Source of the DNA: Phormidesmis priestleyi Ana
Lineage (GTDB): Bacteria > Cyanobacteriota > Cyanobacteriia > Phormidesmidales > Phormidesmidaceae
Length of the DNA stretch: 64,000 nucleotides
NCBI GenBank assembly: GCA_001314865.1
Contig: LJZR01000004.1
Span: 1 to 64,000 of the forward strand
Direction: 5' to 3'
Below, in pieces: positions 1 to 64,000 of the stretch (position 1 is its first letter; each line of letters begins with the position of its first letter). A program made the position numbers and the translations under genes. Below the pieces are notes generated by a model. It was not told the DNA's origin. It saw only the letters and a program-made list of their open reading frames with translations, and searched no databases.

Positions 1-735
1 TGATGGTAGGTGCTCGCTTGGCTGTAGCGGTCGTTGTACTCAATTTTGATATCGAGGGCTTGTTGGTAGTGCGATCGCGCCTGCTCGTACTCTCTGAGTT
101 CCTGTGCCACACTGCCCAACTGATGGTAGGTGCGAGCTTGGCTGTAGCGGTCGTTGTACTCAATGCAGATATCGAGAGCTTGTTGGTAGTGCGATCGCGC
201 CTGCTCGTACTCTCTGAGTTCCTCTGCCACACTGCCCAACTGATGGTAGGTGCTCGCTTGGCTGTAGCGGTCGTTATACTCAATTTTGATATCGAGGGCT
301 TGTTGGTAGTGCGATCGCGCCTGCTCGTACTCTCTGAGTTCCTGTGCCACCCTGCCCAACTGATGGTAGGTGTTCGCTTGCCTGTAGCGGTCGTTGTACT
401 CAATGCAGATATTTAGGGCTTGTTGGTAGTGCGATCGCGCCTGCTCGTACTCTCTGAGTTTCTGTGCCAACATGCCCAACTGATGGTAGACGGTTGCTTG
501 GCTGTAGCGGTCGTTGTACTCAATGCAGATATTTAGGGCTTGTTGGTAGTGCGATCGCGCCTGCTCGTACTCTCTGAGTGCCTCTGCCACCCTGCCCAAC
601 TGATGGTAGGTGCGCGCTTGGCTGTAGCGGTCGTTGTACTCAATGAAGATATCGAGGGCTTGTTGGTAGTGCGATCGCGCCTGCTCGTACTCTCTGAGTT
701 TCTGTGCCACAATGCCCAACTGATGCTCACCAGTA
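1..735. repeat. Tandem 120-bp repeats encoding near-identical TPRs
   Basis: Six consecutive 120-bp units begin at 1, 121, 241, 361, 481 and 601 and differ from each other at only a few positions. On the minus strand each codes for one 40-residue TPR (core EQARSHYQQAL). Every unit carries a GCGATCGC HIP1 octamer at the same place (about 70, 190, 310, 430, 550, 670). The array continues past the left edge, so its copy number is unknown. Confidence 0.95.
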
Positions 736-3632
736 GCACACCATAACGCTACCTGTCTGTCTTCAAATTTTTCTAGCTGCGCGTATGTATCGACCGCCTT
801 CTGATAGAACTCTCTTGCCGATGGCAATTGTTTCGTTTCTAAGTAGCCATTAGCCAATCTATGAAACGCAAATGCTATTTGATAACCCGACTCGCTTTTT
901 ATAAACTGTTGCGGATAGTTCTCCAACGCACTGCATACAGATTCGACAAGAGCAATCTGAGCAGGATAGTTCTGAGTTTTCTGAAAGTAATCAGTTAAGC
1001 AAAACAGAATGCTCATCTCTTCTCTAGCTTCGAGACAATTCTCTAATGCGCTATAGAGATTCTCATACTCCAACCCACAAAAGAACAATCCCAGCTTCCG
1101 CTGCTCCGGCTCCTTCGAGGCCATCATTTGCTGATACTGCGCCGCCAAGCCCTGATAATGCGCCTTAAACCCCGTCGCCAGCCCTTCTCTCACCGCCTCA
1201 TCCACTGCCGCCAGCTTCGCCCGCAAAAAATACGGAAACACCGGCTGAATCCGCAACAGCCGCCCATCATCCCCCTCAAAATACGGCGACAGCAGCCCCC
1301 ACCGCATCGCCTCATTCACCGCCTCATCAAACCCATCAAATTCCCAATCTGCAAACGGCTCCAGCTGCTGCAACTGCTGCGCATAGTTCGCCAAATCCGC
1401 CCGGTTAATAAACCCCTTAAACGGAGCCAAACACAACAACAACTTCTGCGCCGCCGCCGACAAATTGCTGTGCGAATACTCCACACATTTCAAAATACTC
1501 TTAGTTCTATCCGCCGCCCCACTATCCAAATTCACATCCGCCGCATCCAACCCCGCCAGCACCGCCGCCGCACTCTGCCGCCCCAAGTTCGCCAGCACCA
1601 CCTCCATCGCCAGCGGATACCCCGCCAACAAATTCATCAACCGCTTAAAGTCGCCCTCTTGCCGCAGCGCCGCAATCTGTTGCGCATTGCCCACCGCCAC
1701 ATCCAATATCTTCTCCGCCAGCACCGTCCGCGCCTCCGCATCTAGCCCCCCCAGCTGATACCGATTCACCTTTCCAGCATGGCTAAACACATCCTGTAGC
1801 CAAGCCTCATCACTGCGCGAGCCCAGCACCACCTTCGTTTGCCCGCCCACCAGCGCCTGCAAAAACAGCTTAATCTCTTCTCGCTCCGCCTCATTCAGCG
1901 TATTGGCAATCGCCAACGCCTCCCCCGTCACCGACTCCAAATTATCCAACACAATGCCATAAGGCTGCGCCTTCAACACATCCGCCAGCTTGCGCCGCTG
2001 CGCCCCCAACCCCATCGCCTGAAAGGTCGCAAACTCAAACTTGCCAAGCACCCGCTTCCCTATCGCCTGCAAAATCTGTTGCAGCGTATGCGCCTTTTCG
2101 TCGTACCCAAAATAAAACACCTCCCCGGCAAAATTCGTCGTTTGCCACCAATCCCGCAAATAGTTCAGCAGCGTCGTTTTCCCTGTGCCGCCCATCCCCT
2201 GCAACAGCAACACATTATGCCGCAGCAACGCCTTCTCTATTTTTAGTATCTCCAGGTCGCGCCCCACAAAACTATAAGTCGGCTGCGCAAACCGATACCG
2301 CGTATCCTGCGCATCGTAATAGGCCGCTTCCTGCTCCGGCGTAAACGGCTGCAATCGCAAATCCACCGCCTTATTGGCATACACCACCGGCAGCAGCCAA
2401 TCCTCTAGCTCCACCACCTGATTAAAATACACCTGCCGATTTTTATCGTTATACAGCGCCTTACGCCCCAGCCGTATCGCCTCCGGGATACCCTGCGCCG
2501 CAAACAGCTCCCCATACAGCTTTTTCATCATCAGCGCCGCCGCACTCACCGTCACGCTATAGCCCATCGCCACCACCATCTGCACCCCCGCCGTCATCAG
2601 CCGAGAGCCCAAGCTAGTTTCACGAGTTTCAATAGCCATCCGGTTCGCCGCATCCGCATCCGTCCCAGCATTCGTCCCCGCATCCGTCCCGGCATCCGCT
2701 CCAGCATTCGTCCCGGCATCCGCCCTCACCTGCTTCCCCGACTGACACGCATTCAAAATGCAAATCGGAATCCCCTGACTGGTGAGCAAATCCGCCAGCT
2801 CCTGCGCCTCCACCGGATCAGCCTGCCCCTGACTCGCCCCCTCCAAAAACAAAAACGCCTTTACCCCCTCATAGGGCGCAATATCACCTCGCCCATACCG
2901 CGACCCAAACAAATAACGACTCTGCTTTGCCCCCGCCACAAACTGGTCATAGATCATCAACCCGCCATGCGCATCAAAATGAACAATGTGATAAAAACCC
3001 GCTCGCCGCTCCAAATGCGCACTCAGCGCCTCAAACGTTCCGGGCCTCAGCAACTCCACATTCACCCGCAGCCGCCCCTGCTCAATCGCATCAATCAAAG
3101 GCCGCGAAATGGTTCGATAGCCCACATCTTTTTCTTCATCAGGCCGCGCCGTCACCACCAACAAATTAATCACCGGCGAAGGCTGCAAATTTATCTGCAT
3201 TATCCCCCGCTGAAAACGCTTGCGCGTAAACACCGCATCCACCGCAAACGGCCTCGGCTGCTTCGGGTCGCGCAGCGCCTCCCAATGCAACGCCTGAAAC
3301 TCCGGCGACTCCCCCTCAATTTCAATCCGCAAATTAGCCAGCCCATCGCGGCAAGCCAGCTTATAGTCGCTATAGGCATCGGCATCGGCAAACACCTCAC
3401 CAAACAACCGCTCGCCATAGTCCTTTACACTCGCCGCCGCCCGCTGCGCCTTCACCTGCTGATCAAACGGAAAGCGAATCCACTCTTCAAAATAAAACTC
3501 TAAATCCCTTTCCTGCTGTCCGCTAAACGGATCACTCACCGTAATCGGATACTGCGTTTGCCCATCAATACTCACCGTCGCCGTAAAACCCTCAGCCGTC
3601 TGCCGCCCCTCGCGAATCGTAATGATGTTCAT
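1..3632 (-). CDS. CHAT protease - NB-ARC-type NTPase - TPR protein (partial, runs off left edge)
   Basis: An uninterrupted reading frame starts at ATG 3632 (MNIITIREGRQ) and stays open to base 1, giving at least 1210 residues; the C-terminus lies outside the window. Residues about 150-400 form a caspase-like CHAT domain: the His motif HFDAHGG places His at 222 and LNACQSG places the nucleophile Cys at 296, so both catalytic residues are present. A P-loop, GMGGTGKTT (Lys 485), with a following VLDNLES Walker B and a VLGSRSDE segment, identifies an NB-ARC/STAND NTPase. From about residue 960 there are TPRs of 40 residues, nearly identical in protein and DNA. Just after the catalytic Cys is a low-complexity stretch built on NAGADAGTDAG. 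CHAT-STAND-TPR proteins are known signalling proteases, some in bacterial defence and cell death; the substrate here is unknown. The gene stands alone and is divergent from the SLH/WG gene. Confidence 0.88.
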   Translation of the reverse strand, partial: MNIITIREGRQTAEGFTATVSIDGQTQYPITVSDPFSGQQERDLEFYFEEWIRFPFDQQVKAQRAAASVKDYGERLFGEVFADADAYSDYKLACRDGLANLRIEIEGESPEFQALHWEALRDPKQPRPFAVDAVFTRKRFQRGIMQINLQPSPVINLLVVTARPDEEKDVGYRTISRPLIDAIEQGRLRVNVELLRPGTFEALSAHLERRAGFYHIVHFDAHGGLMIYDQFVAGAKQSRYLFGSRYGRGDIAPYEGVKAFLFLEGASQGQADPVEAQELADLLTSQGIPICILNACQSGKQVRADAGTNAGADAGTDAGTNAGTDADAANRMAIETRETSLGSRLMTAGVQMVVAMGYSVTVSAAALMMKKLYGELFAAQGIPEAIRLGRKALYNDKNRQVYFNQVVELEDWLLPVVYANKAVDLRLQPFTPEQEAAYYDAQDTRYRFAQPTYSFVGRDLEILKIEKALLRHNVLLLQGMGGTGKTTLLNYLRDWWQTTNFAGEVFYFGYDEKAHTLQQILQAIGKRVLGKFEFATFQAMGLGAQRRKLADVLKAQPYGIVLDNLESVTGEALAIANTLNEAEREEIKLFLQALVGGQTKVVLGSRSDEAWLQDVFSHAGKVNRYQLGGLDAEARTVLAEKILDVAVGNAQQIAALRQEGDFKRLMNLLAGYPLAMEVVLANLGRQSAAAVLAGLDAADVNLDSGAADRTKSILKCVEYSHSNLSAAAQKLLLCLAPFKGFINRADLANYAQQLQQLEPFADWEFDGFDEAVNEAMRWGLLSPYFEGDDGRLLRIQPVFPYFLRAKLAAVDEAVREGLATGFKAHYQGLAAQYQQMMASKEPEQRKLGLFFCGLEYENLYSALENCLEAREEMSILFCLTDYFQKTQNYPAQIALVESVCSALENYPQQFIKSESGYQIAFAFHRLANGYLETKQLPSAREFYQKAVDTYAQLEKFEDRQVALWCATGEHQLGIVAQKLREYEQARSHYQQALDIFIEYNDRYSQARTYHQLGRVAEALREYEQARSHYQQALNICIEYNDRYSQATVYHQLGMLAQKLREYEQARSHYQQALNICIEYNDRYRQANTYHQLGRVAQELREYEQARSHYQQALDIKIEYNDRYSQASTYHQLGSVAEELREYEQARSHYQQALDICIEYNDRYSQARTYHQLGSVAQELREYEQARSHYQQALDIKIEYNDRYSQASTYH
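2640..2725. repeat. Short degenerate repeat inside CHAT domain
   Basis: A 12-bp motif of the type gcatccgtcccg/gcattcgtcccc is repeated about six times. It codes on the minus strand for alternating NAG/DAG residues immediately C-terminal to the catalytic Cys 296 of the CHAT domain. It stays in frame, so it lengthens a surface loop rather than breaking the gene. Confidence 0.8.
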
Positions 3633-4040
3633 AACAAATCTCTAATAATATTGAAGATAATTGAAGGCAATGGAAGACAGCGCCAGCTAAATAGACCCTA
3701 ACAAACTTAAATTTTATTCATCCTAAACCTTCACCCGCATTTTTGCCCTTTCCGCCCAATTCCGTCCTCTCATGGGCCGTCTCAGACGTCTTCTCATGGG
3801 CCGTCTCATGCCCCCTTCGTTAATTACCTAAATCCCGACGCCCCCCTAACCCCCCAAATTTGGGGGGAACCGGACTCAGAGCCCCCAAGCTTGGGGAAAC
3901 CCATTATTGGCTCAAGGGATAAATCTTATATTTCTAGAGGGGGCAATGCAGTGATTCTGTTTCATCTTTAATTTAATTACACTGGGTTACTTACTATTTC
4001 CGATCAAGTTTATTTTTCTCAAATCTAGCAAGCAATAATT
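3633..4040. other. Intergenic region between divergent genes
   Basis: No ORF is credible here. The stretch holds the upstream regions of the CHAT-STAND gene (-) and the SLH/WG gene (+). It contains a duplicated tctcatgggccgtctca segment around 3770-3815 and two C/G palindromes described separately. Confidence 0.7.
3841..3900. repeat. C-rich/G-rich double palindrome, dispersed-repeat type
   Basis: An 18-bp perfect palindrome, ccccccaaatttgggggg (3850-3867), is followed by a second, ccccaagcttgggg (3883-3896), within a CCCCCTAAC-type context. Such elements recur between genes in many cyanobacterial genomes as small dispersed repeats. I see no transposase. Confidence 0.65.
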
Positions 4041-5579
4041 ATGATGCCTCCCAATTCTTTGAAGAATCCTGTTCAGTGTTTGCCGCGCCCCTTTGGGATG
4101 TTCTTATCGGTACGGTTGTTCACGGGTTTATCAGCTATGCTGCTGACGATCATGCCCCATGCATTCGCAGCCGAATTATCAACGCCCGATGGCTCGGCGG
4201 CTGAGTCTCTTGCCCCATCAGGGCCTGAAGCTATTCCGCTGCTTGAATTTAGTGATACTCAGGGCTATTGGGCGGCGGCTTGCGTCGATCAAATGGGGAG
4301 TTCTGGAGTGATGAAAGGATATGGCGATCGCCGCTTTTTACCCAACAACAATATTAGCCGCGCCGAATTTGCTGCGCTGATGATGCGTGCGTTTGGCGAG
4401 AGTACTAAAGTCCGCGATGCACTCGCGTTTACAGATGTACCCGCTTCATTTTGGGCTGCCGATGTTATTAAACAAGCTTATGAGCGCGGCTTTTTAGAAG
4501 GCTATCCGAACAGTCAGTTTCGGCCCTATCAAGAAATTTCTCGGGCGCAGGCTATGACAATTTTCGCCAGGGTACGCCGTTTGAGCAGCACAGGCGATAC
4601 CGATAATATATTAAACCAATACTTTAGCGATCAAAGTGAAATTCCGGGGTATGCAAGAGGGGCGATCGCCGCTGCGGCTAAAGCAAATCTGGTAGTCAAC
4701 TATCCTGCCGTTGATCAGTTTCGCCCTAACGACGGGATGAAAAGAGGAGAGGTGGCCGCAGTGCTATGTCAGGCTTACCGAGACGGCTACGACCGTCGCA
4801 ATGTCCCAGATGAGACGATTGTTCAGGTTCAGTTTTGTCCGGTGAGTAGTCCTGCATACGATGCTGACGGGTTTGCCGTTGTTTTTGGGGGCGCTGATGA
4901 ATTTGGGTATGGCAGATCAGGTATGCAAGATCGTAGCGGACGCTGGATAATTCCGCCCATATACGGCGAATTGCATCCGTTTTCGGACGGACTGGCGCTG
5001 GGCTTTCCGCCGCCTTTTGAGTACTATCCGCAATCCTACAGCTTGATCGATCAACAAGGACAGATTGCGTTTTCTCGGCCCATTGAGGGCCACATTAGAG
5101 ACTTCTCTGAGGGACTCGCCGCGTTTTCTACGGCTGACGGGCAGTGGGGATTTTTAAAGAAAACAGGAGAGGTTGCGATTGCTCCTCAGTTTTCTGATGC
5201 TCAGCCTTTTGCAAACGGTTTGGCAAGGGTTCAGAAAAATGGCCGATTCGGTTTTATCAACAAATCGGGGCAGGTGATCATCCCGATTCAGTACGAAGCC
5301 ACTCACGAAATGTTTCAGGAAAACCTAGTGGGTGCAAGGCTACAATCTTCAGGAAAGTGGGGGTATTTAAACGCAAGCGGGGAGTGGGCGATCGCACCTC
5401 AATTTCAAGCAGTAGAAGCCTTTTGGCAAAGGATGGCCCGAGTCACCAATACCAATAACACTCGCAGCCAGTGGAGCACTATCAACCAATTAGGAGAACC
5501 AGCTGACGCCTCTACGGAAAATGAACTCGTGGGGTCTGATTCCAAGCCCCCAACGCTACGTAATTGCAGCTATAGCTGA
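4041..5579 (+). CDS. Secreted SLH-domain and WG-repeat protein
   Basis: 512 aa. A signal peptide ends about residue 43 (PHAFA-AE). Three S-layer-homology domains follow at about 72-255; the first two are clear (YWAAACVDQMGSSGVMKGY...ISRAEFAALM and FWAADVIKQAYERGFLEGY...ISRAQAMTIF), the third is weaker. From about 270 to 490 there are WG (KWG) beta-repeats of the form DRSGRWIIPPIY/FSDGLA, EGLAAF...GQWGFLKKTGE, NGLARV...GRFGFINKSGQ and GKWGYLNASGEW. In known families SLH domains bind peptidoglycan-linked polymer, so an envelope-anchored protein is likely. WG repeats have no single defined ligand. Cyanobacterial SLH proteins are usually OprB-like porins; no beta-barrel follows here. Monocistronic by spacing. 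Confidence 0.85.
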   Translation: MMPPNSLKNPVQCLPRPFGMFLSVRLFTGLSAMLLTIMPHAFAAELSTPDGSAAESLAPSGPEAIPLLEFSDTQGYWAAACVDQMGSSGVMKGYGDRRFLPNNNISRAEFAALMMRAFGESTKVRDALAFTDVPASFWAADVIKQAYERGFLEGYPNSQFRPYQEISRAQAMTIFARVRRLSSTGDTDNILNQYFSDQSEIPGYARGAIAAAAKANLVVNYPAVDQFRPNDGMKRGEVAAVLCQAYRDGYDRRNVPDETIVQVQFCPVSSPAYDADGFAVVFGGADEFGYGRSGMQDRSGRWIIPPIYGELHPFSDGLALGFPPPFEYYPQSYSLIDQQGQIAFSRPIEGHIRDFSEGLAAFSTADGQWGFLKKTGEVAIAPQFSDAQPFANGLARVQKNGRFGFINKSGQVIIPIQYEATHEMFQENLVGARLQSSGKWGYLNASGEWAIAPQFQAVEAFWQRMARVTNTNNTRSQWSTINQLGEPADASTENELVGSDSKPPTLRNCSYS

Positions 5580-5658
5580 GCATGAAACCGCACCTGATCC
5601 TCCCCCGCCGCTTCTAAGCCAATGCAGCAATATTCACCAATAATCGTAAAAATCCCAT

Positions 5659-5686
5659 AAAAAACCCCACAAAATAAGTTGTGGGG
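5659..5686 (-). terminator. Intrinsic terminator downstream of ABC transporter operon
   Basis: The stem CCCCACAA (5665-5672) pairs with TTGTGGGG (5679-5686) around a six-base loop. On the minus strand it is followed by six Ts (5659-5664 plus). On the plus strand no T-run follows, so it mainly serves leftward transcription. Confidence 0.75.
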
Positions 5687-5830
5687 TCTGCCAAGTCGAA
5701 ATGTCACAGCCAAGGTAGCACCCTCTTCCTCAAGCTCGCAGTGTTTCGCAGCACTACCCTATAAAACTAAGCTTTTGGTCAGGTAGTGGCCTACTGCCTG
5801 GGCTACAGCATCCTCCCTGTTCTGATCCCC
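5659..5830 (-). ncRNA. Possible structured RNA ending in an intrinsic terminator
   Basis: Read on the minus strand, this 170-nt stretch contains a mismatched hairpin at 5780-5800 (caggcagtag paired with cactacctg) and a larger stem-loop closed by GGUAG/CUACC (5754-5758 with 5714-5718). It ends in an 8-bp GC-rich hairpin followed by six Ts. The nearest minus-strand stop codon is at 5983 and the next minus-strand gene starts at 3632, so it is not an obvious leader. It could be a small RNA, an operon 3' UTR or a decayed element. I could not match it to a named RNA family. Confidence 0.35.
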
Positions 5831-5866
5831 AAACTAATCGTCATTGGATCACTCATCCTTAACAAT

Positions 5867-5964
5867 TAGTTATCAGCGCTTAGTCAACAGCGCCTAGTCA
5901 ACAGCTCCTAGTTAACAGCTCCTAGTCAACAGCTCCTAGCCAACAGCGCTTAGTCAACAGCTGC
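5867..5964. repeat. 14-bp tandem repeat, seven copies
   Basis: Seven head-to-tail copies of a 14-bp unit (consensus tagtcaacagctcc) fill 98 bp, with one to four differences per copy. They lie directly after the last gene of the ABC operon. The unit is too short and has no spacers, so this is a simple tandem array and not CRISPR. Confidence 0.9.
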
Positions 5965-5982
5965 TATCGTTTTGCCGCCTTT

Positions 5983-6633
5983 TTAGGCCGTTTTAGCAAA
6001 AACCTTTGCCGGGCCATCCACTTTGCTCACGGCGTCATCCGCTAGCAGCAAAATCCGATCGCACAGTCTTTGCAGCAGCGGATCGTCATGACTAATGACA
6101 ATCAACCCAATTTGCTGCTGCGCCACAAACGCCAATACCCCCTGCCAAATGAGCGCTTGGGTGTTGGCATCGAGCATGGCAGTCATTTCATCGGCAATTA
6201 AGTACTGCGTTGATGGATTGAGAATGCGGGCGATCGCAATTCGCTGCAACTCGCCGCCACTCAGCTCGTGAGGATAGCGGTTCAGCCAGCCAGAATGAAT
6301 GCCCAGGGCTTCTAAACACGCTGGGTCGGGAGGACAGCCTTCTGCGAGAATCTGACGAATGCGCCAGCGAGGATTAACCGATAGTTCGGGGTTTTGAAAA
6401 ACCAGCTGCACAGGGTTATAGCGCTTTTTAGGTAGCGATCGCTCATCGACGGTCACACTGCCCCGAGTCGGGGCCAAATAGCCTGCCAGCAACTTGCCTA
6501 AGGTCGTTTTGCCATAGCCCGAAGGGGCCATTAGCCCCAGCACTTCCCCCGGAGCCACGGCCACAGTTCTATCTTCAACCACCCACGGCTGTCGGTTGCC
6601 ATAGCGAAACCATAAGCGACTACCCTTTAGCAT
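5983..6633 (-). CDS. ABC transporter ATPase, NikE/DppF type
   Basis: Second ATPase of the metal/peptide importer. I choose ATG 6633 (MLKGSRLWF), giving 216 aa; a GTG at 6639 is also in frame. The Walker A is APSGYGKTT, the signature LSGGELQR and the Walker B YLIADEMTA, with the usual H-loop (VISHDD). It is shorter than typical DppF/NikE proteins (about 250-330 aa) because it ends soon after the H-loop and lacks the C-terminal oligopeptide-transporter extension. Its start overlaps the end of the upstream ATPase gene, which suggests translational coupling and a heterodimeric ATPase. Confidence 0.85.
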   Translation of the reverse strand: MLKGSRLWFRYGNRQPWVVEDRTVAVAPGEVLGLMAPSGYGKTTLGKLLAGYLAPTRGSVTVDERSLPKKRYNPVQLVFQNPELSVNPRWRIRQILAEGCPPDPACLEALGIHSGWLNRYPHELSGGELQRIAIARILNPSTQYLIADEMTAMLDANTQALIWQGVLAFVAQQQIGLIVISHDDPLLQRLCDRILLLADDAVSKVDGPAKVFAKTA

Positions 6634-7549
6634 GAACACACCTCACCCATCCACTACGAAGTTCTCTTAACTGGGGTCGCTCGGCAGTGCAAGTCTCGCT
6701 GACCCAGTCACAGCGATCGCTAAACAAACAGCCCACCGGCAACTGCTCAGGACTCGGCTGATTGCCAGGAACCGGGATAAACTCATTTTGCGGGAGCGAT
6801 CGCCATAGCGCTTGCGTATAAGGATGTCGCAAGTTACCACTCAAAAAGTCTTTTGCGGCGGCAATTTCAACCGTTGTACCGGCATAAAATACCGCCACCC
6901 GATCCGCAATTTGTAAAGCAGCCTCAATATCATGCGTAATTAAAATCACGCCCCGTCCTTCTACCGCCAGCTCTCGCAGATGATTAAGCGTTTCGACCAC
7001 GACATCCGGATGGAGGCCGGGTGTGGGTTCATCGGCAATTACCAACTGCGCCTGAGTCACCACCGCTGTTGAAACCAGGACACGTCTGGCCATGCCCCCC
7101 GAAAGCTGAAAAGGATAGCGATCGCGCACGGTCTCCGAGAGGTTGTAGCGAGCAAAGGTTTTACTCACACTCGCGCTGGCCTCTGCTTTAGCGCGTCCGG
7201 CGAGCTGAGCCACTCGCTGCACCTGCCCACCGACCGTCATCAGCGGATCTAAATAGCCAATAGACTGTGGAATTAGCGCAATGGTTTTACCGCGCAGTGC
7301 CCGACAGCGCTCAGGCGTCAAAATCTCTCCTTTAAATCGCATGGTGCCGCTGAGCGCAGCATTCTCCGGCAAAATTCCTAACAGCGCATGGGCTAAGAGA
7401 CTTTTACCCGATCCGCTCGCGCCGACCACGGCCACGACTTCTCCGGCTTTTACATCCAGGTCTAAATCAGTGATTACAGCGAGCTGCTTACGGCGTAGCC
7501 CCTGATCGTATTGGGTAAAGGTCACCCCTAGGTTAGAGATAGATAGCAT
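6620..7549 (-). CDS. ABC transporter ATPase, NikD/DppD type
   Basis: 309 aa, first ATPase of the importer. Walker A is VGASGSGKSLL, the signature LSGGMARR and the Walker B LVIADEPT, with an ITHD H-loop. The C-terminal oligopeptide/nickel ABC extension is present, including the cysteine segment LFSDRCDWVSETC that is typical of the DppD/NikD branch. The start ATG is 5 nt after the stop of the permease gene, and the end overlaps the next ATPase. Together with its partner it should power import through the two permeases. Confidence 0.88.
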   Translation of the reverse strand: MLSISNLGVTFTQYDQGLRRKQLAVITDLDLDVKAGEVVAVVGASGSGKSLLAHALLGILPENAALSGTMRFKGEILTPERCRALRGKTIALIPQSIGYLDPLMTVGGQVQRVAQLAGRAKAEASASVSKTFARYNLSETVRDRYPFQLSGGMARRVLVSTAVVTQAQLVIADEPTPGLHPDVVVETLNHLRELAVEGRGVILITHDIEAALQIADRVAVFYAGTTVEIAAAKDFLSGNLRHPYTQALWRSLPQNEFIPVPGNQPSPEQLPVGCLFSDRCDWVSETCTAERPQLRELRSGWVRCVHAKG

Positions 7550-7554
7550 AGTGA

Positions 7555-8478
7555 TTATTCCTGACTGGTTTTAGGATCGAGGAGCGATCGCACATTCTCA
7601 CCTAACCAGTCAAACGCTTTTACTGAAATCAACAAAAGCACGCCCGGCATCACGCCTAGCCACCAATAGCCGGTAGATAAATGACGCATCGACTCGGCCA
7701 AAATAATGCCAATAGCCGGTAAATGAGGCGACAAACCAATACCCACAAAAGACAACGCCGCCTCGTGCAAAATGGCATGTGGAAACAACAAAATAAGCCC
7801 GACCAACAGCTGCGGCACGATATGCGGCACCATATGGTGACGGGCAATCCAAAGCGATGGTTTCCCCAAATGGCGAGACAATTGCACATAGTCAGCATTG
7901 CTAAGCTGCAACACTTCAGCTCGAATCACCCGCGCTAAGCTAGTCCAATGGGTGAGGGCCACCGCGATAATCACACCCTGGGTGCCACCGCCCACCGCAA
8001 AGGCAATCAAAATCAACAGTACCAAGTGAGGCAAGCTAAAAAAGACATCCACAATCCAGATGATCACCGCATCTACCCAACCGCCAAATGTGCCCGCAGC
8101 CAACCCTAAACCCGTGCCAATCACCGCACTGATGCTAGCAGCCAAAAGTCCGACCCGTAGGCTCAATGATAGGCCGTGGAGCGATCGCCTCAGCATATCG
8201 CGGCCCAGCCAGTCAGTCCCAAACAAATGCGCCCACGAAGGCGGCTGATTGCGATCGGTTAGCACCGTGGTCAGCCCCGACTCGCCCAAAAACCAAGGGC
8301 TCACAATAATGCCTAATAAAAAAATACTGCCTATAGCGATCGCGGTAATCGTCTGTTGCCGTCGGTTGTTTTGCCGCCAAGCCTTAAGTGAGCTTTTTGG
8401 TGAGCTTTTCGGTGATCCGTTCGGAGAACCTTTGGGGGATCGATTAGGCGCGTTTGCAATGAGTGTCATAAGTATCAT
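7555..8478 (-). CDS. ABC transporter permease, NikC/DppC type
   Basis: 307 aa with about six hydrophobic segments and the binding-protein-dependent transport (EAA-type) region around LSRHLGKPSLWIARHHMVPH. The N-terminus, PNRSPKGSPNGSPKSSP, is a low-complexity four-residue repeat made by an in-frame short DNA duplication, followed by a membrane helix. The start codon overlaps the stop of the other permease as ATGA, a classic coupled arrangement. A second ATG at 8469 (MTLIANAP) is possible. It forms the heterodimeric channel with the NikB-type protein. Confidence 0.87.
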   Translation of the reverse strand: MILMTLIANAPNRSPKGSPNGSPKSSPKSSLKAWRQNNRRQQTITAIAIGSIFLLGIIVSPWFLGESGLTTVLTDRNQPPSWAHLFGTDWLGRDMLRRSLHGLSLSLRVGLLAASISAVIGTGLGLAAGTFGGWVDAVIIWIVDVFFSLPHLVLLILIAFAVGGGTQGVIIAVALTHWTSLARVIRAEVLQLSNADYVQLSRHLGKPSLWIARHHMVPHIVPQLLVGLILLFPHAILHEAALSFVGIGLSPHLPAIGIILAESMRHLSTGYWWLGVMPGVLLLISVKAFDWLGENVRSLLDPKTSQE

Positions 8479-9485
8479 AGTGATCTTTGGCCTCCCAATT
8501 GAATGCGCGGATCAATCAGCGGATAGGCCAAATCAGCCAGGGTATTGCCGGTATAAACAAACAGCGCACTAAAAAACACAATGCCGACCAACAGCGGAAT
8601 ATCGCTGCGCAAAGCCGCCTGAACCGTCGCTTCTCCCAATCCGGGATAAGCAAATACCTGCTCTACCAGCACCGAACCGCCAAACAGCTCACTCAAAGAC
8701 GCAAACTGTAGCGTAATCGCCGGTAAAAGAATATTGCGAAATCCGTGGTAGCGAATAATGTTCCACAGGCTTTCTCCCTGAGCTTGCGCAAACAAAACAT
8801 AGTCGCTATGAAGCACATCAATCAGCTTTTGACGAGTGTGCAAAGTAATATTGGCAATGCCGATAATGCTAAGCGCCACAGCCGGTAATAGCAAGTGATG
8901 TAAATGCTGCCAAAAGGTGACATTTCCAGAGAGCACACCCGGCGGCGCAGCGCAGCAAATAGGCGCCACTTTAAAAGAAACCGCAAACACAATCAGCAAC
9001 AACAGCGCCACCCAAAACGTAGGCGAAGAAGCCAGGGTATAGGCATACAGCCGAATTAGCCGGTCTATCCAACGTCCTTGCAGGGCACCTGCAATAATGC
9101 CCAGCCCTAAGCCTAGTAGGCCAGACAGAAACCATGCGATCGCCAGCATTTGCAAAGACGCCTGAAACCGCAGCGCAATCACCTGACTCACCGGCTGATT
9201 AAACACCAGCGAAGTGCCCATATTCCCTTGCAACAGTTGCCCTAGCCAGTCGAGAAAACGGCTCCATATTGGCTGGTCTAGGCCCCAGCGCTCGGCGATC
9301 AGCGCTTGTTGCTCCGGGCTAATTTGCATCATATCAGCGCCAATATAAGCCTTCACCGGATCAATCGGTGACAAACTCAGCAATACAAACGTAAAAACAG
9401 CAACCGCTATCAACAACAACCCTAGTCGCAACAGCTTTTGGGCCGCAAATATCGTCGCCCCTATCAACAGAGCTTTTATTCGCAT
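8475..9485 (-). CDS. ABC transporter permease, NikB/DppB type
   Basis: 336 aa from ATG 9485 (MRIKALLIGA); an in-frame GTG lies two codons upstream. It has an N-terminal membrane helix with the family's LSPIDPVKAYIG-type segment (usually LxPGDP), then a soluble loop and five further hydrophobic segments. The cytoplasmic coupling region is GESLWNIIRYHGFRNILLPAI. Its start lies inside the last codons of the binding-protein gene and its end overlaps the next permease gene, so the five genes form one tightly packed operon. Confidence 0.88.
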   Translation of the reverse strand: MRIKALLIGATIFAAQKLLRLGLLLIAVAVFTFVLLSLSPIDPVKAYIGADMMQISPEQQALIAERWGLDQPIWSRFLDWLGQLLQGNMGTSLVFNQPVSQVIALRFQASLQMLAIAWFLSGLLGLGLGIIAGALQGRWIDRLIRLYAYTLASSPTFWVALLLLIVFAVSFKVAPICCAAPPGVLSGNVTFWQHLHHLLLPAVALSIIGIANITLHTRQKLIDVLHSDYVLFAQAQGESLWNIIRYHGFRNILLPAITLQFASLSELFGGSVLVEQVFAYPGLGEATVQAALRSDIPLLVGIVFFSALFVYTGNTLADLAYPLIDPRIQLGGQRSL

Positions 9486-11134
9486 GTCCACTGCCAGTCA
9501 GCAATATTCGCCGTAATCGGCCAGCCATGGCCATGGGGCTCTACCTGTAGCTCCCCAACGTCCAAGCAATTATCCACAAAGTAGGTGTGATCTAAGTTCA
9601 CCAACCAAGCCCAAGTCGCGTCGCCTTTGGCGGTCACACCCTGATTGCCATCCCACTGCGCCGCTTTCCAGTAAGTAATAGCCTCTGCCTCCGAAGGCGC
9701 GCCCATCGCTAAGTCCAGCCTCGTGTCAATCACCGAATTAGCGTAGTAGCCCGCGTTGTAATAGTCGCCTTGGGCTGACTGCGAATGATACAGGTTGTAC
9801 ATTTCGGTTTGGTCATGGCTGCCCCAACCAAACACCACCACGTTGCTGTGCATCAACGGCTCAATATCATCCCAGCTTTTTCCTTCCACATTGGCCTGAA
9901 TACCCACCGGCTTCAGCATCTCTGCGGTCGCCAGTGCCAGCGCCTGCCGAATGCTATCATCCGCTTTATACAAAATTGTAAACTCAGCTTTTAACCCATC
10001 TTTTTCAACAATGCCGTCATTGTCACTGTCGGCCCAGCCGCCTGCCGCCAAAATCTCTTTTGCTTTCTCCGGCTGAGCATCTTCAATGCTGGCTTCGGGT
10101 TCTTCCCAAGCCAAACCACTCACCGGCCCATAAGCAGGCGAACCATACCCTTCTAAAATGCCATCAACCAAAGCCTGCCGATCTACCGCGTAGTTCACTG
10201 CCTGCCGAATTGCGACATCAGCAGTCACATCATTGCCCACGGGGTCACCATCGGGCGTTGTTTTGCTGTTAGCAGGCAAATAAGGAAACATCAGCCCTCG
10301 GTTATCAACGCTGACCACATCCCGTAAGGTCATGCCTTCAATTGTTTGTACTGCCAATGACTGGGGCACAGCAGCCACCTGCGCCTGCCCTGCTTTAGCC
10401 GCAGCAAAAGCCCCGTCTTCTTCAATAAACAAAAACACCAGTCGGGCAATGCCAGGAGCCTCCCCGTAGTAATCAGGATTGGCCTCTACAATGAGCTGTT
10501 GGCCTTCATCCCACTGCACCATTTTGTAAGGGCCAGAGCCAATAGGATTGCGAGCATAGTCTTCTCCGTGGGCATGTTCTGGCACAATTCCCAGCGTAAT
10601 GAGGCGATTGACAAAGGTACTTTGGGGCTCTTTTAGCCTCAGTTCTACCGTTTTTTCGTCAATGGCCGTTGCTGTCTCTAGCTGAGTGACATCGGTGAGG
10701 CCGCCGCTTTCGGCTGCTTTGTTAAAGGTGTAGGCCACATCCGCCGCTGTCAGGGGCTCGCCGTCAGAAAATATCGCATCTTCTCGAATGGTGACTGTCC
10801 AAGTCTTGCCATCTTCACTGACGCTGTAGTCGGTTGCTAGGTCGTTGACAATGTTCAAGTTTTCATCACGCTTGAGCAATGTGCTTTGAAACAGCGGTGC
10901 GCCGTAGCGACCCCAGCCTAAGGTCGGGTCGTAGCCCTCTTCACTTTCACCGCCGATGGCCAGCACGATTTGATCCGCAGATCCCGACTGAGCCGGTAAG
11001 CCTTCAGCTGCGGTGTTGTTTATGGTGGAATCTGTTGAGGCAGGTGCGCAGCTTGCGATCGCCAAGCCAGCCACCAAAGCGCTGAATAGTCTAATGAGAC
11101 GATCTCGTTTCATGATCTGCATGTTGATCTGCAT
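9476..11134 (-). CDS. Substrate-binding lipoprotein of a nickel/metallophore-type ABC importer
   Basis: 552 aa, SBP family 5 (OppA/NikA). A lipobox, AIASC, puts the lipidated Cys at 29; ATG 11113 (MKRDRLIRL) is an alternative start that keeps the signal. The region DPTLGWGRYGAPLFQSTLL and the C-terminal HGHGWPITANIADW resemble the branch of NikA/CntA proteins that bind nickel or metal-opine complexes more than ordinary oligopeptide binders. That assignment is by recognition only; peptides remain possible. It is first in a five-gene operon running to 5983 with all junctions overlapping or nearly so. No outer-membrane receptor or metallophore synthase is next to it. Confidence 0.8.
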   Translation of the reverse strand: MQINMQIMKRDRLIRLFSALVAGLAIASCAPASTDSTINNTAAEGLPAQSGSADQIVLAIGGESEEGYDPTLGWGRYGAPLFQSTLLKRDENLNIVNDLATDYSVSEDGKTWTVTIREDAIFSDGEPLTAADVAYTFNKAAESGGLTDVTQLETATAIDEKTVELRLKEPQSTFVNRLITLGIVPEHAHGEDYARNPIGSGPYKMVQWDEGQQLIVEANPDYYGEAPGIARLVFLFIEEDGAFAAAKAGQAQVAAVPQSLAVQTIEGMTLRDVVSVDNRGLMFPYLPANSKTTPDGDPVGNDVTADVAIRQAVNYAVDRQALVDGILEGYGSPAYGPVSGLAWEEPEASIEDAQPEKAKEILAAGGWADSDNDGIVEKDGLKAEFTILYKADDSIRQALALATAEMLKPVGIQANVEGKSWDDIEPLMHSNVVVFGWGSHDQTEMYNLYHSQSAQGDYYNAGYYANSVIDTRLDLAMGAPSEAEAITYWKAAQWDGNQGVTAKGDATWAWLVNLDHTYFVDNCLDVGELQVEPHGHGWPITANIADWQWTCE

Positions 11135-11290
11135 ATTAAATAGTCGGAGCCCATGAGGCCAATAACCTTAAACCACAGCAAACTGTATCGCCTTTAATCA
11201 GCCGACACAATCCTGGGGGAGGGGATATTGCCATTGATAAAATCACGAGTTTAACCATGAGTGAACTCATGAGCTAAGCTCTCGACCCAT

Positions 11291-11373
11291 CCAACCGAGC
11301 AATCCAACCGAGCAATCTAACCGAGCAATCCAACCGAACAATCCAACCGAACAATCCAACCGAGCAATCCAAC
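11291..11373. repeat. 13-bp tandem repeat, six copies
   Basis: Six copies of a 13-bp unit (ccaaccgagcaat, with G/A and C/T variants) are followed by a partial seventh. It sits between the ABC operon promoter region and the desaturase terminator. Confidence 0.9.
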
Positions 11374-11407
11374 AAAAAAGAGCAGGCATCATGAGATACG
11401 CCTGCTC
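11374..11407 (-). terminator. Intrinsic terminator of the desaturase gene
   Basis: GAGCAGGC (11380-11387) pairs with GCCTGCTC (11400-11407); on the minus strand six Ts follow. It lies about 75 nt past the desaturase stop codon. Confidence 0.85.
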
Positions 11408-11480
11408 CTTAAATTTGAACGAGGAATTTGAATGAGAGAAATTTGAGCAAAATTGAAATGCTACAAACTTCTACCATTTT

Positions 11481-12503
11481 CTATGAGAGCTTGGCTTTAG
11501 CCGGTGGCATCACGACTTTTGTAGCAAGGCCAGCAGATTTAAGGCCTTTGATGAGCCACCAGGTTGGATCAACTTCCCACTTTGTGAGGCCAGCTTTCGC
11601 CATTTTAGGAAAAGCATGGTGATTGTTGTGCCAGCCTTCGCCGTAGGTGAGTAGTGCAACCCACCATAGGTTGCGAGCATTGTCGTCACTGTCGTCAAAG
11701 TTGCGGTAGCCCCACATATGGTTAGCAGAGTTAATCAACCAAGTACAGTGCCATAGCACTACAGCCCGCACAAACACACCATAAATTACAAACGACCAGC
11801 CACCGATAGCATATAGAAGCAGTGCAACCGGCACTTGCAGCGCAAGAAAATACTTATCTAAAAAAGCATAGTAAGGATCGCGAGCGATATCGGGTGCGTA
11901 TTTGGCATAAATCTTCCGGTCAAACACTTCCGGCTTTAGGTAAAACATCCAGACCATATGGCTCCAAAGGAAGCCCTTTTTGGCCGAGTAGGGGTCTTTT
12001 TCAATATGCTCGGTAAAGGCGTGGTGCTGACGATGACCCGCTACCCAAAAGGTCGGCCCCCCTTGTAGGGCAAGAGCCCCACAAGTTGCAATCATATACT
12101 CCAGCCATTTAGGCACCTGAAAACTGCGGTGGGAGAGCATGCGATGATAGCCCATGCAAATGCCGATGCTGCCACAAACCCAATGTAAGAGGATAGCAAC
12201 GCCTAAAGCAGACCAAGAAAAGAACCAGGGAGCCAGTAAAGCAATTCCGTGAAGAGCAGCAAAAAAGCCGACAGTCGCCCAGCTAATTTTGGTGGGCTGT
12301 TGAGTGTCGCCACCATTATTTAGGCTGCTGTTTAAGCTGCTTTTAGAAACGCCTTGAGAGCGATCTGTAGAACTGTTTTGAGCAATTTTAGCAACAGGAG
12401 CAATATATTCTTTCTCTCTGTGCGCTATCTCTCTATGTTCTCTCTCTGCTGGCGATACTGCGGTAGGGCGCGTAAGGTTTTGGTGGGGTGTGCGAGTGTT
12501 CAT
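11481..12503 (-). CDS. desC: Acyl delta-9 fatty acid desaturase, DesC type
   Basis: Integral-membrane di-iron desaturase that introduces the first double bond into acyl lipids and so sets membrane fluidity. I start at ATG 12503 (MNTRTPHQN, 340 aa), which has AGGTCAG upstream; a longer TTG start at 12530 is less likely. The three histidine boxes are intact: HRMLSH (120-125), HRQHH (157-161) and HNNHH (292-296). Hydrophobic segments flank the first two boxes. The first 70 residues are a polar, Ser/Asn-rich extension longer than usual. The gene is divergent from the TetR-integrase fusion with an operator-like palindrome in between, and ends in a clear terminator. Confidence 0.9.
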   Translation of the reverse strand: MNTRTPHQNLTRPTAVSPAEREHREIAHREKEYIAPVAKIAQNSSTDRSQGVSKSSLNSSLNNGGDTQQPTKISWATVGFFAALHGIALLAPWFFSWSALGVAILLHWVCGSIGICMGYHRMLSHRSFQVPKWLEYMIATCGALALQGGPTFWVAGHRQHHAFTEHIEKDPYSAKKGFLWSHMVWMFYLKPEVFDRKIYAKYAPDIARDPYYAFLDKYFLALQVPVALLLYAIGGWSFVIYGVFVRAVVLWHCTWLINSANHMWGYRNFDDSDDNARNLWWVALLTYGEGWHNNHHAFPKMAKAGLTKWEVDPTWWLIKGLKSAGLATKVVMPPAKAKLS

Positions 12504-12756
12504 TTTCTGACCTTTGAACTTCCTTTTCAAATTTTCTTGAAACTCTTTTGGACGAGTGCCTGCCGCCTGAGTTAAGCTATTGCAAGTACCGCTTACATTT
12601 AGAAGCTTAGCTCACGTATTTAAAAAAAGCAAGTGATACTTGCAAAATATATCTTCTAAACTATTCCTTTAGGATTACTATCCCTATTTCGCCCCTTCGA
12701 GCAGCCAAGGTTCTGCGATCGCACCCCTTCTTTTTCTCATCCTTTTAACGGTAAAA
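12504..12756. promoter_or_regulatory. Divergent promoter region of desaturase and TetR-fusion genes
   Basis: The interval holds a perfect inverted repeat, gcaagt-gat-acttgc (12629-12643), and a related imperfect copy, gcaagt-acc-gcttac (12582-12596), 47 bp apart. The size and symmetry fit TetR-family operators, and the TetR gene starts 113 bp away. A/T-rich sequence on both sides could hold the two promoters. The binding role is inferred. Confidence 0.6.
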
Positions 12757-13980
12757 ATGTCCAATAAAAAAATGTCAAGCCGAGAGCGAATAGTAGGATC
12801 AGCGCTTTCCCTGTTTGCGCAACAAGGCATTACGGCCACCACCACCAAGCAAATTGCCGAACAGGCCGACGTTAATGAGGTGACTTTATTTCGCCAGTTT
12901 GGCAGCAAGCAGGGCTTGCTTTTAGCCGTGCTGAAGGAAGCACCCATTTTAGAAAAAATGCAAGTGGCACTCGCTAGTATTTCGGGCGCAAACGATCCGC
13001 TGGCCGCCTATGGGGCTTCAGGGTTGGATTTATTAGGGCGAGTGCCAGAGCTGGTGCGATCGCTCATTGGTGAAGCCGGTCAGTCACCGCCCGAAAATTT
13101 GCAAGCGCTAGGGCAGGCCGCTCGTCAGGCCAATCAGCAAACGGTTGCCTACTTACTCGGCGCGCAAATACAATTTTCACCGGGTCTTTCGGTAGAGGCC
13201 GCAGCAAGCCTTTTGAATACGCTGATATTGGGCCGTGCAGTCATCGAATCCACGAGTCAGGGCAATCAAGATAGCGGCCTGTGGCAAAGTCGGGAGGATT
13301 TTTTGGCGGCGGGGAATGCGCTGTTTTTGGCCGCAGAAGAAGGTTTAGCAGCGCCCAACACGAGTGAACACCAGGATAAAACAGCTGTTGTCGTCGCTGA
13401 CCTACCAGTAGACATGGTGCGATCCCTCTTTCAAAAAGCCAGAAGGCTAGGGGCTCAAGAATATGCGCTGGTCTATGTTTTGTTTGGCGCAGGGCTGCGG
13501 GTTAATGAGGTGGCAGGATTGCTGCGATCGCAATCCTTAAGTAGTAAAAATCAGCACCTGCTGACCATTACCGGCGCGTCACCTCGGCAAGTCCCGCTCA
13601 ATCGGTGGATTCTGGGCAACCGCTACGGCACTTATTCCAAAAATCCGCTCACGCAATGGCTAAAAAGCCGTCAGGATGACCAGCTAGCCGTCTTTATTGA
13701 CCCTGCCGGTCAACCCTTGGGCGAAGCAGGCATCATAGCCCTGTGGAAAGCAATTACCGCTGAGAACGAAGCTGAAATCATCACCTACATTGGCTCACCG
13801 GCTACGCCCTTTCACGCTCGCCAAACCTGGTGCATTGAGCTTTTGATCAAAGGCATCAGCCTAGAGCATTTGAGCATTCTATCCGGCATGAGTCTGCCAG
13901 AACTAGACGCTTATGCCCGCCGAGCCAAAGAAAAAGCAGCCCTCGAACAGGCTTTAGCTATCGATCAAAAAAACACCTAA
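12757..13980 (+). CDS. TetR-type regulator fused to degenerate tyrosine-recombinase domain
   Basis: 407 aa, about twice the length of an ordinary TetR protein. Residues 8-60 are a TetR helix-turn-helix (RERIVGSALSLFAQQGITATTTKQIAE...VTLFRQFGSKQGLL), followed by a helical ligand-type region to about 200. From about 225 the protein resembles a phage-integrase catalytic domain: FGAGLRVNEVAGL keeps the first Arg (248), then a PRQVPL strand, HARQTW with Arg 355, a KGISLEHLSILSGM segment and a final Tyr 386. The HxxR His and the LGH His are replaced (Phe and Met), so strand cleavage is doubtful. It is divergent from desC, like the TetR-family DesT beside desaturase genes in Pseudomonas; regulation of desC is inferred. 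A second Met at codon 6 is possible. Confidence 0.8.
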   Translation: MSNKKMSSRERIVGSALSLFAQQGITATTTKQIAEQADVNEVTLFRQFGSKQGLLLAVLKEAPILEKMQVALASISGANDPLAAYGASGLDLLGRVPELVRSLIGEAGQSPPENLQALGQAARQANQQTVAYLLGAQIQFSPGLSVEAAASLLNTLILGRAVIESTSQGNQDSGLWQSREDFLAAGNALFLAAEEGLAAPNTSEHQDKTAVVVADLPVDMVRSLFQKARRLGAQEYALVYVLFGAGLRVNEVAGLLRSQSLSSKNQHLLTITGASPRQVPLNRWILGNRYGTYSKNPLTQWLKSRQDDQLAVFIDPAGQPLGEAGIIALWKAITAENEAEIITYIGSPATPFHARQTWCIELLIKGISLEHLSILSGMSLPELDAYARRAKEKAALEQALAIDQKNT

Positions 13981-14025
13981 TAAATAAGTCGCATAAATAA
14001 GCCGCAATCGAAAGTGCCCGTCTCT

Positions 14026-17000
14026 TCAACAAGTCTCTTCTATCGGCAACGTAATTACAAACTCTGTCCCTACGCCTACCTCAGAACTCACAGTCAATGT
14101 ACCGTTATGTTGTGCCGTCACAATGTCATAAGAAATCGCCAGCCCTAAGCCAGTGCCCTTCCCAACCGGCTTAGTCGTAAACAAATGATCAAAAACGCGG
14201 GCTTTTACCTCCTCGGTCATACCAGGGCCGTTATCTGCGATCGCAATCTGCACCGTCTGCGCATCCACCAGCGCAGTCGTAATCGTAATCACACCCGAAC
14301 TCAGAGGCTGAGCGGTAGCAGCAGCTTCTGCTGACATAGCTGGCGCAGTCTCAACATGCTCATCAATCGCTTCAATCGCGTTGGCAATTAGGTTCATAAA
14401 CACCTGATTAAGCTGTCCGGCAAAGCAACATACCTCAGGCAGATTGGCGTAGTTTTTAACAACCTGAATGGGTAAATGCTGAGGTCCTGATAAAAGACGA
14501 TGCTGCAAAATCAGCAGCGTACTGTCTAGCCCCTCGTGAATATCAAACGCAGTTTTGTACGCTTTATCAGCCCGCGAAAATGTTCGCAAGCTCGTACTAA
14601 TATCTTGAATACGACTAATACCAAAGGTCATAGAATGCAAAAGGTTCGGCAAATCTTCTCGAATAAATTCAAGATTAATCTCTTCTATTTCTTCTAAAAT
14701 AGTTTCTCTAGGCTCATTGTCTATCACCATATCCAACAGATAAAACAAATCTTTCACATAACTAAGCGCGGGTTGAAGATTTCCCTTCAAAAAATTCACC
14801 GGATTGTTGATTTCATGGGCAACCCCTGCAACCAAGTTGCCTAGTGCTGACATTTTTTCACTCTGTACCAGCTGCATATGAGAAGTTTGCAGTTCTGCCA
14901 ACGCTCGCTGAGCCTGATGGTAGAGCCTTGCATTCTCTAATGAAATAGCCGCTTGCGTACAAATCAAGTTCAGCACTTCCACCCGGTGATCGGTAAACGC
15001 GCCAATCGTCAGATTATTCTCTAAATACAAAATGGCAATGAGCTTACCTTGATTAAGCAGGGGCGCGCATAAAACACTCTTAGGACGATGACGCAACACA
15101 TAAGGATCTACCGTCAGCGTAGCGTGAACGGCAGCATTAAAAATAACCGCAGGCTCACCAGTATGCCGAACCTGATTCACCAACGACACAGGCAACAGTT
15201 CACCCGGCTTTAGCGCTTTCGATTGCAGTAAAATAGGCGGCCCACTCAAATCGCAAAAGGCTTCAATCACCCACTGTTTTTCCGCTTGGGCCTCTTCTTT
15301 CGGCATAATTAGCACACACTTATCAGCGCCCGCATTTTGAATCACCGCATCTAAAAGGGCCGCCAACAGTTTTTCTAACTCAATTTCGCTAGAGAGAATT
15401 TGAGCCGTGTTTCTCAGCGTCGTTAGATCAATCACCTCTGAAATACCTGCGTTACTTGTGGTTATCGACAGGTTATTGGCATAAGCCAAAATAGTGTCGG
15501 TAGAGGAGAGATTCTGTTGTTTTTTTCGTAGGGCAGGTTCTAGCAACAGAGCATAGCGCGATTCGAGATCGGCTACTTTAGCACGAGCCCCCCACCGGCC
15601 ATAGGCATAGTAAGCATCTAGCATGTAGCTTTGAGCAATGCGGCCCTTGCCCCACAGCAAATAAAATTGAGCAGCGAGTTCGCAGGCGATCGCTTCTTCT
15701 TGAACAAATCCACTAGCAGTTGCCAGCGCGATCGCCTGATCATAATGATTAACCGCCTCTGCCTTATTACTCGTTAAGCGACAGCGCTCCGCTTCAACCA
15801 AATGCCAGCGATGCAGATGGTTCTCAGGCGATAGCCGAGCCCAGGTTCTCATTTTTTCCTGATTAACCACGACTCGCGACATCTGGTTCTGGGCATCATC
15901 TGCGATCGCCAAGCAAGCAAGCGAGTCGTAAAAAAACAAAGCTGGCAACCACTGAGAACCCATGATGCCCTGCAAGTATTTCAGCGAATCGTCAAAATTC
16001 TTTTGAGCCTCTAGCGGCTTTGCAAATAAATAAGCCAATATCCCTTGGTTAATATGCAAATAGGCCAGCCCCATCATATCGTTGGCCGCTAGGTGAATAG
16101 GCCGCATTGTCGTCTGCCGATAGGCCTCGCCCTCTAACTGAGTCGGCGTAGCCCCCTGACCCAACAGGTTAAGCACCACCTGCTGATAAATATCCAAGTA
16201 GTTAAAAGCCGCATCCTGATGGAGCCTACTCACGCTGTTGCGATCGCGTGCTAAGGTGTGAGTCAACTTTTCCAAATTTTGTCCAGCTAAATAAGCATAA
16301 TGGCACCGCCCAGAAATGCTCCAGGCAGCATACTCAATATCCCCGCTCTCCAAAGCAACTTGATAGTTCTCCTTGAGCGGGCGCAAAGAATCTTTAATAT
16401 GCGTTCTCCAGGGATAAATGAGAGAATGTACCAAAGCAACCACACGGGTTTGAATCTCTCTGGCCGGAATTTTCTCCAGCAGTTTTAAAGCCAAATTTCC
16501 CATTTTGTAGCCCTGATGAATATCCTCACAAGGCCCACATAAAATAGCGCCATACCACCCATACAAAAAAGCCGACAGCGGGCTGTTGCCAAATTTTAGA
16601 CAGCGGTCAATACCCATGCATACCAGCAGAGGCAACACTTCAGGATGAGCGATATAGGCCGCTGACACCGCTTTAGTAAGCAAGCGAATAATGATTAAAG
16701 ATTCAGGATCTTCCATTTCCGGCAGATCTATCAAAGTTTCGATAGGCTGATAGCTGAGCTGTACGGCAATCCCTCTGAGCGCGACTTGAACCTCGGCAGG
16801 CTCAGGCTGACGGGGGACAAATACACCCAACTGAGCCAGTAGCTGAAGCGTAATCTCTATCCCGTGAAGAAACTGATTTTGAGCAATCGTAGCCTGAATC
16901 TGAGTTTCGTAAGCAGATGTTTTATCCAACAGAGTATTAGCCTGCTGGAGCACCTGATCAATAGACTGTTGCATAGCAACCAGCTGGCCGGTGAGGTAGG

Positions 17001-19764
17001 CAATTTCAGCGGTTTCGTGATGCATTTTGAGCGTGAGGTCATAGTGAGTTTGCCAGCTGTTGGCAGGCAACAGGCGAATGCCCACCGTCAAATACTCAAA
17101 TGCGCTGGTATAGGCCGTGGCAGCTTTGGCTCTTTGCGCAGCGCTAAAGTTTAGAGTAATTAAGCGATCGCGCTCCGCGTCACTCTCTATCAGCTCAATA
17201 GCCTGATTCAAGTGGTTCACAATATCGAAAAGCCTGTTTTCACCGCCATTTTCACTATCGTTTTCACCGCCGCTTTCACCGCCGCTTTCACCACGCTCTT
17301 GATAGCTTTGTTGGGCTAGCCGCTGACCAATCACCCGATGGGCAGCAGCCTGTTGGCCCGCATCTATCAGCCCGTAAGCAGCCTGCTGAATTCGGTCATG
17401 AACAAACCGATAGTGAGGATTAATCGCTTCTAAGGTGGCCGAGTTGGTGAGGGTCAAAGATTGGCAGCAATGGCGAAGCCCTTCCGTAGGCACATCGCCG
17501 ACCTGTACAATCAAGCCCTCTTGCAGCGCACATCCCAAATCTGTAATGATCGCCTCTATTGGCCTTTCAGTCACAACCATCAGCGTCGCCAAATCGAACT
17601 GCGCACCAATACAAGCTGCTGTTCGCAAAACTGCTTGAGTGCTGGCCGTCAGTTTCTGTAAGCGCTGATGCATCAGCGTTTGCACATTGTCACTGCCAAG
17701 GAAAATAGCCTTAATTAGAGCCAAGTCATACTGCCAATGCCGGGCGTTTTCATCAAAGGTAATTTTGTCTTCGGCCTGAAGCGCGATTAAATACTGGGCT
17801 GAAAAGAACGGATTGCCATGGGTTTTTTGATAGATAAATTCAGCCAGCGGTTGAGCAAAGCTGAGCGTACTCCGCAGCGTATCGGCAACCAACTGGTTAA
17901 CATCTGGCAAGCTTAGAGGCGAAAGTACCAACAGATTAACGTTGGCGCTGCGATCAAGCATCACCGCCGACTTCGTCTTTTCATTTTCTCTTTTATTTTC
18001 TCTTTCATTTTCTCTTTCAGATTCTGTTTCAGGTTCTGTTTCAGGCTCTCTTTCTGCTAATATCTCCCGTTGAGCCTGTTGATTCATCTGTTGTTTAGCA
18101 CTATGGGCAGCACGAATATCCTCTAGCGTTAGCATCAATGGATGGCTATCGCAGACTTCGTTATCGCGGTAAGCGCCGATAATCAGCAGGTGACCATCAT
18201 CTTGCAACAACAGCTGTAGCAAATTAAGTGAGGCACTATCAGCCCACTGCATATCGTCTAAAAAAATCACCAACGGGTGATGGTCGTTGGTAAATACCTG
18301 CACAAACTTTTGCAGCAGCAGGTTAAAACGATTCTCGGCGGCTTGCGGACTCAGCACTGTCGCAGGCGGTTGCCGGCCCACAATCCCTTCTAGCTCAGGA
18401 ATCACCTCAATTAAAACTTGTGCATTGCGACCAAGGGCCGCCAATATTTGCTCTCGGCGCTGTTCTATCTGACTGTCGCTCTCACTTAGCAACAGTCTCA
18501 CCAGTTCACGAAAAGCTCGAATAAATGCCGATAGAGATACGTTCCGCTGCAACTGGTCGTACTTGCCATTAATAAAATAGCCCCGCTGACAGGTAATTGG
18601 CTTTTGAACCTCATTAACAATCGCTGTTTTGCCAGCACCAGAACTACCGGCAATCAACATTAGCTCTGTGTTGCCCTGGCTCACTCGATGAAAAGCTGCC
18701 AGCAGTTGAGTCACTTCTTGCTGGCGACCATACAGTTTTTCGGGGAGTAAAAAGTAATCGCTCACATCCCGTTGACCCAGGGTAAACGACTTAATCTCGC
18801 CCGTCGCTTTAAGCTGATCTAAGCATTCTGTGAGGTCATGTTTAAGGCCAAACGCGCTTTGATAGCGATTTTCAGCATTTTTAGCCATCAGCTTTAGCAC
18901 AATGCTAGAAACCATTGCAGGCAGCGTTCCGTTGCACAGCTGAGTGGGTGGCACCGCCTGCCTAGCCAAGTGCCCATGCACCACCTCCATAGGATCATCA
19001 GCGGCAAAAGGCAGCTGACCCGTCAGAAGTTCATAGCAGGTCACACCAAAAGAATAAAAGTCGCTGCGATAGTCAATACCCCGATTCATCCGGCCAGTTT
19101 GCTCGGGAGAAAGATAGGCAATAGTCCCTTCTAGGGCGGCGAGATCTCGTGTTTCTCGCATTTCGCGAGGCAGCGCAGAAGCAATACTAAAGTCAATCAG
19201 TTTGACCCGATGGCTCTGAGGATGAATGAGAATGTTGGCCGGTTTGATATCTTTGTGGATAATGCGGGCATCAAACAAACCTTCGAGTGCTTCTGCTACT
19301 TGAATAGCAATTTGTAAAAAGAGAATAATTTCTGACAGGCTGTCACCCATTTTGGGTTTAGCACTGTGACCGCAGGCAAGATCCGGCTTCGCTGCCTTAT
19401 TTGTCCTATTTGCCTTTTCAGAGACGCTGCGATCGCTTCTTAAGATTAAAAACTGCCTCAGATCGCAGCCGCCAAAATCCTCCATGACCAAGGCGCTAGC
19501 CTTACCGCAAGGGACTAGGGCCAGGGGTTTGACAATAGTAGTCAAGTCAAGATCTTTAGCAATCGTGTATTGATTGCTAAACTGTACTAGCTCGTTAAAA
19601 CTTGGGAATTCGTCTTTTAGAAATTTGACAACAACCGGGCGCTGATCTCGCTGGCGTAATCCTCGATACACCACTGTACGAGATCCCTCGTACAGTTTTT
19701 CGCTAAAGCTGTAACCTTGTAGTTGAACAGTCTCCTTTGAAGAAGGTGTTATCGAGGCATTCAT
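14026..19764 (-). CDS. Hybrid Ser/Thr kinase - AAA ATPase - GAF - histidine kinase
   Basis: 1912 aa. Residues about 15-310 are a Hanks-type kinase (HKDIKPAN catalytic loop, DFS in place of DFG, SPEQTGRMNR activation segment). A P-loop, AGSSGAGKTA, with FLDDMQWAD, at about 400-520 marks the AAA/STAND ATPase, followed by a long helical region of roughly 700 residues. A GAF domain covers about 1440-1600. The C-terminus is a histidine kinase: VAGVAHEINNP with phospho-acceptor His 1650, an N box NLIANAIEAI and G boxes DNGPGM and GKGTGLGLA. This architecture is known in cyanobacteria (HstK-like). Two charged repeats (EPETEPETE and ESGGESGGEN) interrupt linkers. There is no membrane segment, so it is probably cytoplasmic; signal and partner are unknown. 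Confidence 0.92.
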   Translation of the reverse strand: MNASITPSSKETVQLQGYSFSEKLYEGSRTVVYRGLRQRDQRPVVVKFLKDEFPSFNELVQFSNQYTIAKDLDLTTIVKPLALVPCGKASALVMEDFGGCDLRQFLILRSDRSVSEKANRTNKAAKPDLACGHSAKPKMGDSLSEIILFLQIAIQVAEALEGLFDARIIHKDIKPANILIHPQSHRVKLIDFSIASALPREMRETRDLAALEGTIAYLSPEQTGRMNRGIDYRSDFYSFGVTCYELLTGQLPFAADDPMEVVHGHLARQAVPPTQLCNGTLPAMVSSIVLKLMAKNAENRYQSAFGLKHDLTECLDQLKATGEIKSFTLGQRDVSDYFLLPEKLYGRQQEVTQLLAAFHRVSQGNTELMLIAGSSGAGKTAIVNEVQKPITCQRGYFINGKYDQLQRNVSLSAFIRAFRELVRLLLSESDSQIEQRREQILAALGRNAQVLIEVIPELEGIVGRQPPATVLSPQAAENRFNLLLQKFVQVFTNDHHPLVIFLDDMQWADSASLNLLQLLLQDDGHLLIIGAYRDNEVCDSHPLMLTLEDIRAAHSAKQQMNQQAQREILAEREPETEPETESERENERENKRENEKTKSAVMLDRSANVNLLVLSPLSLPDVNQLVADTLRSTLSFAQPLAEFIYQKTHGNPFFSAQYLIALQAEDKITFDENARHWQYDLALIKAIFLGSDNVQTLMHQRLQKLTASTQAVLRTAACIGAQFDLATLMVVTERPIEAIITDLGCALQEGLIVQVGDVPTEGLRHCCQSLTLTNSATLEAINPHYRFVHDRIQQAAYGLIDAGQQAAAHRVIGQRLAQQSYQERGESGGESGGENDSENGGENRLFDIVNHLNQAIELIESDAERDRLITLNFSAAQRAKAATAYTSAFEYLTVGIRLLPANSWQTHYDLTLKMHHETAEIAYLTGQLVAMQQSIDQVLQQANTLLDKTSAYETQIQATIAQNQFLHGIEITLQLLAQLGVFVPRQPEPAEVQVALRGIAVQLSYQPIETLIDLPEMEDPESLIIIRLLTKAVSAAYIAHPEVLPLLVCMGIDRCLKFGNSPLSAFLYGWYGAILCGPCEDIHQGYKMGNLALKLLEKIPAREIQTRVVALVHSLIYPWRTHIKDSLRPLKENYQVALESGDIEYAAWSISGRCHYAYLAGQNLEKLTHTLARDRNSVSRLHQDAAFNYLDIYQQVVLNLLGQGATPTQLEGEAYRQTTMRPIHLAANDMMGLAYLHINQGILAYLFAKPLEAQKNFDDSLKYLQGIMGSQWLPALFFYDSLACLAIADDAQNQMSRVVVNQEKMRTWARLSPENHLHRWHLVEAERCRLTSNKAEAVNHYDQAIALATASGFVQEEAIACELAAQFYLLWGKGRIAQSYMLDAYYAYGRWGARAKVADLESRYALLLEPALRKKQQNLSSTDTILAYANNLSITTSNAGISEVIDLTTLRNTAQILSSEIELEKLLAALLDAVIQNAGADKCVLIMPKEEAQAEKQWVIEAFCDLSGPPILLQSKALKPGELLPVSLVNQVRHTGEPAVIFNAAVHATLTVDPYVLRHRPKSVLCAPLLNQGKLIAILYLENNLTIGAFTDHRVEVLNLICTQAAISLENARLYHQAQRALAELQTSHMQLVQSEKMSALGNLVAGVAHEINNPVNFLKGNLQPALSYVKDLFYLLDMVIDNEPRETILEEIEEINLEFIREDLPNLLHSMTFGISRIQDISTSLRTFSRADKAYKTAFDIHEGLDSTLLILQHRLLSGPQHLPIQVVKNYANLPEVCCFAGQLNQVFMNLIANAIEAIDEHVETAPAMSAEAAATAQPLSSGVITITTALVDAQTVQIAIADNGPGMTEEVKARVFDHLFTTKPVGKGTGLGLAISYDIVTAQHNGTLTVSSEVGVGTEFVITLPIEETC

Positions 19765-19911
19765 ATACCGGCCCTGTCAGGTTTTGAATGCCTTTAGTTT
19801 GCCCGCTTAACGCTCCGCACCTGCTTGTTGAGCCTCTTTTGAGCCTCTTCTGGGGCCTCTTTTGGGGCCTCTTCTGGAGATTCTTTGTCAAGTGCCTCTA
19901 AACTGAGCGAC

Positions 19912-20610
19912 TTACATCCTCCGTACGGTTGCTTTACCGTCTTTTACTTCACCAATTAGTACTTCAGTGGCAAGCCCCACAAAAAGGCCATTTTCTAACA
20001 CGCCCGGAATGTTATTGATAGTCTTTTCCATCTCAGCCGGATTATCAATGCCATCAAAGGTAACATCTAGCACCATATTGCCCTGATCGGTAATCACAGG
20101 GCCATCCTTAGCGATACCCATCCGCATTTCTACCTTACCGCCGAGCTTTTCTAGCGCGCGCGTAACTGGCGCGACAGCCATTGGCAGCACTTCTACAGGC
20201 AGTGCAAAAATAGTGCCAATTTTGTCGCTGAGCTTAGAGCTATCCACAACAACAACAAACTGATCTGCAAGACCATCAACGACTTTTTCGCGCGTATGCG
20301 CTGCGCCGCCGCCCTTAATTAGGTTCATCTGCGGATCAACTTCGTCGGCACCGTCGATCGCAATATCGATATGATCCGCGTCGTCAAGCGTCGTCAGCGG
20401 AATACCATGCTGCTTAGCCAGTACCGAGGCTTGAAAAGAAGTGGGGATGCCTACGATGTCTTTGAGTTCACCCGAGGCAATCCGCTCGCCAATAAATTGA
20501 ATGGCAAAGGCTGTTGTAGAGCCTGTTCCAAGTCCAACAACCGTGCCTGACTTAACCATCGCCGCCGCCGCGCGACCGACTTCTTGCTTCATCAGCTTGA
20601 CAGGATCCAT
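19912..20610 (-). CDS. rpiA: Ribose-5-phosphate isomerase A
   Basis: 232 aa, normal length. It interconverts ribose-5-phosphate and ribulose-5-phosphate, linking the oxidative pentose pathway with the Calvin cycle. The phosphate/sugar motif [10 protein letters not shown], the DGADEVD catalytic region and [11 protein letters not shown] are intact. The ATG is preceded by AAGGAG at good distance, so the start is secure. The kinase gene lies downstream on the same strand after about 150 bp of short repeats. Confidence 0.96.
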
Positions 20611-20809
20611 TGCTGCTATCTCCTTAAGTGATCATCAAAAGTGATCAAAACTTTTCTATGACTAATAGCATGAGGGAAAGCGAGCAGCGAGTAAAGTGAA
20701 TAACATAAGTAAACAACAGTAAACAACCCATGAATCAGACAGGGTCTCGCTCGCAGGGTATAAAACAAAAGCTTCTCTTAAGCGCCTCATCTTAAGCGCC
20801 TCATTAGAT

Positions 20810-21760
20810 ATGTCACCAAGCCCCTCACCGGCGACCTCATTACTAAGTACTGCACCGGCCACCGCATTGGGGGAACAGCGCCTTTGGTACTGGCGGGGCT
20901 GGCGAATTCGTTACACCCACCTAACCACAGGCTGTATTACAGCCTCTACGGCACCCCATCAGGCGCCCCTGCTGTTGCTGCATGGCGCGGGCTCTAGCCT
21001 GGAGCAATGGCGCGAAAATTTAACGGCCTTGGCTCAAGAGCGGCCTGTTTATGCCTTGGATCTGCTGGGTTTTGGCGGATCGCAAAAGCCTGCGATCGCC
21101 CTCAATACCGACCTATGGGTGGCCCAAGTCGCCGCCTTTTGGCAAGCCTATTTGCGCCGCCCAATGATTTTAATGGGCCATTCACTCGGTGCCTCCGTCG
21201 CTTTACAGGCCGCCACCACCCATCCCGATCAGGTGGCCCGACTGGTGATGCTCACTTTGCCCGCAGCCAGACAAGAAATTGGCAACGCTGCTGCCAAAAT
21301 TGGGGCAGTGGTAGAAGGCTGGTTTACCTCGCCTTTGCTGATGCGATCGCTCTTCACCCTCATCAAGCGGCCAAAGCTGATTCGCTCTGTACTCACCAAA
21401 CTCTATCAGCAGCCTGAGCGGGTAGATGACGCCCTGTTAGCAGGCTTCGTGCGACCCACCCAAGATCGGGGCGCAGCGCGGACGTTTTGCTACTTGGTAA
21501 AGTCACGCACCTCCGATAACTTCAGCCCCACCACGCGAGATCTCATTCCACTGCTGCATATCCCTACGCTGCTGCTATGGGGAAAGCGCGATCGCGTCAT
21601 TCCCATTGCTTGGGGCCAATATGTCAACACCCTTAGCGACCAACTCACGTTTGTAGAAGTTGAAGACGCTGGCCATTTCTTTTATGACGAACGCGCAGAC
21701 GATTTGCACAGCTTGATTGACCAGTGGCTAGCCGGGCAGCTACCTACGGGTGAACACTAG
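20810..21760 (+). CDS. Alpha/beta-fold hydrolase
   Basis: 316 aa. The oxyanion region LLLLHGAGSS, nucleophile elbow GHSLGAS, acid LLWGKRDRVIP and catalytic DAGHFF give a full Ser-Asp-His triad. Cyanobacterial proteins of this kind are often annotated only as hydrolases; some relatives act on chlorophyll-type or lipid esters, but nothing here fixes the substrate. There is no signal peptide. It is divergent from rpiA; the 14-bp segment cttaagcgcctcat is duplicated just upstream of the start. Confidence 0.85.
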   Translation: MSPSPSPATSLLSTAPATALGEQRLWYWRGWRIRYTHLTTGCITASTAPHQAPLLLLHGAGSSLEQWRENLTALAQERPVYALDLLGFGGSQKPAIALNTDLWVAQVAAFWQAYLRRPMILMGHSLGASVALQAATTHPDQVARLVMLTLPAARQEIGNAAAKIGAVVEGWFTSPLLMRSLFTLIKRPKLIRSVLTKLYQQPERVDDALLAGFVRPTQDRGAARTFCYLVKSRTSDNFSPTTRDLIPLLHIPTLLLWGKRDRVIPIAWGQYVNTLSDQLTFVEVEDAGHFFYDERADDLHSLIDQWLAGQLPTGEH

Positions 21761-21793
21761 TAGTAATGAATGGGCGACAAGCATACCCCTAGC

Positions 21794-23008
21794 CTACTTA
21801 GGCATAAAGGTTTTGAACTGCCGCCGCCGCTGCTGCCAGCGACGAATAGAGGCTGCCTGTTGCTGCGCGTGAGACTCGGCAACTTCTGAGCGGTTGTTGT
21901 CAATCTGGCAGCTCTTAGGCTGTGCAAAGGTTTTATCCATTAAAGGCTCCGTAGTCAGGCAGTCTTTGAGATCTTGATAGTGATTTTCTAAGTTCATCGC
22001 GCGTTCTAGCTCAAGCGTATCTTGAAACCGACGGGCCGCTTCGGGATGCAGCATTTTGGTTAAAATGCGAGTGAAATGGTCGCTAATGCGTACCGAGCCT
22101 TGCCAATGCAGGTTTTGGCCTTGAGCAGAGGTAGCCAAATCCAGTGGCGATATTTTTGTGAGCATATACAGGCAGGTAACGCCCAAAGCATAAATATCGC
22201 TCGCGTAAGTGGGCTTGCCAGCGAGCTGTTCAGCCGGGGCAAAGCCCAACGTGCCAGTCGCGCGATCGCGCTCACCATAGAGACCGTCGTTGGGATATCG
22301 ACGAACCGCGCCAAAATCAATCAAAACCAGCTTTTGGTCGCTACTGCGACGCATCACATTAGAAGGCTTAATATCGAGATGCAGAAGGTTTTGGCGGTGA
22401 ATGTAGCCAATAATTGGAATCATTTCCCGCAAAAACTGCTTGACCTGCTGCTCACTTTGCGGGCCGCTAAGGCTGATTTCTCGGCTCAGCGTATGGCCCG
22501 GAACATGCTCCTGCACCAAATAAAACTGGCCATCTTCAGCAAAATGATCGAGCAAACAAGGGAGCTGAGTATGCCTGCCGAGTCGAGCCATCATACGCGC
22601 TTCTCGCTGAAAACGTCGCTTCAGGCGCTCTTCCAAAAGCGCTATCTGAGCCTGAGTGGGCACAACCTGACCCATCGGGTTGAGGCTATTTTCCGGCGAC
22701 TGAAGCTTGTATTTCAGCTGCTTAATGACACAGGGGAGAGGCTGAAGAGCCGAGATGCCTTGAGCCGAGATGCCTTGAGCCGAAATATCTTGAGCCAGAT
22801 ATGTGGTGCCAAATCCGCCTTTACCTAGCCTGCGAATAATTTCAAAGCGATTTTTAAGCAGGCGCTTAGGGGGCTGTACATTGCCTGCCGCGTCCTGAAA
22901 GCTCGTGATGTCTTCGCCTGGCGATACGTGTGACCAGGGAACTGTGGGCAGTTCAACCGGATCAATATCTATAGAATTAACAGGGTCAATCAAAGAAGAA
23001 GAATTCAT
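21794..23008 (-). CDS. Hanks-type Ser/Thr protein kinase
   Basis: 404 aa from ATG 23008 (MNSSSLIDP); a TTG 31 codons upstream is in frame but less likely. The glycine loop is LGKGGFGTTY (62-71), the ATP-anchoring Lys is 97, the catalytic loop HLDIKPSN has Asp 212, and DFG is at 231-233. Between the glycine loop and Lys 97 is a repeat, ISAQGISAQGISA, encoded by a short tandem duplication in the N-lobe. There is no transmembrane segment or sensor domain; the C-terminus (from about 330) is polar and Gln/Arg-rich. Convergent with the hydrolase gene. Confidence 0.9.
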   Translation of the reverse strand: MNSSSLIDPVNSIDIDPVELPTVPWSHVSPGEDITSFQDAAGNVQPPKRLLKNRFEIIRRLGKGGFGTTYLAQDISAQGISAQGISALQPLPCVIKQLKYKLQSPENSLNPMGQVVPTQAQIALLEERLKRRFQREARMMARLGRHTQLPCLLDHFAEDGQFYLVQEHVPGHTLSREISLSGPQSEQQVKQFLREMIPIIGYIHRQNLLHLDIKPSNVMRRSSDQKLVLIDFGAVRRYPNDGLYGERDRATGTLGFAPAEQLAGKPTYASDIYALGVTCLYMLTKISPLDLATSAQGQNLHWQGSVRISDHFTRILTKMLHPEAARRFQDTLELERAMNLENHYQDLKDCLTTEPLMDKTFAQPKSCQIDNNRSEVAESHAQQQAASIRRWQQRRRQFKTFMPK

Positions 23009-23144
23009 GGCTGTTGGTGCGACTTTCAGGTGCGGTCGTCTGTAAAACTGCTTAAGAGCTGCGTATAAAACACCTCTCTTAAACTGATAATGACCGCGCA
23101 ATTACTGAGTCGCCCTCAGTGTTATTGCAGGATTGTTCTATTCT

Positions 23145-24254
23145 TTAAATAGCGGGGTCAATGGGTAAGGAGAAGCTAAAGGTACTGCCAATGCCTAGCT
23201 GACTTTTAGCCTCAATCGTTCCACCCTGAAGTGCTACCAACCGCCGACAAATGGCCAAACCAATGCCCGATCCGCCCGATGCGCGATCGCGCGATCTATC
23301 TGCTCGCCAAAACCGCTCAAACACATGGGGCAAATTCTCCGCCGAAATTCCCACCCCGGTATCTACCACTTCTACCCACACAAAGCCCTGCTGAGCGTAT
23401 GCTCGGATACTCACCTGTCCAGTCGGGGTATGACGCAGCGCATTGCTCAGTAAGTTCACCAGCACCTGCTCAATTCGAGCCGGATCGCCCAGCACGGCAG
23501 GTAGCGGCTGAAGCATATCAATTTCTAGCGTCAGGGTTTCGTTGCCCAGCAGCTGATCGGCAAAGCGATCGCGCACCTGCTGAATTAAGGGAGCAAGGGA
23601 GAGCGATCGCATCGTCACCGGCAAATAGCCCGCTTCTAGCTTAGAAAGTTCTTGCAAATCATCCACCAGCCGCTGAAGCCGCTCAGTTTCTCGCACCAGT
23701 CGGTCGTAGTTTTTAGCCGAAGGTTCCACTGTGCCATCGGCTAGCCCTTCCAAATAGCCCTTCACAATCGTCAGCGGCGTTCGCAGCTCATGCGTCAAGT
23801 CGCCCACCAGCTCTCGCCGCCTGTGCTCTACCCCTTCTAAGTCATCAGCCATCCGATTAAACCCATGGCCCAAACGGTCAAACTCAGGGATATCGAGCGG
23901 CGGCACCCGTGATGAAAAATCACCTACCGCAAACTGCTGCGTTACCTGCTCCATCCGCAACAGCGGTTTCGAAATCCGTTGAGAAAGCCAGTAGCTCAGC
24001 GCGCCCGCAGTAGAACCACCTAGCAGCACCGACCCCATTACGCCTCGTATCCAGGCATCTTCAAAACCACGCAGTAGCTGCCCTCTCACCTCTTGCCGAA
24101 CCCGAATGCCTCTTAGTTCCATCCGCTCTAGCGTCACCACAAAATAACGAGGCGTATAAAGGCGACTCACGGTCGCTAGTGCTATCACGGTTACTGCCAA
24201 GACGGCAAGCTGCGAAATTAAAAGGCGACTCCGTAGACTCAGTTTTTGAGGCAT
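23145..24254 (-). CDS. Membrane sensor histidine kinase (HAMP-HisKA-HATPase)
   Basis: 369 aa from ATG 24254. Two membrane segments (about 11-30 and 73-90) enclose a short periplasmic loop of about 40 residues, then HAMP (about 90-145). HisKA has GDLTHELRTPL with His 155, and the ATPase has NLLSNALRHT, DTGVGIS and GGSGIGLAI. The gene begins 6 nt after the stop of the response regulator gene, so the two form a two-component operon. The short loop suggests sensing within the membrane or through a partner. It resembles BaeS-type kinases; the signal is unknown. Confidence 0.93.
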   Translation of the reverse strand: MPQKLSLRSRLLISQLAVLAVTVIALATVSRLYTPRYFVVTLERMELRGIRVRQEVRGQLLRGFEDAWIRGVMGSVLLGGSTAGALSYWLSQRISKPLLRMEQVTQQFAVGDFSSRVPPLDIPEFDRLGHGFNRMADDLEGVEHRRRELVGDLTHELRTPLTIVKGYLEGLADGTVEPSAKNYDRLVRETERLQRLVDDLQELSKLEAGYLPVTMRSLSLAPLIQQVRDRFADQLLGNETLTLEIDMLQPLPAVLGDPARIEQVLVNLLSNALRHTPTGQVSIRAYAQQGFVWVEVVDTGVGISAENLPHVFERFWRADRSRDRASGGSGIGLAICRRLVALQGGTIEAKSQLGIGSTFSFSLPIDPAI

Positions 24255-24260
24255 TTTCAA

Positions 24261-25058
24261 CTAGCCATCCTCAAAGCGATAGCCCACACCCACCACTGTT
24301 TTTATATAGGATGGAGCCGATGGATTAGGTTCTATTTTTTTACGCAAACGAGCAATATGAGCATCAACCACCCGCTCATCCCCAAAAAAATCATTACCCC
24401 ACAGCTTTTCAATCAGCTGTGTACGATTCCACACCCGCCCTGGATAGCTCATGAAAGTCGCTAGCAGGTCAAACTCTAACGGCGTCAGCTCTAATAGGTG
24501 ACTAAGTTGCGGGTCAGGTGATGGGCTTTGCGTGTTTTCTTGGCCAAGCTGGGCACCCTCTGCCCCAAGTTGCTTGGGTTGCTTGCCTTCTGCTTTCTGA
24601 CTTGCCGTTCGCTGATCAATGTCAACGATAAAGTGAGAGGTTTGATAGGTTTGGCTAGCAGGCTGTCCACTGCCCTGTCCACCGCCCTGTCTGAGGCTGC
24701 GCCTTAGCAACGCGCGAACTCTGGCTACAAGTTCACGAGGGCTAAAGGGCTTCACCATATAGTCATCGGCTCCGGTCGATAGGCCAATAATCCGGTCTAT
24801 TTCTTCGCCCTTGGCCGTCAGCATCATAATATAAGGGTCTTTGGCTCCTTTTTGCTGGCGAATCCGGGTACAAACTTCTAGCCCGTCTAGCTGAGGCAGC
24901 ATCAAATCCAAAATGATCAAATCTGGCTGAATTTTTTCAACCTGTGCCAACGCAGTGTTACCATCCCGGCAACTATGACAGTCAAACCCTTCCTTAGATA
25001 AATAGAGCTGAATGAGTTCGGCAATTTCAATCTCATCTTCCACAATCAAAATGTCCAT
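24261..25058 (-). CDS. OmpR-family response regulator
   Basis: 265 aa. The receiver has DE at 8-9, phospho-acceptor Asp 51 (LIILDLMLP) and Lys in the MVKPFSPREL segment. The C-terminal winged helix has LTPLEFDLL and VDAHIARLRKKIE...VVGVGYRFE. Between them is an enlarged linker (about 125-195) rich in Gln/Gly/Ser/Pro, longer than the usual OmpR linker. It is first in the operon with the histidine kinase. A transcription factor; targets cannot be inferred. Confidence 0.94.
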   Translation of the reverse strand: MDILIVEDEIEIAELIQLYLSKEGFDCHSCRDGNTALAQVEKIQPDLIILDLMLPQLDGLEVCTRIRQQKGAKDPYIMMLTAKGEEIDRIIGLSTGADDYMVKPFSPRELVARVRALLRRSLRQGGGQGSGQPASQTYQTSHFIVDIDQRTASQKAEGKQPKQLGAEGAQLGQENTQSPSPDPQLSHLLELTPLEFDLLATFMSYPGRVWNRTQLIEKLWGNDFFGDERVVDAHIARLRKKIEPNPSAPSYIKTVVGVGYRFEDG

Positions 25059-25231
25059 TGATGATCTTGCCCTTAAAACTTGCCCTTAATGAGTCTGTAG
25101 CCTAATCTCTCTAAAAGGTAGTGTATCTTCTATCAATTTGCACTTCGAGCGCTGAGCAGAGCTAGCGCTAAGTTTGGCGCCCTATTTTGTCTCTATCATT
25201 ATTTTTAACGTTCGTCAGCGTTCTTTGGTGA

Positions 25232-28200
25232 ATGCTCCACGCTATGACTGCTCTTACATTTGAAACCTTGTCAGTAGCGCTCACCCAAGCGCTGGCTAGC
25301 CAAACCAATACGCCCCCTGAAACAACCGTTCGCTGCACATTGGGGCGAGATAAAGTGATGGTACTGGTAGAGTATCCACTACAAAACCTCAAAACAGAAC
25401 CGCTTGCAGCCCCCACGCTCGACTGGTTAGAACAGCAGCTTCGCGACCAGTTTGATATCGCTGGGCTACCCGAAGAAGCCGCTGATTTAGCGAATTTTTC
25501 AGAGGCCGGTTCAGAAATTCCAGTACAGCTGTTTTTAAAGCACTTCAATGAGTCTAAACCGTTTACAATGCGGTCTTTTATTTGGAAGGTCGCCGATGGG
25601 TTCGATGATCTGTTTGGCGTATCTGCCACTGAAATATCTGCCACCGAAAACAGACAATACAGCGAACAAGTTACATCGGTTGAAGGATGGGCCATCGACT
25701 TAGGCGCATCCTCATCTCAAAATGCATCTAGCAGAGCCTCTATCCACGGAGGAAACCAAAGCTATGCCACATCCTTTTTTCCTAGTGGCAAGAGTCAAGA
25801 CATTGCAGACGCTAACCCGTCAGAAAACAGCACTGGCTTAATTAAAGAACTGCCTAAGCCCTACTTTCAGACAGAAGAATTGGTTCCGCCTGAATTGGAT
25901 GATGAGCACCTGCACCTAGAGCTAGAACCCGACTTAGAAATGAGCGGACTGTCTTCAATAGAAAGCTATTCCAGAGAAGACTACGCATCTACAGAAGACC
26001 ACTCGTTTGCAAAAGATTACACCCCTGCGGAAGACTACTCGTTTGCAGAAGACCTTGCACCTACAGAAGACTATCTGCCTACAGAAGACTATCTGCCTAC
26101 AGAAGACTATCTGCCTACAGAAGACTATCTGCCTACAGAAGACTATCTGCCTACAGAAGACTATCTGCCTACAAAAGACTACCTGCCTACAGAAGACTAC
26201 CTGTTAGAAAAGAACTCGTTTGCAGAGCATCCGTTAGAAGACTTATCGCTAGAAAACCTGCCGTTAGAAGATGAGCTATCACTGTACACCGAAACCTCTT
26301 TGGATGCCGACTTGGCAATGGGTTTATCCGCTGCTCCCTTTTCAACGGAATCTTATCCAACGCTAGATTTACCAGGCGAGCCACGCAACTTAACCTTTGA
26401 TGAGTTCAATCTGCCAACGCTAGAACTGCCCGGCGAGCCAAGCAACTTAGCCTCTGATGAGTTTGATCTGCCAACGCTAGATTTACCGAGCGAGCCACGC
26501 AACTTGGCCTCTGATGAATTCAATCTGCCAACGCTAGAACTGCCGGGTGCTAGCGTACCTGAGATTCCACCTGCCGATGCCGATTTTTTCAATCTTGATG
26601 AAGTCAGTACCCCCGCGCCTGTCTCCGCTGACGACACTCCTCAGACATCTGATTTGAGGTCTGACCTAGCGTCTGCGAATACGGCTGATTTGCTTCAAGA
26701 TGCGTTTGAGCAGTCTGCCACTCAAGAAACTGAAGAAACTGAAGAAACTGAAGCTGACGACGCCCCAGAGCGAGATGACACACTTACTGAGCCAGATGCA
26801 TTTAGCCCATCTGAGGCCAATGTCGCAGACTATTCCTGGAATGAAGAGCCAGAGGGCTTAACAGGCGTAGGTATCTCGCTCGATGAATTGGCCGATGGAT
26901 TGGCCGATGAAGAGGACTACGAAGATGAATTGGCCGATGAAGAGGACTACGAAGGAGACTACGAAGAGGACTACGAAGATGATCCAGACTATTACTTAGA
27001 AGGCGAAGCCGCAGAGGACGAACCTTACAAGGAGGTTGCGCTCGTTGATGAAGAAGAGGTTCAACGGCAGCGCGAGCAGTGGCAGAATCAGTCTCAGCCA
27101 CACAATCCGTGGATATTTGCGGGGGCAATAGGATTTGTCGTAGTGGGTCTATTAGGATTTGTGGTTACACGCCCCTGTACAGTTGGTCAGTGCGATCGCC
27201 TGCAAACCGCTCAAACAACCAGCACAGAAGCCATCAATAGCCTACGCACAGACTCTTCTTTAATCAACGTCACTGAATCTAAGCAACAGCTCAAGCGCTC
27301 CATCGGATTGCTCTCACCGATTCCCTTTTGGTCTCCTTACTACGATCAGGCCCAGTCTATGTTGCCTGAATACGAAAATCAGGTTCAAGCGCTAACCTAC
27401 GTGGCCACCGCCCAAGAGACAGCCTATAGTGCTGCCGTCAGCTCCCAAGATCCGCCGCATCCCGTTTCAACTTGGCAAAAAATCGCCGATGACTGGCTCA
27501 AGGCAGCCGAAATGTTAGAGAAGGTGCCCAATGATAGCGCCGTACGTGAATTAGCCGACAATAAGCTCATTGAGTACCGAGCCAATCGCGCCACCATCTT
27601 GGTGCGGATTGATGCTGAATCTAAGGCTGAAGTCAGTTTGAGGCAGGCGATGCAGGCTGCGAGCTTAGGGACTCAACAGGCCGAAAATGCCACTTCTGTA
27701 GAAGCTTGGGAGACGGCATTGGCATCGTGGGAACAGGTTGTCGATAATCTAAGCCAAATCCCACAGGGCACCAACGCCCATGCAGAGGCGCAAAAACTGC
27801 TGCCCGAATATTTAAAAAAGCTAGATGAGGTACGCAACCGCACTGAACGAGAGCGCAGTGCCAGCGAGCTATTATCGCAGGCCAAGCAGCTCGCAGCCGA
27901 TGCTCAAAAAGCAGAAGTTGAAGAGCAGTGGAGCCAGTCGGTACAAACCTGGAAATCGGCAGCTAGCCAGCTCCAAGGGATTCCTCATGGGACCATGGTT
28001 CATGCCGAAGCTCAGGCCCTGTACGGGCTCTATACAAATGAAGTCAGCAAATCGGAAAACAACCTTCAGGTCGCACTGCGGTTTCAGCCCTTTGAACCTA
28101 GCTTTTTTGCAGCCTGTGGCGTTACCGGCAACCAAAAATGCACCTACGCCGTGACCAGGGGCAACATCCGGCTAGACCTGTTCGAAGGCTACGACATGCT

Positions 28201-28408
28201 GATCGACCAGACCATCACACCGCCCGATCAGCGAATGGCTCAGCTCGCATCTGACCCCTCTTTTCCGCAGCTTAGCGAGCAATCTAATCAGCTGCTTCAA
28301 GACATTTCTGAACTGAGCACACAGGCTCAAGTACCTGTTAGGCTATACGATGCTAAAGGCGAATTTTTAGCGATGTATCGACCTGACCTCAAGGGTTTCA
28401 CTCGCTAA
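25232..28408 (+). CDS. Acidic-repeat single-pass membrane protein with helical repeats
   Basis: 1058 aa, not recognised as a named protein. Residues 1-130 look globular. About 190-630 are strongly acidic and repetitive, including seven nearly perfect six-residue EDYLPT units and three longer LPTLELPGEPxNLASDEF units. One membrane helix follows (NPWIFAGAIGFVVVGLLGFV, about 632-652). The C-terminal 400 residues hold about four helical modules sharing W...L..iP.gt.aHaeAq..l..Y. ATG 25244 is an alternative start. There is no signal peptide, so a cytoplasmic acidic N-half and an exported C-half are likely. Its stop overlaps the convergent fetB-like stop by 3 bases. Confidence 0.75.
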   Translation: MLHAMTALTFETLSVALTQALASQTNTPPETTVRCTLGRDKVMVLVEYPLQNLKTEPLAAPTLDWLEQQLRDQFDIAGLPEEAADLANFSEAGSEIPVQLFLKHFNESKPFTMRSFIWKVADGFDDLFGVSATEISATENRQYSEQVTSVEGWAIDLGASSSQNASSRASIHGGNQSYATSFFPSGKSQDIADANPSENSTGLIKELPKPYFQTEELVPPELDDEHLHLELEPDLEMSGLSSIESYSREDYASTEDHSFAKDYTPAEDYSFAEDLAPTEDYLPTEDYLPTEDYLPTEDYLPTEDYLPTEDYLPTKDYLPTEDYLLEKNSFAEHPLEDLSLENLPLEDELSLYTETSLDADLAMGLSAAPFSTESYPTLDLPGEPRNLTFDEFNLPTLELPGEPSNLASDEFDLPTLDLPSEPRNLASDEFNLPTLELPGASVPEIPPADADFFNLDEVSTPAPVSADDTPQTSDLRSDLASANTADLLQDAFEQSATQETEETEETEADDAPERDDTLTEPDAFSPSEANVADYSWNEEPEGLTGVGISLDELADGLADEEDYEDELADEEDYEGDYEEDYEDDPDYYLEGEAAEDEPYKEVALVDEEEVQRQREQWQNQSQPHNPWIFAGAIGFVVVGLLGFVVTRPCTVGQCDRLQTAQTTSTEAINSLRTDSSLINVTESKQQLKRSIGLLSPIPFWSPYYDQAQSMLPEYENQVQALTYVATAQETAYSAAVSSQDPPHPVSTWQKIADDWLKAAEMLEKVPNDSAVRELADNKLIEYRANRATILVRIDAESKAEVSLRQAMQAASLGTQQAENATSVEAWETALASWEQVVDNLSQIPQGTNAHAEAQKLLPEYLKKLDEVRNRTERERSASELLSQAKQLAADAQKAEVEEQWSQSVQTWKSAASQLQGIPHGTMVHAEAQALYGLYTNEVSKSENNLQVALRFQPFEPSFFAACGVTGNQKCTYAVTRGNIRLDLFEGYDMLIDQTITPPDQRMAQLASDPSFPQLSEQSNQLLQDISELSTQAQVPVRLYDAKGEFLAMYRPDLKGFTR
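26060..26210. repeat. 18-bp in-frame tandem repeats (EDYLPT)
   Basis: Seven or more copies of an 18-bp unit (gaagactatctgcctaca) occur almost without change, coding for EDYLPT in the acidic protein. A longer repeat of about 60 bp lies at 26350-26550. Their near-identity at DNA level points to recent slippage. Confidence 0.9.
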
Positions 28409-29178
28409 CGGGGATCTATTAGCTGCATCGCCGGGGTAAAAAATTGCTTCAAAATGCCATAGGTCACCAATAGCGACGCGATGAGGGTCGCTAAGGCCAG
28501 CATAAACATAATCAAAATTTGATACACAGCGGCTGTTAGCGGATTGGCTCCGGCCAAAATTTGGCCCGTTATTATCCCTGGCAAAGTGACGAGGCCAACC
28601 ACCATCATGGCGTTAATCGTGGGAATCAGGCCTGCTTTAATCGCCGCCTGGCGGTATTTTTGAACGGCCTGAATCGGCGTTGCGCCTAGGCTTAGATGGG
28701 TTTCTATTTCAACTCGGTTATTGCGGAGGGCATTGACCAAACGCTCACCCGCAATCGAAGCCGCTGTCATGGCATTGCCTAGAACAATGCCGCTGAGCGG
28801 GATCAAATACCGGGGGTCGTACCAGGGGTCAGGATGAATCACCAGCAGGCTAACATAGCTCATGGTAACGAGGCCGCTGAGAAATATGGCCAGCCACACC
28901 CACTTCAAGAGCCCTGGCAAGTCTCGGTCTATGCGGCTGCGTGCAACGGTCGCAGCGATAGTGACCATTAGCGCTAAAAGGGCCAAAATAATGAGCGGAT
29001 TGCGGGTTTCAAACACAAAGGCCAGAAAAATGCCTACGCCCAGCAGCTGAATAATGGTGCGTCCTGTCGCGATCGCCAGCAGTTTAGCAAGACCCAACCC
29101 CTGCCAGCTCGCCAGAGCAATGGCGATCGCCATCATCCCTGTGGCCCACAACATCCCAACTAAGTTAGGCTCAATCAT
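28405..29178 (-). CDS. ABC transporter permease, FetB/YbbM family
   Basis: 257 aa from ATG 29178 (MIEPNLVGMLWATG), the usual family length. Six to seven hydrophobic segments and the conserved cytoplasmic stretches LGNAMTAASIAGERL and LSLGATPIQAVQKYRQAAIKAGLIPTINAM (quoted in parts) identify UPF0014. In E. coli FetAB exports iron and helps resist oxidative stress. The partner ATPase FetA is not adjacent, so it must be elsewhere or shared. It converges with the acidic-repeat protein gene, sharing overlapping stop codons. Confidence 0.87.
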   Translation of the reverse strand: MIEPNLVGMLWATGMMAIAIALASWQGLGLAKLLAIATGRTIIQLLGVGIFLAFVFETRNPLIILALLALMVTIAATVARSRIDRDLPGLLKWVWLAIFLSGLVTMSYVSLLVIHPDPWYDPRYLIPLSGIVLGNAMTAASIAGERLVNALRNNRVEIETHLSLGATPIQAVQKYRQAAIKAGLIPTINAMMVVGLVTLPGIITGQILAGANPLTAAVYQILIMFMLALATLIASLLVTYGILKQFFTPAMQLIDPR

Positions 29179-29356
29179 GCTTTCTTCCGGATGCGTTTTC
29201 ACCTTGCGTCTTAATCATCCTGCAAAAGCACTGTAAAATGCACCCTAGAACAGAAATAGATTTTCCTTGCCGCTTTCGCCTTAGTAAAAAAAACCGGCCT
29301 AAAAACCCGGCCTCTAAAACTGGCCTACTAGCCTCCTCCTCTAAGCAATACCCCTC

Positions 29357-30496
29357 GTGAATAAAATCATCACTCCCGTTCCGCCGCTGGATCTGACTGG
29401 TCAGTACGCCACCATCGAAAGCGACATCAGTACAGCTGTCTTAAAAGTACTGGCGTCTGGGCAATACATTAACGGCCCAGTAGTGGAATCGTTCGCGACC
29501 GCCTTTGGTCACTACATTGGAACGGAGGAATGCGTCGTGTGTAATTCGGGCACCGATGCGCTGTATTTGGCATTGCGATCGCTCAATATCGGCCCCGGTG
29601 ATGAGGTCATTACCTCACCCTTTACCTTTATTGCCACCGCCGAAGCCATTAGCGCCGTTGGGGCAAAGCCGGTTTTTATCGATATTGAGCGCACGACGCT
29701 AAACCTAAACCCAACCCTCATTGAGGCCGCCATTACCGAACGAACCAAGGCAATTATGCCGGTTCATATTTTTGGTAAGCCAGTCGATATGGATGCGGTC
29801 ATGGCGATCGCACAGCAGCATTCTCTATGGGTCATTGAAGACTGCGCTCAGGCAACCGGGGCAGAATGGAGAGGCCAAAAGGTAGGCAGCATCGGTCATA
29901 TGGGCTGCTTTAGCTTTTTCCCCACCAAAAATTTAGGCGGCTGTGGAGACGGCGGTGCGCTCACCACCAACCATCCTGATATTGCCGCGACGGCTCGCCT
30001 GCTGCGCGAACATGGCAGCAAAGTGCGCTACCACCATGAAGCAATCGGCATTAACAGCCGCCTAGATGCCGTACAGGCCGCTATTTTGCAAGTTAAGCTA
30101 CAGCACTTAGCCCAGTGGAACGCTCAGCGGATGGCCGTAGCCGAACGATATCGGCAGCTACTAGCATCCATACCCAATGTCCTAGCCCCCAGCGAAATTA
30201 AAGCAGGCACCAGCGTATGGAACCAATACAGCATTTTGCTAGAAGGGTTTACGGCTAATCGGCGCGATCGCCTGCGCAGTGCCATGCAAGATCACAGCGT
30301 TTCTACCATGGTGTACTACCCTATTCCCTTGCACCGTCAGCCCGTGTACCAAAACTTAGGCTATGGTGAAAACGCCCTGCCAGTGAGCGATCAAGCGGCT
30401 GCTGAAGTACTGGCACTACCCATGTTCCCCGAGCTCACCGAGCAACAGCAAGAACAAGTCATACAGGCACTACGGAAATCTCTCCAACAAGTCTGA
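29357..30496 (+). CDS. DegT/DnrJ/EryC1-family sugar aminotransferase
   Basis: 379 aa from GTG 29357 (VNKIITPVPPLD). PLP-dependent fold type I enzyme that usually aminates keto-sugar nucleotides for polysaccharide or O-antigen synthesis. GTDALYLALRS, the DCAQATGAEW segment and the PLP-lysine region FSFFPTKNLGGCGDGGAL are intact, as is the HGSKVRYHHEAIGINSRLD segment. No other sugar-nucleotide genes are next to it, so the substrate is not defined. The leader has a duplicated ccggcctctaaaa-type motif. Confidence 0.92.
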   Translation: MNKIITPVPPLDLTGQYATIESDISTAVLKVLASGQYINGPVVESFATAFGHYIGTEECVVCNSGTDALYLALRSLNIGPGDEVITSPFTFIATAEAISAVGAKPVFIDIERTTLNLNPTLIEAAITERTKAIMPVHIFGKPVDMDAVMAIAQQHSLWVIEDCAQATGAEWRGQKVGSIGHMGCFSFFPTKNLGGCGDGGALTTNHPDIAATARLLREHGSKVRYHHEAIGINSRLDAVQAAILQVKLQHLAQWNAQRMAVAERYRQLLASIPNVLAPSEIKAGTSVWNQYSILLEGFTANRRDRLRSAMQDHSVSTMVYYPIPLHRQPVYQNLGYGENALPVSDQAAAEVLALPMFPELTEQQQEQVIQALRKSLQQV

Positions 30497-30614
30497 AGGG
30501 TTTTGTATTTTTGTATACTAAGATGAAGAAGCTGATACAGCACGCTTTCTAAGCGAGGACATTCGCTGTTGGAAATAGTGCTAATACAAGCTTTGCTTCT
30601 ATGTCTTTGCCACT

Positions 30615-32444
30615 ATGACAGACCTCAACGGTTCGACAGAGCCTTCCTTTGGAAACGTCGCGCCCGAAAGCGCCACTTGGAGAGCCCACCAAAACGCCCA
30701 CCAAAACGCCTCCGACACCGACCCCCGTTATATGCATCACTACGACTGGCAGGCGATCGCCCGGTACTACCGATGGCGTCCGTTAGTCATCATATGGCGC
30801 ACACTAACCGTTTCCTGGATGCTAGGCGCCTTTGCCTTAAACCTCCTGTCTGATCATATTTTCAAACGAGCCGTTATCAATCAAAACAAGCGGGCCATTC
30901 GTTTACGGCAAATTCTCACTCAGCTGGGGCCCACATTCATCAAAGTAGGCCAAGCACTCTCAACCCGTCCCGACCTGATCAAGCCCAGCTTTTTAGATGA
31001 GCTCATCAAACTGCAAGATCAGCTGCCGCCTTTCCCGACCGACATTGCCCGGCAGATTATCTACAACGATTTAGATCGCACACCAGAAGAAATCTACAGT
31101 ACTTTTTCGGCCGAGCCCATCGCCGCTGCCAGCCTAGGACAGGTATACAAAGCTCGGTTATACAGCGGTGAAGAAGTCGCTGTCAAAGTGCAACGACCTA
31201 ACCTAATGCCCATCATCTGCCGCGATCTTTACATTATGCGGTGGGCCGCTGGCTGGATTGCGCCCTGGCTACCACTCAACTTAGGGCATGACTTAACCTT
31301 GATTGTCGATGAGTTTGGCAGCAAGCTTTTCGAAGAAGTCGACTACATCAACGAAGGGCGTAATGCAGAGAGGTTTGCCGCGAACTTTCAAGATGAGCCA
31401 CTGGTTAAAGTACCCGCCATCTACTGGCGCTATACCAGTACCCATGTGCTCACCATGGAATGGATTAACGGCTTCAAACTCACAGACACCGAAAAGGTTA
31501 AGCAGGCGGGATTAGCCAGCAATGATCTGGTTGAAATCGGCGTTTCCTCGGGTCTTAGACAACTACTAGAATTTGGCTTTTTCCACGCTGATCCTCACCC
31601 TGGCAACTTATTTGCCATGCCCGATGGCCGCATGGCCTACATTGACTTTGGCATGACCGACCAGCTCGATCAAAACACCAAAGAAACGCTCGTAGATTCG
31701 GTAGTTCACCTCATTAACAAAGACTACGTAGATTTGGCTAATGACTTTGTCAAGCTGGGCTTTCTTACCCCAGATATAGACGTCAGGCCAATTGTCCCTG
31801 CCTTAGAAGCAGTATTCGCAGATGCGATTGGGGCTAGCGTAGGCGACTTTAACTTTAAATCTATTACCGATAAATTTTCGGAGGTCATGTATGAATATCC
31901 ATTCCGTGTACCTGCAAAATTTGCCCTCATTATCCGGTCTTTAGTGACGCAAGAAGGCTTGGCTCTGAGCTTAGATCCTAACTTCAAAATAGTTGAGATA
32001 GCTTATCCTTACGTCGCTAGACGTTTGCTCACCGCTGAAACACCAGCGCTCAGAAGACGGCTCATTGATGTGCTCTTCAAAGACGGTCACTTGCAGTGGG
32101 CACGGCTCGAAAATCTGCTGATGATCGCCCGCGCCGATAATAGCTTTGACATCATTCCAACGGCAGGCCTAGGCCTTCAGTTTTTAGTGTCAGAAGAAGG
32201 CCAGTACCTCAGACAGCAAATTTTACTCGCCCTCACCGAAGATAATCGATTGCATACTGAAGAGGTTCAGCGGCTATGGGCGTTAGTAAAAGATGACTTA
32301 CAGCCCGATAGGCTATTGGGCGCTGCCTGGGGTGCGTTAGCAGGGCCAATTCAGCAGCGAATTGTTGATTTTTCTAAAGAGCAAGCCGCCGCATTAGTAC
32401 CTGCTGAGCTAGTCGGCGCTTTTCAAAAAGCATCGACGCCCTAG
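30615..32444 (+). CDS. ABC1/UbiB-family atypical kinase
   Basis: 609 aa. The KxGQ motif (FIKVGQALSTRPDL), the Ala-rich loop AAASLGQVYKARL, FHADPHPGNLF and the YIDFGM metal site define the family. These ATPase/kinase-like proteins support plastoquinone and tocopherol metabolism in plastids and cyanobacteria; the exact role here is inferred. The first 50 residues are variable and polar. Cyanobacteria carry several paralogues, so no gene symbol is given. It follows the aminotransferase by about 120 bp on the same strand. Confidence 0.92.
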   Translation: MTDLNGSTEPSFGNVAPESATWRAHQNAHQNASDTDPRYMHHYDWQAIARYYRWRPLVIIWRTLTVSWMLGAFALNLLSDHIFKRAVINQNKRAIRLRQILTQLGPTFIKVGQALSTRPDLIKPSFLDELIKLQDQLPPFPTDIARQIIYNDLDRTPEEIYSTFSAEPIAAASLGQVYKARLYSGEEVAVKVQRPNLMPIICRDLYIMRWAAGWIAPWLPLNLGHDLTLIVDEFGSKLFEEVDYINEGRNAERFAANFQDEPLVKVPAIYWRYTSTHVLTMEWINGFKLTDTEKVKQAGLASNDLVEIGVSSGLRQLLEFGFFHADPHPGNLFAMPDGRMAYIDFGMTDQLDQNTKETLVDSVVHLINKDYVDLANDFVKLGFLTPDIDVRPIVPALEAVFADAIGASVGDFNFKSITDKFSEVMYEYPFRVPAKFALIIRSLVTQEGLALSLDPNFKIVEIAYPYVARRLLTAETPALRRRLIDVLFKDGHLQWARLENLLMIARADNSFDIIPTAGLGLQFLVSEEGQYLRQQILLALTEDNRLHTEEVQRLWALVKDDLQPDRLLGAAWGALAGPIQQRIVDFSKEQAAALVPAELVGAFQKASTP

Positions 32445-32554
32445 TAACCAGACTTCATAACGCGACTTGATAGCACTTTGATGCAAACAATTCGTCATAG
32501 CGTTTGATGTACAATTGATTTAATATTCGTTTACAAAAGCCTTCTTAAAGCCCT

Positions 32555-32923
32555 ATGTACTATCCCCAGACGCCTCCTTATTTCATGCTAGTGGCGGGTT
32601 TGCTAATTTCCATAGCATCGGGGACTGCGTTCTCTGCTGTGTTAAAGGAGACGGTGGGCGACTGGTACAAAAACAAATCAACCCGATCAATTTCTAAACT
32701 TCAAGGCTTTGACTTGCAGCTTCCGTTTGCCGGTATTTGTTTAGGAAGCTGTATATTTTTGGCTTCCGGGATGTGTATTTTTGGATTTACGCCGTTAATC
32801 GCCTATGGGATGGCAACGCCATTGGTACTGCTGAGCGCAGTTCTCGTTTGGGTTCAGCTGCGAAAAAATTTGGCGATACTAGAAAGTGGGAATACGCGCG
32901 CTTTTGAGTTGGATGGCTTTTAA
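32555..32923 (+). CDS. Small hypothetical membrane protein
   Basis: 122 aa. Three hydrophobic segments (about 10-30, 53-75 and 80-100) with a short charged loop (KETVGDWYKNKSTR) after the first. The middle segment contains three cysteines. I do not recognise a named family, though the even composition and clear start support a real gene. It follows the UbiB-like gene by 110 bp on the same strand. Confidence 0.7.
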   Translation: MYYPQTPPYFMLVAGLLISIASGTAFSAVLKETVGDWYKNKSTRSISKLQGFDLQLPFAGICLGSCIFLASGMCIFGFTPLIAYGMATPLVLLSAVLVWVQLRKNLAILESGNTRAFELDGF

Positions 32924-33001
32924 GCATTCATACAATTAAGCATCACAGAATCATCGCAGCGCCCATCTGGTGACCATCTCCAGATACTTCAACTTTCCAA
33001 C

Positions 33002-34018
33002 CTATAGATTCTCCAATCGGTTTAGCTGCTGCTGCGCAGCGGTTGCCCATTCTGGGTTGCCTTGCGATACATAGAGATTAATAGCCACCTGGAGCTGCGC
33101 TCTGGCTTCGTCGTAGCGCGCTAGGTTGGCGAGTGCTAGCCCTTGAGCATAGCGGGCATGGCCAAAGTCAGGTAGGTAGGTAGAAGCCGTTTCAAAGGCG
33201 GCAATAGCAGTTTCTAGCTCACCTTGCTGAGTAAGCGATACGCCCCGTCCATAGTGAGCTTTGGCGTAGTCGGGAGACAGCGCTAAAGCCTGCTCAAACA
33301 CGGCCAGAGCCTGGGCATGTTCTCCCCGACTCTGGTGTATCATGCCCAGATGATAGTGCGGTTCAGGCGCGTTGGGACCATAGGCCACCGCTTTTTGAAA
33401 GGCGTCAAAGGCAGCGGCTGAGTTACCTTTTTGGCGATGGAGAAGACCCACATTGTAATGGGCTAGGCCCAGTGTCGGTTCGAGAGCAAGCGCCCGATTT
33501 AGGTAGCTCTCGGCCTGATCTAGGTTGCCACCTTCTAGCAGGGTCGCACCCACGTTAACGTAGGCTAGGGCAAAAGCCGGATCAGCCTGGGTGGCCTGCC
33601 AAAATGAGGTCGCGGCTGCCTGCATTTGATTGTTTTGTCTTAGGGCTAGTCCTAAGTTATAGTGAGCGGCTGCCGAGTCAGGAGCTAAAGAAACTGCTTG
33701 TCGGAAGGAGGCGATCGCCAATTCAAGCTCACCTTGCTGAATAAATGCAATTCCTTCTGCTAGCGCATCCTCAACTGCGGTGGTCTGAGCTAGCAAATCA
33801 AATCCATCTGGAGCAATACCGAGCGGTTTGAGTGATGCGCGGATTGTTAAGCCTTCTTCCTCTAATCCGCTCTCTGATCCCCTTTCTGATCCCCTTTCTG
33901 ATGGGCTAGCAGCGATCGCTTCAGACAAGCCAGTACTGATACCTATGGAGGTAAAAACCATAGCGGGAAAAAGGACTAAACAAGCCTGATAGCGATTGAG
34001 CCGTTTTCGAGCAGCCAT
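33002..34018 (-). CDS. Secreted TPR protein
   Basis: 338 aa. A basic N-terminus and hydrophobic stretch (ACLVLFPAMVFTSIGIS) form a signal peptide or anchor to about residue 36. A short SERGSERGSESG repeat follows, then six to seven canonical 34-residue TPRs (for example AAAHYNLGLALRQNNQMQAA and PEPHYHLGMIHQSRGEHAQA) to the end. This is a protein-protein scaffold in the envelope; partners are unknown. It is downstream of the ABC exporter genes after 160 bp, on the same strand. Confidence 0.88.
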   Translation of the reverse strand: MAARKRLNRYQACLVLFPAMVFTSIGISTGLSEAIAASPSERGSERGSESGLEEEGLTIRASLKPLGIAPDGFDLLAQTTAVEDALAEGIAFIQQGELELAIASFRQAVSLAPDSAAAHYNLGLALRQNNQMQAAATSFWQATQADPAFALAYVNVGATLLEGGNLDQAESYLNRALALEPTLGLAHYNVGLLHRQKGNSAAAFDAFQKAVAYGPNAPEPHYHLGMIHQSRGEHAQALAVFEQALALSPDYAKAHYGRGVSLTQQGELETAIAAFETASTYLPDFGHARYAQGLALANLARYDEARAQLQVAINLYVSQGNPEWATAAQQQLNRLENL

Positions 34019-34179
34019 TTTTATTTTCAGCGTTTCTAGTGTGTTTTCCCTAATCTAGGGCGATAGGGGACAACCACTAACCACATCTGTGCCACTTGAT
34101 ACATGCGTAAAACACATGTTTAAAAGTGATCTATTCACGACTTTAAAACTACTCACGATTTTTTCAGCCGCTGTCAGCG

Positions 34180-34926
34180 CTATGCAACAGATGTCGCAGA
34201 TCCAGCGGTGACACTGGCAAGATCGGCTGGGTTGAGATTGTGATTGACCACTGCGCCATCGCGAAACCAAATGACTCGGTTGGTCAAACGCGCCACATCG
34301 GGCTCGTGAGTGACCATCACCACGGTAATACCGCTGTCGTTCAGCTTTGAAAAAATGTCGATGACATCTTGAGTGGTTTGGGTGTCGAGTGCGCCCGTTG
34401 GTTCATCAGCCAATAGCAACAGAGGCTGGTTGACGATGGCACGGGCGATCGCAACCCTTTGCTGCTGCCCACCCGATAGCTGGTTGGGCCGATTGTTAAG
34501 GCGATCGCTTAAGCCCACCTGAGCCAGCGCGTCGGCAGCGCGTTCCTTTCTCTCTTTTCCGAGCACGCCTGCGTACATCATCGGCTGCTCGACATTCTCT
34601 AGCGCGGTGAGATGAGTGAGCAAATGAAACTGCTGAAAGACAAAGCCAATTTTACGATTGCGAATATGGGCGAGTTCGTCTTGCTGGAGTTGGGCGACAT
34701 TTTGCCCATCAAACAGATACTCGCCGCTAGTCGGCTGGTCAAGGCAACCCACCATATTCATCGCGGTCGATTTACCTGACCCCGAAGGCCCCATAATTGA
34801 GCAGTATTCACCCGGATGAATCATCATATTAACGTCCCACAGAGCGCGGACTTCGGTGTTGCCTGCGCCGTAAATTTTGGTGACATGCTTGAACTCAATC
34901 AGCGGCAAGATGACAGAAGAAGACAT
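34180..34926 (-). CDS. ABC exporter ATPase, MacB/LolD type
   Basis: 248 aa. Walker A is GPSGSGKST, the Q-loop FQQFHLL, the signature LSGGQQQR and the Walker [13 protein letters not shown], with VTHE; all typical of the MacB/LolD branch. It begins 3 nt after the stop of the permease gene, so it is cotranscribed. The pair would act as a mechanotransmission-type exporter or lipoprotein/peptide transporter. No adaptor (membrane-fusion) gene of the DevB/MacA kind is adjacent. Confidence 0.92.
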
Positions 34927-34929
34927 GGA

Positions 34930-36150
34930 TTACGCGCTACGTAGCGCGACGATAGGATCTAGCTTGGCGGCTTGGCGAGCAGGAACAACGCCAAAAAACA
35001 GGCCAATGCTGCCAGAGACACCGACTGCAACCACAACAGCCGAGAGTGAGACGCCTGCTTCAAAAGGAGAAAGGGCCGCGATGATAAAAATGCCGCTGAC
35101 GCCCAGGCCCGTACCAACGAGACCACCGAGGGCAGAGAGAATGACCGCTTCGATCAAAAACTGCGTCAGAATATCTTTTTGGGTTGCGCCGATGGCTTTA
35201 CGGAGGCCAATTTCTTGAGTGCGCTCACGAACCGAGACCAGCATAATGTTCATAATACCGATGCCGCCCACAAAAAGAGAGATAGAGGCGATCGCAGCAA
35301 GCATTAGGGTAAGCGCCCCCGTTACCGTATTGGCAATATCTAACAGGGTGTCTTGGCTAGATATCGAAAAGTCATCACCTTCTGTAATGCGATGGCGCAG
35401 TCGCAGCAGGTTAGTGATTTGAAACTCGGCAGTTTCCATTACGTCTGGATCATTGGCCGAAACTGAGATAAAACTCACATCAATTCCATAGGGAGATGTC
35501 CGCCCCACAATCCGACTGGCCAGCGTGGTAATTGGTATCATCACCGCGTCGTCGTAGTCCAAGCCTAAGTTAGAGCCTTTTCGTTCTAAAACACCGACAA
35601 TCTCAAAGGTAATGCCCTTGATGCGAATTTGCTTGCCGAGCGGACTTTGATCATCAAACAGGCGATCGGCCAGGGTATCGCCAATCACAGCAACAAGGCG
35701 GTTAGAGCGCTGATCGAGATCGTTGAAAAAGCGGCCCTGAGCGACTTCAAAACTGCGCACGGGAAGAAAGCCTTCGGTGGTCCCTACGATGCTGCTGCTG
35801 GTGTTGCGATTGCGATAGCTCACAATCCCCTGGGTGGTTTTTTCAGCCGCGACAGCAGTGACAGAAGGCACCTGTGTCGCGATCGCCTCCGCATCAGCAA
35901 CCACCAGCGTACGCGGCGTATCTAAATCACCCAGCTGCCGGGCTTCACGATTTCCGGGCACAATAAACAATACATTCGGCCCCAAACTTTGCAGCTGACC
36001 ATTAACATACTTTTGCGCGCCCTCCCCAATCCCGATCATGGCAATCACAGAGGCATTGCCGATAATAATGCCTAGCATTGTCAGACCACTGCGCAGCTTG
36101 TTCGCGCTCAGCGTTCTGGTCGCCATTCGCAGGCTTTCAGCAAAATCCAT
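34930..36150 (-). CDS. ABC exporter permease, MacB/FtsX type
   Basis: 406 aa from ATG 36150 (MDFAESLRMATRTL); an upstream extension of 18 residues in the same frame lacks family similarity. One N-terminal membrane helix (LTMLGIIIGNASVIAMIGIG), a large periplasmic MacB-like domain (about 50-270), then an FtsX domain with three helices and the conserved VRERTQEIGLRKAIGA segment. It works with the adjacent ATPase. The substrate is unknown. Confidence 0.92.
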   Translation of the reverse strand: MDFAESLRMATRTLSANKLRSGLTMLGIIIGNASVIAMIGIGEGAQKYVNGQLQSLGPNVLFIVPGNREARQLGDLDTPRTLVVADAEAIATQVPSVTAVAAEKTTQGIVSYRNRNTSSSIVGTTEGFLPVRSFEVAQGRFFNDLDQRSNRLVAVIGDTLADRLFDDQSPLGKQIRIKGITFEIVGVLERKGSNLGLDYDDAVMIPITTLASRIVGRTSPYGIDVSFISVSANDPDVMETAEFQITNLLRLRHRITEGDDFSISSQDTLLDIANTVTGALTLMLAAIASISLFVGGIGIMNIMLVSVRERTQEIGLRKAIGATQKDILTQFLIEAVILSALGGLVGTGLGVSGIFIIAALSPFEAGVSLSAVVVAVGVSGSIGLFFGVVPARQAAKLDPIVALRSA

Positions 36151-36320
36151 AACAGTTACGACAGCAGGACGAAAGCTACAGCAATCAATGCTGCAGACGA
36201 TCACAGCGTAACGAATTTTGGACTAAACCGCCCAAAGCTGTATACCGTAAAACTGCATGTCAAATGAAAATTTGAGAAGGACTATGTGGAGTTCCTCTAA
36301 ACAACCCTCCAAGCAACCCT

Positions 36321-37058
36321 CTAAACAGACACAGAATATACAGAGGATTTGGCATATACAGAGGATTTGGTTATCTCCTTTTGGGCTCGCTGGTAGTCTT
36401 CAGGAACACCGACATCTAAAAAGGAGCCAGTGGAGACAAAACCATAGACTTGAAGCTGCTGAAGATACACCGCTATGAAATCGTTTTCAAAGGAAAATTG
36501 AGGAGGAAGGAATTTTTGGATGCCGTCAAATAGGGTTTGGTTGAGCAAATAGATGCCGCCATTGATCAGTCCTTCGGCCTGATACTGCTTTTTTTCAAAA
36601 CCGACGATGCGCGCTCCCTGCTGCCGGACGGTGCCGTAGCGGCTAAAGTTTTGCATGGGCTTAAGTGCCAAAGTAAGGTCGGCCTGCCGCCGCCGATGGC
36701 TTTCGACCATCGCCGCAATATCAACTTCAAACAGGGTATCGCCATTAACTACCAACACTTCGGGCGATCGCGTATGAGCCAGCGCATTTAAAATGCTGCC
36801 ACCCGTACCCAGCGACTTTTTGGCAATGGCATAAACAATTTTGCGATTGTAGGCAAGATCGCCAAAGTAAGCTTGCACAACCTCATGCTCATAACCTACG
36901 GCTAGCACCACTCGCTCAACCACAGAGTGACGCAATAATCTTTCTAGCAAAATATCCAAAAAGGGGACATCGCCCACAGGAGCCATTGGCTTAGGGACTT
37001 CTGTAACGACTTCTCTTAATGGGGTGTCTGAGCTACCCACTAAAACAATAGCATCCAT
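36321..37058 (-). CDS. Sugar-phosphate nucleotidyltransferase-like protein with altered signature loop
   Basis: 245 aa. Family features are present: TEVPKPMAPVGDVPFLD, the metal-binding VNGDTLFEVDI, GGIYLL and FLDVGVPEDY. They are close to HddC-type guanylyl/cytidylyltransferases. However, the nucleotide-binding loop, normally GGxGTRL, reads GSSDTPL (residues 8-14), losing the second Gly and the Arg. The enzyme may be inactive or changed in specificity. The last residues, KSSVYAKSSVYSV, come from a direct DNA repeat. It is upstream of the MacB operon on the same strand with a 170-bp gap. Confidence 0.8.
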   Translation of the reverse strand: MDAIVLVGSSDTPLREVVTEVPKPMAPVGDVPFLDILLERLLRHSVVERVVLAVGYEHEVVQAYFGDLAYNRKIVYAIAKKSLGTGGSILNALAHTRSPEVLVVNGDTLFEVDIAAMVESHRRRQADLTLALKPMQNFSRYGTVRQQGARIVGFEKKQYQAEGLINGGIYLLNQTLFDGIQKFLPPQFSFENDFIAVYLQQLQVYGFVSTGSFLDVGVPEDYQRAQKEITKSSVYAKSSVYSVSV

Positions 37059-37335
37059 ATTTATATAAAAGTAACCGTGAGAAATGGTGTTTTAACTGCG
37101 TTTAACAACTGCGATGCTGGCGTGAGAATCAATATGAAACTGAACTAAAAACCGCTCTAGGAAAAATATTTAATCAGTCGCCGTAGCCGTTGTTATCCAC
37201 AAAAGATGAAAGAAGCTCAATTAAAATTATTTGGCTAACGCTCAAAAGTTTGTTGCTGTGCTGATAGGCGGCTACCTATTTTTGAGCAGCTTGGATGAAT
37301 CACGACGAGAGCCTTTGCAGAGTCAGCTAGAGCTG

Positions 37336-37385
37336 TTTGGCCCAACTGTTTGGCCCAACTGTTTGGGCCAAACAGTTGGGCCAAA
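37336..37385. repeat. Large near-perfect palindrome built on a 13-bp repeat
   Basis: ctgtttggcccaa is repeated twice and then joined to its inverted copy. Bases 37350-37384 form a 35-bp palindrome with 17-bp arms and only the central base unpaired. On either strand it would make a very stable hairpin, but no T-run follows. Confidence 0.85.
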
Positions 37386-37751
37386 TAGATTTGCAGATTT
37401 GTTCATGAATGAACCATCTAATAGCCGTCTAATAGCCACCTAAATTACGCTTTTCATAATTCTCAATTTTCCTTCTCCAGAGGCTTGCAGAAATTTTAAA
37501 GTACCGGACGAGGGTCTCAATTCCTCGCTTTCCCACATAATTTTACTGATATACCTTCCCCCATCAGAAACTCACATATGCAGTTTCAATAGAATTTTGC
37601 ACAGTAGCATGAGGACTCTATAAAGCAAGCCAAATACAGCAAGCCGATTGCAAGGGACTTAAAACGCTGAACTGCACTAACATTAGAAAACGTCAAATAC
37701 AGTACTTGCAAAGCCATATTTACAGCATATTTACTTGGTTCAGTTAATAAA

Positions 37752-37783
37752 ATAAAACAGCTATCTCGTGGGAAAAAGATAGC
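37752..37783 (-). terminator. Probable terminator of DUF2805 gene
   Basis: GCTATCT (37760-37766) pairs with AGATAGC (37777-37783); on the minus strand the T-rich tail tgttttatttt follows. It is 15 nt beyond the DUF2805 stop codon. Confidence 0.6.
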
Positions 37784-37798
37784 CACATATAAAGAGGG

Positions 37799-38056
37799 TT
37801 AGTAATTCTTTTGATTGCTTGACTTGAAGCGGCCAACTTCAAAGCCCCGTTTTTTCGCATGCTTCGTCTTACGAGCCGTTACCCGCTTGCGCCACATCTC
37901 AAAGCTAGAGCGCTTCATATAGCGTCGCATCACAGCAATCACATCTTGCTCTTTAAGGCCAAACTGTTGTTCAATCACCTCAAAAGTCGTTCGATCTTCC
38001 CAAGCCATTTCAATCACGCGATCAATTGTGGCTTCATCTAAATGCTTTTCTTTCAT
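37799..38056 (-). CDS. DUF2805 / TIGR03643 family protein
   Basis: 85 aa from ATG 38056 (MKEKHLDEATIDRV). The sequence is typical of this small conserved family: IEMAWEDRTTFEVIEQQFGL, then VIAVMRRYMKRSSFEMWRKRV and a basic tail. The helical, basic pattern resembles a helix-turn-helix protein; a nucleic-acid role is a guess. No partner is obvious; the cupin gene lies 90 bp upstream on the same strand. Confidence 0.82.
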   Translation of the reverse strand: MKEKHLDEATIDRVIEMAWEDRTTFEVIEQQFGLKEQDVIAVMRRYMKRSSFEMWRKRVTARKTKHAKKRGFEVGRFKSSNQKNY

Positions 38057-38144
38057 CAGTTTTCTTATGGATAACAGCACTTATGTATAAAACGAGTCAA
38101 GCAATGATGAGGCGCACAAGCCCTTAATAGCTACTCAAAAATGG

Positions 38145-38606
38145 CTACTCGAAGTCTCCTGGCTTTGCCGCCAAATACTGATCGTCTTTTAGTTGGATAA
38201 CCATCAGTTTGGCCGGTTCATCGCCCACACAGCCTGACTGATGGCTCTGATGGCCTGACGCATCTGGGCGCGTGTTTTGGTCACCGCCAAACGACAGATC
38301 TCCAGGCCCCATCTCTACGCGCAGGCCATCCATCGTCTCTACATACCAAACGCCCGATAGCGGCACAACCCACTGGGGTCTAGGATTTTCGTGCCATTCA
38401 CCCACCCAGCCTACCGGTAAAATAGAAAACAGCACTTCAGCAGCGCCGCTCATGAGTCGGTCGTTCCACTGCGGATCGGCATCGCCGCCCATGCTCTCTT
38501 TTTTGTAGTTCGTTAGCTTGCACTGGGTCTGATGGCTGACGCCATTCTCATCTGTCCAGACATGCCAGTAAGTAAGCTGGGGCTTTTCGGCAGGAGAAGA
38601 GGTCAT
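38145..38606 (-). CDS. Cupin-domain protein
   Basis: 153 aa from ATG 38606 (MTSSPAEKPQLTYW). The C-terminal half is a cupin barrel: GEWHENPRPQWVVPLSGVWY provides a His in motif 1, and MGPGDLSFGGDQNTRPD...GHQSH the second motif with further His residues. It probably binds a metal, but whether it is an enzyme is unclear. It lies between HHL1-like and DUF2805 genes, all on the minus strand with short gaps. Confidence 0.75.
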   Translation of the reverse strand: MTSSPAEKPQLTYWHVWTDENGVSHQTQCKLTNYKKESMGGDADPQWNDRLMSGAAEVLFSILPVGWVGEWHENPRPQWVVPLSGVWYVETMDGLRVEMGPGDLSFGGDQNTRPDASGHQSHQSGCVGDEPAKLMVIQLKDDQYLAAKPGDFE

Positions 38607-38671
38607 GGTCAAAGAAATCCACACGCAATCTGAAGGAAGCAAATAGTCGGATAGGAAAGATTTTAGCCGGA

Positions 38672-39100
38672 CTATTCAGCCGATTTCTTCCCCCCAAAGA
38701 GGTTTTTAATGCCATTGATGGCACCCATGAGTCCTCGTTCAGAGCGATCGCGCGGCTTCACCGCTGGCTCAATATCATCATCCTTCTCACCCTTGAGTCG
38801 ATAGCCATACTCCAAATTGTCCCGATACTTTTTCAGCACCGGAAAAGCCCGGAACGCGCCTTGGAGCAAATCTGCCTCGCTGTGATAAATCGCTCGACTA
38901 ATCTGGCTAGAGCGACGCACGGCAATGGCCCCAATTGGATACCACTGCTTCGTGCCATTGCCACGGACATACACCTCATACTCCGGCAGGCCATCGGTCT
39001 TCATTTTGTCGTACTGCTGGGAGGCCTTTTCGCGCTTCTTGGTACGCTCCGACTTGGGCTTTTTCGGGGTCTTATTCCCAAAACCAACTGGCTCAGACAT
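38672..39100 (-). CDS. HHL1-like protein (photosystem-related family)
   Basis: 142 aa from ATG 39100 (MSEPVGFGNKTPKKPK); a GTG three codons upstream is possible. A lysine-rich N-terminus precedes the conserved core YEVYVRGNGTKQWYPIGAIA and RRSSQISRAIYHSEADLLQG. I recall this core from HHL1-like proteins, the plant member of which protects photosystem II under high light; that link is from memory and not proven here. There is no membrane segment except a weakly hydrophobic C-terminus (GLMGAINGIKNLFGG). Confidence 0.65.
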   Translation of the reverse strand: MSEPVGFGNKTPKKPKSERTKKREKASQQYDKMKTDGLPEYEVYVRGNGTKQWYPIGAIAVRRSSQISRAIYHSEADLLQGAFRAFPVLKKYRDNLEYGYRLKGEKDDDIEPAVKPRDRSERGLMGAINGIKNLFGGKKSAE

Positions 39101-39169
39101 ATCGTTCACTCGTGGCGTTGATCAAATGTAACTAAAAGTTTACATTACTCTCATAATAGTGCCAAACCC

Positions 39170-39811
39170 TTAGCGATCGCGAATATACTTTGCCCGGTAT
39201 ACCGGCAACCCTTTTTCCTGCGTCACGCGCTCCCGATCGGTCTGCGCCGGGAACGGACTTTCGCTGAGCCAGCTAGCGCCCTCACGGACAAAAGCTGAGT
39301 TTTCATCGAAGCGATCGCACATTTCCGCACATACCTCCTCAATATCTGACTGTAGCCAAACCATCCCACCTGACGGCATTTGCTCAGCCAGCACATCAAC
39401 CAGTTCCGGCTGCACCACTCGCCGCTTTTGATGCCGCTTTTTAAACCAAGGGTCCGGAAACTGAATGCTCACACACTGTAAAGGGCATCCTCCCGGCCAA
39501 TCAGCAAGCAGGGGCCTGAGCGAATTATTCGCATTGCAAAAAACAAAATGCAAATTCTTTTGCAATGCCTGATCTCGCCGAATCAAAGCCCGATCAACTA
39601 GCGGCTCTCGAATCTCTAAACCCAAAAAATTCCACGCTGGCAGTCGCGCCGCCATCTCCCGCACAAAATCACCCTTCCCGCAGCCAATATCCAAATGCAG
39701 TGGCAGTCGAGAATTGGCAAACACCTCAGACCAGTCTGGCACCTCTGCCGGATTGGCATATTTACTGCTCAGCGGATTTACATGCTGACGAACGCGACGA
39801 ATAGGCGGCAT
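39170..39811 (-). CDS. trmB: tRNA (guanine-46-N7)-methyltransferase
   Basis: 213 aa from ATG 39811 (MPPIRRVRQHVNPL); a GTG three codons upstream is less likely. The SAM motif LHLDIGCGKGDFV, the family signature QFPDPWFKKRHQKRRVV and the C-terminal SPFPAQTDRE segment are intact. It makes m7G46 in the tRNA variable loop. It is separated from the HHL1-like gene by 70 bp on the same strand. Confidence 0.95.
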   Translation of the reverse strand: MPPIRRVRQHVNPLSSKYANPAEVPDWSEVFANSRLPLHLDIGCGKGDFVREMAARLPAWNFLGLEIREPLVDRALIRRDQALQKNLHFVFCNANNSLRPLLADWPGGCPLQCVSIQFPDPWFKKRHQKRRVVQPELVDVLAEQMPSGGMVWLQSDIEEVCAEMCDRFDENSAFVREGASWLSESPFPAQTDRERVTQEKGLPVYRAKYIRDR

Positions 39812-39876
39812 AGAAAACACTAAAGTAATCAGAATTATCCAGCTTACAGCCCGAAGCCAACTCTCTGGTTAACTAG

Positions 39877-39931
39877 CTATTCACTGGCTATTCACTGGCT
39901 ATTCACTGGCTATTCACTGGCTATTCACTGG
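39877..39931. repeat. 11-bp tandem repeat, five perfect copies
   Basis: ctattcactgg is repeated five times without a mismatch, then decays to ctatgcgtg. The unit is about one helical turn. It lies between the CPBP protease stop and the trmB start. Confidence 0.95.
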
Positions 39932-39956
39932 CTATGCGTGATGCACAAGTTATGTG

Positions 39957-40874
39957 CTAGCACCTGTTTACCCTTTGACTAGCCCGTTCACTACCAGCTA
40001 AGTAAGGAATGGGTGCGCTTGCCGGTGGCCAGCTTTGCCAAATAAACCGCACCAGTAGCGGCAGCGAAACGCCCACTAAAATCAAGCTAATCCACCACAG
40101 CTGCTGAATATCACCCACGGTGGGTACTTGCCCGCCGGAGGTCATCTGATGCAGACGATCTATCCCAACTGCCGCCAAATTATTCAGCGAATGGCAGGCA
40201 ATGGGCACCCACAGGCTGCCAGTGCGTACATACAGCAGCCCCATCACCAACCCAAACAGCATTAGCCCCGGCGGATTATCGGGATGCAGCAAGCCAAACA
40301 GCACCGAAGAAGCGATGAGTCCCCACCGCAACCCCCATTTAGTGCTCCAGCGCTGAAGCAAAATCCCCCGAAATATTAGCTCTTCGACTACGGGCGCATA
40401 TATCAGCAGCAAAAACAGCATTAGCCGCTCATAGAGCTGCGGATACATGCTATCTGTACCGCTGAGCGTGACAGATATCTCTAACAGCTGAGCGACATAG
40501 CCTGGAGAAAATAAAGAAAGAAAATAAAAAATAATGGCAGGGATTCCCAGCGAAAATAGTAGCAGGCTAGCCACCAGTAACACGGCGTAAAAAATAGAGA
40601 ATCTAGGTGCTCTTCGTCCGAATAAACGATTGATTTTTAAACCCTGAAGCTGACCTACCCACAGGATCACAACGACCATAATAGTGAGGATGGAAATCGT
40701 TGAGATCGGGGTCAAAATAGGGTCGCTACCTGCGCTAGGCAATACACGCCACTCTGCGAGGAGCGAATACACAATACCCATTAACAGGCTAGCCACCAAG
40801 AATGTTCCTAACACTAGATAGCGACTGCGAAGGGTAAGAAACGGGTTGGGAGGTGAGGAGATGAGCCTGTCCAT
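39957..40874 (-). CDS. CPBP-family intramembrane glutamic endopeptidase
   Basis: 305 aa, about eight hydrophobic segments. The catalytic motifs are PVVEELIFRG (Glu 164, Glu 165, Arg 169), FGLLHPDNPP with the second-motif His, and ACHSLNN with the last His. The family includes Rce1-like proteases and bacteriocin-immunity or envelope-processing proteins; in cyanobacteria members are related to plastid SCO4. The substrate is unknown. Divergent from tamB. Confidence 0.92.
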   Translation of the reverse strand: MDRLISSPPNPFLTLRSRYLVLGTFLVASLLMGIVYSLLAEWRVLPSAGSDPILTPISTISILTIMVVVILWVGQLQGLKINRLFGRRAPRFSIFYAVLLVASLLLFSLGIPAIIFYFLSLFSPGYVAQLLEISVTLSGTDSMYPQLYERLMLFLLLIYAPVVEELIFRGILLQRWSTKWGLRWGLIASSVLFGLLHPDNPPGLMLFGLVMGLLYVRTGSLWVPIACHSLNNLAAVGIDRLHQMTSGGQVPTVGDIQQLWWISLILVGVSLPLLVRFIWQSWPPASAPIPYLAGSERASQRVNRC

Positions 40875-40978
40875 TCGGTATCGGTAGGCGATCGCTATTT
40901 TAGGCTTCCGCTTATTTTTATTTCACTGCTCATTATAGAAAGCTTTGACCTAAAGCATGTAACGTAGCGCTGCCTAGT

Positions 40979-41017
40979 AATCCAAAGTGCCAATCCAAAG
41001 TGCCAATCCAAAGTGCC
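40979..41017. repeat. 13-bp tandem repeat, three copies
   Basis: aatccaaagtgcc is repeated three times without change, about 80 bp before the tamB start and within the divergent tamB/CPBP upstream region. Confidence 0.9.
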
Positions 41018-41094
41018 ACATCTTCAACATCTTAATTCAATGCCCATGCAAAGTTGCTAAAGTATCTGGGTAGTCAGGCTTTAGCCCAATAATA

Positions 41095-44000
41095 GTGCCG
41101 CCCTCTAATTCTTCAGTGCCGCCGCCTAATCCTTCAGAAGCATCAGATTCCGTAGCCGATTCCGCAGCTGAGAATATTTCACCGACACCTGAGCCAACCC
41201 CGCCCTCCAATAATCGGCGGGGTAATCGGCGGGGTCGAGGTAAGTTTCGTTGGTTCTGGTTTGGGATATTTACAGGCACCCTGCTTAGCGCGGCCGGGTT
41301 AGGGTTTGCTGCTTGGGCTTGGTTCTTTATTAACGAAGAACTCTCCCCTCTCATTTCTAGAACACTCACCGAATCGCTAGGGCGTCCGGTAGAGCTCGGC
41401 GAGGTGGAACAGGTCACTTTCAGCAGCCTGCGGCTTGGCCCCTCTCAGGTAGGCGTTTCTGACAATGACCCGACCACACTCAGAGCCGATGCTGTCACGG
41501 TTGATTTCAATCTAATCGAGACGCTCCTGACGAGAGAGCTAGGGCTAGGTCTCACCATAGAAGGCGCTGAAGGCTATCTAGAACAGGACGAAGATAGAGG
41601 CTGGCTCAACGTCACCGTTCCTGAGCAGGATGAAGAAGAGAAGGATAGGCGGTTTGACGTGCGGGTAGAGGAGATTCATGTGCGCGATTCTCAGCTCACG
41701 CTTGTACCAATACCGCCCTCAGATAGAGAACCTGAACCTATTTTAATTAACGAAGTTCGCGCGGAGGCAGCGTTTGATCGAGTTACTGTAGCCGGGGAAG
41801 ATACAACGCGATCGCGCTTTGAAGTCACTGGCGATCCCGCAAAAGGAGGCGAAATCGCATTAAAAGGAGAAGTGCAGCCGATAGAAGCGGTAGCAGCCGA
41901 AGCCGAAGAGGACGCCCCCCAAAGCGATTCACTAGAAGATCTAGAAACGAACCTAGATGACGACCCGATTAAAGTTCAGTACGCGACGAACTTAGCGATT
42001 CAAGCTGACCAAGCGCCGGTAGCTGATGTTCTGAGTTTTACGCTCTCTAGCATTGGCTATGCGACCGATCAGGTCGTTGTTCCTGTCGGCACCGTTAGCG
42101 GCACCACAAATCTAGGCTTTCGACCCCAACAACCCGTCGATTATTCCGGCGTGCTGGTGGTAGAAGATGCGCAGGTAGAAACTACAATTGTGCCCCTACC
42201 GCTGACTGAGTTAGAGGGTCAGGCGCGCTTTGAAGGCAATGAGTGGGTGGTCGATAGCTTAACCAGCGAATATGGCGAAATTGAAATCAATGCCGAAGGC
42301 CTAATCGATTTTGACGAAGGGCTTGATTTGGCCTTAACGGCTGAAGAGGTCACCGTCGAAGAATTCACCGAAACGATTGACCTTGATCTGCCGGTTCCTA
42401 CCGAGGGCACGTTTGATGCCGTCGCCTCCGTTCAAGGGCCGATTAACAAGCCAGAGATTACAGGCACCGCAACCGCACGCTCCCCGGTTGATGTCGATAA
42501 AATCACCTTCACTGACGCATCAACCGACTTTTTACTTCAGGGCCAGCGGCTATCTCTCAGTAATATTGCCGCAACGCCTAGCTTTGGAGGCACGCTCAGA
42601 GGGTCGGGGGAAGTCTTTTTGGGCCAGGGATCGCCCTTTACGTTTCAAGCTGACGCGAGCAGTATTCCGGCCACTGAAGTGGCTCAGATCTACAACCTTG
42701 AGCCCGGTTTTAGACTGGGCTTGGTTTCGGCAAATGCGACGGTGGTCGGCGGCAGCAACGGCGTTACCACAACGATTAACTGGGATGCGCCTGCGGCCCA
42801 GTATCCCGGCTCGGGCACGATTGATATCGACGGCAGGGCGATCGCCTTTCGAGACACCACCTTTCAGCTGGGGGGCGGCATCGTGACCGGCTCCGGCAAC
42901 TTGCTAGACGGCGTATGGAACGGCGATGTTGATCTGCAAAACGTGCAGCTCAGCGCCTTCTCAGACGATCTCATAGGTGATATCAGCGGCCAGTTTCAGG
43001 TCAGCGGCAATACTGCCGACACTAGAATTGGTGCAATCCGAGGCAGCGGCAACGTCGCCTTTTCTAATGGGCTTGCCACCTTCAGCCCGCAATTTGCCAG
43101 TTTGAGCGATCGCCTCACGGCGCAGGTCAGCTGGAACGGCCAACAACTGCAAATTACTGAAGCGAATACTGACCGCATCACCGCAAGCGGCACCCTCACG
43201 CCTATTTTTGATAGAGGCTTTGAAGGGCTCGAAAGGCTCAATCTCAACGTCGTCGCGCAAGACTACAGCATCAACGAAATTCCCTTCGTTACGATCCCCG
43301 ACGCGCTAGACCTTACTGGCCGCGCCAATTTTGTCGGTTCAATTACCGGCAATCCGCTTTCGCCCACCATCAGCGGCGATGTGCAAGTCACTGATTTGGT
43401 CGCTAACCGTCTGCCGTTTAACCCATTCTTGAGTGGATCTGTTGACTATGCAGCCAATAGTGGACTCGATCTTAATTTGACGGGTGAAACCGACAATATT
43501 GCCCTCAATGTTGGCCCTACAGCGCTGCGGGACGATGTTGCGATCGCCACCCCTGATCTCAACTTCAATGTAGGCTGGCGCAGCGCCTTCGCTAGAGGCC
43601 AAACTCAGGGCGACGTGCTCAGCGTAGAAGCGGGTAACTTTCCTCTCTCTACCCTCAACTTCCCACCCAACGGCGCAGGCGATATTGGCCAGCTGCGAGG
43701 AACCCTCACCACAGCCGATTTAGACATCAATCTCAATCGCCAAACCGTCGAGGGCGACATTGTTATCGATCAGCTGGGACTCGGCTACATCGGTGCAGGG
43801 CGGCTGGTAGGTCAGGTTCGTTACGCGAACCAGCTAGCGACCCTCACCAGCGGCGAACTGATCCTTAACGACAACCTCTACAGGCTCAGCGGCAGTCTCG
43901 ATTTGGCCGATCCCATCCCGACTTACCGCGCTAGCCTCAATACTGAAGAAGGCAATATCCAAAATCTTCTGACCGCCCTTTCTATCTATCGCCTCGCAGA

Positions 44001-46506
44001 TTTTCGTCGCGGGCTCACCGCTCCCGATTGGCTAGAAAATCCACCTTCTGAGCAGCTATTAGATAGCATTTTGGCCACCAGCCCCACGGGCAGAGCAGAT
44101 GCTGCGCTGATTCAACAGCTGCGCCGCTTAGCAGAAATTCAGGCTATTCAGACAGCAGAGGCGATCGCCGCAGACAACCAACCCTTGCCTCCCCTGCAAG
44201 ACCTCAACGGCCCGTTTGCAGGTAGCCTACAGCTCACTGGCAGCGGCAGCGACTTTCAGCTCGCCTTCGACCTAACGGGGCAAAATTGGACTTGGGGCGA
44301 AGCCTACAGCGCTCAAGAAGTCATCGCCAAAGGGTTACTCACGCCCAATGTGCTCACCCTAGAACCCGTTCGCTTTGCCTCTGTGATTCCAGTGCCAAAC
44401 GATCTAGCTGTCGTTAAGCCAGCAGATACAGAAACTCCTGACGCAGTAACCTCTGACGCAGCGACCCTTAACCTAGCCGCTCTCGACGACATTGATGAAG
44501 TCCTTGATCTAGAGGCTCAAACAGCACTTGCAGCTGTCAACCTGTCAGGCCAATTAGTTTTTGGTCGCGACACCCAGCTCAACTCCAACTTGCAAGCCAC
44601 TGCTCAAAATCTAAATATTGATACGCTAAGCAATGTCCTTGAACTGCCGTTCGATATTGACGGCTATGCCAACGCCACTGCAACGCTCAGTGGCACCCTC
44701 TCTAATCCTCAGCTACGAGGTTTGGCCGAACTCGAAGCCGCCACCATTAACGATACGCCCATCCAATCGGCAGAGGCCGACTTTCTCTACCAAAACGCCA
44801 GACTCAGCCTCCTGAGCGAACTGATCGCCACCGCGCCAGAACATCCCCTGACGCTCTCTGCCCAAATTCCCTACGCCTTCAACTTTATGGAGGCGCAGCC
44901 ACAAAACGACGACATTTCAGTTGAAATTAAAGTTCAAGACGAAGGCTTAGCATTACTCAATATATTCACACAGCAAGTTGCGTGGGAATCGGGCAATGGC
45001 CAAGTTCAGCTCAACATCGGCGGCACCCTCAACAATCCATCCATCAATGGCGTCGCCACCTTAGAGGAAGCCGTCATCAACGCTAAAATTTTGCCTGAGC
45101 CCCTCACAAATGTCACCGGTAGAGCCATTTTCAAAGGAGAGCAAATTATTGTCGAAGGCTTACAAGGCCAGTTTAGCGATGGCCAACTGACCGCTGCTGG
45201 CACCTTTCCGCTGCTGTATCCCATTATCACAGGCCCCCGACTGAGCGCCCTATCCCCCGGACAACTGCCAGATGAACTGCCAGATGAACTACCAGATGAA
45301 CTGCCAGATGAACCAGCGCCCTTAGATCCCCTATTTCCTCAGCCTTTAGCAGCTAATCTACCGCTTACTGTCAACTTCAAAGATATTGATCTAGATCTAC
45401 AAGACCTCTACTCAGGTGGGGTAAACGGTCAAATTGTGGTCGGTGGCAGTGCGCTGCTCAGCGGCCCTCAAATTGGCGGGCAGGTCGTTCTCTCGAATGG
45501 CCAAATCCTCTTATCAAACGGCAATGGCACAGCTAGCAGCCCTGCGGCCAGCGATGGCAACATCTTGAACAATGACTCTATCGTGTTAGAGTCAGGCCCA
45601 TCTTCGTCTTCAGCCAGTGGCATTACCCCGACCTTTCGAGATTTAAAACTCACGCTAGGCCAATCAATTCGAGTCGTGCAGGGCAACCTGCTCAATTTCA
45701 CAGCCGATGGTACGCTGTTTCTCAATGGGCCACCGGATGATCTTCGCCCCTTTGGAATCATCAGTCTCAAGTCGGGCAGTGTGAACCTCTTTACCACGCT
45801 TTTCCGACTCAGAGGAAACAGTAATACTGCCGAGTTCACACCTGACACTGGCCTCACTAACCCGTTTCTCAATGTTTCCTTACGCGCTTCAGTGCCCGAA
45901 GTTAGCGGTACTGGCCCAATTGCCAGCAGCCCGTTTGCGATCGCCGAAACTGCCGACACCAGCAATAATGGATTCACCTCTTTGGGCTCACTTCGCACAA
46001 TTCGAGTTCAGGCCGATGTGGTCGGCCCGGCCAACGCTATTTTCGAAAATTTAGAACTTTCTAGCACACCGTCTCGCAACGAAGATGAGCTGATTGGACT
46101 GATCGGCGGTGGCTTTGTCACCGCGATAGAATCTACCGTTGACAGTCTCTCTGGCAGCGGCGATAGCTTTGAAGGACTACTCAATATCGTCGGGAGCACC
46201 GTTTTAACTCGGATTCAAGACTTAGTGGGTGACGCGCTTAGCCTCAGCGAGTTCAGCCTATTTCCCGTCACCTCTGCCAGCCGCGCGCTCGGCGAAGAAA
46301 CCAACGATACCGGGCTTGATATCGCCGCATCCGCAGGTTTTGACATCACCGATTCAACCACGCTAACGGTCACCAAAATTCTCACCGACACCAGCAATCC
46401 TGAGTTTGGTGCCAGCTATCGTCTCACCGACGCGCTTACAATTCGAGGCGCAACCAACTTTGAAGACATCAATCAGTTTTTATTGGAGTATCAAATTAGG
46501 TTTTAA
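41095..46506 (+). CDS. tamB: Translocation/assembly module TamB-like protein
   Basis: 1803 aa from GTG 41095. A Pro/Ser-rich, then Arg-rich N-terminus leads to one membrane helix (about 54-79), anchoring a very long beta-helical periplasmic body. The C-terminal 350 residues are the TamB (DUF490) domain, ending in an aromatic beta-strand (LLEYQIRF). TamB-type proteins bridge the inner and outer membranes for lipid transport and outer-membrane assembly; the plastid relative is TIC236. A four-fold PDEL repeat at about 1385-1402 comes from a 12-bp tandem DNA repeat. It is divergent from the CPBP gene. Confidence 0.93.
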   Translation: MPPSNSSVPPPNPSEASDSVADSAAENISPTPEPTPPSNNRRGNRRGRGKFRWFWFGIFTGTLLSAAGLGFAAWAWFFINEELSPLISRTLTESLGRPVELGEVEQVTFSSLRLGPSQVGVSDNDPTTLRADAVTVDFNLIETLLTRELGLGLTIEGAEGYLEQDEDRGWLNVTVPEQDEEEKDRRFDVRVEEIHVRDSQLTLVPIPPSDREPEPILINEVRAEAAFDRVTVAGEDTTRSRFEVTGDPAKGGEIALKGEVQPIEAVAAEAEEDAPQSDSLEDLETNLDDDPIKVQYATNLAIQADQAPVADVLSFTLSSIGYATDQVVVPVGTVSGTTNLGFRPQQPVDYSGVLVVEDAQVETTIVPLPLTELEGQARFEGNEWVVDSLTSEYGEIEINAEGLIDFDEGLDLALTAEEVTVEEFTETIDLDLPVPTEGTFDAVASVQGPINKPEITGTATARSPVDVDKITFTDASTDFLLQGQRLSLSNIAATPSFGGTLRGSGEVFLGQGSPFTFQADASSIPATEVAQIYNLEPGFRLGLVSANATVVGGSNGVTTTINWDAPAAQYPGSGTIDIDGRAIAFRDTTFQLGGGIVTGSGNLLDGVWNGDVDLQNVQLSAFSDDLIGDISGQFQVSGNTADTRIGAIRGSGNVAFSNGLATFSPQFASLSDRLTAQVSWNGQQLQITEANTDRITASGTLTPIFDRGFEGLERLNLNVVAQDYSINEIPFVTIPDALDLTGRANFVGSITGNPLSPTISGDVQVTDLVANRLPFNPFLSGSVDYAANSGLDLNLTGETDNIALNVGPTALRDDVAIATPDLNFNVGWRSAFARGQTQGDVLSVEAGNFPLSTLNFPPNGAGDIGQLRGTLTTADLDINLNRQTVEGDIVIDQLGLGYIGAGRLVGQVRYANQLATLTSGELILNDNLYRLSGSLDLADPIPTYRASLNTEEGNIQNLLTALSIYRLADFRRGLTAPDWLENPPSEQLLDSILATSPTGRADAALIQQLRRLAEIQAIQTAEAIAADNQPLPPLQDLNGPFAGSLQLTGSGSDFQLAFDLTGQNWTWGEAYSAQEVIAKGLLTPNVLTLEPVRFASVIPVPNDLAVVKPADTETPDAVTSDAATLNLAALDDIDEVLDLEAQTALAAVNLSGQLVFGRDTQLNSNLQATAQNLNIDTLSNVLELPFDIDGYANATATLSGTLSNPQLRGLAELEAATINDTPIQSAEADFLYQNARLSLLSELIATAPEHPLTLSAQIPYAFNFMEAQPQNDDISVEIKVQDEGLALLNIFTQQVAWESGNGQVQLNIGGTLNNPSINGVATLEEAVINAKILPEPLTNVTGRAIFKGEQIIVEGLQGQFSDGQLTAAGTFPLLYPIITGPRLSALSPGQLPDELPDELPDELPDEPAPLDPLFPQPLAANLPLTVNFKDIDLDLQDLYSGGVNGQIVVGGSALLSGPQIGGQVVLSNGQILLSNGNGTASSPAASDGNILNNDSIVLESGPSSSSASGITPTFRDLKLTLGQSIRVVQGNLLNFTADGTLFLNGPPDDLRPFGIISLKSGSVNLFTTLFRLRGNSNTAEFTPDTGLTNPFLNVSLRASVPEVSGTGPIASSPFAIAETADTSNNGFTSLGSLRTIRVQADVVGPANAIFENLELSSTPSRNEDELIGLIGGGFVTAIESTVDSLSGSGDSFEGLLNIVGSTVLTRIQDLVGDALSLSEFSLFPVTSASRALGEETNDTGLDIAASAGFDITDSTTLTVTKILTDTSNPEFGASYRLTDALTIRGATNFEDINQFLLEYQIRF

Positions 46507-46745
46507 GTCGTTACAGCCTAGAAAATCGACACATACCACGGCTAAATTACTCAGACATCTCATAAGATCATTGAAGCGTATGCTGAAAAAGAGTAATACT
46601 AGCTGAAAGCAATGATAGTCACCCACCAGCGCTCATGCGGTTAAAACGCTCTTGATCAATCTTCTAGAGCCGCTCAAAATATCTGCTAATCCTTGATTTC
46701 CTCAGCCTAAATTCCTTACAGTTGTTTCTTTATACCTAAATAACC

Positions 46746-47603
46746 GTGCTCAAAAGAATTACCCTCTCGCTATTGCTACTCATAGGCGCACTCAGCCAAG
46801 CCAAACCGGCAATGTCGCAGGCATTACTGCCCTACACACTGCCATTAGATGAAGCTGGCTTGCAAGCCGATGGTGAAAGCTTGGCTAGAGATGCTGCTCA
46901 ATTAGCACAGTTTCAGCAGTACGATGAAGCCCTCGCGCGTGCTCAGCTTGCCGCCCAGCTACTGCCTAGTGATCCTGATATTTTGACCTTGCTTGGTAGC
47001 CTTTATTTACAGGCGAGCGAGCCGCAACCTGCCCAGGCAATTGAGGCGCTCAGCAGAGCCAAGAACCTCCAGCCTGACAACGCGCTGGTGATGTTTGCAT
47101 TAGGCAGCGCCTACTTTAGCCAGGAGCAGTACGACCAAGCGGCAAAATCGATCGAGGCAGGATTGAGCATAGATCCCGAAAATCCGGGTGCCTTGTTTGA
47201 CTTAGGCAATGCCTACTACAAACTTGAGCGCTATGACCAGGCGATCGCCCAGTATGAAAAAGCCGTCAGCAGCGATGCGAGCTTTTGGCCTGCAACAAAC
47301 AATATTGGACTGGTCAAATACGAAGCAGGCGATGTTGACGGTGCGATCGCCATGTGGCAAGAAGCCCTCGAAATGGCCGAAAGCGAAGAAACTGAGCCTC
47401 AGCTAGCGATCGCAGTTGCCCAGTACAGCCATGGCACTCAAACAATTTCTAGCAGCAATATGGCGATTGTGGCCCTAGAGCGGGACCCTCGCTACGCCGA
47501 TATAGACTTCCTCAAAGAAAACCTATGGGGCGATCAGCTCATTTTAGACACCCAAAAGTTCTTTAGCACACCTCCCTTACAAGAGCTTCTAGCGCAGCTG
47601 TAG
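46746..47603 (+). CDS. Secreted TPR protein
   Basis: 285 aa from GTG 46746 (VLKRITLSLLLLIGALSQA). A signal peptide ends near residue 25 (PAMSQA). TPRs run from about 45 to 225 (DALVMFALGSAYFSQEQYDQA, quoted approximately; NPGALFDLGNAYYKLERYDQA-type units), followed by a non-repeat C-terminus (YADIDFLKENLWGDQLILD). It is 240 bp downstream of tamB, same strand; a periplasmic helper role is possible but unproven. Confidence 0.85.
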   Translation: MLKRITLSLLLLIGALSQAKPAMSQALLPYTLPLDEAGLQADGESLARDAAQLAQFQQYDEALARAQLAAQLLPSDPDILTLLGSLYLQASEPQPAQAIEALSRAKNLQPDNALVMFALGSAYFSQEQYDQAAKSIEAGLSIDPENPGALFDLGNAYYKLERYDQAIAQYEKAVSSDASFWPATNNIGLVKYEAGDVDGAIAMWQEALEMAESEETEPQLAIAVAQYSHGTQTISSSNMAIVALERDPRYADIDFLKENLWGDQLILDTQKFFSTPPLQELLAQL

Positions 47604-47641
47604 GCCCACTCAAGTAATATCAAGCCCTAAAAAACAAAAAC

Positions 47642-47689
47642 AAAAAAAGGACGGTAGGCCACATAAAATTAGCCTACCGTCCTTTTTTT
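47642..47689. terminator. Strong bidirectional terminator
   Basis: GGACGGTAGGC (47649-47659) pairs perfectly with GCCTACCGTCC (47672-47682), flanked by seven As and seven Ts. It sits between the convergent TPR and response regulator genes and serves both. Confidence 0.95.
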
Positions 47690-47762
47690 AAGCCAGCAAT
47701 ATGGTACAAACGAACCATGCCCTTTGCAGCAGCTAATCCTACAGCCGCCAATCCTACAGCGA

Positions 47763-48158
47763 CTAATCCGGAATCAGCGCCGCAATATCATCTACAAATT
47801 TTTGGTGATCAACCACCGGTTTAGAGATATATCCATTTGCGCCACTCTGGTTCAAAAAGGTCTCCCGGTCGCCATCCATAGCATGAGCCGTCACCAAAAT
47901 CACTGGCACGCCCGCCGTCTCAGGATTTCCTTTGAGCATCTGAGTAATTTCAATGCCATCGACCGGTTTCCCTTCATACACGCTATGCGAAAGCGACACA
48001 TCCATCAAAATAACGTCCGCTTCTTTTTTCTGAGCGATGGTCATCACCTCTTCAACATTCTCCGTGTGCTTGACGTTTAGACCGCCTCGCTTCGTCAATA
48101 TTTTTGAGAAAACGCGGGCGTTCACCATATCGTCTTCCACAATCAAAACGGTCTTCAT
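47763..48158 (-). CDS. Single-domain response regulator
   Basis: 131 aa, receiver only. Acidic pocket DD at 9-10, phospho-acceptor Asp 53 (VILMDVSLS), Thr in LVTAHAMDG and Lys in YISKPV. There is no output domain, as in CheY/DivK-type proteins; the insertion HSVYEGKPVDGIEI after the Asp is like the PatA/DivK-like receivers of cyanobacteria. No kinase is adjacent. Its partner may be the hybrid histidine kinase or another hybrid kinase elsewhere. Confidence 0.9.
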   Translation of the reverse strand: MKTVLIVEDDMVNARVFSKILTKRGGLNVKHTENVEEVMTIAQKKEADVILMDVSLSHSVYEGKPVDGIEITQMLKGNPETAGVPVILVTAHAMDGDRETFLNQSGANGYISKPVVDHQKFVDDIAALIPD

Positions 48159-48532
48159 GTCTTTATAGATGGATTGTATAGAAACAGCTTACCCTAAGTG
48201 AATTCAAAACTTTTTGATGAATTAAGTCTGGCCACCCTCTTACTACTGGATAAATCTATTAAATAGATCTATCTAATAGATCTACTGCGGCCAAACCATG
48301 GCACTATTTTGACGCTACAGCTACTCTAAATTTTCCAGAACTACAGCATAGAGTATTGCAGTTTTTGGGCGCTTCCGTGTAACGTACAGCATTGTTAGGG
48401 TCACAAAAGTGTCTAACCAAGGTTTGTTCAGTCAGGCCCTTTTATCTTTCATCGCTGTTCACACATTTCTTTACGAGCGGCGCTTTCTTTTAACCGCATA
48501 CCTATCTAGCGTATTTAGCTAAGGATCCTTTC
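48159..48532. other. Upstream region of gyrA-type gene
   Basis: 374 bp without a gene between divergent transcription units. It contains two copies of the palindrome tagatcta (48264-48271 and 48277-48284) overlapping a larger inverted repeat, atctatt/aatagat. The topoisomerase start has AAGGATCC seven bases before the ATG. Promoters were not assigned. Confidence 0.6.
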
Positions 48533-51040
48533 ATGGCGAAACAGTTGGACTTTTCCAAAGAACAGATCGTAACCACTGCCCTCCACACCGAGGTGCAGCG
48601 ATCATATTTGGAATATGCCATGAGTGTCATTGTCGGGCGTGCCCTGCCCGACGTTCGCGATGGGCTAAAACCGGTTCATCGGCGCATTCTTTACGCCATG
48701 CATGAGCTAGGTCTAACGCCCGATCGGCCCTTTCGCAAATGCGCGCGTGTCGTGGGCGATGTGCTGGGCAAATACCACCCTCACGGCGACCAGGCTGTAT
48801 ACGATGCGCTAGTACGCATGGTGCAAGATTTTTCTAGTCGCTATCCTTTGCTGGCCGGTCACGGCAACTTTGGCTCAATCGATAACGATCCGCCCGCAGC
48901 CATGCGCTATACCGAAACGCGCCTGGCTGAGATCGGGCACAGTGCGCTCATTGGTGAAGTCAGTGAAGCCACGGTAGATTTTGCCGATAACTTTGACAGC
49001 TCTCAACAAGAGCCCGTCGTGCTGCCTGCTCAGCTCCCCAACCTCCTGCTAAACGGCAGCTCAGGGATTGCCGTCGGCATGGCGACTAACATTCCACCGC
49101 ACAACTTAGGAGAAGTCATTGACGGCCTCATTGCCCTGATCGACCGCCCCAATCTCTCTAACGAAAAGCTCTTTGAACTGATTCCAGGGCCAGATTTTCC
49201 CACTGGCGCAGAGATTATTGAAACCAAGGGCATTCACGATGCCTATCGGACAGGGCGGGGGGGAATTCCCATTCGAGGAATTGCCCATTTTGAAGAAATT
49301 CAGCCGGGGAAAGGAAAGCGATCGCGTCAGGCCATCGTCGTTACCGAGCTTCCCTATCAGGTCAACAAGGCCAGCTGGATCACCAAAGTTGCCAGCCTAG
49401 TTAACCAGGGCAGAATCGAGGGCATTACCGACATTCGGGACGAAAGTGATCGCGAAGGCATGCGCGTCGTCATCGAAATCAAGCGAGAGGCCCAGCCTCA
49501 CCTCATTTTAAACGAGCTGTATAAAATGACGCCGCTGCAAACCAACTTCGGGGCGCTCATGCTCGCAATCGAAGAGGGTCAGCCCCGGCAGCTTTCTCTC
49601 CGCGAAATTTTAGAGGCCTTTCTTAATTTCCGCGAAGAGACCCTGGTACGACAGTACAGCCATGAGCTGGGTCAAAAGCGCGATCGCGCCCACCTTGTAG
49701 AAGGCCTCATTGCCGCCCTTAACAATCTTGATGACGTCATTGATATATTGCGCAACGCCCCTGACGGCACCACAGCCAAAGTTGAGCTTAAAGAACACTT
49801 TGACCTGAGCGATCGCCAGTCCGACAGTATTCTTGCAATGCCACTGCGTCGGCTGACCGGCCTAGAGCAACAAAAACTCCGCGACGAAGCCCAAGAACTC
49901 GCCCATCGCATTTCAGAATTGCAGACCCTGCTCGAAGATCGCCCTGTGCTGATGAAATCGCTCAAAAAAGAGCTGCGCACCCTCAAAAAGAAATTTAACG
50001 ACCCTCGTCGCACCCGGATTCAAACCATCGCCGAGCGCAACAAAGAAGAAAAGCGGCTCGCCGACATTGTCGCCGAAGAAAACGAAGTCGAATTCGTGCT
50101 CGAAATCACCCGCAAAGGCTACATCCGCCGATCTGCCGTCAAAGCCTACAGCCGTCGTAAGGCCAAAGAAGAACAGCCAACTAAGCAACTAGACGAATTT
50201 GACGATGTCACCATCCAAGCCGAAATCACCAATCCCAACCAAGAAATCCTCGTTCTCACCAAAGACGGCAAAGCCTACAGCGTCAACACAAACAATGTCC
50301 CCATGGCCCAACGCCAAAACAAAGGCGTCCCCTTAATTAACCTGCTCCCCCCTGCCGTCGGCAGCGTTCCTGACAGCATCGTCACCCACATCGTCCTCAC
50401 CGAAGAACGGCTCGCGCAGCAGCTCATCGTCGTCTCCTCGCAGGGACGCATCAAGCGGCTTCCTGCCGCCGAACTCACCAATATTAGCGGACGCGGCCTC
50501 ACCGTCCTCAAGATCAAAGACGACGATACACTGCTATTTGCCTTCACCGCCGACATCGGCACCGACTTGGTGCTTGCCTCTTCCGGAGGCCGATTGCTAC
50601 GCTTTCAAATCAACGATGAACAGCTTCCCGAAATGAGCCGCGCCTCCCAAGGCACCAAAGGCATTCGTCTCACCCGCACCGAGCGCTTGGTTGGCTGTGT
50701 CCCCGTTCGCTCCAGCGACAGCCTGTTACTCATTTCCGAAAAGGGCTACGGCAAGCGTATGCTAGTTAGCAACTTCAAAGCCTCCAATCGAGGCGGTATT
50801 GGCTCCCAGTCCTTCAAGTTCAGTCTCAAAAGCGACGCCCTGATTGCGCTGCTAACAGCCGAACCGGAATCGACCTTCACCATCCTTACCGACGAAAACC
50901 GCTTTGCCAAAATGGCAGTCGCCAAAGTCCCCCTACAGGGCAGAAGCCAACCCTGCGCTAGGTTATTCACACCCGGTCGCAGCGAAACCGTCATTGAAGC
51001 CCGCATCACCGACATTCCCGAAGAAATGCTAGAAACCTAA
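48533..51040 (+). CDS. gyrA: Type IIA DNA topoisomerase subunit A (GyrA/ParC)
   Basis: 835 aa. The breakage-reunion domain is typical: [37 protein letters not shown] and AMRYTE with catalytic Tyr 126. The C-terminal beta-pinwheel follows from about 515. The canonical GyrA box (QRRGGKG), needed for DNA wrapping in classic gyrase, is not seen at the expected place (residues about 538-550 read [10 protein letters not shown]). The protein could therefore be a gyrase paralogue or act like topoisomerase IV. It has a good RBS (AAGGAT). Gene symbol by closest overall recognition. Confidence 0.88.
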
Positions 51041-51104
51041 CGCCGGTTTCATCTCTCACGCTTCATCTTGTTGCCCTCATCCCTCATCCCTCCCCCCTAT
51101 TGCC

Positions 51105-52466
51105 TTGGCCAGAGTCGTCCTTAAAAACATCACCAAAACCTTTGCAGGTGGTAGCCATACAGCTAACACGCCAGATACGTCAGATGCATCAGATACCTCA
51201 GATACGCCAAAGGCGTCAAATACGCGGCCCGTCCTTAGCAATATCGATCTGACAGTAAATGACGGCGAATTTATGGTGTTAGTCGGGCCATCAGGCTGTG
51301 GTAAAAGCACTTTGCTACGGCTTATTTCTGGGCTAGAGACGCTAACAAATGGCGCGATTTTGGTGGGCGATCGCACCATCACCCACCTCCCCCCCAAGCA
51401 GCGCGACATCGCCATGGTGTTTCAAAGCTACGCGCTCTATCCGCATCTGAGTGTTTACGATAATCTGGCCTTTGGGCTGCGCCGCACTCGTACACCGCTC
51501 ACTCAAAATTTCACTCAAGATCTCACTCCAAATCTTGCTCAAAATCTCATCCTAAAAGATCCTGAACAGCCTCCCCACAGCCCACGCCGCCCAGCATGGC
51601 TCGAGAGTATGCTCGTCGGCCTTACCCGAGGCCTATCCCCCAAGCTGCGCTATCAGTCTGCCGCCGAACGCAGCATCGCTCAGCGCGTTTACACCGTCGC
51701 CAAAATGCTCCAAATTGAAGACCTGCTGAGCCGTCTTCCCAAACAGCTTTCCGGCGGGCAAAAACAGCGAGTGGCGCTAGGTCGGGCTATGGCTCGCAAT
51801 CCTCAAGTCTTTTTGATGGACGAACCCCTTTCTAATCTTGACGCCAAACTGCGCAACGAAACTCGCGCTCAAATTGTTGGCTTGCAAAAAAAGCTAGCCA
51901 CCACGACTATTTACGTCACCCACGATCAAACTGAAGCCATGACCATGGGCGATCGCATTGCCATCATGCATCAGGGTCGCATTCAGCAAGTCGCCCCTCC
52001 ACTCGAAATTTACCGAAACCCTGCCAACCGCTTCGTCGCCGCCTTCATTGGGTCACCCCCCATGAACTTTTTGCCCGTGACCGTTCGCGCTAATCAACTC
52101 ACGCATGCGGCCTTTTCCATTGCCCTTCCCACTCATTGGCAATCGGCGATCGCCCCCTACCGGGATGGCAGCACCTTACTGCTTGGCATTCGCCCCGAAC
52201 ATATCAGCATCGGCCAGTGCCCTGGCTCATTTGCCGCTACAGTCACCCAAATCGAAGCACTAGGCAGCGAAACCTTCGTAATGGCCCAGATCGTAGCCGA
52301 CCAGCCAGTCATCAGCCAGTCTCTAGCCGCCCCCGTCACATCCCTTCAAATCCGCATCGGTGCCGATCAGCCCATCGAACCCGGCAGCACGCTGCAAGTC
52401 AGCTTTCCAACTGACAAAATTCACCTATTCGACACCGTTACTGAAGCCGCCCTGGAGCTACGCTAA
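51105..52466 (+). CDS. MalK/UgpC-type ABC transporter ATPase with inserts
   Basis: 453 aa from TTG 51105 (preceded by no clear RBS), longer than the usual 360-380. Walker A GPSGCGKST (61-69), Q-loop MVFQSYALYPHLSV, signature LSGGQKQR, Walker B FLMDEPLSNLDAK, H-loop THDQTEAMTM and a C-terminal TOBE domain (GIRPEHI) are intact. Two insertions exist: a Ser/Thr/Asp repeat at about 18-40 and a 60-residue segment at 128-188 between Q-loop and signature, starting with repeated TQNFTQDLTPNLAQN. It should energise a CUT1-type sugar importer, but no permease or binding protein is adjacent. Confidence 0.88.
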   Translation: MARVVLKNITKTFAGGSHTANTPDTSDASDTSDTPKASNTRPVLSNIDLTVNDGEFMVLVGPSGCGKSTLLRLISGLETLTNGAILVGDRTITHLPPKQRDIAMVFQSYALYPHLSVYDNLAFGLRRTRTPLTQNFTQDLTPNLAQNLILKDPEQPPHSPRRPAWLESMLVGLTRGLSPKLRYQSAAERSIAQRVYTVAKMLQIEDLLSRLPKQLSGGQKQRVALGRAMARNPQVFLMDEPLSNLDAKLRNETRAQIVGLQKKLATTTIYVTHDQTEAMTMGDRIAIMHQGRIQQVAPPLEIYRNPANRFVAAFIGSPPMNFLPVTVRANQLTHAAFSIALPTHWQSAIAPYRDGSTLLLGIRPEHISIGQCPGSFAATVTQIEALGSETFVMAQIVADQPVISQSLAAPVTSLQIRIGADQPIEPGSTLQVSFPTDKIHLFDTVTEAALELR

Positions 52467-52494
52467 AAAAAACTTAATAAGGCCCGAAAATGCC

Positions 52495-52917
52495 TCATTC
52501 CTCATCCACCATATTGGGGCTAATCAGCGTAATATCAAACTCATCTGGAGCCACTCCCGAAAAAGTATCTCGCTCTAGCTGGTAAAAAATCGCCCTTGCC
52601 TGCGGCCCAAACACTATTTCATCTTCATTCGCCAGATCATGGGCCTGCACCTTACGCCCATTAATCAACATGCCATTAGCACTGGGCTTGCCCTTCAAAT
52701 TGCCATCTACAATGCGGTAGTAGTCGGTCTGATTATCCTTGGGCAGCTGCACCAAAGTCGCATGATGACGCGACACAAACTGAGAGGCCAGCCGAATATC
52801 ACACTTCGGATCTCGACCGATTGAATAAACAGAGCTATCCAGAGAAATCTCACGCCTTCCCTGGCTATCTTCTACGATTAAAATGCTGGTAAGCCGAGAA
52901 TCTGAAGACGAAGACAT
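52495..52917 (-). CDS. FHA-domain protein
   Basis: 140 aa from ATG 52917 (MSSSSDSRLTSI). A single forkhead-associated domain: YSIGRDPKCDIRL, FVSRHHATL and SANGMLINGRKV carry the Arg, Ser, His and Asn that bind phosphothreonine. It is a likely reader of Ser/Thr kinase signals, two of which are coded in this window, though the link is only by function. Its end is 28 bp from the convergent MalK stop. Confidence 0.92.
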   Translation of the reverse strand: MSSSSDSRLTSILIVEDSQGRREISLDSSVYSIGRDPKCDIRLASQFVSRHHATLVQLPKDNQTDYYRIVDGNLKGKPSANGMLINGRKVQAHDLANEDEIVFGPQARAIFYQLERDTFSGVAPDEFDITLISPNMVDEE

Positions 52918-53041
52918 AATATAGTGCTGCCGTAGAGTAAGCAAACGGGCTATAAAAACGTGAGTTAATTTGAGGTTGCCCGACTAATCAAGAATACTTT
53001 ACAACTCTTTTATCAACAATTCAGGTTGGTATGACAGTTCG

Positions 53042-53078
53042 CAAAAAAAAAAGGATGACCTGAGGGTCACCCTTTTTT
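53042..53078 (-). terminator. Intrinsic terminator of prk
   Basis: AAGG-a-TGACC (53051-53060) pairs with GGTCA-c-CCTT (53065-53075) around a TGAG loop, with A and T runs on both sides. On the minus strand a run of about ten Ts follows. It could work in both directions. Confidence 0.85.
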
Positions 53079-53133
53079 ACATTGACTGTTTTTACATTGA
53101 CTGTTTTTGCACTAACTGCTTTTACATTGGCTA
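53074..53133. repeat. 15-bp tandem repeat, four copies
   Basis: tttttacattgactg is repeated twice perfectly and twice with changes, immediately beside the prk terminator. Confidence 0.85.
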
Positions 53134-53230
53134 TGTCAACATTCACTCATAGCATTACTGATGGCATTAAGTGATAGTAATTGAGCAATAGCAATTGAGC
53201 GATCGCGCATCAATCAATCCAGTGATCGCC

Positions 53231-54241
53231 CTAGCGAGCAGCCGAATTAGCCAACACCTTATCAGAAGACATCAGCGAGTCGTAAGTCGCTCTCATCTTA
53301 AGGCCAACAAGCACCTGAAATAAGCCGCTACCGTTCTTAGAGCCTGGATACTCACTGTGCTTTAGCAACAGCTCAGTCATCTCTCCATAGTGCTTAGTCG
53401 AGGTATTGCTCAAATGACTCTCTACATAAATAACCTCTTCCAAACGATCAAACTCACCGTCTAGCTCCAATACAGAGACCTCGTGACCGTAGTAGCTGTC
53501 AGGACCATAGTGCATCCGCAGCCCAGGATAAGAGCAAGTCAGCTTACGACCACAGGGAATCCAGTCAATCGTCGAGCCCTGGTCAAACAAATACACAGGA
53601 TCAAACCCAGCAATACCCTCACGCTGAATCAATCGAACGCGAAGAATCTTATTCTCCTTGTCATCTGGAATCAGATTCGTCGGCAAAATCTGGATCACGA
53701 CATCGGCATACTGCTTCTGCACGTCAACATAAGCCTCAAAATCAGGCTTACGAGAATTAACAGCAGCTAGCACATCTTCATAGGTATGCCCGCGCTCCGC
53801 CATATCTCGCTGGATTTTCCAGTTAATCTTCACCTCATCGCTAATATCTAAATACACGCTGAAGTCCAGCAGGCCGCGAACCCGTTCGTCATACAGCGGA
53901 TGCAGACCTTCTATCACCACAATTTTATTGGGCGCTACTTTTTCCGGTGGATCTAGCTCACCCGTTTCATGGTTGTAAATAGGCTTATCGATGGTGTTGC
54001 CGTCTTTAAGCGACTTAATCTGCTCATACATCAGATCAAAATTATTCGCCTTTGGATTCAGGGCAGTAATCTTCTGCTCCTTGCGCTGCTTGCGATCCAA
54101 ACTGTGATAGTCATCCAAACAGATAACTGTCATCAGTTCTTCACCAAAGAGATCCGTCAAGCGCCGCAAAAAAGTGGATTTGCCACATCCAGAGTCTCCA
54201 GCCACACCGATCAAAACTACTTGGCCTTCTTTACTGGTCAT
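53231..54241 (-). CDS. prk: Phosphoribulokinase
   Basis: 336 aa. It makes ribulose-1,5-bisphosphate from ribulose-5-phosphate with ATP in the Calvin cycle. The P-loop is GDSGCGKST; the regulatory Cys pair is present (Cys 19 in the P-loop and Cys 41 in TVICLDDYHS), as is the C-terminal Cys pair (PCGRKLTC) used by CP12/GAPDH control. The core is YLDISDEVKINWKIQRD and RKPDFEAYVDVQKQYADVVIQ (in part). It is divergent from petH and ends in a strong terminator. Confidence 0.97.
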   Translation of the reverse strand: MTSKEGQVVLIGVAGDSGCGKSTFLRRLTDLFGEELMTVICLDDYHSLDRKQRKEQKITALNPKANNFDLMYEQIKSLKDGNTIDKPIYNHETGELDPPEKVAPNKIVVIEGLHPLYDERVRGLLDFSVYLDISDEVKINWKIQRDMAERGHTYEDVLAAVNSRKPDFEAYVDVQKQYADVVIQILPTNLIPDDKENKILRVRLIQREGIAGFDPVYLFDQGSTIDWIPCGRKLTCSYPGLRMHYGPDSYYGHEVSVLELDGEFDRLEEVIYVESHLSNTSTKHYGEMTELLLKHSEYPGSKNGSGLFQVLVGLKMRATYDSLMSSDKVLANSAAR

Positions 54242-56066
<1,825 letters not shown>

Positions 56067-56110
56067 ACGTATCTGGCCAAATATATCTGGCTAAACGCAT
56101 CGTTTTTTAA

Positions 56111-56140
56111 AGAGGGGTACCTGTGATGGGTGCCCTTTTT
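56111..56140 (+). terminator. Intrinsic terminator of petH
   Basis: GGGTACC (56115-56121) pairs with GGTGCCC (56129-56135) with one G-T pair, followed by five Ts. Confidence 0.75.
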
Positions 56141-56202
56141 GTGTTTAAGCGTCCATCTCTACACTTGCTATACAATTGGAAGGTTATTTTGGAGATGGAA
56201 AA

Positions 56203-57513
56203 TTGGCTTTAAAGGTAGGAATACTGGGATTAGGCACGGTTGGCACGGGCGTTGCCAAAATGCTGTTAGATACTCAGGGCCGCCATTCGCTGCTCAATGA
56301 ACTAGAAATTGCCAAGGTGGGAGTGCGATCGCTCAAGCCCCGCTCCGTTAGCCTCCCGGATGCTCTCTACACAACCGACCTTGAGAGCATCACCACTGAT
56401 CCAGATATCGATATTGTGATTGAAGTTATGGGCGGGTTAGAACCCGCGCGATCGCTCATTCTGCAAGCCATCGATCACGGCAAACATATCGTCACCGCCA
56501 ACAAAGCCGTGATCTCCCGCTACGGTGAAGAAATTTACGAAGCCGCCACCGCCGCAGGCGTATACGTCATGATCGAAGCGGCAGTAGGCGGCGGCATCCC
56601 AGTCATTACCCCACTCAAGCAGGCCCTCAGCGTCAACCGCATCCAGGCCGTCATGGGCATTATCAACGGCACCACCAACTATATCCTCACCCGCATGCAA
56701 ACCGAGGGCGGCGACTTTGATTCTATCCTTACCGACGCGCAGCAACTCGGCTATGCCGAAGCCGACCCCACCGCCGACGTAGACGGCCTTGACGCCGCCG
56801 ACAAAATTGCGATCCTAGGGGCACTTGCCTTTGGCGGGCGCATCAATCGCGACGATATTTACTGCGAAGGCATCCGCAATATCAGCGCTGCCGACATTAC
56901 CTACGCCAAAAACCTGGGCTTTGTGATCAAGCTACTGGCCATTGCCAAGCTTCCCAACGAGCCAGATCTCAACCAAAACCTCAACCAAAACCTCAATGAC
57001 ATTCAGGTGAGAGTCCATCCCACGCTAGTCCCCATCAGCCATCCACTCGCCAGCGTTAACGGTGTTAACAACGCTGTACTCGTTGAAGGCGATCCCATTG
57101 GCCAAGTCATGCTCTATGGCCCCGGCGCGGGCGAAGGCCCCACCGCGAGTGCCGTCGTCTCCGATTTGCTACAAATTGCGGCTAGCCCAACCCAACCAGA
57201 ACAAACCAATCCTTTACTCGTTTGTTCTCACAACCATACACTGAGCATTGTTCCCAACGCCGAAGTCGTTACCCGACTATATGTTCGACTCATGGTGAAA
57301 GACACCTCCGGCGTTATCGGCAAACTAGGCACTTGCTTTGGCAATCACAACGTCAGCTTAGAATCCATCGTTCAAATCGGCATCCAAAATGACCTCGTAG
57401 AGCTGGTGGTGGTCACCCATGAAGTTCCTGAAGGATCTTTCCAAAAAGCCCTGGCTGAAATTCGCCAGTTTCCAGAAGTCATTGAAATACCTAGCCTTTT
57501 ACATGTGCTTTAG
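56203..57513 (+). CDS. hom: Homoserine dehydrogenase
   Basis: 436 aa from TTG 56203 (MALKVGILGLGTVGTG), chosen because GGAG lies eight bases upstream; a TTG at 56176 would add nine residues. It reduces aspartate semialdehyde to homoserine for Thr and Met. Seen: the NAD(P) motif GLGTVGTG, TANKAVIS, EAAVGGGIPVI, NGTTNYIL and the aspartate/Lys core ADPTADVDGLDAADK. The C-terminus has an ACT domain (LMVKDTSGVIGKLG). A NLNQNLNQNLND repeat at about residue 267 is a short in-frame duplication. Confidence 0.96.
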   Translation: MALKVGILGLGTVGTGVAKMLLDTQGRHSLLNELEIAKVGVRSLKPRSVSLPDALYTTDLESITTDPDIDIVIEVMGGLEPARSLILQAIDHGKHIVTANKAVISRYGEEIYEAATAAGVYVMIEAAVGGGIPVITPLKQALSVNRIQAVMGIINGTTNYILTRMQTEGGDFDSILTDAQQLGYAEADPTADVDGLDAADKIAILGALAFGGRINRDDIYCEGIRNISAADITYAKNLGFVIKLLAIAKLPNEPDLNQNLNQNLNDIQVRVHPTLVPISHPLASVNGVNNAVLVEGDPIGQVMLYGPGAGEGPTASAVVSDLLQIAASPTQPEQTNPLLVCSHNHTLSIVPNAEVVTRLYVRLMVKDTSGVIGKLGTCFGNHNVSLESIVQIGIQNDLVELVVVTHEVPEGSFQKALAEIRQFPEVIEIPSLLHVL

Positions 57514-57536
57514 CCTTTAGCTCCATAACTAGCTCT

Positions 57537-58439
57537 ATGACTGAAACAACCTCTGGTCAGGCACTGTATCAATGGCGGCAATGGGCCATTGATCTGGCCC
57601 TAGCAAACGGCATCGACCTAGAAGAAATTGACTGGTTTTTGCAAAGCGTCACGTCACTCAGCACCCTTTCTCTCAATCTAGATCTTTACCGTTCTGAATT
57701 TGAGATTCCCTTAGAACTGCCTCTCACCCATCTGACCGAAAAATGGCAGCAGCGCGTCACCAACCGCACGCCTGTTCAGTATTTAATTGGGGAAACGCCC
57801 TGGCGCAACTTCGCGATCGCCGTCTCCCCGCATGTCCTTATCCCCCGCCCTGAAACAGAACTCATTATCGACATAGCCCAAAAACTAGCAGCCGAGAGCC
57901 CCTGTTCAAATCAAATCATGTCAGGCCACTGGGCAGATCTGGGCAGCGGCAGCGGCGCGATTGCACTTGGCCTAGCGCACCAGTTCAACAACGCCACCAT
58001 TCATGCAGTCGATATTAGTGAAAAAGCACTTGAAATCGTCCGACTCAATGCCAAAAAAAATCGACTCGCTGATCGCATCACCTGTCATCAAGGCAGCTGG
58101 CTAACCCCGCTTACCCATCTACAAGGACAGCTTTCTGCCATCGTTGCGAATCCGCCCTACATCCCCACCCAAATCATCCCCACCCTTCAACCCGAAGTTG
58201 CCCAGCATGAACCTCACCTTGCCCTAGACGGTGGCCCCGATGGTCTGCATAGCATCCGTACCCTTATCACCACTAGTCAAGCCTACCTTCACACCGGCGG
58301 CCTATGGCTCATAGAACTCATGCAGGGCCAAGCCCCCTCAGTTGTTGACCTGCTCACCCAGCACCACTACGAAAACATCGCCATCCATCTGGATCTATCC
58401 GGCATCCAAAGATTTGTCTCTGCCCGCAAAGCCCTATAA
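57537..58439 (+). CDS. prmC: Release factor glutamine methyltransferase
   Basis: 300 aa. It methylates the GGQ glutamine of RF1/RF2. The SAM motif ADLGSGSGAIAL, the diagnostic VANPPYIP and the N-terminal helical domain with RTPVQYLIGETPWRN and VLIPRPETE are all intact. It is 23 bp downstream of hom, so the two are probably cotranscribed. Confidence 0.96.
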   Translation: MTETTSGQALYQWRQWAIDLALANGIDLEEIDWFLQSVTSLSTLSLNLDLYRSEFEIPLELPLTHLTEKWQQRVTNRTPVQYLIGETPWRNFAIAVSPHVLIPRPETELIIDIAQKLAAESPCSNQIMSGHWADLGSGSGAIALGLAHQFNNATIHAVDISEKALEIVRLNAKKNRLADRITCHQGSWLTPLTHLQGQLSAIVANPPYIPTQIIPTLQPEVAQHEPHLALDGGPDGLHSIRTLITTSQAYLHTGGLWLIELMQGQAPSVVDLLTQHHYENIAIHLDLSGIQRFVSARKAL

Positions 58440-58470
58440 TCACTGAATAGCCTACCTGGAGCCTCACCCC

Positions 58471-58578
58471 ATGGAAACCGCAGCCTCTTACGACTGGCTT
58501 TTAGGATTAATTGCGATCGCCATCTTCCTCGGCGGCCTTTTCCTCCTCTTTGACGGCATCAACGGCACTAACGATTAA
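58471..58578 (+). CDS. 35-aa single-helix membrane protein
   Basis: An ATG with GGAG nine bases upstream opens a 35-residue frame (METAASYDWLLGL...FDGINGTND) with one strong membrane helix of about 20 residues and short charged ends. It starts 31 bp after prmC on the same strand, so it may share the transcript. Its size and shape are like small subunits of photosynthetic or NDH complexes, but I do not recognise it as any of them. Confidence 0.6.
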   Translation: METAASYDWLLGLIAIAIFLGGLFLLFDGINGTND

Positions 58579-58661
58579 CCAGCGATTAACCAGCTTTTTT
58601 TAGCAATAAAATATTAGGCGCAACACAGCCACCAATTACACTAATCAAATCACACCAATCA

Positions 58662-59177
58662 TTAGTAGCAAGTTCTGCCACTTCGGGGAACGCTTTGCTC
58701 TTTAGATTTACGCATTGCGCCAATAATCGTTGAGACAATAACGCAGCGCTTAATAGTCGGGGCATTATCGCTAGAAAGCGTCAGCCGTCCTAGCCGATGT
58801 TGTACATCTCCCTTTTCGGTAAAACGCACATAGTAAATATCAGCTGAGGAGGCAAAAGTTGTTTCTGCATCAATCCGCACAGAGCGTGATTCAAACGCTT
58901 CCCACTGAGCAGCGGCAGGCAATACAGACCTTGGATGACTTGCCCACTCTACCAATCCATTTCTTTCTCTAATGCTAAATTGCCAAGCCATTCTTTGCCG
59001 CTGCGCCTTAGATTGGGCATCGCGAATACCAACATACAGCTTGTCTCGCGAAACAGTGAGTCGATTTCCTTCAATAAATTGCAACCATTTAGGTGCAGCA
59101 ACTGCCATCACTACTCCCACCATAAAGATCACAACAAGCATTTCCAGCAGGGTAAAACCTCTCTGAGATTGGAGCAT
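58662..59177 (-). CDS. Type IV pilin-like (GspH/FimT-type) pseudopilin
   Basis: 171 aa. A short basic leader and RGFTLLEMLVVIFMVGVVMAVAAP give a prepilin-peptidase site (G-F) and the hydrophobic helix with Glu+5. The GspH-type segment follows (NRLTVSRDKLYVGIRDAQSKAQ in part). The C-terminus ends PRSGRTCY with two Cys in the last third. It is last in the five-gene pseudopilin operon beginning with hpsA. It would be a minor component of a type IV/II-like fibre. Confidence 0.88.
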   Translation of the reverse strand: MLQSQRGFTLLEMLVVIFMVGVVMAVAAPKWLQFIEGNRLTVSRDKLYVGIRDAQSKAQRQRMAWQFSIRERNGLVEWASHPRSVLPAAAQWEAFESRSVRIDAETTFASSADIYYVRFTEKGDVQHRLGRLTLSSDNAPTIKRCVIVSTIIGAMRKSKEQSVPRSGRTCY

Positions 59178-59248
59178 TACTTTTCTCTAAATCGACAATA
59201 AGTTAAACACAAAACCAGCGCTATAGAGGAATAGCGCTGAACAAAAGC

Positions 59249-59872
59249 TTAGGGCATAAAACTGTCGCATAGGTCGTCATTTGCTGGCTTTAGCCCCCCT
59301 AACAATGTGGTGATAATAACGCAGCTCTGGGTCGGCGATTGACCAGCAGGCGGTGCGGGTAGCTGAGTATTTCTAATACTGATCACGTAGGGCATAATAT
59401 TCACATCTTCCACTTCACCTTTACTATTAAAAACAATCGGGTCTGAGTCCGAGGTCACAATCGTAAAGTTTAGACCCACCTCGCCATTGCCTAGCACAGT
59501 CACCGTACTGGGCGAATTTACGAACGAAGTAGTAGAAGACTGCAAGTCTAAGTTGCGTACCGCGACAGAAAGGGGCGTAGTGGCCGTAGCAGGCAAAAAC
59601 GTCACTTGTTTTTTTTGCTGCCGAGACTGGGCCTCGTCTTGAGCAGTTTTTAGCACGCTCATAAGGTCACCACGAGCTGCATTCATACGTTGGCGATCTA
59701 AAAGGCTTTGCCAGGTAGGGGCAGCGATCGCCACAAGCGTGCCTACCATAATAACCACAACCATAAATTCAAGGAGCGTAAAGCCTGCTGTCGGTTCCGT
59801 ATTCAGACTCTGCCCGTACAGCGTTCTTATCTTTTTATTCAGCTTCGTGTTCAAACATAAAAAGAATTGCAT
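59249..59872 (-). CDS. Type IV pilin-like (GspH/FimT-type) pseudopilin
   Basis: 207 aa. A 30-residue leader precedes AGFTLLEFMVVVIMVGTLVAIAAP, the prepilin helix with Glu+5. The GspH-like core NAARGDLMSVLKTAQDEAQ follows. Two Cys in the C-terminus (TQSCVIIT and DDLCDSF) could form the D-loop disulfide. The start codon overlaps the upstream stop as TAATG, so translation is coupled. A possible alternative start lies nearer the cleavage site, but none is clearly better. Confidence 0.88.
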   Translation of the reverse strand: MQFFLCLNTKLNKKIRTLYGQSLNTEPTAGFTLLEFMVVVIMVGTLVAIAAPTWQSLLDRQRMNAARGDLMSVLKTAQDEAQSRQQKKQVTFLPATATTPLSVAVRNLDLQSSTTSFVNSPSTVTVLGNGEVGLNFTIVTSDSDPIVFNSKGEVEDVNIMPYVISIRNTQLPAPPAGQSPTQSCVIITTLLGGLKPANDDLCDSFMP

Positions 59873-60942
59873 TACTCATTAAACCCTTTATTAATAACGC
59901 CTTTAACCGCTACCTGCGTTTCTAAAATAGGTAAAGAAGTTCTATCGCTAAATCCTCGAACCCCTCCCCCACTAACCGACTGCACATTACCCCGCAAAAA
60001 AACATACACATCTTGGTTAGCGCGAGTGACGGCCGCACCTATTTCTGGGTTGCGCACACAGGCAAAAAAGCTGTTGTTTTCTGTTGTAGTTGCTGTAGAT
60101 GGCGTTATCAAATACAGCGGATTAGTCCCATCAGTTCCATAGCCAAGACATCCATCAGATAAAGGTTGCCGATTTAAGGCAACTGGTGGCAAAAAACTGG
60201 GAGCCTGCACATAATCTGTTAATACTGCTGAAGATCCTCTCGGAGCCGTCCCCACTGGATCCGGCTGCCAGGTCTCAAATGAGGCGAGCGGATCTGTTGG
60301 ATTTGTGGGATCTCGATACCCATCTCTTGTGGTTAGATCTGCTGGAATAGTTGAGTTGTACTTTGTCAGCTCATAGCGAATAATTCGCGATTGGCCTGAC
60401 CAAGTGCTATCGGTTTCATCGTTTATTCTTTGCGCATATACCACCAGCGTGTAGGCCGCCTGCCGAATCCTCAGAAGTTCGCACTCCTGCAAAACATCTG
60501 TGGTCATTGATGAATCACAGCTTGGTAAATCACCATCTTCAATTGGGTCAATTCGCCAAAAGGCTAAAACCGGAACCGTATCTGGATCTGGATCTGAATC
60601 AATCGGGAAACTAGGATCTCCTATGAGGTAATCTGTAACAGTTTCTGGATTTGGATAAACATAAACGGCTTCTTGTAAATCATTAACAATGTATTCCATA
60701 GCGCGACTGATATCGCGCTGCACTTGGTCTAGGTTAGACTCTCGCTTGTCAGCCTTGGTTAGCTCCACAACTAAATACAGCAAGCCAGAGATAATAAGGG
60801 AGGCAATAAATAGCGATATCAATAGCTCTAACAGTGTAAAGCCCTTTGAGTTCCAACTTTTTGAGGGCTGTCGCAGGCTATTAGCTCGTGAGCTTTTGGC
60901 TACAGATAGCCACCGATAAAAGAATAGAACGAAAGGTCGCAT
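59872..60942 (-). CDS. hpsC: Pseudopilin HpsC-like (PilW type)
   Basis: 356 aa. The prepilin helix is KGFTLLELLISLFIASLIISG. The region EYIVNDLQEAVYVYPN and the overall length match HpsC, a pseudopilin of the hormogonium polysaccharide system in Nostoc. Cys pairs lie in SCDSSMTTDVLQEC and near the C-terminus. Third gene of the operon; it overlaps the next gene by one base. The name is by recognition of sequence and gene order, not by search. Confidence 0.75.
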   Translation of the reverse strand: MRPFVLFFYRWLSVAKSSRANSLRQPSKSWNSKGFTLLELLISLFIASLIISGLLYLVVELTKADKRESNLDQVQRDISRAMEYIVNDLQEAVYVYPNPETVTDYLIGDPSFPIDSDPDPDTVPVLAFWRIDPIEDGDLPSCDSSMTTDVLQECELLRIRQAAYTLVVYAQRINDETDSTWSGQSRIIRYELTKYNSTIPADLTTRDGYRDPTNPTDPLASFETWQPDPVGTAPRGSSAVLTDYVQAPSFLPPVALNRQPLSDGCLGYGTDGTNPLYLITPSTATTTENNSFFACVRNPEIGAAVTRANQDVYVFLRGNVQSVSGGGVRGFSDRTSLPILETQVAVKGVINKGFNE

Positions 60943-61071
60943 AGCTAAAGAAAGGAGAATAACTTAGTTAGATGCCGTAACAAGTAAAGGAAAATTGTTT
61001 ATTAAATGGACTGTTAAAAATTACGGTTGAAGATCGTTGAGGATCACTGCTTGAAGGCACGGTTTAAGCGC

Positions 61072-61785
61072 TTAGTTGCACTGTAAAGTAGTCGGGGTAG
61101 AGCCTGCGTATTGCCAATATTGACAGAGGCTAGCATCGCGATCGCCTTGGCCCATTTGGCCGTATAAAACAGCTAGTGGTTGACGGCCTCTATCACCTTC
61201 ACCACTGGTGAAACCAAGACTGGTTGTTGATGCTGTCAGTGAGGTGATATTTTGTTCAGCGGCAGCATCATCATAAACGCGCACTCCATAGTCAAACACC
61301 ACTGGCGTGCTAGCAGTAACACCCGCCGTTTGCGATGGCAGTTCTATCCCTGGTGTTCTAAATAATTGAATTGCAAAGTCACTAGTTCCATCGCCATCAA
61401 TATCTATTCTTCTCGCTTGTCTTTCGCTAGTGACGCTGGCGGTACTATCAATAAAAGCATTAGGCGCTGGAACCTCGGCAATGCTAGCCGCATTTACCCT
61501 AAACAGTTTTAAATTATTTAACCGATCTCCATAGTCACCACCTTGCTCTACCACCAAGCGCACTTTATCGACTTCGGCTTGCGCTATTTGCAGAGCCTGT
61601 TCTGTTCTTTGGTTTTGCACCCTTGTGGCAACCGAAAACACCATCATAGGGCCGATGCTAGCGGCAGTTGCGGCAATCACAACAATTGCTACTAGGCATT
61701 CAATTAAGGTTAGGCCGGCATTAGCAGAACGCCCATGCTTCTGTTTCCGTTTGATAAACTTTGCTTTCATCGGACTGGGTTGCAT
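61072..61785 (-). CDS. hpsB: Pseudopilin HpsB-like (PilV type)
   Basis: 237 aa from ATG 61785 (MQPSPMKAKF), which has AAGGA eight to nine bases upstream; a TTG farther upstream is less likely. The prepilin helix is AGLTLIECLVAIVVIAATAAS, with Glu+5. TRVQNQRTEQALQIAQAEVDKVRL is typical of HpsB. Second gene of the operon after hpsA, with 49 bp between them. Confidence 0.77.
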   Translation of the reverse strand: MQPSPMKAKFIKRKQKHGRSANAGLTLIECLVAIVVIAATAASIGPMMVFSVATRVQNQRTEQALQIAQAEVDKVRLVVEQGGDYGDRLNNLKLFRVNAASIAEVPAPNAFIDSTASVTSERQARRIDIDGDGTSDFAIQLFRTPGIELPSQTAGVTASTPVVFDYGVRVYDDAAAEQNITSLTASTTSLGFTSGEGDRGRQPLAVLYGQMGQGDRDASLCQYWQYAGSTPTTLQCN

Positions 61786-61833
61786 TGGTACATTCCTTTC
61801 AAACAAGTGTTGGATTTTTGTGTCGACCAATCG

Positions 61834-64000
61834 TTAGGGAGGGCAAATCTCTTGATCGAATCGGGCAATTAGGGGACTGCTAGGATCGTCAGGATTTTGT
61901 CTCACTCTTGAACAGCGCAGGTTAGTCACGTAAGGATCTTCTATTGGCAGCTCACGATAATGCTCACTACGTGGCCGACCGATAGAAACAAATCTTTCTG
62001 CAATAGGCCCAACCGGAGCAAACTGAAGCCCGACATCATAACCCCATCGCCGACCTGGCGGACCATAGTAGCCAATACGTTCCGCAGCCGCTGGGACGTC
62101 ACCAGGCTCCCAAGCGTCAAGGTCAAACGGGCCTGTTCCAGATGTGCTGAAGTTCAGCTGTAAAAAGGCACCTTGAATAAAGAGATTACCATTCCAATTT
62201 TCTAAAAATCTAGGAAAGTTATGTAAGCCGCCATAGCCCTGCCTATTTCGTGAAGGCACTAAACCAGAAATGATGGTAGCATTCATGCGCTCTGGTACGA
62301 GAGCGGTGATTTGCCCGCCGCCGCGTTCATCGGGTAAATCAAAGTTGTTATCATCTGAAGCCTCAATAAAATCGCGATTGCTGCCGTCTGGGCGGCGTAC
62401 TCTAGACTCTCCATTACGACCAACCCAAATAGGAATTGTAGAATCGCCACCACTGCTACCCAGTCCACCGTCTATTCTAAACCAATCGTTAGCCCCACCC
62501 CAGGCGTCACCACCATTTTGAGCAGGTTTTTGCTGATTGTGGAACGAAGTCCGAGAAAGAGCACCCGCTGCATTTCGGAATTCTGTAGAGTTAGCGGAGC
62601 GGTTTCTGATAAAGCCCTCTTGAACAGCTCCATCGACAAAATTGTCAGAAAGAAGGTATACAGCATCTGCCAGAACTTCCGCAACACGCCAGCGGTCACC
62701 ACTGGTAGTCGCAAACGCACCTAAGTTTGGAGTGGTACGATTGTTGTAAAACCGCGCGCCAAAGGCAACGGTATTATCGAATAGTGTTTGTGTAAATTCT
62801 TCTAGGGTATTGGTACCGTTAGAAGTGTGTGGATTAAACTCACCTTTGATATAGGCGAGGTTGTCAGTAACAAAAGTGAGGCCTCGCTCGCGATTGGTGC
62901 GATCGCTTAAGTCACCGTTATTGCCATTTAATGCCGCATTCAGTCGAAACCCATAAGGCCGACGATCAGGATCTGGGAGAAAGTCCACTGGCTTTACGCT
63001 AATGCCCACAAAGCTGCCAGCGCCCGCACCATTGTCACCGCGTCGGCTCAAAGGTGGATCGGTAGGGCCGCCACTTGCAGCTGTGCGGTTGGCGCGCATC
63101 CAGCAAGCATTGGTGAGGAGTTCATCAAAGGAGTCGCAGCTAGTCCAATTTGCGGTGGAAGCCGGACGGGTAATGCTGTCTTCTCGGGCGGCATCCTCAC
63201 GAACCGCATAAAAAATGCCGTTATTGGTGTCTCTGTTGTCAGAAATCCAGTAGTCGGTGCCAGCTCTATTACGAGTGAGCTTCTCTAAATCAACATCTAA
63301 CACGCGCACGGCCATTTCTTCGCGACCGTTGTACATCACCTTATCTAGCAAGGCGAGCGCCACATTAACGTTGCTAGCACCATTAATGACCTTAATATCC
63401 ATTGACTCAGGGTTCAAAGCGCCAGCCGGAGAAGCCGCCGAGATTGTCGCTGGTAGCGCCCACCGGTCGGTTCCGGTCGCAGTCGGATTGCTAGCACGAG
63501 GCGCAAAAGCGATCGCAGCAATGCCCAAATCATTTTCATCTTCTATATCGGCAGGTGCAGCATTGTCACCGACAACACCGTATGCAACCAATTGATTGAC
63601 GCCGTTAGTCGCATCTGTCAGGTAATTCTGATTAATGTACTCTTCAGCGGTTGGCTGTAAGTAAGGAGCAACACCTAACTGATCATGAGTTCTTGTGGGA
63701 AACAGATAATGTAAAGAGGGATACCTGGGGCCTTGAGTCACTGAGCAAAAGGCCATTGCCAGCCCTAACTGCGCCTCCTCTGAGTTACCCCCGGATGCTG
63801 CAAAACTCGTAGGGTCACAAGCCACTCGAAAACTTTGGCTGGCAAAAGAACCGCCTGATCCCTGATAAGCATAGGTCGCCGTCGCAGCGGTGTACCCTAC
63901 ACCTGCACCTGGTAACCCAACCAATGTCCCTGCTGGCAAAAACCCTAGTGTTCTATCTCGCGCTATTTGTTGAGCTTCTGAGATAACTTGAGCACGGTAG
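61834..64000 (-). CDS. hpsA: HpsA-like protein (partial, N-terminus beyond right edge)
   Basis: The frame is open to the last base, so the visible 721 residues are the C-terminal part; the first visible residues read YRAQVISEAQQIARDR. It is rich in Asn, Gly, Arg and short beta-like stretches with several Cys. The C-terminus YDVGLQFAPVGPIAERF and RSEHYRELPIEDPYV resembles HpsA, the first protein of the hormogonium polysaccharide locus, needed for polysaccharide release and gliding in Nostoc. The order hpsA-hpsB-hpsC supports this. HpsA normally begins with a pilin-like helix, which cannot be seen here. Confidence 0.72.
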   Translation of the reverse strand, partial: YRAQVISEAQQIARDRTLGFLPAGTLVGLPGAGVGYTAATATYAYQGSGGSFASQSFRVACDPTSFAASGGNSEEAQLGLAMAFCSVTQGPRYPSLHYLFPTRTHDQLGVAPYLQPTAEEYINQNYLTDATNGVNQLVAYGVVGDNAAPADIEDENDLGIAAIAFAPRASNPTATGTDRWALPATISAASPAGALNPESMDIKVINGASNVNVALALLDKVMYNGREEMAVRVLDVDLEKLTRNRAGTDYWISDNRDTNNGIFYAVREDAAREDSITRPASTANWTSCDSFDELLTNACWMRANRTAASGGPTDPPLSRRGDNGAGAGSFVGISVKPVDFLPDPDRRPYGFRLNAALNGNNGDLSDRTNRERGLTFVTDNLAYIKGEFNPHTSNGTNTLEEFTQTLFDNTVAFGARFYNNRTTPNLGAFATTSGDRWRVAEVLADAVYLLSDNFVDGAVQEGFIRNRSANSTEFRNAAGALSRTSFHNQQKPAQNGGDAWGGANDWFRIDGGLGSSGGDSTIPIWVGRNGESRVRRPDGSNRDFIEASDDNNFDLPDERGGGQITALVPERMNATIISGLVPSRNRQGYGGLHNFPRFLENWNGNLFIQGAFLQLNFSTSGTGPFDLDAWEPGDVPAAAERIGYYGPPGRRWGYDVGLQFAPVGPIAERFVSIGRPRSEHYRELPIEDPYVTNLRCSRVRQNPDDPSSPLIARFDQEICPP

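Follow-up and report, generated by a model that had tools for sequence, protein, structure and literature searches.

The window, i.e. the whole 64,000-nucleotide stretch of the Phormidesmis priestleyi Ana genome that was analysed, carries on its forward strand an open reading frame of 407 predicted amino acids (12757..13980, ATG start, stop codon within these coordinates), for which orthologues exist. It comprises a TetR domain with a helix-turn-helix and a TetR-type helical core (residues 1-197, 12757..13347; Pfam TetR_N, VIA-align), a flexible linker of low pLDDT which is the least conserved segment (residues 198-212, 13348..13392) and a degenerate tyrosine-recombinase catalytic-domain fold (residues 213-407, 13393..13977; Pfam Phage_integrase, AlphaFold2, XerA 5hxy), all on the forward strand. 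Divergent from it, on the reverse strand, lies a gene for a DesC2-type delta-9 acyl-lipid desaturase (11481..12530, start codon uncertain), which is the likely target of the regulator. Two palindromic operators are predicted between the genes, O1 (GCAAGTACCGCTTAC, 12582..12596, forward strand), one of a pair conserved in relatives, and O2 (GCAAGTGATACTTGC, 12629..12643, forward strand), 47 bp from O1 start to start. Directly downstream of the regulator, at 14026-19764 on the reverse strand, is a gene whose 1912-amino-acid product combines Ser/Thr kinase, ATPase-like and histidine kinase regions by NCBIfam matches.

Both halves of the regulator were matched by Pfam profiles: TetR_N at residues 13-58 (E 3.5e-14) and Phage_integrase (PF00589) at residues 218-377 (E 5e-9, 36.6 bits, above the cut-off of 27.1), the latter also when the C-terminal half was searched alone (E 1e-8). 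The TetR_N helix-turn-helix is present in all 37 members of the family alignment (A1), and 24 of the 37 reach E 0.01 for Phage_integrase as single sequences. The nearest NCBIfam recombinases are XerC and XerD (E 3e-5 and 8e-5, well below the NCBIfam cut-offs). The AlphaFold2 model of the full regulator, built with a 37-sequence alignment, showed two domains with a mean pLDDT of 90.6 and a pTM of 0.56, so that the relative placement of the domains is not fixed. The sole low-confidence linker was at residues 198-208 (pLDDT <50), and the mean top-residue frequency of the linker (0.395) gave it the lowest conservation of any segment. The C-terminal half folded alone gave a pLDDT of 94.7 and a pTM of 0.91, and aligned with XerA (5hxy) at Z 20.2 over 179 residues (rmsd 3.9); Z values with the MrpR, YopR and SroF structures were lower than with XerA (12.7-13.9). 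In VIA-align comparisons of the full-length model, residues 211-405 matched XerA 5hxy at Z 20.0 and residues 5-196 matched TetR structures at Z of about 15-16, the TetR half aligning with NemR (4yze) at Z 16.3 over 181 residues.

Profiles and predicted folds agree with the initial annotation, which had read the frame as a TetR regulator fused to a degenerate tyrosine recombinase; structure prediction gave the C-terminal half a tyrosine-recombinase fold and not a different one. The modelled protein consists of a TetR regulator and the catalytic-domain fold of a tyrosine recombinase, with a short disordered linker between the two. The N-terminal core-binding domain of tyrosine recombinases is absent, with the TetR domain in its place. 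The Xer-type recombinases (XerA, XerC, XerD, XerH) are the closest profile and structural matches of the C-terminal half, which differs from them in having neither core-binding domain nor catalytic set. The local repressors of the TetR/AcrR type (FadR, NemR, QacR) share with the regulator the helix-turn-helix, the helical core, a divergent neighbour and palindromic operators, whereas the regulator has about 200 extra residues with the recombinase fold, and two operators at near-fixed spacing.

Catalytic residues were counted in 66 aligned family members, 63 of them fused, each count covering the relatives with a residue at the column concerned. Arg248, Arg355 and Tyr386 are all present in the 407-residue copy, as the initial annotation had stated, and the histidines that it had reported missing, those of the HxxR and LGH motifs, are indeed absent, their columns holding F352 and M378 in the alignment to 4a8e, with H353 one residue off the HxxR histidine column. 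Of these three residues, given there under fold-specific motifs, Tyr386, the nucleophilic tyrosine, is conserved (60/64 members) and the two arginines are not: Arg I is kept in 5/63 and Arg II in 12/63, so Arg248 and Arg355 are no family feature. The third catalytic position holds His in 0/63 and Trp in 13/63. In a set of 37 sequences the HxxR histidine is retained once, and E251, the Glu that follows Arg I, 36 times. The catalytic set of tyrosine recombinases (PF00589), Arg I, His II, Arg II and His/Trp III, is thus not retained across the family. Judged from the alignment, the C-terminal domain would be a tyrosine-recombinase fold unable to cut DNA, its catalytic residues having been lost family-wide.

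The C-terminal half has near-invariant positions of other kinds, R277, N282, I285, G287, R289, Y290, G291, N296, P297 and L298, and further R305, W330, Gln at 353, W358, A395, A399 and D403. The domain is weakly basic, with a mean net charge of +2.1 (range -5 to 8, 72 members). Over 48 overlapping, non-independent pairs the TetR half had a median dN/dS of 0.053 and the recombinase half one of 0.145; by these ratios the recombinase half is under purifying selection, less constrained than the TetR half.

The desaturase that had been noticed beside the regulator was confirmed as such by its FA_desaturase match (E 7.6e-24) and its histidine boxes, and is of the DesC2-type delta-9 class. A homologue of it adjoins the regulator in 19 of 20 loci with wide flanks examined, the sole exception (L049) being a distant TetR and not an orthologue. 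The histidine boxes closely match the delta9-1 class of PMC2593844, for which that paper presumes an action at sn-2 as for Nostoc DesC2; the placement at sn-2 also draws on PMC4390868. The boxes fit the same sn-2 clade as DesC2 of Nostoc sp. 36. The delta9-1 pattern, loosened for this count, was fitted by 69 of 77 third-box contexts (redundant loci among them) and the delta9-2 pattern by none. The P. priestleyi genome has 12 matches to FA_desaturase, so other desaturase genes exist, and no operator was found at the two paralogues that were examined. Ahead of the region that relatives conserve, the desaturase frame (11481-12530, reverse strand) carries a long and variable N-terminal extension of ~75 residues.

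The fusion is no one-off: it recurs in many cyanobacterial genera, and the survey proposed initially found it there beside the same type of desaturase. With the C-domain profile the fused gene was found in 41 of 386 sampled genomes of the phylum, one copy each, when matches at E 8e-61 or better were counted (open frames of 399-496 amino acids, two of the 41 with one stop counted inside the match); five matches at E 1e-6 to 1e-10, to ordinary recombinase-like frames of 294-311 amino acids, were left out. At this threshold no C-domain without a TetR half occurred among the 386 genomes. The 44 strong places found with the TetR-half profile are the same 41 fused genes and three TetR-only genes (G057, G038 and G376), so the TetR half is rarely alone. 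Matches at E 0.001 and below were obtained for 54 of 58 relatives, many of the weaker ones being TetR-only paralogues, and a scan of genome contigs gave one relative (L032). A viral origin was considered and dropped, as no relative of the A1 family appeared in viral contigs searched with two peptide patterns. A frameshift interrupts the regulator gene in the metagenome assemblies of Phormidesmis sp. RL_2_1 (L032/L042) and G483 (L225), which may be error or real decay. In a rooted tree of the TetR half that included three TetR-only sequences, G057 was nested among the fused members with a support of 0.91, and the pair from genus g18 was basal, with weak deep nodes (0.18 and 0.39). The fusion may be ancestral and then lost in the family of g18, since G046 and G440 are fused.

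The operator consensus is the palindrome GCAAGTNNN(A/G)CTT(G/A)C, found in two copies between regulator and desaturase. With up to 3 mismatches allowed, at least two copies of GCAAGTNNNACTTGC were present in 66 of 67 non-redundant divergent regions (0.34 of 67 in shuffled sequences), after removal of one locus that is not divergent (L034), loci with a desaturase match starting after residue 10, and duplicates. One of these 66 regions is TetR-only (G057), as is the single-operator region (G038). Two operators were also present in 8/8 further fused loci, and by the same test in 0/7 paralogous TetR outgroups (L168-L172, L181 and L182). The start-to-start spacing was 46 bp in 17 regions, 47 bp in 28, 48 bp in 6, 49 bp in 5, 50 bp in 1 and 52 bp in 4, with 60, 70, 72, 84 and 85 bp in one region each; no helical phasing was seen over spacings of 46-53 bp and these rarer ones.

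Searched for without any protein, the pair pattern matched 36 of 145 genomes of the class, and the control matched none. Twenty-one of the 36 genomes were new, and 19 of these have the fused gene beside the pair; the other two are G446 and the TetR-only, frameshifted G483. Contig C34 of G446 holds the desaturase with the pair next to it, while the fused gene lies on C87 with no operator nearby, and in G046 and G440 the regulator is co-directional with and upstream of the desaturase, the pair lying between the regulator end and the desaturase start. These arrangements indicate that the operator pair follows the desaturase and not the regulator gene.

When 105 regions, each the 720 bp upstream of a desaturase, were counted uniformly with at most 2 mismatches allowed, at least two operators were found in 91 of 93 fused loci, 19 of which had been found by the operator pattern and are hence biased towards having the pair; in the remaining two (L017 and L082) the second operator has 3 mismatches. 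Among nine TetR-only orthologues, three (G057, G476, G483) have two operators and six, all of genus g18, have one. The idea that the pair strictly marks the recombinase domain was accordingly rejected. The link between fusion and two operators supports a bridging role of this domain without proving it, since a single lineage underlies the link and both operators persist in G057, G476 and G483, which lack the domain.

Third operator matches in the uniform count sit in the regulator coding sequence, and operator-like palindromes are seen there in the window (12905-12919 and 12960-12974) and in many relatives. That at 12905-12919 may be an auxiliary operator or, as it lies on conserved codons, a coding coincidence. 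Among the matches listed for the P. priestleyi genome, O1 and O2 are the only two perfect sites. A wider regulon found little backing: matches with at most one mismatch numbered 65+48 in this genome and 43+45 for the reversed control, and perfect-pattern matches in 16 genomes numbered 106 against 91 in the control, leaving little beyond the locus. An excess over control was seen in G352 (17 vs 1) and G057 (12 vs 5), where several matches are the same variant repeated and may be a genome-specific repeat.

The operators bracket a conserved promoter element directed at the desaturase. In the window the predicted -35 hexamer, TTGCTT (12627..12632, reverse strand, read from the sequence), overlaps O2, and the predicted -10 hexamer, TAAGCT (12604..12609, reverse strand), without an extended TG, is 17 bp from it and between the operators. 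In the family, TTGC of O2 provides the predicted -35, and an extended -10, TGnTA, follows 16-18 bp on, aimed at the desaturase. TGnTA occurs in this direction in 51 of the 61 regions, where shuffled sequences gave a mean of 1.2 and a maximum of 6, and in the opposite direction in 0 of 61. The score for the -10 hexamer TATAAT alone is modest, with at least 4 matches in 32 of 61 regions against a mean of 18 and a maximum of 27 in shuffles. Examined position by position, the DNA between the operators has no third high-information motif beyond the -10. A TA(C/T)(A/G)GT box just left of O1, present in 29 of 66 regions (shuffle mean 1.5), is possibly the regulator's own -10.

Beyond the observed gene pairing, paired operators, promoter position, catalytic loss and purifying selection and the predicted domain fold, we infer binding, repression, autoregulation, a ligand and, above all, a role for the recombinase domain. 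The protein is likely to be a local regulator of membrane-lipid desaturation: its TetR half would repress the desaturase by way of the two operators, and the dead recombinase domain would be an accessory module. A dimer of TetR halves would bind each of the two palindromes around the promoter, O2 overlapping the -35 box and O1 lying at about the transcription start of the desaturase, and would block RNA polymerase; occupancy of O1 would probably also repress the regulator's own divergent promoter, and the regulator would be released by a ligand bound in the pocket of the TetR half, perhaps a fatty acid, acyl-ACP or a membrane-stress signal. The TetR half could also be an activator instead of a repressor. 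The anatomy is accounted for by repression from two operators even if the recombinase domain has no part in it; this domain is dispensable in evolution, as G057, G476 and G483 have two operators and are TetR-only; the operator spacing may reflect promoter geometry alone.

For the recombinase domain an accessory role as bridge or clamp is our best guess: the domains most likely would join the dimer on O1 to that on O2, clamp the intervening promoter DNA, or do both, through the surfaces with which recombinases contact one another and embrace DNA during synapsis. A more specific form of this proposal is tentative and, on balance, doubtful. It would have four tethered dead recombinase domains join and clamp the ~31-33 bp of promoter DNA between the operators, which is about the length of a recombinase core site, a synapse-derived switch that became a repression complex on the DesC2 promoter and was long kept in cyanobacterial evolution.

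The domain might instead be a second sequence-specific reader of DNA with a promoter site of its own. Precedent for the fold exists in MrpR (YopR) of the Bacillus prophage SPbeta, described in PMC10516654 as a tyrosine-recombinase-fold repressor without recombinase activity; MrpR/YopR and SroF of phi3T, in which this fold likewise serves as a repressor, are among the structural matches of the C-terminal half, and basic residues (R277, R289, R305, R389) are conserved. That paper gives Arg I, His II, Arg II and His III of MrpR as replaced, Tyr and Glu as kept, and a Lys as kept at the place of the catalytic Lys. The loss pattern is that of the fused family, with the same residues lost and Glu and Tyr kept, and by sequence and predicted fold the family has the dead recombinase fold of MrpR/SroF-like repressors; MrpR differs, as described there, in being a phage protein with its own core-binding domain and no TetR part. 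Against such a reader, which we consider improbable, the -10 element alone has high information between the operators and the net charge of the domain is about +2. The initial annotation had proposed a recombinase domain reused in a transcription factor as a second DNA-binding or looping module. Its control role gains from the two conserved operators on the desaturase promoter; DNA binding or looping by the domain itself does not, given that no third motif was found and that three TetR-only genomes keep the pair.

Equally improbable in our estimate is a domain which has no DNA role and senses a signal or binds a partner, passing this to the TetR half, a reading with which the weak charge and the conserved non-catalytic stretches (I-x-G-x-R-Y-G, N-P-L, W330, W358 and the C-terminal helix) are consistent. 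That the domain is the decaying, functionless relic of an insertion is very unlikely: its dN/dS exceeds the TetR-half value almost threefold and some orthologues lack it, but the ratio is still 0.145, 16 positions are invariant in 36 sequences and the domain is present in many genera. A working recombinase that inverts the promoter between the two palindromes as a phase switch, suggested by inverted-repeat sites flanking a promoter beside a recombinase-like gene, was rejected as extremely unlikely on account of the lost catalytic residues and the promoter element never being reversed (0/61), and TetR-only genomes keep the operator pair.

The regulator, beside a desaturase gene through which the fluidity of the cell membranes is adjusted, is a candidate membrane-fluidity switch of cyanobacteria, and operator, target gene and promoter are all predicted. 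Phages are known to have repressors built from dead tyrosine recombinases, such as MrpR, and here the fold has been conserved within a metabolic regulator of the chromosome, for which natural TetR-only orthologues offer a ready comparison of what the extra domain contributes. A search of the open-access literature, with subscription papers mostly outside its range, found no paper on a TetR-recombinase fusion or on the operator, and none on a regulator of DesC2-type delta-9 desaturases was found in the open-access literature searched.

Among 72,556 plasmid records the fused gene had one match, on pP742403 of Gloeothece citriformis PCC 7424, where the protein is annotated merely as 'TetR/AcrR family transcriptional regulator'. 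This copy adjoins a fatty acid desaturase and has two operators 47 bp apart. The mobilizable plasmid carries desaturase and fused regulator together (L232, 14897-24072), and genes for an orange-carotenoid-protein N-domain and a light-harvesting-like protein adjoin the pair.
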